From: Acidobacteriota bacterium
GTDB lineage: Bacteria; Acidobacteriota; Thermoanaerobaculia; Multivoradales; J023
NCBI GenBank assembly: GCA_029263395.1
Contig: JAJCXO010000278.1
Coordinates: 1 to 34,996, forward strand
Reading direction: 5' to 3'
Length of the DNA stretch: 34,996 nucleotides
Shown piece after piece: positions 1 through 34,996 of this stretch (positions are counted from its first letter, which is position 1; each line of letters begins with the position of its first letter). The notes under the pieces were generated by a model. The model was not told where the DNA came from, searched no databases, and saw nothing but the letters and a program-made list of their open reading frames with translations. The position numbers were made by a program, and so were the translations under genes.

Positions 1-289
1 CCTCTTCCAGGCAGATAGAGGGGTAGGCCCGCGAGCGTTCATTTGCCAACTTTGCCATGCTTCCGGTCTTTCCTCCCTCAGCCGGCCAGAGCTGAGATCT
101 CAAGATGGCCTACAAAAATATCGCAGGATGATGAATTAGGGAAGTGGTATTCGAGCCGTTATAGGGATAAATCTATTGTTTACAGTCCTTACAATTGAAT
201 ACAAATTTCTCCAAAATATTTGAATTAGGATAATTTAGGATTAGATAGGTCTGGCAATCGAGCGTTTGGCCAGGTGGATTCCGGCTACA
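1..289. other. non-coding upstream region, no gene seen
   Basis: I find no convincing coding frame here on either strand. The stretch 165-240 is AT-rich and stands out from its surroundings. A TACAAT hexamer occurs at 190-195 but lacks a good -35 at the right distance. The region may contain the tail of an upstream gene's untranslated sequence or additional control sites, but nothing can be named. Confidence 0.5.
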
Positions 290-319
290 TTGACCATATT
301 TTTGCGCGTCTGTTAGGAT
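290..319 (+). promoter_or_regulatory. probable metK promoter (TTGACC, 18 nt, TAGGAT)
   Basis: TTGACC at 290-295 and TAGGAT at 314-319 are separated by 18 nt. The -35 is the same hexamer found at the parA and 6910 promoters of this window, which supports it. Transcription would begin near 326 and leave a leader of about 180 nt before metK. The leader contains an AGCATC/GATGCT hairpin (432-451), an AAAGC/GCTTT hairpin (469-485) and two direct copies of TTCGACGT (460-467 and 484-491). Confidence 0.45.
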
Positions 320-505
320 CCGGTTTCTTCCAGACTAGGTCCTGATTCAACTGCGGCTAGCTGCGCGGAAGATGGCTGCCCTAGACACGCAAGTCGCCCC
401 GTCTCGACCCTTCAACTCCAAGCATCCCTTCAGCATCGCGCCGCGGATGCTCAATACCATTCGACGTCAAAGCTGGTAGTGCTTTCGACGTAAGGAGTAC
501 CGCTG

Positions 506-1654
506 ATGACTGAGCCCAGCACCTACCTATTCACTTCCGAATCGGTAACCGAAGGCCATCCAGACAAGATGGCCGATCAGATCTCCGATGCAGTCTTGGA
601 TGAGGCCGTGCGCCAAGATCCGATGAGCCGCGTCGCTTGCGAGACTCTCGTCACGACGGGAATGGTGCTCTTGGCTGGCGAAATCACCACTCAGGCCTAT
701 CTCGATTTTGCTGGCATTGCTCGCAAGACCGTCGAAGAGATTGGTTATGTCGACAGTCGATTGGGATTCGATGCAGCAAGCTGCGCTGTAGTCTCTGCGA
801 TTGATCCTCAGTCACCGGATATCGCCTTGGGTGTCGATCCAGGCGGAGCGGGCGACCAAGGGTTGATGTTTGGCTTTGCCTGTCGAGAGACCGAAGAGCT
901 CATGCCACTCTCGATCACCTTGGCACATCGCCTCACTGAGTCGCTAGCATCTGTTCGAAAGGCAGAGCAGTTGTCGTGGTTGAGGCCTGACGGCAAGAGC
1001 CAAGTGACGGTTGAGTATGAAGGGGAGTCACCCAAGCGGGTGCATACTGTCGTTATTTCTACTCAACATGACGCCGATGTAGAGCAAGAAGAAATCCGCC
1101 GAGAAATCATCGCGAAAGTGATCAAGCCGACAATTTCCGCCGACCTGATGGATGAGGATACGATTTTCCATGTCAACCCGACGGGGCGTTTTGTAACTGG
1201 CGGGCCGCAAGGAGACTGTGGCCTCACTGGACGGAAGATTATTGTTGATACCTACGGTGGATACGGCGGTCATGGTGGAGGAGCGTTCTCCGGAAAGGAC
1301 TCAACCAAGGTTGATCGTTCCGCCAGCTACATGGCTCGCCATATCGCCAAGAACCTTGTGGCAGCAGACCTAGCGGACCGGCTGACGGTTCAATTGGCAT
1401 ACGCTATCGGCGTCGCGGATCCTGTGTCGGTTCATGTGGAATCGTTCGGAACCGGAAAAGTCAGTGATCGCCGTCTCGAGGCCTTGATTCGCGAGCATTT
1501 CCCATTGACTCCGAAAGGGATCATTGAGCATCTGAACTTGAGGCGCCCCGTCTTCAGGCAGACAGCCGCCTATGGCCACTTTGGTCGCACCGGTGACGGT
1601 TTCACATGGGAGACACTTGATCACGTCGATGATCTTCGTTCAGCCGTAGGCTGA
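506..1654 (+). CDS. metK: S-adenosylmethionine synthase
   Basis: Makes S-adenosylmethionine from methionine and ATP in the cytoplasm, supplying methyl groups to the cell, including the radical-SAM enzyme MiaB encoded at 6997. The 382-residue protein has the usual family length. It opens with the ATP-site signature [11 protein letters not shown] and carries the GAGDQG hexapeptide (about residues 115-120). The glycine-rich loop GGGAFSGKD that closes over the triphosphate is at about 255-263. The ATG at 506 is supported by AAGGAG at 492-497, eight bases upstream. The gene stands alone on the plus strand and converges with lptFG. A leader of about 180 nt and a TTGACC promoter precede it. Identification is secure from family knowledge; only the leader's function is unknown. 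Confidence 0.97.
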
Positions 1655-1714
1655 CACTCGATATCTGGCCGTAGGCTGAACGCTCATAGCCTCGTCATTA
1701 GGCCACAACTGCGT

Positions 1715-1853
1715 AAGAGAGGGGCTTCGTCGTTGATTCGGCGAAGCCCTTTCCTCGTTGGTGATCAGGTTCGGACACCGAGCAAGAGAGGGGGCTTCGT
1801 CGTTGATTCGGCAAAGCCCTTTCCTCGTTGGTGATCAGGTTCGGACGCCGAGA
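1715..1853. repeat. 70-bp direct tandem duplication, two copies
   Basis: Copy 1 (1715-1783) and copy 2 (1784-1853) are about 95% identical: one extra G in copy 2, substitutions at 1743/1813 and 1777/1847, and a changed last base. Each copy contains a hairpin around GGGCTTCG and a sequence corresponding to the last codons and stop of lptFG. Copy 2 overlaps the real 3' end of lptFG; copy 1 is a non-coding duplicate of it. Confidence 0.93.
1721..1753. terminator. hairpin between convergent metK and lptFG
   Basis: GGGCTTCG (1722-1729) pairs perfectly with CGAAGCCC (1742-1749) around a 12-nt loop, followed on the plus strand by TTT only. On the minus strand the stem is followed by a pyrimidine run. 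The duplicate in copy 2 (around 1792-1819) has one disrupted pair. It probably terminates transcripts from both sides, although the U-tract is weak. Confidence 0.5.
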
Positions 1854-4192
1854 AAGAGATACAGCGAAAAGATCGCGAAAATTCCGTTGGGAGTCCAGAC
1901 TGCAACAGCCGGCGGCAGAATTGCATTCTCACCCAAAGCGGCAAAGATGCTCAAGAAGATCATGAGAATGACACCAAGTACAAGGGAGAGGCCAATCCCA
2001 TATAGGGCTCCTTGGCGCCCTAGCTTGAATGCGAAAGGGAGAGCCACCAAGGCCATGACTAGCGTAATGACCGGATACGCTACTTTGTTGTGGAGCGCTA
2101 CCTCGAGCTGTGGCACTTTTTGGCCGCTACTCTGAAGTTCGTTGATGTACTCTCGCAGCTCTGCGAAATCCATCTCGTCTGGCTTGCGCAGACCTCCACG
2201 GAAGTATTCTGGACCTTGATCCAGGTGGTACTTACGAGGCTCATCGAACGTGACAAAGCCGGTCTCTTCTTGTCCCTCCCAAGATCTCGACCAGCCACTC
2301 GAAAACGCCCACCAACCGTCCTCGATATAGGTTGCACTTTCAGCCCACAGACGGTCTGTCAGCCGGTAGTCCTCATCGAACTTGAAAATTTGGAGTCGAT
2401 GTAACTGTTGACGTTCCTCATCGAGAAACGCGTAGTTGTACAGGAAGTTCCCCTTTCCGAACAGCCATCGCTGATCAGCTCGATTCCTTGTCAGGCTACT
2501 TTGGTTCCCTTTGATGATCGACCTGAGCTCGGCCGTACGTTCGTTCGAAGCTGCCAAGACTTCGGACTGCAAGACTCCGCACAGAGTTGCGACGAGTGCC
2601 GCAGCCAAGACGACTGGAACCGAAAGTCGATAGAGGCTCATTCCAAGAGCCTTACACGCGATGATCTCGTTGGTGCGGGATAACAAACCGAAGCTGATAA
2701 GAGTCGTCACCAAAACCATAATGGGCGCGATCTGGTACACGATCGAGAAGATCTTGAGCTTGTAGTAGTCCGCAATGATGCCGAACGGTGCTTCGCTGTC
2801 GAGGATGCTGTCGAAGTTGTCAGCGAGATCAAAGACCAGATAGACAGCAACACCGCTTACGAACGCGATGGTCAGGACTCGGAAGAATGTGGCGAGTACA
2901 TACCGGTCGACAGAGTTAGGGAAACGTAGTCGTACCTCCGGCAATCGCAGAACCAACCGGGGTTTCCGCCTTTGGGTAGAGGCAGCAGACCTTCGCTTCT
3001 GCTTGCGCTCTTCTCGTTTGGCCTGGAAGTGGAGAAGCCGGACCCAAAAGGTCTCCTGAATCCAACGATCGATCTTCGAGAGCATAAGGCTCTTGTCTCG
3101 GTTTCGCCTTGTCAGTAGGAACACACCGAGTATGAGTAAGGCGATGTTTGGAAACCAGACGGCCAGCCAAGGCTCGACAGATCCATCGCGTGCGATGTCC
3201 TCCCCAGAGTTCAGCAGGACGTAGTAAACGACAAACACTCCAAGGGAAATCGCAAAGCCTGAAGAACGCCCGCCGCGAGAATTATTGAATCCGAGCGGAA
3301 GAGCTAAGAGGCCAAAGACCATACAGGCAGCCGGAAGACTGAACTTCTTATGAAGCTCTACCTGTGCGATGTTGCGAACCATTTCAGGTTGGCTCGGATC
3401 CCTGGCTCGCCTACGTAACTCATCGAAAGCCAGTTCCCTCATACCTCGCTTTACTGAGCTCTTCGACATCTGAGGCAATGTTGCCAGCTTGATGCCCATC
3501 TCCTTCTGAACGATGACTCCTTGCTCGCGTGGATTCTGGAGGTCCATGCGATGGATATGGGCGTTCTCCAGCGACAGAATAACTTCAGTGCCGCTTGGGT
3601 CTGGGCTGGCCCAGCCCCAATCCGCGACGAAAACTTCGCTCTTCTGAGTCGGAATCGACTCAGAGAGAAACACGCCCTTCCAGCGGCCTTCGCCTGGTGG
3701 CGCCTCAAAGATGTACAGGACCTTTCCTTGCCACCCGGTGTGTGGGACTCGGGGTTGGACCTCCTCAGTAAGGCTTTGGGCCAGAATCTTGAGGCGGAGC
3801 TGCTGCAAAGCATGATTACCTGAAGGAAGGACATCAATCATCAGATAGATGTTGACTCCCGTCAACAAGAGAGACAGGAAGACGATTGGGCGGTAGAGCG
3901 AGAACAGGCTGACGCCACCAGCACGGATTGCAATGAGCTCGCTATCCGCGGAGAGTCTCCCGACCGCAATCAAGATACCGAACAACAATGCCATCGGAAT
4001 CGTCATGACAACGATCCATGGCAAAGACAGGAGCAAGAGGCGACCGACCATGCTGGCCTCGACGCCGCTCGAAATAATCAACTTTGCAGACTTGAAGAGC
4101 GCCTGCAAAAGAAGGATGAATGTGAAGACCGAAAATCCCAGAATCAAAGGACCAATGATCTCGGACAACATGTAGCGATCAAGTCGGCGCAT
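1835..4192 (-). CDS. LptF-LptG fusion, LPS export permease
   Basis: Both transmembrane subunits of the LptB2FG lipopolysaccharide extractor appear joined in one 785-residue protein; each is normally about 350-380 residues. The first half (about 1-365) has the LptF layout: helices near 12-34, 52-78 and 100-122, a periplasmic domain, and the conserved segment LHKKFSLPAACMVFGL (280-295) before the last helices. A likely coupling helix contains DSELIAIRAGG (83-93). A basic linker (about 385-425, rich in K, R and E) leads to the second half (about 428-785). This repeats the plan with SNEIIACKALGMSL as coupling helix and HNKVAYPVITLVMAL near the end. It should pair with LptB and LptCA encoded at 16620 and 17380. 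A TATAAT lies nine bases upstream of the ATG and no Shine-Dalgarno is visible. There is no stop or frameshift between the halves. Confidence 0.92.
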   Translation of the reverse strand: MRRLDRYMLSEIIGPLILGFSVFTFILLLQALFKSAKLIISSGVEASMVGRLLLLSLPWIVVMTIPMALLFGILIAVGRLSADSELIAIRAGGVSLFSLYRPIVFLSLLLTGVNIYLMIDVLPSGNHALQQLRLKILAQSLTEEVQPRVPHTGWQGKVLYIFEAPPGEGRWKGVFLSESIPTQKSEVFVADWGWASPDPSGTEVILSLENAHIHRMDLQNPREQGVIVQKEMGIKLATLPQMSKSSVKRGMRELAFDELRRRARDPSQPEMVRNIAQVELHKKFSLPAACMVFGLLALPLGFNNSRGGRSSGFAISLGVFVVYYVLLNSGEDIARDGSVEPWLAVWFPNIALLILGVFLLTRRNRDKSLMLSKIDRWIQETFWVRLLHFQAKREERKQKRRSAASTQRRKPRLVLRLPEVRLRFPNSVDRYVLATFFRVLTIAFVSGVAVYLVFDLADNFDSILDSEAPFGIIADYYKLKIFSIVYQIAPIMVLVTTLISFGLLSRTNEIIACKALGMSLYRLSVPVVLAAALVATLCGVLQSEVLAASNERTAELRSIIKGNQSSLTRNRADQRWLFGKGNFLYNYAFLDEERQQLHRLQIFKFDEDYRLTDRLWAESATYIEDGWWAFSSGWSRSWEGQEETGFVTFDEPRKYHLDQGPEYFRGGLRKPDEMDFAELREYINELQSSGQKVPQLEVALHNKVAYPVITLVMALVALPFAFKLGRQGALYGIGLSLVLGVILMIFLSIFAALGENAILPPAVAVWTPNGIFAIFSLYLFLGVRT

Positions 4193-4201
4193 AAGAGCGA
4201 G

Positions 4202-4207
4202 ATTATA
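4202..4207 (-). promoter_or_regulatory. -10 element just upstream of lptFG
   Basis: An exact TATAAT reads toward lptFG and ends nine bases before its ATG. No good -35 is visible at 16-18 nt (best candidate ATGTGA, 3 of 6). If used, the transcript would start at or within a few bases of the ATG, which agrees with the absence of a ribosome binding site. Confidence 0.4.
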
Positions 4208-4346
4208 CGCGTTGAGCTGATGCTTTCACATGCCTTCGCCCAGGCACATCAAGCCGATAAGATGTGTTATGTAAACCAGCAGGCGCGGTCTCGCAACTCA
4301 ACTAGAGCTGCGAGCCACCGGTCCTGAAGTCCTAGGTTGCCTGCCG

Positions 4347-5198
4347 CTACTTCTCTAGCCTCAAGTCATTGAGAATAGACTCGAGTGTCTCGATTAGCTC
4401 GGACTTGCTGACTTGGCTCTGGCGGAACTTCAAAGACAGATTGAATTTCTTGTCCTGCGGCTTGTAGCTGTACACGAAAGGCTTAGGGCGATTGCTCTTC
4501 TTCTCGCCACGCTTCTGACGGCGTAGGTCGTCTCGACTCAACCCTCGACGATCAACAGCTTCGAGGAGTTGAATCATTTCTTGCTCAGTCTCCGCCTTCA
4601 GAACCTCGAGCAGCAGTGACTTGGTGCTGATCCCAAGAGCTTGTGCCGCCTCACGCACCTTGGTAGGCATCTTGAGCAACGCAAGACTCTCGGTTACAAC
4701 CGTTCTTGACTTACTGACCGAAGTGGCGATCTCTTCATGGGTGTAGTTGAATCTCTCACCCAATGAGCGGTAGCCCTCTGCCTCTTCAAATGGAGTCAGG
4801 TCTTTCCGTTGAAGATTCTCGATCAATGCAATCTCGAGAGCTTCCTCTTCACTGACGTCCATCTCGATGACAGGAATCTCTTGCAGCCCAGCTTCCATCG
4901 CCGCTCTGTAACGACGTTCCCCACTGATGATCAGCAAGGTGCTTCCAGTTGCCGAAGCCTCTCGTGGGCGAACAAGGATTGGCTCTAGAACGCCTTTGTC
5001 CTTAATGGAGTTGGCAAGTTCTGTCAGATTCCCCATCGTGGCGCGAGGTTGATTGGGGTCCGGTTCCACAGCGGAAAGCGGAATCATGTTGCCGATAGGA
5101 ATTGAGTTTCGAGCAGCGAGCTCCTCGACGAAGTGGCTGCTATGTCGCATCCGCTTGCGCTTGGGCAACCCTCTTCGATCAGCTGCAACGTTAGACAC
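4347..5198 (-). CDS. parB: ParB-family chromosome partition protein
   Basis: Centromere-binding CTPase-type protein acting with ParA to segregate origin-proximal DNA. In the 283 residues I see a basic N-terminal tail, the ParB/Spo0J nuclease-like fold with GERRYRAA (93-100), and the ENLQRKDLTPFEEA segment (127-140). A helix-turn-helix at about 151-178 and a C-terminal dimerisation segment (about 250-283) follow. Between them the HTH recognition part reads SKSRTVVTESLALLKMP, where most chromosomal ParBs have an SRS-VAN-LRLL type sequence, so its DNA specificity may differ. The GTG start overlaps the parA stop by 8 nt and has GAGG upstream, so the two genes are translated as a pair. Plasmid-type ParB is less likely given the housekeeping context. 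Confidence 0.92.
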   Translation of the reverse strand: MSNVAADRRGLPKRKRMRHSSHFVEELAARNSIPIGNMIPLSAVEPDPNQPRATMGNLTELANSIKDKGVLEPILVRPREASATGSTLLIISGERRYRAAMEAGLQEIPVIEMDVSEEEALEIALIENLQRKDLTPFEEAEGYRSLGERFNYTHEEIATSVSKSRTVVTESLALLKMPTKVREAAQALGISTKSLLLEVLKAETEQEMIQLLEAVDRRGLSRDDLRRQKRGEKKSNRPKPFVYSYKPQDKKFNLSLKFRQSQVSKSELIETLESILNDLRLEK

Positions 5199-5949
5199 GT
5201 GCTAGTACCTCTTCAGACAGTTTGTAGTACTCGTATGCACCGCTCGATCGAGGGGCGAAACTGAAGATGGATTCTTTGTATGCCGGGCTTTCTTCCAAGC
5301 GGACACTCTTGCTGATTCTCGTCTCAAAGAGTTTGTCACCGAAGACCTCCCCTATCTCTTGCCGAATGTCACGGGAAAGGATGGTGCGTTTGTCGTAGAG
5401 GGTGATAACTACACCCAGAATCTGGAGGTCTGGATTCGCCCGCACTTTGATCTTGTCGATGGTTTCGAGCAGGTCATCGGTCCCTTCTAGTGCAAAGTAG
5501 CTGGACTGAATAGGGATCAAGATGTGAGTTGCGGCAACAAGTGCGTTAACGGTAATGATGCCGAGGGTAGGCGGTGTATCGATGATGATGTAATCGAATT
5601 GATCGTGTATGCGGTCGATTTCATCCTTGAGTTTAAAATGACTGTCGAGTTCACCTAGTAACTTAGCTTCGATCTTGGCTAGGGATATGCCTGATGGCCC
5701 AACGTAGAGATGAGGTACTTTGGGTGCCTCGTGAATGATGTCGTTGAGACTGACGTCTTCTTGGGTCAACACTTCGTACATTGAGCCCTGAAGCCCATGA
5801 ACGTCGAGGAACGACATACTGCTGTTAGCTTGTGGGTCGACATCGATAAGGAGCGTACGGAAACCCTTGGTCGCGAGGGCGGCCGCAAGATTTATGGCGG
5901 TCGTTGTCTTGCCGACACCGCCCTTCTGGTTCGTTATCGCAATGATCAT
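5191..5949 (-). CDS. parA: ParA/Soj chromosome partition ATPase
   Basis: Deviant Walker ATPase that moves ParB-bound DNA over the nucleoid. The 252-residue protein begins directly with the fold: KGGVGKTT (9-16) is the deviant Walker A with its signature lysine. LLIDVDPQANSS (about 34-45) is the A-prime motif and IIIDTPPTLG (about 121-130) is Walker B. There is no N-terminal HTH, so it is the small chromosomal (Soj-like) type. It is first in a two-gene operon with parB. A TTGACC/TACACT promoter ends 11 bases before the ATG and no Shine-Dalgarno is visible, so the leader should be only a few bases. A perfect palindrome sits 15 bases upstream of the -35 and may bind ParB or another regulator. 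Confidence 0.94.
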   Translation of the reverse strand: MIIAITNQKGGVGKTTTAINLAAALATKGFRTLLIDVDPQANSSMSFLDVHGLQGSMYEVLTQEDVSLNDIIHEAPKVPHLYVGPSGISLAKIEAKLLGELDSHFKLKDEIDRIHDQFDYIIIDTPPTLGIITVNALVAATHILIPIQSSYFALEGTDDLLETIDKIKVRANPDLQILGVVITLYDKRTILSRDIRQEIGEVFGDKLFETRISKSVRLEESPAYKESIFSFAPRSSGAYEYYKLSEEVLARV

Positions 5950-5960
5950 GGTTGAATTGG

Positions 5961-5989
5961 AGTGTACGAGAAGCTCTCAGGTAGGTCAA
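5961..5989 (-). promoter_or_regulatory. parAB promoter (TTGACC, 17 nt, TACACT)
   Basis: Reading on the minus strand, TTGACC (5989-5984) and TACACT (5966-5961) are spaced by 17 nt. Transcription would start about 4-5 nt before the parA ATG at 5949. The -35 is identical to those proposed for metK and the DUF151 gene. Confidence 0.55.
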
Positions 5990-6003
5990 TTGTTTGTATG
6001 CTC

Positions 6004-6021
6004 TTGTCGGCGCGCCGACAA
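6004..6021. promoter_or_regulatory. palindrome copy 1, candidate operator or parS-like site
   Basis: TTGTCGGCGCGCCGACAA is an 18-bp perfect palindrome with no spacer, lying 15 bp upstream of the parAB -35. Its 16-bp core and the following AT recur at 6371-6388. It differs from the usual parS (TGTTTCACGTGAAACA) at all but the outer TGT/ACA. Confidence 0.6.
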
Positions 6022-6370
6022 TTCAGCTAAACCTAGGTAAACACTCGTCTTATCTACGCAGACTCGGTTTGTGCTCTCTGTTGGTTGGCGGCAAGTTTCT
6101 TTGGTCGTGTAGTGCTTAGTAGCACTCACTGCTTTCACGCGGTACTCATCTGCTCCTCCCCATTTCCTTCTTTCCTAGGTTGTCCTCGACTGTGTTATGT
6201 GGTGAGCAGCGAGTGACCGAGCCAAATACATCGTGTACGGCCGTGTTTCCCAGGGAGCTGGGGCAAGCCTCCTGTCTTCATCTCACTTCAGCTAGGGGAG
6301 ACATCCAGACCTGCTCGCGAGTTGTCTAGCCTAGCTGCTCTTACCGGCTCTCAGACCGTTCTACCATCGA

Positions 6371-6386
6371 TGTCGGCGCGCCGACA
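6371..6386. promoter_or_regulatory. palindrome copy 2, same 16-bp core
   Basis: TGTCGGCGCGCCGACA recurs exactly 366 bp from the first copy, between the DUF151 gene and the gene-free region. Its right edge merges with the arm of a 14-bp hairpin. Two exact copies of a 16-bp palindrome within 400 bp are not expected by chance. Confidence 0.6.
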
Positions 6387-6417
6387 ATGTGACACGACAA
6401 GAGGTCGTGTCACATTG
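6385..6417 (-). terminator. 14-bp perfect hairpin at the end of the DUF151 gene
   Basis: 6385-6398 pairs perfectly with 6404-6417 around a five-base loop (6399-6403). The right arm contains the TGA stop of the gene at 6410. No T-run follows on the minus strand; instead the palindrome at 6371-6386, itself able to fold, comes directly next. It could end transcription, protect the 3' end, or bind a protein. Confidence 0.45.
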
Positions 6418-6910
6418 TGTACTTACCGAGATCTTCTGGATCCAGCTCTTCCAACCACTTCTTGAGCTTGTCTTTGTCTGGTGATTGTGCCGAGAGGACA
6501 TCGACTTTTGCCTTCTCGAGGACGGTACTCGACACCAGTATTTGTGCGCTAGCCCGCAAGGCCAAGGCAATGGCGTCGCTTGGTCTTGAGTCAACGACGA
6601 CGTCACTGCCAGCCGATTGCAGATGGATCTGTGCAAAGAAGGTATTGTCGATCAAGTCGTGGATCAAGATCCGATCTACCGTGCAGTGAATACTCTCGAG
6701 TAGATTCAGAAAGAGATCGTGAGTCATTGGGCGTGGCGCTTGAATACCTTCAAGACTGAGCGCGATTGCGTTTGCCTCAAAGATACCGATCCAGATCGGC
6801 AGGACCTTCGAATGCTCCTCATTCTGAAGGATCACAATAGGGGCATTCGAATTCGGGTCCATCATGAGACCCTTGACTTCCATCGGGATCGTGTCGTCCA
6901 TGATTGCCAT
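6410..6910 (-). CDS. bifunctional nuclease family protein (DUF151)
   Basis: The 166-residue protein matches the DUF151/BFN family, whose plant founder has RNase and DNase activity; bacterial members are poorly characterised. The recognisable core runs from MEVKGLMMDPNSNAPIVILQ, through LPIWIGIFEANAIALSLEG (about 37-55) and PMTHDLFLNLL (about 61-71). It ends at DSRPSDAIALALRASAQILVSS (about 107-128). The acidic tail is variable. The ATG at 6910 has no Shine-Dalgarno, but TTGACC/CACAAT ends six bases upstream, so a leaderless message explains the start. A second ATG three codons in is possible. It lies after miaB on the same strand but has its own promoter, and ends in a large hairpin. Family assignment is firm; the cellular role is unknown. 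Confidence 0.88.
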   Translation of the reverse strand: MAIMDDTIPMEVKGLMMDPNSNAPIVILQNEEHSKVLPIWIGIFEANAIALSLEGIQAPRPMTHDLFLNLLESIHCTVDRILIHDLIDNTFFAQIHLQSAGSDVVVDSRPSDAIALALRASAQILVSSTVLEKAKVDVLSAQSPDKDKLKKWLEELDPEDLGKYTM

Positions 6911-6916
6911 GAAACT

Positions 6917-6945
6917 ATTGTGCGCTTCTCCACTGCTAAGGTCAA
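6917..6945 (-). promoter_or_regulatory. promoter giving a leaderless transcript (TTGACC, 17 nt, CACAAT)
   Basis: TTGACC (6945-6940) and CACAAT (6922-6917) are 17 nt apart on the minus strand. The -10 ends six bases before the ATG at 6910, so the A of ATG is the expected +1. It sits in the 86-bp gap after the miaB stop. Confidence 0.6.
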
Positions 6946-6996
6946 GAGCGCTGTACCCAAGGTGACTCTGATCGCACGGTTACGTGCGTTTGCCGG

Positions 6997-8385
6997 TCAA
7001 CTGACGATCGGTAAAGACGATCTCGAGCGGTCGATTTGTTCTGGCCACCCTGGGAGTACAGTGCTGCCAATCAACGAGTGCGGGTAAGCCCGCTCCACTT
7101 TCACGTCGATGAGGCTGCCGATATACGATGTAGCGGTGTCATGCTCAAAATGAATTACGCGATGGCAAGGCGTGCGCCCAGTCAAGGTACCCGCGCTCTT
7201 ACCCAATGAAGTCACCAGAACTTCGAATACCTCACCCACCAGAGCTTGATTGATTTTGGTCTGGATCTCTCGCTGCAGCGAAAACAAGGTTTGTAGGCGG
7301 CGGTCTGCATCTTCAAGTGGCACTTCGGGCTGATTGAGGCGCAGGGCTGCGGTACCAGGCCGTGGAGAGTATTTGAAGGCATATACCGAAGCGAATCGTA
7401 CCCTCGAGAGGAGGTCCAGGGTCAGTTGGAAGTCTTGCTCAGTTTCGCCCGGAAACCCGACAATGATATCGGTCGAAAGTGCAATGCCAGGCCGACTCTT
7501 GCGGAGCCGTTCGATCAGATCGAAGTAAAGCTCAGTCGCATATCCGCGACCCATCATCTTCAGCACACGGTCTGAGCCTGACTGTACTGGCAAATGAAGG
7601 TAGGGGCAGATATTTGAATGACGAGCAAACTGATCGACCATCTCTTGTGTAAAGTCTCGAGGATAAGACGTCACGAATCTAAGGCGATCCAGACCGTCCA
7701 GAGAGGCGACTCGGTCAAGAAGCACTGCGAAGTCAGCGCTCGTTGCGGGATCCCGCCAGTGGTTGACAGTCTGTCCGAGGAGTTCGATCTCACGGAAACC
7801 GAAATCCAACAGATGACGGACCTCGCTCAAGATGTCATCCAGTGGGCGGTTTTGTTCTGGTCCACGAGTCGAAGGGACGATACAGAAGGTGCACTTCTTG
7901 TTGCAGCCCTCAATAATGGTCACCATGCCCTTATGAGTACCCTCTCGCGAGAGAGTGTCCATATCGTAGTTTCGCTCGGCAGCATCAGGAAAACCTGTTG
8001 CAACTACCCGTTTCCCAACAAGTCGCTGCCGCAGAATTTGGCGAAGCTCCCCTACTCGGGCGGGCCCGATCACGAAATCAAGATCAGGAACTCTCTTGAG
8101 TGCCTGATCCCCTTCCTGCTGAGCAACACATCCGCAGAATCCGAGGAGCAGGCCCGGGCGCTTCTCTTTTAGGAGGCGATATTCACCAAGCCTAGAGTAG
8201 GCTTTATGAGCTGCTTTCTCTCTGACGCTGCATGAGTTCAGCAAGATGAGGTCAGCTTGTTGTGGATCGCTGGTCGGTAGAATCCCTTCCTGCATCAGCT
8301 GGCTGGACAGTCTTTGGCTATCCAGCTCATTCATTTGACAGCCCCAAGTTTCAACGAGGAAACGTTTCGGAAAATCGATCGTCAT
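6997..8385 (-). CDS. miaB: tRNA-2-methylthio-N6-dimethylallyladenosine synthase
   Basis: Radical-SAM methylthiotransferase that adds a methylthio group to i6A37 of tRNAs reading UNN codons; the tRNA-Leu(CAA) of this window is a plausible substrate. The 462-residue protein has the three domains expected. The N-terminal UPF0004 domain supplies its cluster ligands C16, C52 and C86 (in WGCQMN, NSCSVREKA and GCVAQQ). The radical-SAM motif CNKKCTFC gives C161, C165 and C168. A C-terminal TRAM domain covers about 380-445. NSCSVR and the SAM-site GFPGETEQDF are typical of MiaB rather than RimO or MtaB. The ATG overlaps the stop of the upstream lipoprotein gene by 4 nt, so the two are co-transcribed. 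Confidence 0.95.
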   Translation of the reverse strand: MTIDFPKRFLVETWGCQMNELDSQRLSSQLMQEGILPTSDPQQADLILLNSCSVREKAAHKAYSRLGEYRLLKEKRPGLLLGFCGCVAQQEGDQALKRVPDLDFVIGPARVGELRQILRQRLVGKRVVATGFPDAAERNYDMDTLSREGTHKGMVTIIEGCNKKCTFCIVPSTRGPEQNRPLDDILSEVRHLLDFGFREIELLGQTVNHWRDPATSADFAVLLDRVASLDGLDRLRFVTSYPRDFTQEMVDQFARHSNICPYLHLPVQSGSDRVLKMMGRGYATELYFDLIERLRKSRPGIALSTDIIVGFPGETEQDFQLTLDLLSRVRFASVYAFKYSPRPGTAALRLNQPEVPLEDADRRLQTLFSLQREIQTKINQALVGEVFEVLVTSLGKSAGTLTGRTPCHRVIHFEHDTATSYIGSLIDVKVERAYPHSLIGSTVLPGWPEQIDRSRSSLPIVS

Positions 8386-9218
8386 GGTGTGTAGTCTTTA
8401 GGTTCTACAGCTGTAGCTGCAATCGGTGGATCGACAGCCTGAGAGCTCGCCTTCTCAGCACTCTCTCGTTCTTCTAGAGTAGGTTCCAACTCCCAACCTT
8501 GATTCAACCAACCTTGGGGCACATTCGCTCGTTGGCCCTCTGCGACGAGCACATCCAACTCTTGCTCGTACTGCGTTGCTTGATCACGGAGTTGGTCCAA
8601 ACGATCTAAGACTCGGTCCCATGAAGGTTTGAGCTGGCTATCTCGGAGGTAAGGGTCATCCTCCGCATAGAATTGCTGTCTCAGGGCGGCTGACTCGAGT
8701 TCCAGATCTGCTATGCGATCGATGGCGCGACGCCAACCCATCCGCAATTCGAGAGCTCTGTTACGCCAGTACTGCTCATCACGAATCTCATCCCCTCGGT
8801 TGGTCTCTGGCTCTCGAACAGGCTCGAGTGTTGCAACAGGAGCGGCCGGTGCAGACTCGAGCAAAATAATGTCAGCATCCTTGGCGTACTCATGGAGGTT
8901 CTCGTCGTTGATGACGGCTACAGACTCTCCTGCTTGTCCCTTACGAGCCTTGGCAAGACGTGATGCTTCAACCAGAGTTTTCGGTTGCCCACTACCGCCG
9001 CCAGCATCGATTACCTTCGTCGTAGATTTAGTCGGTTGAATCTCACGAGGTAGCGGTGCCCTGGGAAGAGGCGGTGGCGCTAGCTGCGGTGTCACCTGTG
9101 TCAGAGTTTGTGACGGCAAGAGTTCCGGTTCTTGGTTGTCTGAACAAGCTACTAAAGCGAAGCAACAGATCGTGCAGGACCAACTACAGCACCGGAGAAA
9201 TTGTTTTCCAACGTACAT
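8382..9218 (-). CDS. putative lipoprotein with coiled-coil segment
   Basis: I do not recognise a named family. The frame is open to 9317, but the start at 9218 is far better: GAGGAG lies seven bases upstream and the protein then opens with a signal peptide. The 278-residue product has a hydrophobic stretch ending in a lipobox (ALVAC, lipid-bearing C25). Five further cysteines fall in the signal region (C10, C11, C15, C18, C19). A proline-rich linker follows (about 35-60). A middle part with SVAVINDENLHEYAKDADIILLES resembles short segments I associate with acidobacterial envelope proteins (weak recollection). A charged, probably helical or coiled-coil region covers about 145-240. It is translationally coupled to miaB. 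An envelope location is likely; its function is unknown. Confidence 0.75.
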   Translation of the reverse strand: MYVGKQFLRCCSWSCTICCFALVACSDNQEPELLPSQTLTQVTPQLAPPPLPRAPLPREIQPTKSTTKVIDAGGGSGQPKTLVEASRLAKARKGQAGESVAVINDENLHEYAKDADIILLESAPAAPVATLEPVREPETNRGDEIRDEQYWRNRALELRMGWRRAIDRIADLELESAALRQQFYAEDDPYLRDSQLKPSWDRVLDRLDQLRDQATQYEQELDVLVAEGQRANVPQGWLNQGWELEPTLEERESAEKASSQAVDPPIAATAVEPKDYTP

Positions 9219-9472
9219 ATTCAGACTCCTCAAATCGTTCCAAGCTCTTCGGCATATCACAAGCCTACCAGCAATTGATCGAGTGATCCGGCGGGAAATG
9301 AATATCCCGAGGAACATGATCAGAGCCTAGGGGCAAAGCAGGCTCTGTGCCTCCGCTTTTCTCGCCCGGGGCCAGGTTGGCTTGCCTAGGAGCTAGCCAG
9401 ATCTCTCCCAAGAACGCATCGAGAGTTCGGTCGGTGCCGTGGGCTGCGCCGCTACTCCCCGAGACCTTCCTC

Positions 9473-9497
9473 CCCGAGCCGAAAATGGCAACTCGGG
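9473..9497 (-). terminator. hairpin downstream of ptsI
   Basis: CCCGAG (9473-9478) pairs with CTCGGG (9492-9497), with a possible inner CC/GG extension, 16 bases after the ptsI stop. It lacks a T-run. Between it and the stop lies a fourfold CTAG tandem (9505-9520). A separate 8-bp stem, CAGAGCCT/AGGCTCTG, is at 9321-9347. The 195-bp gap probably separates the PTS operon from the lipoprotein-miaB unit. Confidence 0.35.
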
Positions 9498-9512
9498 ATG
9501 GGGTCTAGCTAG

Positions 9513-11255
9513 CTAGCTAGTGTTAGCCGCGGAGATCTGCTCTTGTAGATACTTCTCGATTTCTTCGGCGGTCGCTAGTTGAGCACACTGATCAACAATT
9601 GCCTCGAGAGGCGCGCTGGTCAACATTCGGACCTGCCGCTTGACAGCGGGAACACGTCTTGGACTGACGGAGAGTCGCCGCAAACCACAGCCGATAAGTA
9701 CTGCTGTCAATTTTGGGTCTCCTGCCATTTCGCCGCACATGCTGACCTCGATACCCGCTTCATCGGCATTCCTGATGATGAGGCGAAGCATCCTCAAGAT
9801 GCCGGGATGGAGTGGTCGGTACAGACTTGCGACATGCTCGTTACTACGATCAACCGCCAGCGCATATTGGATGAGGTCATTAGTGCCGATCGAAAAGAAG
9901 TCAACGTAGCGCGCCATGATGTCTGAGATCATAGCCGCTGCTGGCACCTCGATCATGACTCCGAGTTTGAAGTCCCGCCTAAACGCAAGACCTTCTTGAT
10001 CGAGTTCTTGCATGACCTCTTCGGAGACGCGACGAAATTCGATGATCTCTTCAGGTATCGTGACCAGCGGCAGCATGATGCGCAGATCACCATAAATCGT
10101 TGCTCGAATCAAAGCTCTGAGTTGAGTCTTGAAGATATCGAGGCGCGCCAAGGTTAGACGGATGCCACGTAATCCAAGGACCGGATTTGCCTCATGGGTT
10201 TCCATCACTTCACGAGCGATTTTTCGGCCCCCCAAGTCGTAGGTTCGAATGATCGCGGGATGAGGGGCAGCAGCCTCTACCATCCGTCGGTAGATCGCCA
10301 AATGCTCCTCCTCTGATGGAAGCTTGGGGCTCCGTTCGATGTAGAGGAACTCACTGCGATAGAGGCCAATTCCTGCGGCACCAAATCGCTGACTATCTTC
10401 GAGCTCTTCTGGCAGGTCGATATTGGCCATGACTTGGACGCCTACACCGTCTGTCGTCTCCGAAGGTAGCTCGATGTCTTCGAGAAGTTCCAGGTCTGCT
10501 CTGCGTCGTTCGGCGAGTGTTGTCTCGTAGCGCGCCAACGTTTGTGCATCAGGATACAGAATCACCTGCCCCGTCGAGCCATCAATGACTATCGGTACCT
10601 CTGCATGATCGACGAGCATTCGATTGATCCCACTGACACCAAGTACAGCGGGAAGATTCAATGAGCGTGCGATTATCGTCGTATGGGATGTCGCACTGCC
10701 ATGTTCGATCACGAAGCCAATAACTTTCTCGCGGCCCAGCCGGACCGCATCGGTTGGTGAAAGGTCGTCAGCGACGATCACAATGCCGTCTGGCACTTCT
10801 GAGAGCTGATGCAAATGAATGCCACGCAGCCCCTGAATTACATACCTACAGACGTGGCGGAGGTCTTCTTGTCGATCCCGAAGATACGTTGTGTCGATCG
10901 CATCAAAGCGAGCCTGGATTTCGCTGACCGTCTCCTGCAGGGCCCATTCAGCATTGACGCGTTCGCTTCGGATGTGGTGGATCACGCTGTCGAGAAAGGT
11001 CGAATCGGAGAGCACCAGGGCTTGGGCGTCGAAGATACCTGCCAGCTCATCCCCCATCTCGTCGCCTACACGGTCACGGAGGCGTTTGATTTCTCCCTGG
11101 CTCTTCTCCACAGCTTCTAGAAACCGGGCAATCTCAGTCTCGACCTCATTCTCCGGTACGGGGATCTGATAAATGTCTCCGATCCGCGTGCTGATACAGA
11201 CAGCCGCGCCGATAGCGATCCCTTCGGAGGCCCCGATGCCTTGCAGTGTTTGCAT
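9513..11255 (-). CDS. ptsI: PTS enzyme I (PEP-protein phosphotransferase)
   Basis: Transfers phosphate from PEP to HPr, the first step of every phosphotransferase system. At 580 residues it is a plain enzyme I without the N-terminal GAF domain of PtsP. The swivelling domain carries the phospho-histidine in HGSATSHTTIIARS (H191). The TIM-barrel domain has IGLYRSEFLY, the PEP-binding LGVMIEVPAA and the signature DFFSIGTNDLIQYALAVDRSNE. MCGEMAGDP holds the catalytic cysteine (about C506). It follows ptsH by 18 bp and is the last gene of a minus-strand run. No sugar permease genes are nearby, so it probably serves regulation. The ATG at 11255 has only a weak ribosome site but fits the family N-terminus. 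Confidence 0.95.
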   Translation of the reverse strand: MQTLQGIGASEGIAIGAAVCISTRIGDIYQIPVPENEVETEIARFLEAVEKSQGEIKRLRDRVGDEMGDELAGIFDAQALVLSDSTFLDSVIHHIRSERVNAEWALQETVSEIQARFDAIDTTYLRDRQEDLRHVCRYVIQGLRGIHLHQLSEVPDGIVIVADDLSPTDAVRLGREKVIGFVIEHGSATSHTTIIARSLNLPAVLGVSGINRMLVDHAEVPIVIDGSTGQVILYPDAQTLARYETTLAERRRADLELLEDIELPSETTDGVGVQVMANIDLPEELEDSQRFGAAGIGLYRSEFLYIERSPKLPSEEEHLAIYRRMVEAAAPHPAIIRTYDLGGRKIAREVMETHEANPVLGLRGIRLTLARLDIFKTQLRALIRATIYGDLRIMLPLVTIPEEIIEFRRVSEEVMQELDQEGLAFRRDFKLGVMIEVPAAAMISDIMARYVDFFSIGTNDLIQYALAVDRSNEHVASLYRPLHPGILRMLRLIIRNADEAGIEVSMCGEMAGDPKLTAVLIGCGLRRLSVSPRRVPAVKRQVRMLTSAPLEAIVDQCAQLATAEEIEKYLQEQISAANTS

Positions 11256-11273
11256 GCTCTTAGAACCGCGGCC

Positions 11274-11543
11274 CTAGGTTTCCTCATCGAAGCGGTTGAC
11301 CACCAATTCAGCGATAGCGTTGACAGCATCTTCTTCATCATCACCGTCGCAGATGATGGTGATCTCAGAACCTTGGGCGGCCCCCAAAGCCATAAGTCCC
11401 AGAATGCTCTTGGCATCGACGGCTTCGCCGTCTTTGACTAAGGTCACGTTGCAGGAAAAACGCCCGGCAGTATGCACTAACTTTGCAGCCGCTCGTGCGT
11501 GAAGCCCCAGGCGATTGACGATTTCGAGATCTCTTTCAGTCAT
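11274..11543 (-). CDS. ptsH: HPr phosphocarrier protein
   Basis: Small carrier that accepts phosphate from enzyme I and hands it to IIA proteins. The frame is open to 11591, but the ATG at 11543 (GAGGA five bases upstream) gives an 89-residue protein of normal length with both key residues at their canonical numbers: H15 in NRLGLHARAA and S46 in AKSILGLMAL. S46 is the site used by HPr kinase/phosphorylase, encoded at 12951, so both the PEP-dependent and the ATP-dependent phosphorylations should occur. Its ATG overlaps the end of the upstream IIA gene by 8 nt, indicating coupled translation. Confidence 0.95.
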   Translation of the reverse strand: MTERDLEIVNRLGLHARAAAKLVHTAGRFSCNVTLVKDGEAVDAKSILGLMALGAAQGSEITIICDGDDEEDAVNAIAELVVNRFDEET

Positions 11544-11973
11544 CAGCGTCCTCGCAAGGTTCAAGTGGCAAGACCGCAAGCGGCAGGTCATCGCTACAAC
11601 AAATGCTCGAGCGTCCTTTGTCCCGGAGCCATGGTGTGAGGTCTCTCAACGGCTTGCGACTGCTAACCATGCAACCCAGTCGGACGACCATGGGCAGATT
11701 GACTCCAGAGACAACCTCTATCTTGCCTGGTTCGTAAAACTTCATCGCGACGTTGAATGGCGTTCCACCAAGAATGTCAGTGAGGATCAATATCCCCTCC
11801 CCGTGATCAAGAGACTCCAAAGCTTCTCTGACTTTTCGACTTGCATCGTCGAATCCATCAGTCCATTCGAGCGGCAAGGCTGCAAACGACTTGAGCTCTC
11901 CGGAGATAATCCGCGCAGCGGAGAGTAATTCAGGGGCTACTCCACCGTGGGTGAGTATCAAAACCGAAATCAA
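11536..11973 (-). CDS. mannose-family PTS IIA protein
   Basis: Resembles the IIA domain of ManX. The 145-residue protein starts ISVLILTHGGVAPELLSAA, with the phospho-accepting histidine at H9. It then has ILILTDILGGTPFNVAMKF (about 61-79), the conserved second loop of the family, and SGVNLPMVVRLG (88-99). The IIB, IIC and IID partners are absent from the window, so a sugar-uptake role is doubtful; a regulatory or phosphate-buffer role is more likely. The start is TTG at 11973, supported by GAGG six bases upstream. The tail from about residue 112 is unusual, with two adjacent cysteines. It lies between rapZ and ptsH. Confidence 0.9.
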   Translation of the reverse strand: MISVLILTHGGVAPELLSAARIISGELKSFAALPLEWTDGFDDASRKVREALESLDHGEGILILTDILGGTPFNVAMKFYEPGKIEVVSGVNLPMVVRLGCMVSSRKPLRDLTPWLRDKGRSSICCSDDLPLAVLPLEPCEDADD

Positions 11974-12070
11974 TGGTGACCTCGCTCGAGCAACAAGCCA
12001 GAAATAGTATCGTCGAACTTGGCAGTCCGCAATGATTGGCTAGACCTGAGGCGGCATCCAGCTGAGGTGG

Positions 12071-13003
12071 TCAACTAGCTCGATCCACATCGCGGTGTCG
12101 AATTCGAACATTGGCTCCAGAGGGCTGGAGGCGTGGTGCGAGACTTTCGCAGAGTGCAACTGAACGATGGCGCCCGCCAGTACAGCCGACTGCTACCGTG
12201 ACATAACTTCGATTTTCTCTTTGATAGAGAGGTAGAAGAAATAGAAGGAGGTCTTCGAGTCGATGCTGTAATTCCAGAAAATCTTCTTGCTCATTGAGAA
12301 ATTCTTGGATCGGTAGATCCAAGCCGCTCAACGCACGAAGCCTAGGAATAAAATAGGGATTGGGAAGGAATCTGACATCAAATAGCAGGTCGGTACCGGA
12401 TGGTACTCCATGTTTGAATCCGAAACTTACAAGTGACACTGTCAGTGACCCATCCCTACCTTCAGCAAACTCTTGGTAGATCTCCCTTCGAACATCATGG
12501 ACTGACCAGTCGCTAGTATCCAAGATCAAGTCAGCCCTTCCTCGGAGTGCAACGAGCATCTCCCTTTCCCGTCGAATTCCATCAATTACCGGTCGTTCGC
12601 CAACTCCGATCGGGTGGCTGCGACGGGTCTCTGAATAGCGTCTCAGGAGTACCTCTTCGGCAGCTTCGAGAAAGACTACGAGGACATCAAACGTCTCGGG
12701 GTCGACAGTCTCAAGAAGCCTTGGGAGTTCCTCCGACGAACCCGGTGCCCTGACGTCTGTTACCACCGCTATTAGACGACGGTCTCCTACTTGAGCTAAC
12801 GGATCTGCGAGGAACGTCCGCAACAACGGCAAAGGGAGATTGTCAACACAATAATATCCAAGGTCCTCAAGTGCATTGGCGGCAGTACTCTTCCCTGATC
12901 CGGAGAGCCCGCTGATCACCAGGAGTCGGGCTCGCTGTGGGCGAGCGGAGCTAGCGCTGCTTTCTTTGTTCAAGTTGGGCCTCGAGTTGTAGCGCGAACT
13001 CAC
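12071..13003 (-). CDS. rapZ: RapZ-family nucleotide-binding protein
   Basis: P-loop protein; in E. coli RapZ directs decay of the small RNA GlmZ and so tunes amino-sugar synthesis, but the role outside enterobacteria is open. The 310 residues include Walker A GLSGSGKST (32-40), the segment GYYCVDNLPLPLL (49-61), and the C-terminal domain with GFKHGVP and the GCTGGRHRSV motif (near 273-282). The frame begins with GTG at 13003, which overlaps hprK by 53 nt. A TTG at 12973 with GAGG six bases upstream is an equally good start and would give 300 residues; either way the N-terminus is longer than in E. coli. Linkage to hprK, ptsN and rpoN is the classic arrangement. Confidence 0.92.
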   Translation of the reverse strand: MSSRYNSRPNLNKESSASSARPQRARLLVISGLSGSGKSTAANALEDLGYYCVDNLPLPLLRTFLADPLAQVGDRRLIAVVTDVRAPGSSEELPRLLETVDPETFDVLVVFLEAAEEVLLRRYSETRRSHPIGVGERPVIDGIRREREMLVALRGRADLILDTSDWSVHDVRREIYQEFAEGRDGSLTVSLVSFGFKHGVPSGTDLLFDVRFLPNPYFIPRLRALSGLDLPIQEFLNEQEDFLELQHRLEDLLLFLLPLYQRENRSYVTVAVGCTGGRHRSVALCESLAPRLQPSGANVRIRHRDVDRAS

Positions 13004-13904
13004 GAGCAGAATCGTGCCCCTGTAGTTTCAGCACGTGGTTACGGGCAGCAATCTCAACCAAGCTGGCGACATTCCTGCCAGTTGCAACGGGCATACGAAT
13101 ATAGGGTACCGGTGTATCGAGAATCGTATAGACCGTTTCGTCTAGTCCAAGGCGATCGTAGATCCGTCCTTCTTCCCACGGTTCGAGTTCAATCACCAGA
13201 TCAATCGTCTTGCGTTCTCGAATCGCGGCCAGCCCGAATAAGTCCTTGACATTGATAATACCGAGGCCACGCAACTCCATATGATGCTTCACAGGCGCTT
13301 CGCAGTAACCGATCAGGTCGCCGCTTGGGTACCGGCGGATTGTCACACGGTCATCGGCAACAAGACTGTGGCCGCGGGTGATCAAGTCCAGAGCCGATTC
13401 ACTCTTGCCTACTCCACTCTTCCCAATGAGTAGGAGTCCAAGACCGTAGATGTCGACCAACACTGCATGCAAGTGCGTAACGGGTACCAGATGGTCTTCG
13501 AGAAAGAAGCTCAGTCGGTTGATTACAGTCGATGACAAGGATGTCGAGCCCAGAATGGGAACGCCCTTTTCTCTGCATAGTTCGTGAAAGGTGGGGAAAG
13601 GCTCGATTCCTTTGGTGATCACGAAAACCGGGATAGGGAGAGCGAGGATATTGCGAAAACGACGGTGCCGCTTCTCTGCGCTCAGCGTCTTCAGATACTC
13701 GGTTTCGCTCTCACCGATAATCTGAACTCGACCTTCTTTGATGTACTTGTAATAGCCTGCGAAGGCCAATCCCGGCTTTTGAACTCTAGGATTGGTGATC
13801 CAATGGTCGAGATGCACGTCACCGCACAGAACCCTGAGATGAAGATCCGATAGCTCCGCGCCAAGAAGCTCTGTAACTTCGACGTGAGGAACGGATGAAG
13901 CCAC
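12951..13904 (-). CDS. hprK: HPr kinase/phosphorylase
   Basis: Phosphorylates and dephosphorylates HPr on Ser46 in response to metabolic state. The 317-residue protein has an N-terminal domain (1-130) and a C-terminal kinase domain. The latter holds HAVLVDIYG (146-154), the P-loop GKSGVGKS (161-168), the ADD motif (183-185) and the family signature MELRGLGIINV (209-219). All catalytic elements are intact. The GTG start follows the ptsN TAG directly (TAGGTG), with AAGAAGG a few bases upstream. The target serine is present in HPr at 11274, so the pair should be functional. In Gram-negatives this enzyme usually accompanies a regulatory rather than a sugar-uptake PTS. Confidence 0.96.
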   Translation of the reverse strand: MASSVPHVEVTELLGAELSDLHLRVLCGDVHLDHWITNPRVQKPGLAFAGYYKYIKEGRVQIIGESETEYLKTLSAEKRHRRFRNILALPIPVFVITKGIEPFPTFHELCREKGVPILGSTSLSSTVINRLSFFLEDHLVPVTHLHAVLVDIYGLGLLLIGKSGVGKSESALDLITRGHSLVADDRVTIRRYPSGDLIGYCEAPVKHHMELRGLGIINVKDLFGLAAIRERKTIDLVIELEPWEEGRIYDRLGLDETVYTILDTPVPYIRMPVATGRNVASLVEIAARNHVLKLQGHDSAREFALQLEAQLEQRKQR

Positions 13905-14357
13905 CTAGCCTTCTTCCCGAAGCAGAGACAGAATCGATGCAGGGTCTCGAACTTTCATGATCCGTTCGACGTGCTGGTCCACCTTGATCCACTTGGAGAT
14001 CGCGGCCAAACACTGGAGGTGAGCTGCCGGTTGATCTTCGGGGGAAACGACAACGAAGAACAGGCGAACGTCTTTGTCGTCGAGAGCGCCGAAATCGATA
14101 CCGTCACGCAGCAATGCAACGCCGACAATGACTTGCTCGAGCCCCGACATCTTGCAATGCGGGACGGCGACGCCATCGCCGATTGCAGTCGAGCCTAGCT
14201 GCTCGCGTTCCCACAAGCTGTTGTAGAGCTTCTCTGCGTTATCTAGTCGACCCGTGTCGACGATCCGTGCGGCAAGAGTCCGCAAGAGGTTCGAGCGGTC
14301 GAAGCACGGCAGGTCGGCGAAGATTAGCTTGGGGTCTGTCAGTGCTTCCAGTCGCAT
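13905..14357 (-). CDS. ptsN: PTS IIA-Ntr protein
   Basis: Regulatory IIA of the fructose/mannitol class, the output protein of the nitrogen PTS, known in other bacteria to bind potassium transport and sensor proteins according to its phosphorylation. The 150-residue protein has GSTAIGDGVAVPHCKM (55-70), whose H67 is the phosphorylation site. It also has VGVALLRDGIDFGALD and the FFVVVSPEDQPAAHLQCLA segment (about 100-118) of the family. It starts six bases after hpf ends and directly precedes hprK. The order hpf-ptsN-rapZ is conserved in many proteobacteria. Two IIA proteins in one operon give HPr two possible recipients. Confidence 0.94.
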   Translation of the reverse strand: MRLEALTDPKLIFADLPCFDRSNLLRTLAARIVDTGRLDNAEKLYNSLWEREQLGSTAIGDGVAVPHCKMSGLEQVIVGVALLRDGIDFGALDDKDVRLFFVVVSPEDQPAAHLQCLAAISKWIKVDQHVERIMKVRDPASILSLLREEG

Positions 14358-14363
14358 GAATGT

Positions 14364-14912
14364 TCAGAACTCAGGGGCGATAAGCCCATAGTTGGAGTCT
14401 TTCCGACGATAGATGACACTGACACGTTCCGTCCCAGAGTCGAGGAAGACAAAAAACTCGTTCTTGGACTGTTCGAGTTCAATTGCAGCCTCTTCGATCG
14501 TCATCGGCTTGATAGAAAGACGTGAGGTTTTGATGATCTGGGGGCGCTCTCCAGAGCTGACTGTAGTTCCGTCCAGAACCTCGACCGGCCAATGCCGATT
14601 GTCATCACGACGCTGAACTCTGCGGCGTTTGTCAAGGAACTTGTTCCTGGAGCGCCGGGCCTGTTTCTCGATTTTATCGATACCAGCATTGATTGCCTCG
14701 CGTATGTGCTCGGCTTCCTCGGTCGCTTGCAGCACGCCGTGCCGATAGGAGACGTGAAATTCGGCGATTTGTCGCCGCTTTTCGATCTCCAGAATGACAT
14801 GGACGTCCACCGGTTCTTCGAGGAATTTATCCAGCTTGGCGAGCTTGCCTTCGGTGTAATCTTTGATCCGATCACTTGGGTGGTAGTGCCTACCAGTGAA
14901 TTCGATCTTCAT
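14364..14912 (-). CDS. hpf: ribosome hibernation promoting factor, long form
   Basis: Binds the 30S subunit in resting cells and blocks the mRNA/tRNA channel. At 182 residues it is the long form: an N-terminal S30AE domain (about 1-100, with VHVILEIEKRRQIAEFHVSY and the basic RSRNKFLDKRRRVQRR) and a C-terminal dimerisation domain (about 125-182). The latter contains IKPMTIEEAAIELEQSKNEF and the ending VIYRRKDSNYGLIAPE. Long HPF joins two 70S ribosomes into 100S dimers without RMF. GGAG lies eight bases before the ATG. It sits between rpoN and ptsN, 54 bp after rpoN. Confidence 0.96.
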   Translation of the reverse strand: MKIEFTGRHYHPSDRIKDYTEGKLAKLDKFLEEPVDVHVILEIEKRRQIAEFHVSYRHGVLQATEEAEHIREAINAGIDKIEKQARRSRNKFLDKRRRVQRRDDNRHWPVEVLDGTTVSSGERPQIIKTSRLSIKPMTIEEAAIELEQSKNEFFVFLDSGTERVSVIYRRKDSNYGLIAPEF

Positions 14913-14966
14913 CCCACATACTCCTACGAGGTTGTGACATTAGGGACACGCTCGAAGAAAACCTGC

Positions 14967-16616
14967 TCAGAAGATTTGCTTGCGTTCGGTCGAAGAAGGA
15001 ATGCCTAACTCGTCTCGATACTTAGCAACAGTCCGCCGGGCGATGTGAATCCCTTCGCGGTTGAGGATTCGCATCAACTCGCTGTCGGACAGGGGCTTCT
15101 TGGCATCTTCCCCCTGAATGAAATGCTCGATCTTGCGTTTGACAGTCAGTGATGAAATATCGCCACCATAGTCACGATCGATGCCGCTATGAAAAAAGAA
15201 CTTCATCGGCAGAAGACCGCGAGGTGTATGCATGTACTTGTTGGACACCACCCGACTAACCGTCGACTCGTGCATGTCGATATCTTCAGCGACATCTCGC
15301 AAAACCATCGGCCGCAGGTGCTCGACGCCGTGATCCAGAAAAGCCCGCTGTTGCTGAACGATCGAAGTAGCAACTTTGTAGATTGTGCGTTGCCGCTGAT
15401 CAAGGCTTTTGATGAGCCAGACAGCCGAGCGCATCTTGTCTTTAATGTACTGTTGAGCGTCTGCCTCGGATTTCTGCTCCCGCATAGCCTGTAGCATTTT
15501 GCGGTAGGCACGACTGACCCGAAGACGCGGTAGGCCGTTGTCATTCAACTGGACAACATAAGCGTCCGCCACTTTGACGATGTGGACGTCTGGCTCAACG
15601 TAGTGTGTACGATCGGTCGAGAACCTTCGGCCTGGACGCGTATCTAGGCGACTGATTGCCTCGACAGCAGGCTGCAAATCTTTAAGCGGAATCTCGAGGG
15701 ATTTGGCAATTGCTTCGAACTTGCGGCGCGTAAATTGTTCCCACTTCTCCGCAACAAGTAAGCGTGACAGCGAGTCTTCAGGCTCATTCTGGGCGTCGAG
15801 CTGACGCAACAGGCTCTCCTGCAGACTGCTACAGGCGATCCCTGGCGGCTCGAGTCCTTGGACACATTCCAAGGCTTCTTCGACAGAAGCTCGGCTGTAG
15901 CCGGCAATTTCTTCATCAACTTGATCGTCAGCGTCGACGAGTTCTTGAGAGGTGGCTTGATGCTCAGCGTCGCCGTGCATCTCGGCCTTGTCATGCTTTT
16001 CAACATCACCGTGATCGCCGTGCTTTTCGGCATCCCCGTGATCTTCAAGGCCACTTGAATCTTTAGCGCTGAGAGTGCTTTGGGTCCTATCAGCAACTTC
16101 TTCGATCGAACCACCGAACCCGTCGGCACCCATGGCCTGGATTTCCTCAATGGTTGCGACCAGAAACCCATCAGGATCCAGATTGCCGATGATCAACTCT
16201 GCAATCTCCCGCCGCAAGGGAGGAATGGACATCATGTGGAGTTGCCAGAGTAGATTGTCGTAGAGATCAGCCTCACGGCTCAGTGTATTCTCGAGTGGTG
16301 GCCCCTGGCGTTCTTCAAAGACCGAGGACTGGCCGGAGCCTTCCCAGCTTTCTGCGTAGTCGCTGAAAAAAGCGTCGAGATCGACGTCAGACAACGCGTC
16401 CTTCTCCGCCGGCTCTGAGTCGTCGGCAGCCTCAGGTACTGGGGCCTCGTCGACTGGTTCAGACTCTTCGAGAAGCGGATTCTCGACCATCTCCTGTGTG
16501 AGGACTCCCTCCAACTCGAGGCGAGTCATCTGCAACAGCTTGATCGCCTGCTGCAAAGAAGGCGTCATAACTAGCTTCTGAGCTAGTTTGAGAGACAGTT
16601 TCTGCTCAAGCGCCAT
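14967..16616 (-). CDS. rpoN: RNA polymerase sigma-54 factor with His-rich insert
   Basis: Alternative sigma factor recognising -24/-12 promoters and needing AAA+ activators. In 549 residues I see region I (LSLKLAQKLVMTPSLQQAI, 7-25), an acidic region II (about 50-95), and the core-binding domain. A DNA-binding domain with the HTH HESTVSRVVSNKYMHTP follows, and the RpoN box ARRTVAKYR is near the C-terminus. The protein is longer than the usual 450-500 because of an insert at about 165-240 within the core-binding domain. It is rich in His, Asp, Glu and Lys (six His between 193 and 219), built from imperfect repeats. The ATG is three bases after lptB and has no clear ribosome site, so translation may be coupled. 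The order lptB-rpoN-hpf-ptsN is conserved widely. Confidence 0.94.
   Translation of the reverse strand: MALEQKLSLKLAQKLVMTPSLQQAIKLLQMTRLELEGVLTQEMVENPLLEESEPVDEAPVPEAADDSEPAEKDALSDVDLDAFFSDYAESWEGSGQSSVFEERQGPPLENTLSREADLYDNLLWQLHMMSIPPLRREIAELIIGNLDPDGFLVATIEEIQAMGADGFGGSIEEVADRTQSTLSAKDSSGLEDHGDAEKHGDHGDVEKHDKAEMHGDAEHQATSQELVDADDQVDEEIAGYSRASVEEALECVQGLEPPGIACSSLQESLLRQLDAQNEPEDSLSRLLVAEKWEQFTRRKFEAIAKSLEIPLKDLQPAVEAISRLDTRPGRRFSTDRTHYVEPDVHIVKVADAYVVQLNDNGLPRLRVSRAYRKMLQAMREQKSEADAQQYIKDKMRSAVWLIKSLDQRQRTIYKVATSIVQQQRAFLDHGVEHLRPMVLRDVAEDIDMHESTVSRVVSNKYMHTPRGLLPMKFFFHSGIDRDYGGDISSLTVKRKIEHFIQGEDAKKPLSDSELMRILNREGIHIARRTVAKYRDELGIPSSTERKQIF
15957..16049 (-). repeat. short tandem repeats coding the His-rich sigma-54 insert
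   Basis: Two adjacent 27-nt units (15994-16020 and 16021-16047) match at 21 of 27 bases, and a partial third lies at about 15967-15993. They encode HGD/EKH-type repeats at rpoN residues 190-220. In-frame expansion of a short repeat explains the insert. Confidence 0.75.
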
Positions 16617-16619
16617 GAT

Positions 16620-17348
16620 CTATAAACTGAAGTCTTCGCCGAGGTAGATCTTCTTCACCTGTGGATCCGCGGAGAGTTCCGCGGGTGAACCGGTGCGGAG
16701 TATCTCGCCGTTGTTGATGATATAGGCACGGTCGGTGATCTTCAAAGTTTCTCGCACATTGTGATCCGTAATCAGCACTCCAATACCCATCGACTTGAGA
16801 TGCTGGATGATGGACTGGATATCGATCACTGCGATCGGGTCGATGCCAGCGAAGGGTTCATCCAGCAGAATGAAGAGGGGGTCGATTGCCAAGGCACGTG
16901 CAATCTCGACTCGTCGACGCTCACCACCTGATAAAGCGTACCCTGGATTCTTGGCGACGCCATCTAGACCAAATTCTCGGATCAGTAGCTGACATCGTCG
17001 TTTGCGCTCGGCTCGCGGCAGATCGAGCGTCTCGAAGATCGCATGCAGATTGCCCTCGACCGTCATCTTGCGAAAGATCGAAGCTTCTTGCGGCAGGTAG
17101 CTGATCCCGCGTTGCGCCCTAAGGTACATAGGCAAAGCAGTAATGTCGGTATCACCCAATACGACCTCGCCGCGATCTGGTGGCGTCAAGCCTACGACCA
17201 TGTAGAACGTCGTCGTTTTGCCGGCTCCGTTGGGCCCTAAGAGTCCAACGATCTCGCCCTGCTCAACGGAAATCGAAACATCATTGACTACGGCTCTGCC
17301 ACGGTAGACCTTGCGTAGGCCGTGGGTTGTCAAACGAGCAGCAGTCAT
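16620..17348 (-). CDS. lptB: LPS export ABC transporter ATPase LptB
   Basis: Cytoplasmic motor of the lipopolysaccharide transporter; a dimer drives LptFG. The 242-residue protein has Walker [10 protein letters not shown] (38-46), a Q-loop at [13 protein letters not shown], the signature [15 protein letters not shown] (139-153), and Walker [13 protein letters not shown] (160-171). The switch histidine is in ITDHNVRE (H196). FAGIDPIAV after Walker B and [11 protein letters not shown] are typical of LptB among ABC ATPases. It lies 31 bp after lptCA and three bases before rpoN, the arrangement known in proteobacteria. Its permease partner is the fused protein at 1835, over 12 kb away. Confidence 0.96.
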
Positions 17349-17379
17349 TTAGCGCTCACTGTCGGGTGGCTCAGTCGCT

Positions 17380-19377
17380 TCATGGTGTTGGCAATGCTGG
17401 GGCCCGGCTCCGGATCTGCACCGTTCCGGCGCCGAGGTTGTAGAGCAGATACTTACCCTCGAGTCGATTGCTCTGCGAGTCGAGCAACAAGACTTGCTCG
17501 CCGAAGACCTCTACCCTGTCTTCCGCTACAGTATAGACGGCTATGTCTCCTGAAATCCGACGATCGGCTTCTGGATCCACCATCTCAACGTTTCGACGGC
17601 ACGTCATCTCTTTGGCATCCTGACCATTGGGCTCGAGCTCAACCGATAACTCACCGCAAGTCAGTGTGCGTTTCTCCTGCTCCACTTTCACGTTGCCGGA
17701 GTAGATGACGACATTGTCGAGCCGGTGGTAAGACAGCAAGTCCGCCGTTACTTCAATCGACTGCTTTTCTCCGCTCGCACCGTTGGACTTGGGAGTCGTG
17801 AACCACAGCGACCGGACACCGCCGCTAGCCGACATCTCTTGTTTTGCCTGATCCGCTCGCAACTGTTCCGCGAGCAACAAATTTTCGCCACGCCATGCTC
17901 GGACACCGCCGGCGAAGGTGAACGAGGATGGCTCAGAAGTATAGAACGCTTCATCTGATTCCACCCGGATCGGTCCTCGGCCCTGACCGAACGGGGATTG
18001 CTCCAAGGCGATCGCGGTCCCTGGCTCCAAGCTAGCCCTCACCCCGGACTCTGCCCGAATCAACCCGCTCTTGCGAGAATAGGTGATGCGGGGCGCTGCC
18101 AGATCACCACGCTCACTAAACAACTCCACCTCCGGTCCTTCGATAACAACCTGGCCGCTAGCGATGCTGAGTTCTGCTTTCGAGCCGCCACTGAGATAGA
18201 CATCCTGATTCCACAACTCGACTTGGTCCTCCAGGAAAATCTGGCTGAGGCTACCGTCAGCCAAGAAGCGGGCACTGACCGAGTCCGCACACACCTGTCG
18301 CAGCGGGAATGGCCTTGGCATATCGAGAAACTCGTCAATTACCAGAGGAGCACCAGTACCGCGGATGAAAACAGGCTGGTCGTTTGTCATCTGGCTCTCC
18401 AGGTAACGCGCCCGCATCGCGCGCCCCAAACCGTCAGCATCGACTATCTTCAGGACAGCGGCTTTGGCGTCGCTACCATCGAGCTTGACCATCCGACTCG
18501 AGGGATCACCAGGAACAGGCTCCAGTTCCAAGGACTCACCAAGAAAATCAATACGTGTCTCACCGCCGAAATCGGTTGCCTTGCGTGCTGTTCCGCTGAC
18601 ATCGAATCGTGCTTGTAATGACCTCAGAGACTTCTGATCTTCTAGAAGATTGATCGTCAGGGCACGGGCCTTGAGCTCTTGGTTTCCAAAACGGATGAAC
18701 ACGTCGTCTCGGGCCCGAATCACACTCTCGCCTCGGCGGTAAACCAAGCGCTCGCAGTCTAGGCGCATCGGAATCTCCGCCCCGTCTACACTGCGAATAT
18801 GCACACCGCCGGAAAGGACGATAGTGTCTGTGAGACGATCAATTCTCAGCGCAGTTGCTCGCCCCTCCAGGTTGGGAGGATAACGAAACTCGACCGCACC
18901 TGAGCTGACCAGTAACTGGCCTCCGTGTTGTAAGTCGAAGGCTCGAGCCTCGAGCTCGAGATCACCCCACCCAGACACCACAACGTCACCTTCCAGACGT
19001 GCTTCTTGAGTCGCCTCATTGACTCGCGCGTTCTTACTCGTGACGCGGTAGGTCTCACCATCTTCGCGGAAAATATCCAGAATGACATTCTCGAGATAGG
19101 TTGTCTCTTCACGATCACGCAGATTACGCTCGGCTTGGATGTGGAAAACTGGTCGGCTGTCGATCGTGTGAACGAAAGTGAAACCTTCACCTGCAGTCAC
19201 GGCACCCTCGCCGGTCTGGGCCGCTGGCAAGTTCTCCTCATCGCCCTCGTCGAGCCCTGTCTTGCCGAACTGATAGGCGAAAAGCAGCAGGCCTACCGAG
19301 AATACTCCGAGTAGGCCAACGGCCAAGAGTATTCGGCGGATCCAAACCACTGGGTTTCGTGCTCGGACGACAGCCAC
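17380..19377 (-). CDS. LptC-LptA (OstA-like) fusion, periplasmic LPS bridge
   Basis: A 665-residue protein with one N-terminal transmembrane helix (about 12-36), where LptC is normally about 190 residues. After a short linker the LptC-like domain (about 60-250) contains the expected VENVILDIF/RVTSKNARVNEATQEARLEGDVVV type strands. OstA/LptA-like beta-jellyroll repeats follow, the clearest at about 565-660 with LLSYHRLDNVVIYSGNVKVEQEKRTLTCGELSVEL. A membrane anchor plus several jellyroll units could span the periplasm as one covalent bridge from LptFG toward LptD. No separate lptA is in the window. The GTG start follows the recJ TAA directly and has GAGG upstream; lptB follows by 31 bp. The fold assignment of the middle part (about 300-550) is less certain. 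Confidence 0.85.
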   Translation of the reverse strand: MAVVRARNPVVWIRRILLAVGLLGVFSVGLLLFAYQFGKTGLDEGDEENLPAAQTGEGAVTAGEGFTFVHTIDSRPVFHIQAERNLRDREETTYLENVILDIFREDGETYRVTSKNARVNEATQEARLEGDVVVSGWGDLELEARAFDLQHGGQLLVSSGAVEFRYPPNLEGRATALRIDRLTDTIVLSGGVHIRSVDGAEIPMRLDCERLVYRRGESVIRARDDVFIRFGNQELKARALTINLLEDQKSLRSLQARFDVSGTARKATDFGGETRIDFLGESLELEPVPGDPSSRMVKLDGSDAKAAVLKIVDADGLGRAMRARYLESQMTNDQPVFIRGTGAPLVIDEFLDMPRPFPLRQVCADSVSARFLADGSLSQIFLEDQVELWNQDVYLSGGSKAELSIASGQVVIEGPEVELFSERGDLAAPRITYSRKSGLIRAESGVRASLEPGTAIALEQSPFGQGRGPIRVESDEAFYTSEPSSFTFAGGVRAWRGENLLLAEQLRADQAKQEMSASGGVRSLWFTTPKSNGASGEKQSIEVTADLLSYHRLDNVVIYSGNVKVEQEKRTLTCGELSVELEPNGQDAKEMTCRRNVEMVDPEADRRISGDIAVYTVAEDRVEVFGEQVLLLDSQSNRLEGKYLLYNLGAGTVQIRSRAPALPTP

Positions 19378-21087
19378 TTAACTACCCTCTTCTCCCAAGT
19401 CGTCTTCTCCCAAACCGTTTGCCTTCGTGTTGTTGTCAGCAGCTGCGAACGGGCGACAGTCGACCAGTCTCACAACACTGCCCCGGTAGCGATCCTTCTC
19501 CAGGTAGCCAAGCACTTCGAACTCGCCTTCGAGCGAAGCTGAGCGTTCCTGCCATCCCCAGCCGAGCAACGCTATCCTACCGCCATTCCGATCCATTGCC
19601 TGTGCGGAAAGGTGTCCTTGTCCAAAGAAGCGCGGACTTCTCTCCAAATGCAGTGGCCCCGGTATTCGGATCAAGGGCTGGCGGTTGCCCTGGCCAAAGG
19701 GTTCAAAGTCCGAAAGCTGGTTGAACAGCTGATGATTGATCTGTCGCGGCGTGAGTTCCAACTCGTACTCGAATCGTCGCACATCAACCCGTTCTCTCCA
19801 GACTTCGGCCGCTTCCTGCCAGTGCCGCCTTAGGTCTTCGAGCTCCGTGGCCTTGACGGTCATTCCGATGGCCTGTGCATGCCCTCCGAAACGGAGCAAG
19901 TCAGAATCCCACTGCTTGAGAAAATCATGAAGGTGTATGCCGGGAATGCTACGCCCCGAGCCGGTCGCCTGATCGCCGTCGACAGCCAACAGGATCGTCG
20001 GTCGATTGAGCTCCTTAGCCAGACGACCGGCAGCAACACCGACGACGCCACGGTGCCAAGTCTCTTTCCAGGCGACCAGAATCGCAGGCAACGAATCGCG
20101 ATCAGCGGTCAGCGCTTCGCGGGCTTCGGTTACCACTCGCCGCTGTTCCTGCTGGCGGTCCCGATTCCACTGATCCAGTTCACCGGCAAGGCGTCGTGCG
20201 TGTTGCGGGTCGCGACACAGGAGGAGATCCAATGCTCCCTCAGCCGAATCGAGCCGGCCGGGTGCGTTGAGACGAGGACCAAGACGGAATCCAACATCAG
20301 CAGCGGTGAATGGTGGTTTGAGGCCAGCAACCTCAATCAAGGCCTTCAGCCCTGGAGAACGGGTACGAGCGAGTTCCTCCAGTCCAATTGCCGCAATGGC
20401 TCGGTTCTCACCACGTAACGGAACCAGATCTGCGATGGTCCCCAGACAGGCCACCCGAACCAGCAGCCGCGGATCAATCACGCGTTCAAAAGCCTTCGCC
20501 GCCGCGACAGCCAACTTCAATGCGAGGCCGGCTCCCGACAATTCGCCGAAAGGATAACTACAACAATCCTGATGGGGATTGATCTGGATGACCTTCTCAG
20601 GGAGCGGCTCTCCTGGAAGATGGTGGTCTGTCACGATGACTTCGATCCCGGCGTCGAGTGACGCTGCGGCAGCTGCATGTGAGCTGACACCACAGTCGAC
20701 CGTGATCAGCAACTGCACTCCGAGCTCCAAGGCCCGTTCAACATGGACTGGCTGAAACCCATACCCATCATGCATCCGGTGCGGAATAATCGGATGCACT
20801 ACCAGGCCACAAGCACGCAAGACCGCGACCAGGATCGCGCAGCCCGTTACTCCATCGACATCGTAGTCGCCCACCAAGGCCACCTCATGGCCAGCATTCT
20901 TCGCCGCAATCAAGCGATCGACTGCTTCGGCCATCCCTGCCAGTTGCCCTGGGTCGTGCAAGTGGTCCATAGCCGGATGCAAGAATGCATCAGCGCTGGC
21001 GGGGTCTTCGATCCCACGCCGTGCTAGTAGCTCCGCGACCCAGCCTGCAAAGCCGGAGACTTCGAGAGCAGCTGCCGCCGAGGGCAA
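19378..21087 (-). CDS. recJ: single-stranded-DNA exonuclease RecJ
   Basis: 5'-3' exonuclease of recombination and mismatch repair, of the DHH phosphoesterase superfamily. Motifs seen: GDYDVDGVTG (73-82) with metal-binding aspartates, VDCGVSS (130-136), TDHHLPG (153-159) as the DHH motif, and GLGTIADLVPL-type motif IV as CLGTIADLVPL. The DHHA1 motif is GGHAQAIGM, and an OB-type C-terminal domain starts near 455. The frame starts with TTG at 21087. The reading frame remains open upstream, and the preceding residues (ARAEWCRAA) look like the usual RecJ N-terminus, so the true start may be upstream, possibly CTG at 21120 with GAGAGG eight bases ahead. It sits between accA and lptCA. Confidence 0.94.
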   Translation of the reverse strand: MPSAAAALEVSGFAGWVAELLARRGIEDPASADAFLHPAMDHLHDPGQLAGMAEAVDRLIAAKNAGHEVALVGDYDVDGVTGCAILVAVLRACGLVVHPIIPHRMHDGYGFQPVHVERALELGVQLLITVDCGVSSHAAAAASLDAGIEVIVTDHHLPGEPLPEKVIQINPHQDCCSYPFGELSGAGLALKLAVAAAKAFERVIDPRLLVRVACLGTIADLVPLRGENRAIAAIGLEELARTRSPGLKALIEVAGLKPPFTAADVGFRLGPRLNAPGRLDSAEGALDLLLCRDPQHARRLAGELDQWNRDRQQEQRRVVTEAREALTADRDSLPAILVAWKETWHRGVVGVAAGRLAKELNRPTILLAVDGDQATGSGRSIPGIHLHDFLKQWDSDLLRFGGHAQAIGMTVKATELEDLRRHWQEAAEVWRERVDVRRFEYELELTPRQINHQLFNQLSDFEPFGQGNRQPLIRIPGPLHLERSPRFFGQGHLSAQAMDRNGGRIALLGWGWQERSASLEGEFEVLGYLEKDRYRGSVVRLVDCRPFAAADNNTKANGLGEDDLGEEGS

Positions 21088-21125
21088 GGCTGCCCGACAC
21101 CATTCGGCCCTAGCAGTCAGGCGCT

Positions 21126-22076
21126 CTACCTCTCTTCAAAGGCCCCGAGGGCAGAGAACTTGTGGTGTCGCTCGGCGATCAGCTCTTCAGCAGTCGCTTC
21201 CGATAGCTCATTGAGCGCTTGTTCGAGTATATCTCCGACGCGTTGGCAAGCAGCGTGATGATCAGCATGTGCCCCACCGATCGGTTCTGGGATCACTGCA
21301 TCAATCACTCCAAGCCGATTCAGGTCGCTGGCAGTCAGCCTCAAGGCACTGGCGGCTTCAGCTTTGCGATCTTGATCCTTCCAAAGGATCGCCGCACAGC
21401 CCTCCGGTGAGATAACCGAGTAGATTGAGTATTCGAGCATGAAGACACGATTGCCGACACCAAGAGCCAGCGCACCACCGCTGCCACCTTCACCGGTCAC
21501 TGTCACAATAATCGGTACTCTGAGTGCGGCCATCTCGATCAGGTTGCGGGCGATCGCCTCTGCCTGCCCTCGCTCTTCGGCGCCAATTCCAGGGTAGGCA
21601 CCGGGAGTATCAATCAGTGTCAGAACCGGCAGGTTGAACTTCTCCGCCATCTTGAAAATGCGCAGAGCTTTGCGATAGCCCTCAGGACGAGGCTGGCCAA
21701 AGTTGCGGAAGATCCTCTCCTTGGTGCCACGGCCTTTCTGATGCCCGATCACCGCCACGGAACGGCCGCGAAAAGTCGCGAGGCCGCCGACTATCGCGGG
21801 ATCGTCAGCATACGAGCGGTCACCGTGGATCTCGACCCAGTCCTCCATCAAATGGTCAATGTAGTCGAGGGTATAAGGGCGATCGAAATGTCGTGCGACG
21901 AGAGTCGTCTGCCAAGGTGTGAGCTTTCCGAACACCTCCCGCGCCTTCTTGTCGAGAGCGCCACGCAACCTATCGAGTTCGGCTTCGTGCCCGCTACCCT
22001 CGGGATAACCCTCCAACTCCTCAATCCGGCGGCGCAGATCGACAAGCGGTGCTTCGAAGTTATTCTCATCGGCCAT
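21126..22076 (-). CDS. accA: acetyl-CoA carboxylase carboxyltransferase alpha subunit
   Basis: With AccD forms the carboxyltransferase that makes malonyl-CoA, the committed step of fatty-acid synthesis. The 316-residue protein has normal length. It has an N-terminal coiled segment (RRRIEELEGYPEG) and the crotonase-like core with IGHQKGRGTKERIFRNFGQPRPEGYRKALR-type region at about 111-140. IDTPGAYPGIGAEERGQ (about 154-170) and GEGGSGGALALGVGNRV (about 190-206) bind CoA, and SVISPEGCAAILWKD follows. A TTGACG/TAGCTT promoter ends eight bases before the ATG, so the mRNA may be leaderless. A 120-bp gap separates it from priA upstream. Confidence 0.97.
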   Translation of the reverse strand: MADENNFEAPLVDLRRRIEELEGYPEGSGHEAELDRLRGALDKKAREVFGKLTPWQTTLVARHFDRPYTLDYIDHLMEDWVEIHGDRSYADDPAIVGGLATFRGRSVAVIGHQKGRGTKERIFRNFGQPRPEGYRKALRIFKMAEKFNLPVLTLIDTPGAYPGIGAEERGQAEAIARNLIEMAALRVPIIVTVTGEGGSGGALALGVGNRVFMLEYSIYSVISPEGCAAILWKDQDRKAEAASALRLTASDLNRLGVIDAVIPEPIGGAHADHHAACQRVGDILEQALNELSEATAEELIAERHHKFSALGAFEER

Positions 22077-22084
22077 GGGCGCGG

Positions 22085-22113
22085 AAGCTAGCAGAGCAAA
22101 TGGAGAGCGTCAA
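22085..22113 (-). promoter_or_regulatory. possible accA promoter (TTGACG, 17 nt, TAGCTT)
   Basis: TTGACG (22113-22108) and TAGCTT (22090-22085) are 17 nt apart on the minus strand, eight bases before the accA ATG. The -35 matches 5 of 6 but the -10 only 3 of 6. No Shine-Dalgarno is present, consistent with a start at or next to the ATG. Confidence 0.35.
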
Positions 22114-22196
22114 TCGACGATGGCTTAAAGCCCCGAATCGCCAAATTTTGAACTGCTGGTCCAATGTGATGTCAGTGAGCCGCTCCATACCGACCG

Positions 22197-24662
22197 CTAC
22201 ATGAGATCGTATGGATCAACGTCGACGGAAATGTCTGGATTCGGGTGTTCTTCGAGCACCTGTTGAACCAGGCGCCGCAGACGGGTCCCCGAAGCGCCGC
22301 GTAAGAGGAGCTGGAATCTCCACTTGCCACGAAGTCGTTCGAGCGGAGCTGGTGCGGGGCCAGCCAGTCTCAGGCCTGCCGACAACGGGTGGTTGAGGAG
22401 ATGCTGGGTAGTTTCTCTTAGCCCTTTTTCGACCCGGTCACGGAGTTTGTGTTCGGCCAACAACTGCACCATGCGAGTGAACGGTGGGTAGTGGAAGTTC
22501 CGACGAAAAAGCATCTCCTGCTGCAAGAACAACTGATCGTCGTTTGATAACACTGAGCGAATGGCGTAGTGGTCTGGGTGGAAAGTCTGGATCACCACTT
22601 TTCCAAGACGTTCACCGCGGCCAGCTCGCCCAGCGAGTTGCGTCAACAATGCGTAGGTTCGTTCGACGGCGCGAAAATCGGGAAAACCTAGGTAAGTGTC
22701 AGCGAATAAGATCCCGGCCAAGGCGACACGTGGGAAATGATGGCCTTTTGCCACCATCTGGGTGCCAATGAGGACCTGTGTTCGTCCGTTGGCGAAACTC
22801 TCCAAGATTGCAGCCGCTCCCCCAGTTCGACGTGTGGCATCCGCATCGAGCACATCAACGGTGAGATCTGGAAACAGCTCAGTGAACCGTTCCTCGACTC
22901 GCTCCGTGCCGGCACCAATCGGTTCGAGAGCTGGTTCCTCGCACGACGGGCAGTTGGTCGGTTTGGCTTGATTGTGATTGCAGTAGTGACAGATCAGCCG
23001 TCCTTCGCGGCGGTGAAAAGTCAGAGGCAAGCCACAGTCCTCGCAGGCGAAATTCTCGCCGCAAGCGCGACAAAGAAGGACCGGTGCGTAGCCACGGCGG
23101 TTGCGCAGCAGAATGACTTGGTCGCCAGCTTCCGTCGCAGCACGAATTTCGTCACAGAGACGCTCCGAGAAGTGTACTTCGCCAGGCCTCAGCCGAACTT
23201 TTTCTTGACGAAGGTCTACCAGGATACCTTCCGGTAGCTGACCACTGCCGACTCGTTTGGTCAGCTCCAGCCCCTTGAATTTGCCCAACACCAGATTGTG
23301 CCGACTCTCCAGGCTCGGTGTCGCCGATACCAGCAGAACGGTTGCTTGGTGGTTGCGGGCCCTAACCAACGCTAGGTCTCTGCCGTTGTAACGTGGTGTC
23401 CGGTCCTGCTTGTACGAACTCTCATGCTCTTCATCCACTACGATCAGCCCGATATTGCTCATCGGTGATAGCAGCGCTGATCGAGGGCCAAGGACAACCC
23501 GCGCCTCGCCTCGTCGGAGGCGTTCCCACTCTTGCTGCCGCTCGGCCGTACCCAAGTTGGAATGCAAGATCGCGATGTCTGAGCCAAACCGGTCTCTGCA
23601 AGTGCCAGCGAGGGCAGGCACCATGGCGATCTCCGGTACCAACAGAATCGAGGTACGCCCAAGGCGGAGGCTCTCCTCGACTGCCCGAAGGTAAACTTCA
23701 GTCTTACCGGCACCAGTAATTCCACGCAACAGAAACGGTTCGAAGCTGTGCCGACGCAGCGCTTGCTCGAGGGACTCGACTGCAACTGCTTGATCAGCGC
23801 GCAAAACGATCGCTTCGGCTGTTGGTGAATTTACCAATCGGTGACGATTCAAGTCCAAGCGCTCGGGCTGGGTGAACTCCCGCAACAATCCGAGAGAGGT
23901 CAGGCGACGTACCACACCAGCCCCGCAGCCTACGCCTACTTTGATCTCCCGCAACGTTGCCGGACGCCCTAGAGCATGGAGATACTCCACCACGCTACGG
24001 CCGAGTGCGGAGCGACCACAAGCCTCCAACTGAGTCGACAACTGACCCGGACGCAACTCGACTGCCTTGACATACCGCATGCCGCGCCGACCCGGGTCTT
24101 CGACCGACAGGCGGCCCCTGCTTCGCAAATCGTCCACTAAGCCGGCAAGACGAGGATTACCGGTGAGTTTTTGAGCTTCCGCTAGCCGCATGCGTCGGTG
24201 CTCTAGCAGTAGATTGATCAGACTCGCTTCTTCTGGAGATCGAGGCGGTGCAATCGCACCGGCATCCGTTAGAGAGATGCGGCGATTCCCCCAGGGCGGA
24301 AGATCGCTCGGAATCATCGCTCGAACGGTTTCGCCGATCGGCGCCAAATAGTAGTTAGAAACGAAACTGGCTAAGTCAAGCAACTCCTCACTCAACACCG
24401 GTTCGATATCGAGGACTTCCAAGATCTCTTTCACTTTCATTTTGGCAGGTGCCTGCCCTTCCTTAGACAGCACAACACCGACCAGCTGACGTCGCCCTAA
24501 AGGCACACGCACGCGACAGCCTGGCGAGACATGGCCACTAGAGGCTGGTATGGCGTAGATCAACGGTTCGGGAAGTGGGACCGGAACCGCGACCTTGACG
24601 TAGGTGGAGACGTCGCCAGCTTCGATGATGGGAAGAGTCAGCTCTTGTCCCATGTCGGGCAC
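22197..24662 (-). CDS. priA: primosomal protein N', replication-restart helicase
   Basis: 3'-5' DNA helicase that reloads the replisome at stalled forks. The 821-residue protein has the N-terminal 3'BD domain (about 18-115), a winged-helix region, Walker A GITGAGKT (314-321) and DEEH (410-413). ATPSLES is motif III, and GTQMVAKGHHFP and LTQLAGRAGRG are motifs V and VI. The zinc-binding module has eight cysteines (C531, C534, C540, C543, C558, C561, C571, C574). All are intact. The frame starts with GTG directly after the stop of the upstream gene; an ATG three codons later (24653) is equally possible because neither has a clear ribosome site. It is followed by 120 bp of non-coding DNA and then accA. 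Confidence 0.96.
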   Translation of the reverse strand: MPDMGQELTLPIIEAGDVSTYVKVAVPVPLPEPLIYAIPASSGHVSPGCRVRVPLGRRQLVGVVLSKEGQAPAKMKVKEILEVLDIEPVLSEELLDLASFVSNYYLAPIGETVRAMIPSDLPPWGNRRISLTDAGAIAPPRSPEEASLINLLLEHRRMRLAEAQKLTGNPRLAGLVDDLRSRGRLSVEDPGRRGMRYVKAVELRPGQLSTQLEACGRSALGRSVVEYLHALGRPATLREIKVGVGCGAGVVRRLTSLGLLREFTQPERLDLNRHRLVNSPTAEAIVLRADQAVAVESLEQALRRHSFEPFLLRGITGAGKTEVYLRAVEESLRLGRTSILLVPEIAMVPALAGTCRDRFGSDIAILHSNLGTAERQQEWERLRRGEARVVLGPRSALLSPMSNIGLIVVDEEHESSYKQDRTPRYNGRDLALVRARNHQATVLLVSATPSLESRHNLVLGKFKGLELTKRVGSGQLPEGILVDLRQEKVRLRPGEVHFSERLCDEIRAATEAGDQVILLRNRRGYAPVLLCRACGENFACEDCGLPLTFHRREGRLICHYCNHNQAKPTNCPSCEEPALEPIGAGTERVEERFTELFPDLTVDVLDADATRRTGGAAAILESFANGRTQVLIGTQMVAKGHHFPRVALAGILFADTYLGFPDFRAVERTYALLTQLAGRAGRGERLGKVVIQTFHPDHYAIRSVLSNDDQLFLQQEMLFRRNFHYPPFTRMVQLLAEHKLRDRVEKGLRETTQHLLNHPLSAGLRLAGPAPAPLERLRGKWRFQLLLRGASGTRLRRLVQQVLEEHPNPDISVDVDPYDLM

Positions 24663-24959
24663 TCAGTGAGAGCGGCCGGCCGCCCTGCAGCAGGCGCTCG
24701 AACAAAAAAACGTCGCGGAGGAACCGAGCTTGCCATCAGCTGCGGGTGGTCCAAGAATCGCACGACCTCTCGGAACGTAAACACCACAGGCGGCACAAGC
24801 GATTAATCCACCGCGGCGCTGGGGCCTTCCGACAGCCTGAGTCTTGGGTTCTGACAAACTCATCGCCGACTGCAACAGAGATTTAAGGCGCCGAATCCCT
24901 TCACTGACGAAATAGGCCAAGATCGACACGACAACCACCAGAATCAAGAGTCGTATCAT
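24663..24959 (-). CDS. small membrane protein with zinc-ribbon-like cysteines (PP0621-like)
   Basis: A 98-residue protein with one N-terminal transmembrane helix (about 3-18), a basic stretch, and a C-terminal pair of cysteine motifs. These are CAACGVYVPRGRA (about 55-67) and FFCSSACCRA (about 84-93). This layout resembles the PP0621 family of small proteins of unknown function, which have an N-terminal helix, CxxCG-hP..EA and YCSxxH. The match is from memory of the pattern, with cysteine instead of the final histidine. Two CxxC-type pairs suggest a zinc site on the cytoplasmic side. It starts 15 bp after the TPR gene and abuts priA, so the three form an operon. Function unknown. Confidence 0.7.
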   Translation of the reverse strand: MIRLLILVVVVSILAYFVSEGIRRLKSLLQSAMSLSEPKTQAVGRPQRRGGLIACAACGVYVPRGRAILGPPAADGKLGSSATFFCSSACCRAAGRSH

Positions 24960-24974
24960 CGATCACAGGCTCGC

Positions 24975-25574
24975 TCATTCGTTGGAAAATCTCTTGCGCA
25001 CTTCGGCAGCCAATCGCTCGACGTCGGTGTTCTCTGGCTGCATCTCCACCAGCCTGTTCACGGCCTCGTGGGCTGCCGGTCCGTCAGCGAGGTCGAACCC
25101 TAGGACGAGGACTTCATTGTACAGCGACTGCCAATTGTCCGGAGCCAATTGGCGCGCCATACGAAACTGCTCGAGAGCTTGCTGGGGTTGACCGAGTTGA
25201 CGGAAGACTGCACCCAAATCGGTCATGACATCGATATTGCCTGGATCCAACTCTAGGTACTGCTGGTACAGACTGGCGGCACGGTCCCAATTGCTGATGT
25301 CATAGTTGAGATTGGCAAGTTGCCTCACAGCCTGAGCATCGTTGGGGTTCTGCTCCACCCGTGCCCGCAGTTGTTGGACCTGCTCCATCGCTGGGCCTGG
25401 TCCAGCCTGCGGCGTACCACCACCAACTGAACCACTTCCCGGCGCCGGTGTCTGTCCCTCTACGGCCCGTCGCGGAGCGGGTTGATGAACTGCCATAGCC
25501 TCATGCATGACATACCCGCTGATGAATCCAACAAGCGCACCAATGACTAGGAAGAGAACGTTGTCACGAGTCAA
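24975..25574 (-). CDS. membrane-anchored TPR protein
   Basis: A 199-residue protein with an N-terminal membrane helix (about 6-27), a Pro/Gly-rich linker (about 32-62) and three to four tetratricopeptide repeats (about 65-195). Typical units are NPNDAQAVRQLANLNYDISNWDRAASLYQQYLELDPGN (split across two helices) and DVMTDLGAVFRQLGQPQQALEQF. The helix has no cleavage site, so the repeats probably face the periplasm as in the C-terminal part of cytochrome c biogenesis protein CcmI, although that role is not shown here. The start is TTG at 25574, with GGAG seven bases upstream. It lies after the carD terminator and heads the operon with the zinc-ribbon gene and priA. Confidence 0.8.
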   Translation of the reverse strand: MTRDNVLFLVIGALVGFISGYVMHEAMAVHQPAPRRAVEGQTPAPGSGSVGGGTPQAGPGPAMEQVQQLRARVEQNPNDAQAVRQLANLNYDISNWDRAASLYQQYLELDPGNIDVMTDLGAVFRQLGQPQQALEQFRMARQLAPDNWQSLYNEVLVLGFDLADGPAAHEAVNRLVEMQPENTDVERLAAEVRKRFSNE

Positions 25575-25591
25575 GTGTCTACTCCGGGTAA

Positions 25592-25620
25592 GGAAAAGCC
25601 GCTCCGTCAGAGGAGCGGCT
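25592..25620 (-). terminator. rho-independent terminator of carD
   Basis: On the minus strand AGCCGCTCC (25620-25612) pairs perfectly with GGAGCGGCT (25605-25597) around a six-base loop, followed by TTTTCC. It lies 88 bases after the carD stop and 18 bases before the TPR gene, so that gene must have its own promoter or depend on read-through. Confidence 0.8.
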
Positions 25621-25708
25621 CTTCATCAAAGGTCTGTGGTTGTCTGGCGCCAGCAGTCGTCTGGAGTCAGTGCAGTCGATCGAGCAATGGCAACGAACGT
25701 GACCCCGG

Positions 25709-26308
25709 TCAGCCCGCGAGCGCTGTGGCTGCCTCGACACTCTCGTCATCGGTATCCGAGTCGATATCGGCTTCTGCGCCGTCCACATCGACATCCTTGT
25801 CAGTGACCTTACGCAGTTTGCTGAGGCTGGTCTCCAGCGAGTCATCAACAAGCTTTTCGGACTGGGACTCATCAATGTCCTTGACATGGGCGACTTCGCT
25901 GACGATGAAGTACTTGGCACGTTCGTACATCTTCTTCTCGCGAAACGACAAGCTCTTCTTTTGGCTGACCAGGCAGAGATTCTTGAGCACCTCAGCAACC
26001 TCCTGTAGTTGCCCGGTCTTCATCTTGTCGAGATTCTGCTTATATCGCCCCTTCCAGTCTTTGTAGGTATCGATATTACCGTCTTCGAGCGTGTCGAAGA
26101 GGGCCTGAATCAGTGCTTTGTCCCCTAGCGGCCGCAGACCAACCAGTTCGAGGTTGTCCTTCGGCACCATGACCTTGGAATTGTTCGAAAGCAGCCTCAA
26201 GTGATAGAGTGTCTGCTCGATATCATCGAACTTGGCAGACGAAATTTCTTCGACCACACTGACTCCATGGTTCGGGTACACAACTTTTTGTCCAACTTCG
26301 AATGTCAC
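25709..26308 (-). CDS. carD: CarD/CdnL-family RNA polymerase-binding regulator
   Basis: Binds the RNA polymerase beta subunit and stabilises the open complex at rRNA and other promoters. The N-terminal RNAP-interaction domain begins FEVGQKVVYPNHGVSVVEEI (2-21) and is followed by a helical DNA-binding domain (about 60-165). The latter includes YKDWKGRYKQNLDKMKTGQL and LSFREKKMYERAKYFIVSEVA. The tail (about 165-199) is strongly acidic, longer than in many CdnL proteins. The open frame extends to 26374, but the GTG at 26308 fits both the family N-terminus and an AAGGGGG eight bases upstream; the product is 199 residues. A consensus promoter lies about 330 nt upstream and a strong terminator downstream, so it is a single-gene unit. 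Confidence 0.94.
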   Translation of the reverse strand: MTFEVGQKVVYPNHGVSVVEEISSAKFDDIEQTLYHLRLLSNNSKVMVPKDNLELVGLRPLGDKALIQALFDTLEDGNIDTYKDWKGRYKQNLDKMKTGQLQEVAEVLKNLCLVSQKKSLSFREKKMYERAKYFIVSEVAHVKDIDESQSEKLVDDSLETSLSKLRKVTDKDVDVDGAEADIDSDTDDESVEAATALAG

Positions 26309-26637
26309 GCTCACTACCCCCTTACGTCGAGTTCTAGCCGGGCGACTCTGAGCGCATCCTTCCCCGGCGTCCAAACAGCTTGCGGTAAACGTTGATCCGC
26401 ACTGAGAGCGGTGTCTCCGCCAGCTCTGTGTTTTATATCTCTGCGATTACCGATATTCCTGCGATCTGCGCCAAGATTAGGCGACTGAAGTCCGTTACTG
26501 AGCTCCTTCGTCGCAGCCGACCAACTACACTCGAACGGCGCTCTCCCAATGATCGGCCTGTTCAGAGACGATCTCGGCAGCGCTGATGAAATTTTGTTGG
26601 GTTGAGTGCATTTGATGATGACCATGTGCGGTCCATC
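26309..26637 (-). promoter_or_regulatory. long 5' leader of carD, with two possible small frames
   Basis: From the predicted start near 26637 to the carD GTG there are about 330 transcribed bases. Two frames are possible: a 24-codon frame starting at the ATG at 26636, seven bases after TATAAT, and a 103-codon frame at 26625-26314. The latter has AGGAG 11 bases upstream and ends directly before the carD start. Neither product resembles a known protein. I cannot tell whether the stretch is a regulatory leader or codes for a small protein. Confidence 0.35.
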
Positions 26638-26643
26638 TCCTAA

Positions 26644-26672
26644 ATTATACATTGCCATGGGTTTAACGTCAA
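26644..26672 (-). promoter_or_regulatory. strong sigma-70-type promoter of carD (TTGACG, 17 nt, TATAAT)
   Basis: TTGACG (26672-26667) and an exact TATAAT (26649-26644) are separated by 17 nt on the minus strand, the best promoter match in the window. It points to carD, 336 bases away, and no other gene lies between. Confidence 0.75.
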
Positions 26673-26776
26673 GAGGCAAGGGGGCGGGTGATGCCTCGAC
26701 AGCGCTGACTGGGGCAGTCGTTGGGCCTCCGCTTCGAGGGGGCTAGGCACCCAGGCGCCTTCGATCGTTCAACCTG

Positions 26777-26806
26777 TTGACACCCGAGGCAAAAAGGCCC
26801 TAGCAT
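26777..26806 (+). promoter_or_regulatory. tRNA-Leu/hemB promoter (TTGACA, 18 nt, TAGCAT)
   Basis: An exact TTGACA (26777-26782) and TAGCAT (26801-26806) are 18 nt apart. The start would fall near 26813, ten bases before the mature tRNA 5' end. No other promoter is seen between the tRNA and hemB. Confidence 0.6.
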
Positions 26807-26822
26807 GGCCGACCGATCTTGG

Positions 26823-26908
26823 GCCGGAGTGGCGGAACGGTAGACGCGACGGATTCAAAATCCGTTGTCCGAAAGGGCGTGTGGGTTCGACTCCCTCCTC
26901 CGGCACCA
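26823..26908 (+). tRNA. tRNA-Leu (anticodon CAA)
   Basis: Acceptor arm GCCGGAG (26823-26829) pairs with CTCCGGC (26898-26904), followed by discriminator A and an encoded CCA (26906-26908). The anticodon stem ACGGA/TCCGT encloses loop TTCAAAA, giving anticodon CAA, which reads UUG. The long variable arm (around TGTCCGAAAGGGCG) marks a class II tRNA, and the T-arm has GGTTCGA. UUG is also a frequent start codon in this window. The hemB ATG lies only eight bases after the CCA. Confidence 0.96.
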
Positions 26909-26916
26909 GCACCGCC

Positions 26917-27939
26917 ATGGCATTTCCACAGACGCGACTTAGACGCCTGCGCCGCACCCCGGCCTTGAGGCGGATGATCCGAGAAACCCGCCTCGATGCA
27001 GCGGATCTCGTCTATCCCCTATTCGTTCGACCCGGTGAGGGCCAAACGCGGCCAATCAGCTCGATGCCTGGGGTGTTTCAGCACTCTGTAGATCGCCTCG
27101 TCGAGCTCTGTCGTGAGGTCGCACAGGAAGGCATTCCTGCGGTGCTGCTATTCGGGCTACCCGAGAGCAAAGATGCCATCGGGAGTAGCTCTTGGTCTGA
27201 GCATGGTATTGTCCAGCAGGCGCTGAGAGCGATCAAAGCAGCGGTGCCAGACTTGGTGTTGATCGTCGATGTTTGCTTCTGTGAGTACACCGACCACGGT
27301 CATTGTGGGGTCCTGACGCGACGATCGGTGGCAGACAGCATTCCCCCAGACGATGTGCTGACCGTCGACAATGATGCAACGCTTGACAACCTTGCGCTGC
27401 AGGCAGTGTCCTTGGCCAAGGCCGGGGCTGACATCATCGCTCCCTCCGATATGATGGATGGACGAATCGGTCGTATTCGGCAAGCCCTCGACCTCGAAGA
27501 TTGCGGCGACATCCCAATCCTGTCTTACGCCGCCAAGTTTTCCAGCGCATTTTATGGTCCGTTTCGAGAGGCTGCCGATTCGGCCCCTGCATTCGGAGAC
27601 CGGCGCACCTATCAGATGGATCCAGCCAACGGTCGCGAAGCGTTACGGGAAGTGGCTCTCGATGTCGACGAGGGAGCGGACCTGTTGATGGTCAAGCCAG
27701 CCCTACCCTACCTCGACGTCATTCGCGAGGTCCGCAACCACTTTGATCTGCCGCTCGTTGCCTACCAAGTCAGTGGTGAGTACGCGATGCTCCAGGCTGC
27801 TGGCGCGAAGGGCTGGATCGACTATGAGCGAACACTCATGGAGTCTCTGACAGCAATCCGTCGGGCTGGCGCAGACTTGATCATTACCTACGGCGCCCGC
27901 GATGCGGCGCGCCTGATCCGGGAAGGGGGTCTCGATTGA
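26917..27939 (+). CDS. hemB: delta-aminolevulinic acid dehydratase (porphobilinogen synthase)
   Basis: Condenses two 5-aminolevulinate molecules to porphobilinogen. The 340-residue protein carries the zinc ligands [15 protein letters not shown] (C120, C122, C130), so it is the Zn-dependent type. The two active-site lysines lie in [14 protein letters not shown] (K207) and [11 protein letters not shown] (K260). The open frame reaches back into the tRNA, but the ATG at 26917 fits the family N-terminus. Only eight bases separate it from the tRNA CCA and no Shine-Dalgarno exists outside the tRNA sequence. It shares the tRNA promoter and overlaps hemL by 4 nt. Confidence 0.96.
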
Positions 27940-29201
27940 GCCTTTTCGAGCGTGCTCAGAAAGTGCTGCCGGGGGGTGTCAACTCACCCGTGCGAGCGTT
28001 CCGCGGTGTTGGCGGGTCGCCAGTTTTCGTACGTTCGGCCGACGGCGCCTATCTCGAAGGCGAAGACGGCACGCAGTACCTTGATTACATTGGATCCTAT
28101 GGCCCGTTGATTTTTGGGCATCGCCCACCAGAGATTGTGGCAGCGATCGAGGGAGCGCTGGAACGAGGAACCACGTTTGGGGTGCCGACAGCGTCTGAGG
28201 TCGAGCTTGCCGAACTCGTCTGCTCGGCCTTTCCTGCAATGGATATGGTCCGCATGGTCAACTCCGGCACCGAAGCCACGATGTCAGCGCTACGTTTGGC
28301 CCGTGCGGCTACCGGTCGCCAACGTTTCATCAAGTTGGCAGGTTGTTACCATGGCCATGCCGATGCCTTCTTGGTCGCCGCAGGCTCCGGCGCCGCGACC
28401 ATTGGTGTGCCGTCCTCTCCGGGGGTGCCCTCAGCTGTCACCGACGACACGTTGATCGCTCCTTACAACGATCTCGGCACCATCAGTGACCTCTTCGAAC
28501 TTTATCCGGGAGAGATTGCAGCCATTATCGTCGAGCCAGTGGCGGGTAATATGGGGCTGGTACCACCGGTCACCGGTTACCTTGCGGGGCTACGAGAAAT
28601 CACTCGGCGCCATGGTTCGTTGCTGATCTTCGACGAAGTCATGACAGGGTTTCGAGTGGCCTGGGGCGGGGCCCAGGTCAAGTATCGTATCGAGCCCGAT
28701 CTCACGACCTTGGGCAAAATTATTGGCGGCGGCTTACCGGTCGGAGCTTATGGTGGGCGTCGGGATTTGATGCAACAAGTGGCCCCCGCTGGCCCGGTCT
28801 ACCAGGCTGGCACCCTGTCGGGTAATCCGTTGGCCATGGCTGCTGGCACCGCGGCCCTTCGCCTGCTGCAACAAAAGCCGCAACTCTACGATCGTTTGGA
28901 AGCTGCGGGAGCAGCCCTCGAAGCCGGCATGCTCGAGGCTGCTAAGCGTCACGGCGTGCCGCTCCGAATACAGCGCGACGGTTCGATGTTCGGCTTCTTC
29001 TTCATTGACCGCCCGGTTGAATGCTTAGAAGATGTCGACGCCTCAGACCATGAGCTTTTCTCCGAGGTGTTTCACAAGCTCCTGGCCGATGGCATCCACA
29101 TGCCGCCTTCGCCTTACGAGACGCTGTTCCTCTCCGCCGTTCACGGCAAGAAAGAGATTGAGCGTACTGTCGAAGCGTTTGACCGTGCGCTAGCCTCCTG
29201 A
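27936..29201 (+). CDS. hemL: glutamate-1-semialdehyde 2,1-aminomutase
   Basis: PLP enzyme that converts glutamate-1-semialdehyde, the product of HemA (encoded at 33166), to 5-aminolevulinate, the substrate of HemB. The 421-residue protein starts [19 protein letters not shown], a hallmark of the family. It contains [17 protein letters not shown] (107-123), [10 protein letters not shown] (231-240) and the PLP-binding lysine in [18 protein letters not shown] (K261). The start is TTG at 27936, overlapping the hemB stop, with AAGGGGG about six bases upstream. A 9-bp hairpin follows the stop. The pair confirms the C5 route. Confidence 0.96.
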
Positions 29202-29207
29202 GGCCCC

Positions 29208-29242
29208 GATCAGGCCGTTCCCAACCACGGTTAGGCCTGATC
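29208..29242 (+). terminator. hairpin after hemL
   Basis: GATCAGGCC (29208-29216) pairs perfectly with GGCCTGATC (29234-29242) around 17 bases that can add an AACC/GGTT stem. There is no T-run. It lies seven bases after the hemL stop and probably ends the tRNA-hemB-hemL transcript. The remaining gap to 29449 shows no other feature except the next gene's ribosome site. Confidence 0.5.
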
Positions 29243-29449
29243 CACAGCTCGAGTCCCGGTGACTGTCGTCCACGCGAACGGCTCATTCGTCACATCTCGA
29301 GGGCATCTCCCCCCAAGGTTCGAGATTGATGACGGAGAGGCGTGCTGTCTCCCGAATACTCGATTAGAACCTGCCGTGGCGATCCGCTGGGCGGCTGCTT
29401 TGGCCCCCCAAGGGGTTCGTCAATCGATATGACCCGAAAGGAGACAAGC

Positions 29450-30691
29450 ATGAAGCGTTACGCCTTCACTTGGATCAGTGTCACTCTTACCGTCTGGTTG
29501 GGATCAGCGCCCCTGCTCGCAGTGCCAAGAGTTGCCTTCGTGACCTCTGAGGTCGGTAATGGAGTGCTTTCGACTTGGCCATCATCCGATGGCTTGGCTG
29601 GACTCGACGGTGGCGATCGCGTGTGCCAGAACCTGGCAGCGGCGGCTGGTCTCGAGAATCCTGACGACTTTGTTGCTTGGCTGTCAGATTCGAGTGATGA
29701 TGCCTACTGTCGCGTCCATGGCATGACCGGTCGCATCTTCGACCCAAGCCCTTGCGGTCAACCCGAGTTGCCGACCTTCGCCGGACCGTGGCTCCGTACT
29801 GATGGCACACCCTTGATGCCCTCGAGCGCCGGGCTGCTTCCAGAAGGCCCGATGTGGGTGCCGCTGTGGTTCGATGAGAATGGCGACCTTCTACTCGAAG
29901 AACGCGTCTTCACCGGCACCAATCTGTTAGTTCTCAATGACGCGCATTGCGAGGACTGGATGACGACCAATAGTGGTGCAATTTTCGGTTCGTCGTTTAC
30001 CACCACGTTTGGTTGGAATCAGAATGGAGGTACAGTATGCACCGACATCAAGCCGATCTACTGTTTTCAGACTGGAGCCGGTGACGCTGTGCCCGCACCC
30101 AACTCGATCGGGCGCCCACTTTTTGTGACCACAACAACCGGTCGAGGCAATCTTGCCGCTTGGCCCGGCGCAGGGGGCTTTTCGGGACGCCAGGCAGGTG
30201 ACGCAATTTGTCGCACCGACGCGGCCAACGCTGGTCTCGACCATCCTGAGACCTACATGGCCTGGCTTTCCGATGAGAGCACCGACGCCAGAGACCTGAT
30301 TATTGGGGATGGCCCTTGGGTGCGGCTCGATGGCCAACGCGTGGCCATCAACAATGCCGACCTTCTCGACGGCACCCTCGAGGCGCCGATCAATGTCCGT
30401 AGCGACGGGACGTACCAGGCCAACTTCGTCATGTGGACCGGTACCAACGAGGACGGCACCGCCGCTCCCCCGCGATGCTCCGAGTGGTCTTCGTCCTCGG
30501 CCGGAGAGTTGGCCGAAGCCGGGACGCCAAACTTTGCCAACGGCTATTGGACGCGGTTTCCCCCCTCGGACATACCGTGCGATCTGACCGGCCGTCTCTA
30601 TTGCCTGTCGAACATCGATCCCAGCGTACTCTTCAGCGATGGCTTCGAATCGGGGGATACCACTGCCTGGAGCTCGGGGCTCCAGGACTGA
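29450..30691 (+). CDS. secreted protein with two DUF1554-type lectin-like repeats
   Basis: A 413-residue exported protein. The frame is open from 29342, but the ATG at 29450 has AGGAG six bases upstream and gives a clean signal peptide (MKRY..., cleavage probably after PLLA, residue 24). Two repeats of about 180 residues follow. Each has F/VTS or TTT, a WP, a GGD-CQ or AGDAICR helix, AWLSD, GPW(L/V)R-DG, C-W and a closing YC(F/L). The pattern matches the DUF1554 (PF07588) family, known from Leptospira outer-surface proteins; the match is from memory. The C-terminus VLFSDGFESGDTTAWS followed by a few residues is a tail type seen on many secreted proteins. Probably an extracellular or surface protein. 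It lies between hemL and convergent purA and is unrelated to heme synthesis. Confidence 0.72.
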   Translation: MKRYAFTWISVTLTVWLGSAPLLAVPRVAFVTSEVGNGVLSTWPSSDGLAGLDGGDRVCQNLAAAAGLENPDDFVAWLSDSSDDAYCRVHGMTGRIFDPSPCGQPELPTFAGPWLRTDGTPLMPSSAGLLPEGPMWVPLWFDENGDLLLEERVFTGTNLLVLNDAHCEDWMTTNSGAIFGSSFTTTFGWNQNGGTVCTDIKPIYCFQTGAGDAVPAPNSIGRPLFVTTTTGRGNLAAWPGAGGFSGRQAGDAICRTDAANAGLDHPETYMAWLSDESTDARDLIIGDGPWVRLDGQRVAINNADLLDGTLEAPINVRSDGTYQANFVMWTGTNEDGTAAPPRCSEWSSSSAGELAEAGTPNFANGYWTRFPPSDIPCDLTGRLYCLSNIDPSVLFSDGFESGDTTAWSSGLQD

Positions 30692-30697
30692 GTTGGT

Positions 30698-30742
30698 TTG
30701 ACCGAGTCTTGCTGACCGAACCCGCTAGCTTGACTCGGTCAA
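30698..30742. terminator. bidirectional hairpin between convergent genes
   Basis: TTGACCGAGTC (30698-30708) pairs perfectly with GACTCGGTCAA (30732-30742). The right arm lies inside the last codons of purA (30725 onward) and the left arm lies just after the stop of the secreted-protein gene. A second 7-bp hairpin, CTGGAGC/GCTCCAG, occupies the last codons of that gene (30667-30685). No T-runs are present. Confidence 0.5.
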
Positions 30743-32077
30743 CTTGTCGCGGTGTGCGATCACCTCGTCTAGCCGACCAGAGAGTAGCTTCCGCATCTCT
30801 TTGCGGTCGATCAGGATGGTCTCTTCTCGCCGTGGCCCGGTTGACACCAGGCCCACGGGCGCCCCAACCTCTTCTTCGATCACTGCGATGTAATCACGGG
30901 CTGCCTGAGGCAGATCATCCATTACGAGTGCCCCTACCGTCGACTGTTGCCAGCCCGGCATGGTGCGATAAACCGGCTCAGCTTCAGTCAGCGCCGAGAG
31001 ATCCGCGGGAAAGTGCCGGAGCACCTCACCTTTCACCTCATAACCGACGCAGATCTTGATTTCTTCGAGCTCGTCGAGCACATCGAGCTTGGTCAGTGCG
31101 ATCGCGCCGATTCCGTTGAGCATCGAAGCGTAGCGAGCGGCGACGGCGTCGAACCAGCCGCAGCGTCTCGGGCGACCGGTGGTCGTCCCAACTTCATTGC
31201 CGCGATCCCGAAGATGTTCCCCAATCTCTTCTTCGAGCTCGGTCACGAACGGACCGCCCCCGACCCGGGTGACGTAGGCCTTGAGGACCCCCAGAACACC
31301 ACCGATTCGGCGTGGCGCCACTCCGGTGCCGGTCAAGGCTCCCCCCGCGGTCGAATTAGAGCTAGTGACGTAAGGGTAGGTCCCGTGGTCGATATCGAGC
31401 AAGGCGCCTTGCGCGCCTTCGAACAACACGCGGCGACGCTTGTCCATCCATTGGTTGAGCAACAGTGCAGTGTCGCACAGATAGGGCTCGAGACGCTCCG
31501 CCCATTCGGCGCAGAGCTTGGCCAACGACGACGGCCGAGGCGGCTGTTCACCGCCAAGATCTGTGAGCTGTGGGGCGATCTGGCGATGTTGGATCCGCAA
31601 TCGTTCATCGAGCTCTGGGGAGGCAAGATCGCAAGCTCGTAGTCCACTTCGGGCCGAGCGAGTTTCGTAGGCTGGACCGATACCGCGAGCTGTGGTGCCG
31701 ATCTTACTGTCACCGCGCGTTTCCTCACGCGCTTGGTCCAGTAAGGCATGGGTCGGCAAGATGATGTGGGCGCGATTCGATACGAAGATGCGTCCCTTGG
31801 TGTTGATCCCGGCGGCCTCGATCCCTTCGAGCTCGCTGAAGAATGCCTCCGGAGCGATGACCATGCCATTGCCCAGTACACAGCTCATACCGTCGTGCAA
31901 GATGCCGGAAGGCAGGAAGTGCAATGCAAAATGTTGGTCGCCAAACTTGACTGTATGGCCAGCATTGTGCCCTCCCTGATAGCGGGCAACCGCATCGAAG
32001 ACCGGGCAGATCAGATCTACGATCTTGCCTTTACCCTCATCACCCCACTGCATCCCGAGCACAATCGTATTCGCCAT
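30725..32077 (-). CDS. purA: adenylosuccinate synthase
   Basis: First step from IMP to AMP: IMP, GTP and aspartate give adenylosuccinate. The 450-residue protein has the GTP-binding signature QWGDEGKGK (10-18) with catalytic D13, GGHNAGHT with H41, and GTTARGIGPAY (about 128-138) for IMP. FEGAQGALLDIDHGTYPYVTSSN-type region (about 219-241) and GRPRRCGWFD follow. Complete, with no oddities apart from a terminator arm inside its 3' end. It is a single gene on the minus strand, divergent from the ccsA-hemA operon across 237 bp in which I see no clear promoter. Confidence 0.97.
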   Translation of the reverse strand: MANTIVLGMQWGDEGKGKIVDLICPVFDAVARYQGGHNAGHTVKFGDQHFALHFLPSGILHDGMSCVLGNGMVIAPEAFFSELEGIEAAGINTKGRIFVSNRAHIILPTHALLDQAREETRGDSKIGTTARGIGPAYETRSARSGLRACDLASPELDERLRIQHRQIAPQLTDLGGEQPPRPSSLAKLCAEWAERLEPYLCDTALLLNQWMDKRRRVLFEGAQGALLDIDHGTYPYVTSSNSTAGGALTGTGVAPRRIGGVLGVLKAYVTRVGGGPFVTELEEEIGEHLRDRGNEVGTTTGRPRRCGWFDAVAARYASMLNGIGAIALTKLDVLDELEEIKICVGYEVKGEVLRHFPADLSALTEAEPVYRTMPGWQQSTVGALVMDDLPQAARDYIAVIEEEVGAPVGLVSTGPRREETILIDRKEMRKLLSGRLDEVIAHRDKLTESS

Positions 32078-32314
32078 GTTTCAAGACCTGCCTGACAGAG
32101 AAAATCGTTGTTGAGGGGTGCAAAGCGCTGAAAACCGGAACCTTATTAGGAACCATGGCTCGCCGTGGAATATGTCGACGTCGGACCCTAGCAGATGCAG
32201 ATAGCGGCGGACAAGCTAACGTCTCTCCGTCAGCTTCGGATTTATCGAGGGTGCATCATGTAAGCTTTGAAGGCCTAGCACTCGCCCGTTCGTGCCAAAC
32301 GAGGAGACATCAGC

Positions 32315-33139
32315 TTGGATTTGGTTCTCAGGATTGCTGTGGTTCTATTACCGTTGCTCTACGCCCTGGTGGCAGCGGCCTACGGGTGGCTGTTCGTTGC
32401 TGATCACCCGCTTCCCCGCAAGTTTGCACGTCCGCTGTTCCACTTCACCTTGGGACTACATCTTGGATACCTCATTCTACTGACAATCCGCTGGCAACAG
32501 TTTCCTTATGCCACCGTTTCGCAGGCCTTGTCGGCGACGGCTTTTGCCGTCGCAGTGGTTTACGCGTTTGTCGAGTGGCACGGGAAGGCCTCCTCCACCG
32601 GATTCCTGATCTTGTCGATCGCAGGGTTGTTGGAGGTCTTGTCGTCACTCCTCCGAACGCCTGATCCTCCCTATCGCGAAATATTCCACAACCCGTTGTT
32701 TTCCACCCACGCGGGTTTCGGTCTACTCGGCTATGCTGCCTTTGCGGTTGCTGCCGGTTATGGCATCCTCTTTCTGCGTGTCTATCATGAGATCAAGCGC
32801 CGCCGGTTCAGTGTTTTCTTTGGCAAGCTACCGCCGCTCGAGGTCCTCGAACGCATGATGGTCGGCTCCTTGATCACCGGCTTCGTAGCATTGGCTGGTG
32901 CGGTGGTTTCGGGGGCGATCTGGGCGGAGCAACTGTTCGAGGGCGCCTGGCTACGCGATCCGAAAATTCTCTTCACGGTCGCCACGTGGGCCTTTTACGG
33001 GCTCGCCTTGACCTTACGCCGACTACGCCATTGGCATGGACGCCAGACCGCCATCGCCAGCCTGGCGGGCTTTGTGGCGGTGCTTTTCTCGTTGATCGCG
33101 GTCAACTTTTTTCTTACCGACCTGCACGGTTTCCATTAG
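32315..33139 (+). CDS. CcsA/HemX-family membrane protein
   Basis: A 274-residue protein with about eight membrane helices. It resembles the cytochrome c assembly family: a histidine in the segment STHAGFGLLGYAAFAVAAGYG (about 130-150) and a WWD-like part, GAIWAEQLFEGAWLRDPKILF (about 202-222). In members linked to hemA this protein is called HemX and in Bacillus lowers HemA levels; CcsA members carry heme to apocytochromes. Sequence alone does not separate the two roles, but position next to hemA favours HemX. The start is TTG at 32315 with GAGGAG eight bases upstream; no ATG fits. The stop lies 26 bp before the hemA ATG. Confidence 0.85.
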   Translation: MDLVLRIAVVLLPLLYALVAAAYGWLFVADHPLPRKFARPLFHFTLGLHLGYLILLTIRWQQFPYATVSQALSATAFAVAVVYAFVEWHGKASSTGFLILSIAGLLEVLSSLLRTPDPPYREIFHNPLFSTHAGFGLLGYAAFAVAAGYGILFLRVYHEIKRRRFSVFFGKLPPLEVLERMMVGSLITGFVALAGAVVSGAIWAEQLFEGAWLRDPKILFTVATWAFYGLALTLRRLRHWHGRQTAIASLAGFVAVLFSLIAVNFFLTDLHGFH

Positions 33140-33165
33140 GGTCTCGGACCACTGTGACCTCCCGA

Positions 33166-34455
33166 ATGCGCGACTCTCGACGCGACTCCGAAGGCGGCTT
33201 GCCGCGAGTGCTGTTGATCGGTGTGGATCATCGCTGTGCTCCGATCGAGCTGCGTGAGAAGCTGGCCTATTCCGAAGACGAGACGGGTGAGTTGTTGCGT
33301 TCCCTGCAGGAGAGTCCTGACATCACCGAAGCTTGTCTGGTCTCGACTTGCAATCGTACCGAGATCTACCTCTTGCCGCAGCATGAAGCGGAGGCTTATC
33401 GCACCGGCTTCGAGCGAGTTTTTCTCGAGCGAGCGTCGGAGATCGAAGCGGAAGGGCGGTTCTACGTTAAGCGAGGGCAAGAAGCGGTTCGACACTTGTT
33501 CGAAGTCGCCAGCGGATTGCAATCGATGGTTCTTGGTGAACCGGAGATTCTTGGCCAAGTCCGTCGGTCGGCCCTAACTGCCGAGGAGCTCGAAGCCAGC
33601 GGCACTGTCTTACGGCGCTTGATGCGGGGCGCGGTAGCCGCTGGCGGCAGAGCCCGCAACGACACTGCTATCGGTAGTGGAGCGATCTCGTTTGGCTATG
33701 CCATCGTCGATCTGGCACGGAGTATCTTCAGCCGGCTCGACAGTTGCTCAGTGCTGTTGCTCGGTGCTGGCGAAACCGCTCGGCAGGTGGCTCGGAATCT
33801 CCTCGAAAGGGGGGCGCGAGAGCTTGTCGTCGCCAACCGTGGCAGCCGGCGCCTCGAAGAATTCCAGCAGCTGTTCCCCCAATCTCGCGCCATCCCCTAC
33901 GAGGATCGGCACCAAGCCCTTCAAGCCTCGGATCTAGTCGTCGCCTGCACAGGTGCTGATCAGCCCATTCTGTACCGTGACGATTTCGAGCGTGCGATGT
34001 CTTCGCGCAAGGCCCGCCCTCTGCTGGCTGCCGACCTTGGGGTGCCTCGCAACCTCGACCCCGCTGCTGGCGACCTGGACAATCTCTTCCTGCAAGATGT
34101 GGACTCGCTCGAGCAACTGATCGCGCAGAATCTGAGGAAGAGGCGCGACGAGATTCCGAGAGTGCAGGAAATCTTGGATCGCGAGCTAGCAATTTTTACC
34201 TCCTGGTATCGTGGGCTAGCCGCCGAACCGCTAGTGGCACAACTCCAGAAACAGATTGAGCACATCCGCCAGCGTGAGGTCGCCAATAGTCGACGTCACT
34301 TCCCTGAAGAGACCCATGACAACCTCGATCGCCTAACTCGCTCTCTGGTGCGTAAAATTTTGCACCACCCTAGCACCCACCTGCGCTCCAATGATTCTCC
34401 CGACTATCGCCAACTCGAAGCGGTGCGCCAACTTTTCCGCCTCGACGACGACTGA
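33166..34455 (+). CDS. hemA: glutamyl-tRNA reductase
   Basis: Reduces glutamyl-tRNA(Glu) to glutamate-1-semialdehyde, opening the C5 tetrapyrrole route. The 429-residue form starts at the ATG at 33166; a GTG at 33154 is an alternative and neither has a strong ribosome site, while the frame remains open back to 32986 inside the preceding gene. The start is followed by VLLIGVDHRCAPIELREKLAY. The catalytic cysteine is C62 in VSTCNRTEIYL. LVLGEPEILGQVR-type text appears as MVLGEPEILGQVR, and the NADPH-binding Rossmann motif is LLLGAGETARQVARNLLERG. A C-terminal dimerisation domain ends the protein. It is second in the ccsA/hemX-hemA-hemC operon, eight bases before hemC. Confidence 0.95.
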   Translation: MRDSRRDSEGGLPRVLLIGVDHRCAPIELREKLAYSEDETGELLRSLQESPDITEACLVSTCNRTEIYLLPQHEAEAYRTGFERVFLERASEIEAEGRFYVKRGQEAVRHLFEVASGLQSMVLGEPEILGQVRRSALTAEELEASGTVLRRLMRGAVAAGGRARNDTAIGSGAISFGYAIVDLARSIFSRLDSCSVLLLGAGETARQVARNLLERGARELVVANRGSRRLEEFQQLFPQSRAIPYEDRHQALQASDLVVACTGADQPILYRDDFERAMSSRKARPLLAADLGVPRNLDPAAGDLDNLFLQDVDSLEQLIAQNLRKRRDEIPRVQEILDRELAIFTSWYRGLAAEPLVAQLQKQIEHIRQREVANSRRHFPEETHDNLDRLTRSLVRKILHHPSTHLRSNDSPDYRQLEAVRQLFRLDDD

Positions 34456-34463
34456 GATCTGAC

Positions 34464-34996
34464 ATGCCTGATAAGAAGTTACGGCTCGGCACTCGCCGCA
34501 GCCCTCTCGCCCTTGCCCAATCTCGCCAAGTAGCGACAGCCCTCGAACAGCTTCATGACGGCCTCGAGGTCGCGTTGGTACCGATGACCACCCGCGGCGA
34601 TCGTGAGCTCGGGGATCTCAAGCCGATCGGTGGTAAAGGCCTTTTCACCGAGGAACTCGAGAGTCGCCTCGACGACGGATCGATTGATTTTGCCGTCCAC
34701 AGCCTCAAAGATCTACCCGTCAACTTGCCGGACAGCTTGACGATCGCCGCGTATCCCGAGCGCGCTGACCCTAGGGATACGTTAATTTGTGACGTCGCGT
34801 CCAACCTAGACGAGCTCGAGCCCGGCGCCGTGCTGTTGACTGGCGCCCACCGCCGCCAATGCCAACTCCTCCATTTTCGTGACGACCTGGTCGTCGAGCC
34901 GATCCGTGGCAATGTCGGGACTCGGCTCCGCAAATGGATCAAGAGTGGCCATGCCGGGCTCATTCTGGCGGCGGCTGGCCTCGAGCGCCTGGAGGT
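34464..34996 (+). CDS. hemC: hydroxymethylbilane synthase, 5' part (cut by window end)
   Basis: Joins four porphobilinogens to hydroxymethylbilane on a dipyrromethane cofactor. The 177 visible residues start LRLGTRRSPLALAQSRQV (6-23) and include TTRGDRELGDLKPIGGKGLFTEELE (42-66). VHSLKDLP has the catalytic aspartate D83 (78-85), and RGNVGTRLRK lies near 147-156. The cofactor-binding and C-terminal domains lie outside the window, including the cofactor cysteine. One oddity: where the family normally reads GTSSLRRQ, this protein has LTGAHRRQ (125-132), keeping both arginines but losing the serines. The start lies eight bases after hemA, with only a GAG ahead of it. Confidence 0.93.
   Translation, partial: MPDKKLRLGTRRSPLALAQSRQVATALEQLHDGLEVALVPMTTRGDRELGDLKPIGGKGLFTEELESRLDDGSIDFAVHSLKDLPVNLPDSLTIAAYPERADPRDTLICDVASNLDELEPGAVLLTGAHRRQCQLLHFRDDLVVEPIRGNVGTRLRKWIKSGHAGLILAAAGLERLE

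Follow-up and report, generated by a model that had tools for sequence, protein, structure and literature searches.

Introduction

The closest described systems to the protein considered here are the sigma-54 chains 7qwp_M, 5nwt_M, and 8f1i_M, which carry the three domains PF00309, PF04963, and PF04552 in this order. The middle one of them, the core-binding domain (CBD), is located at the RNA exit according to the available parts of three articles (PMC7057263, PMC10786286, and PMC5505868), and the accessible text of one of these describes contacts of the CBD with α-CTD, the β flap, and the β′ zinc finger (PMC10786286). The same partial text names region II as the least conserved sigma-54 region in both sequence and length (PMC10786286). 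Region II is acidic, disordered, and variable in length, and in these respects it resembles the loop described below; however, it precedes the CBD, whereas the expanded loop lies within this domain. The parts available of the open-licence literature on sigma-54 make no mention of length variation at this CBD loop or of its repeated expansion. Membership of RpoN in its family is known, and the repeated expansion of the CBD loop is apparently new within that partly available literature.

Domain architecture and gene neighborhood

The window, meaning the whole stretch of DNA analyzed, is one contig of 34,996 bases from an assembly of 10.7 Mb. It contains the single rpoN copy found in its genome. 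The encoded RpoN exhibits the same domains in the same order as the three chains named above: PF00309 matches with 60.4 bits (cut-off 23.8), PF04963 with 165.2 bits in two stretches (cut-off 22.9), and PF04552 with 219.4 bits over its whole length (profile 1–160 of 160). The full-length model TIGR02395 scores 418.1 bits against a cut-off of 277.35; the six further NCBIfam models for sigma-54 also match, each short of its cut-off. By these profile matches, the protein is a plain and complete member of the sigma-54 family. All coordinates are collected in Table 1.

Table 1. Features of rpoN and of the expanded loop in the window.
Feature	Window position	Strand	Basis or remark
rpoN, sigma-54, 549 aa	14967..16616	minus	Pfam AID/CBD/DBD; TIGR02395
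Activator interacting domain (AID), residues 6–51	16464..16601	minus	PF00309
Core-binding domain (CBD), N-terminal piece	16128..16295	minus	PF04963 profile 2–57
Expanded loop, residues 163–237	15906..16130	minus	conserved edges; PF04963 gap; AF2 pLDDT; anchor spacing
His-rich acidic segment, residues 192–220, six His	15957..16043	minus	found in 1/72 genomes of the order
27-nt unit, copy 1 (DHGDAEKHG)	16017..16043	minus	
27-nt unit, copy 2 (DHGDVEKHD)	15990..16016	minus	22/27 identical to copy 1, hand count
CBD, C-terminal piece	15504..15902	minus	PF04963 profile 58–185
DNA-binding domain (DBD), residues 388–547	14976..15455	minus	PF04552

In transcription order, a gene matching LptC and LptA/LptD_N comes first, then an ABC ATPase gene, which by its position would be lptB, and then rpoN. 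It is followed by genes matching S30AE (hpf), PTS EIIA, HPr kinase, and RapZ, and the matches to these genes lie in the same order on the contig of a congener. The gene directly upstream of the ABC ATPase gene and rpoN (17380–19377, minus strand) encodes a 665-aa protein with an LptC-related match (89–136) and an LptA/LptD_N match (542–648), and looks like an LptC–LptA fusion. An open reading frame of 175 aa (15644–16171) overlaps rpoN in another frame. Elsewhere in the window, a 70-nt unit is repeated in tandem at 1715–1859 in about two copies (94% match), where two convergent open reading frames meet; each copy contains a hairpin-like GGGCTTCG...CGAAGCCC or CAAAGCCC stretch, and the repeat is perhaps a duplicated terminator.

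The expanded loop within the core-binding domain

The PF04963 match is split in two, with residues 164–238 (window 15903–16127) lying between the pieces. Conserved edges place the loop one residue earlier, so that it overlaps the N-terminal Pfam piece by one residue. An insert of about 75 residues in the CBD of RpoN, as claimed by an earlier note made from the sequence, is therefore real, and it is located at a helix–helix junction inside the domain. The same junction is visible in the comparison with 7qwp_M, where the match stops at query residue 168 (chain 191) and resumes at query residue 243 (chain 193). From anchor NLDPDGFL to anchor GLEPPGIA, the RpoN of the window has a spacing of 101, and the 7qwp chain has one of 29 (a hand count, with one chain residue unprinted). 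The earlier note had the insert interrupt the CBD; the Pfam match is indeed split, but the wording is too strong, since the extra residues widen a pre-existing loop between two helices. It had also called the insert rich in D, E, and K, which is correct for the acidic residues (D and E together 23 of 75) but not for lysine (4 of 75). Cysteine is absent from residues 163–237.

AlphaFold2 was run on 24 sequences and yielded a pTM of 0.38, at which the arrangement of the domains is not to be trusted. In the model, the loop joins CBD helices at residues 156–164 and 242–253. The pLDDT is 30–35 at residues 191–230, 42–58 at the loop ends, and 86–90 in the CBD flanks; it stays below 50 at residues 168–174 and 178–235, and an uncertain helix is predicted at residues 171–184. 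The loop is thus predicted to be disordered. The 33 best Foldseek rows are all sigma-54 chains with query TM-scores of 0.09–0.29, low values that are expected from the untrustworthy domain arrangement. In a relative of genus g7 (L076), the insert is predicted to open with a helix of 22 residues (pLDDT about 78–83), so that one and the same site would be partly ordered in one lineage but disordered in another. The loops of g7, including that of L076, contain a recurring AEVERYRAEVAIAREMAEAF-like stretch, which is helical in the L076 prediction.

The histidine-rich segment and its 27-nt repeat

All six histidines that had been noted in the insert are confirmed, at residues 193, 199, 202, 208, 214, and 219, and they fall within 29 residues. 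The other 520 residues of the protein contain 10, and the scan bound for such a cluster is about 0.009 for a segment that was picked after inspection. The spacings of the histidines (6, 3, 6, 6, and 5) track a repeated unit, unlike a kept ligand motif. Two copies of this 27-nt unit are clear and a third one is degenerate, the repeats spanning 54–81 of the 225 nt of the insert; to describe the whole insert as coded by 27-nt repeats was an overstatement. Tandem Repeats Finder called no repeat in window 15850–16200 even at a score of 30. When the codons of the insert were shuffled, only 2 of 2000 versions reached its observed self-match score; hence, the 27-nt duplication is probably real.

The His-rich piece was found in the window genome alone among 72 genomes of the order, and once within that genome. 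A query with a 48-residue peptide matches rpoN only. The 18-nt core of the repeat, allowing up to two mismatches, occurs at 106 places in the genome (G000) compared with 34 for a backward control, and eight of the places listed have 0–1 mismatches, two of them at the rpoN locus. A genome-wide repeat family for this core was considered and rejected, the excess of 106 over 34 notwithstanding.

Loop length across relatives

Anchor spacing was compared over 149 rows, composed of 72, 21, and 56. The 72 rows are from 74 matched genomes, leaving out G034 (gene part absent) and L058 (internal stop). The 21 rows derive from 30 loci matched with RpoN, mostly labeled Acidobacteriota with four Thermoanaerobaculia and a few others, after removal of L074–L079 (duplicate genomes) and of L095, L100, and L102 (truncated or broken). 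The 56 rows were hand-picked from 395 genomes, mostly one per family, and herein the four rows of family f24 and G188 were picked for their long-looking matches. Since rows were hand-picked, some for length, the proportion of long loops among them should not be read as a frequency. A plasmid search listed 15 records among 226.

The spacing is exactly 26 in 72 rows and 76–182 in 36, leaving 113 rows that have no long loop. Within the order, 31 of 66 rows have long spacings and the remaining ones 29–47; outside it, 5 of 83 rows have long spacings and 75 have 26–27. The five long rows outside the order comprise four f24 genomes and a second, divergent RpoN of G188. The latter (L171, G188:C217:700-2800) has a spacing of 103, and another rpoN match lies on a second contig of G188. 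On a quick tree built without the loop and region II, with many weak inner branches, some long branches, and two pairs of rows that are identical, the long state (60 or more) and the other state change into each other at least seven times, a minimum that cannot separate gain from loss. Loop length and region II length correlate with a Spearman coefficient of −0.26 over rows that are not independent.

Within the family of the window genome, rpoN was found in six of seven genomes (the window included), and all six carry a long loop, with a spacing of 101 in the window, 78 in the congener, and 92–121 in the four others. According to the earlier note, absence of the insert from close relatives together with free variation within the species, here represented by one genome, would indicate a neutral expansion. 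The congener lacks the His-rich part but does carry an expanded loop, of other sequence, as do the other rpoN-bearing genomes of the family. Elsewhere in the order, in another family, the loop of G049 (L057, G049:C1:1259200-1261800) lacks 31 residues that are kept by three sisters, while 489 of the 523 other aligned residues match L062; judged from the sisters, this gap would be a loss.

Among Nitrospirota, 115 of 118 genomes matched and no listed match was split at the loop, which is weak evidence as the aligner may bridge a modest insert. In the Nitrospirota genome G472, the rpoN match is broken across two contigs just past the loop. A further rpoN match in an assembly labeled Nitrospirae (L100, G441:C109:8716-10155) contains two in-frame TAG codons and is either a pseudogene, an error, or a case of recoding.

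Divergence and selection

Outside the loop, RpoN of the window and of the congener (one genome) are identical at 433 of 463 positions, by region 46/47 in the AID, 48/61 in region II, 55/59 and 124/134 in the N- and C-terminal pieces of the CBD, and 160/162 in the DBD. The congener loop has 52 residues with one histidine, of which 9 of 47 aligned are identical, with 23 gap columns. Between close relatives, the loop therefore diverges fast, in its length as well as in its sequence. A comparison of 13 window genes with the congener contig gave matches for 11, in one case along part of the gene only; rpoN shows 31 gap columns versus none in nine other genes and one in a tenth (local alignments, in which end gaps are invisible), which marks the loop as the length-variable place among the genes compared.

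In genus g7, the dN/dS of the loop is 0.41 (from 77 of 78 pairs) and 0.51 (from all 15 pairs), which exceeds the values of the five other regions, among them 0.05–0.15 in the CBD and DBD and 0.12–0.33 in region II; L008 (g7 group a) and the shortened L057 were omitted from the dN/dS analysis. For an f8 pair, the loop value is 0.28. Between window and congener it is 0.93 or 0.59 depending on the bounds, but with nearly unalignable residues and a high dS this value is not to lean on. From these ratios, selection on the loop appears relaxed rather than absent, with some purifying selection in g7.

Interpretation of the loop

The best explanation, with a probability of roughly 0.75, is that the loop is a tolerated, disordered, and acidic expansion at a length-variable site, which has been locally enriched in histidine by the 27-nt duplication. 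The protein would be an ordinary sigma-54 with an enlarged surface loop joining two CBD helices, and it should work as a normal sigma-54, a factor that binds core RNA polymerase and −24/−12 promoters, with this loop in the solvent. As sequence and length change fast, selection seems to demand little of it beyond, presumably, negative charge, low hydrophobicity, and a frame that stays open. At the RNA exit there could be room for an acidic loop exposed to solvent, and it would avoid sticking to nucleic acid. Tandem duplication of the 27-nt unit, whose repeat is visible in the DNA, would then have multiplied a His-containing acidic unit into the six-His stretch, and this repeat would be the newest, species-private addition to the tolerated expansion. 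The suggestion of a tolerated low-complexity expansion, raised in the earlier note, is thus supported by the divergent congener loop, by the restriction of the His-rich part to one genome, and by the shortened loop of G049. It is opposed by the ratios clearly below 1 in g7 and by that of f8, by the retention of a long loop in every rpoN-bearing genome of the family, and by charge: all 36 long loops are net acidic, and drift alone need not yield that.

The mean of these 36 is 0.139 net acidic charges per residue, in a comparison made without a matched null for linkers; the remainder of these proteins, region II excepted, is at about 0, and the least acidic long loop (L019) has barely any net charge, at 0.01. 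This charge is also what speaks for an acidic arm with a function close to the RNA exit, which would tune α-CTD contacts, the displacement of sigma-54, or the route taken by the nascent RNA, and in which charge and flexibility rather than sequence would be selected. The occurrence of long loops on several tree branches, the dN/dS below 1 in g7 and f8, the predicted L076 helix, and the position of the CBD at the RNA exit as given in the partial sources cited above are consistent with such an arm. Against it, G049 lacks 31 residues of the loop and 113 of the 149 rows have no long loop. Acidic disordered linkers are, moreover, common. A functional arm is for these reasons unlikely. A more far-reaching version, in which several Acidobacteriota lineages have separately made the CBD loop a flexible acidic arm close to the RNA exit and the His repeats of this species add a pH-dependent charge, appears decidedly improbable.

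A His-rich segment that binds metal or senses pH and renders sigma-54 responsive, as proposed in the earlier note, is suggested by six histidines in 29 residues among D and E. The His-rich metal-binding loops of zinc transporters come to mind, which are likewise His-rich and flexible; however, RpoN is no transporter, its histidines are not conserved, and metal binding is putative at most. The long loops contain no histidine in 10 cases, one in 16, two in six, and three in three, with six in the window alone, and the loops of the congener and the four other family genomes have 0–1, so that histidines are not conserved among relatives. Together with spacings that follow the repeat, the lack of cysteine, and the disorder of the model, this makes sensing very improbable; it was rejected as the best reading because only one genome yielded the His-rich part, and it has no support beyond composition. 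An artefact of assembly or frame is barely credible: the sequence stems from one assembly of 291 contigs, but the frame is open throughout, the flanks agree with the congener, the loop edges are conserved, and a long loop recurs in all six rpoN-bearing genomes of the family.

Implications for the sigma-54 family

The expansion presents the CBD loop as a repeated insertion point of sigma-54 and shows which part of the domain tolerates change. Because long, short, and shortened versions occur naturally in relatives, the function of the loop is directly testable. If the separately evolved acidic arm with its pH-dependent charge were true, the loop would join region II as a second regulatory element of variable form, adjusting promoter escape or α-CTD contacts. 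If an acidic arm affects promoter escape, it would constitute a new control point on sigma-54, a factor for which the variation noted in the available part of the literature is that of region II (PMC10786286).
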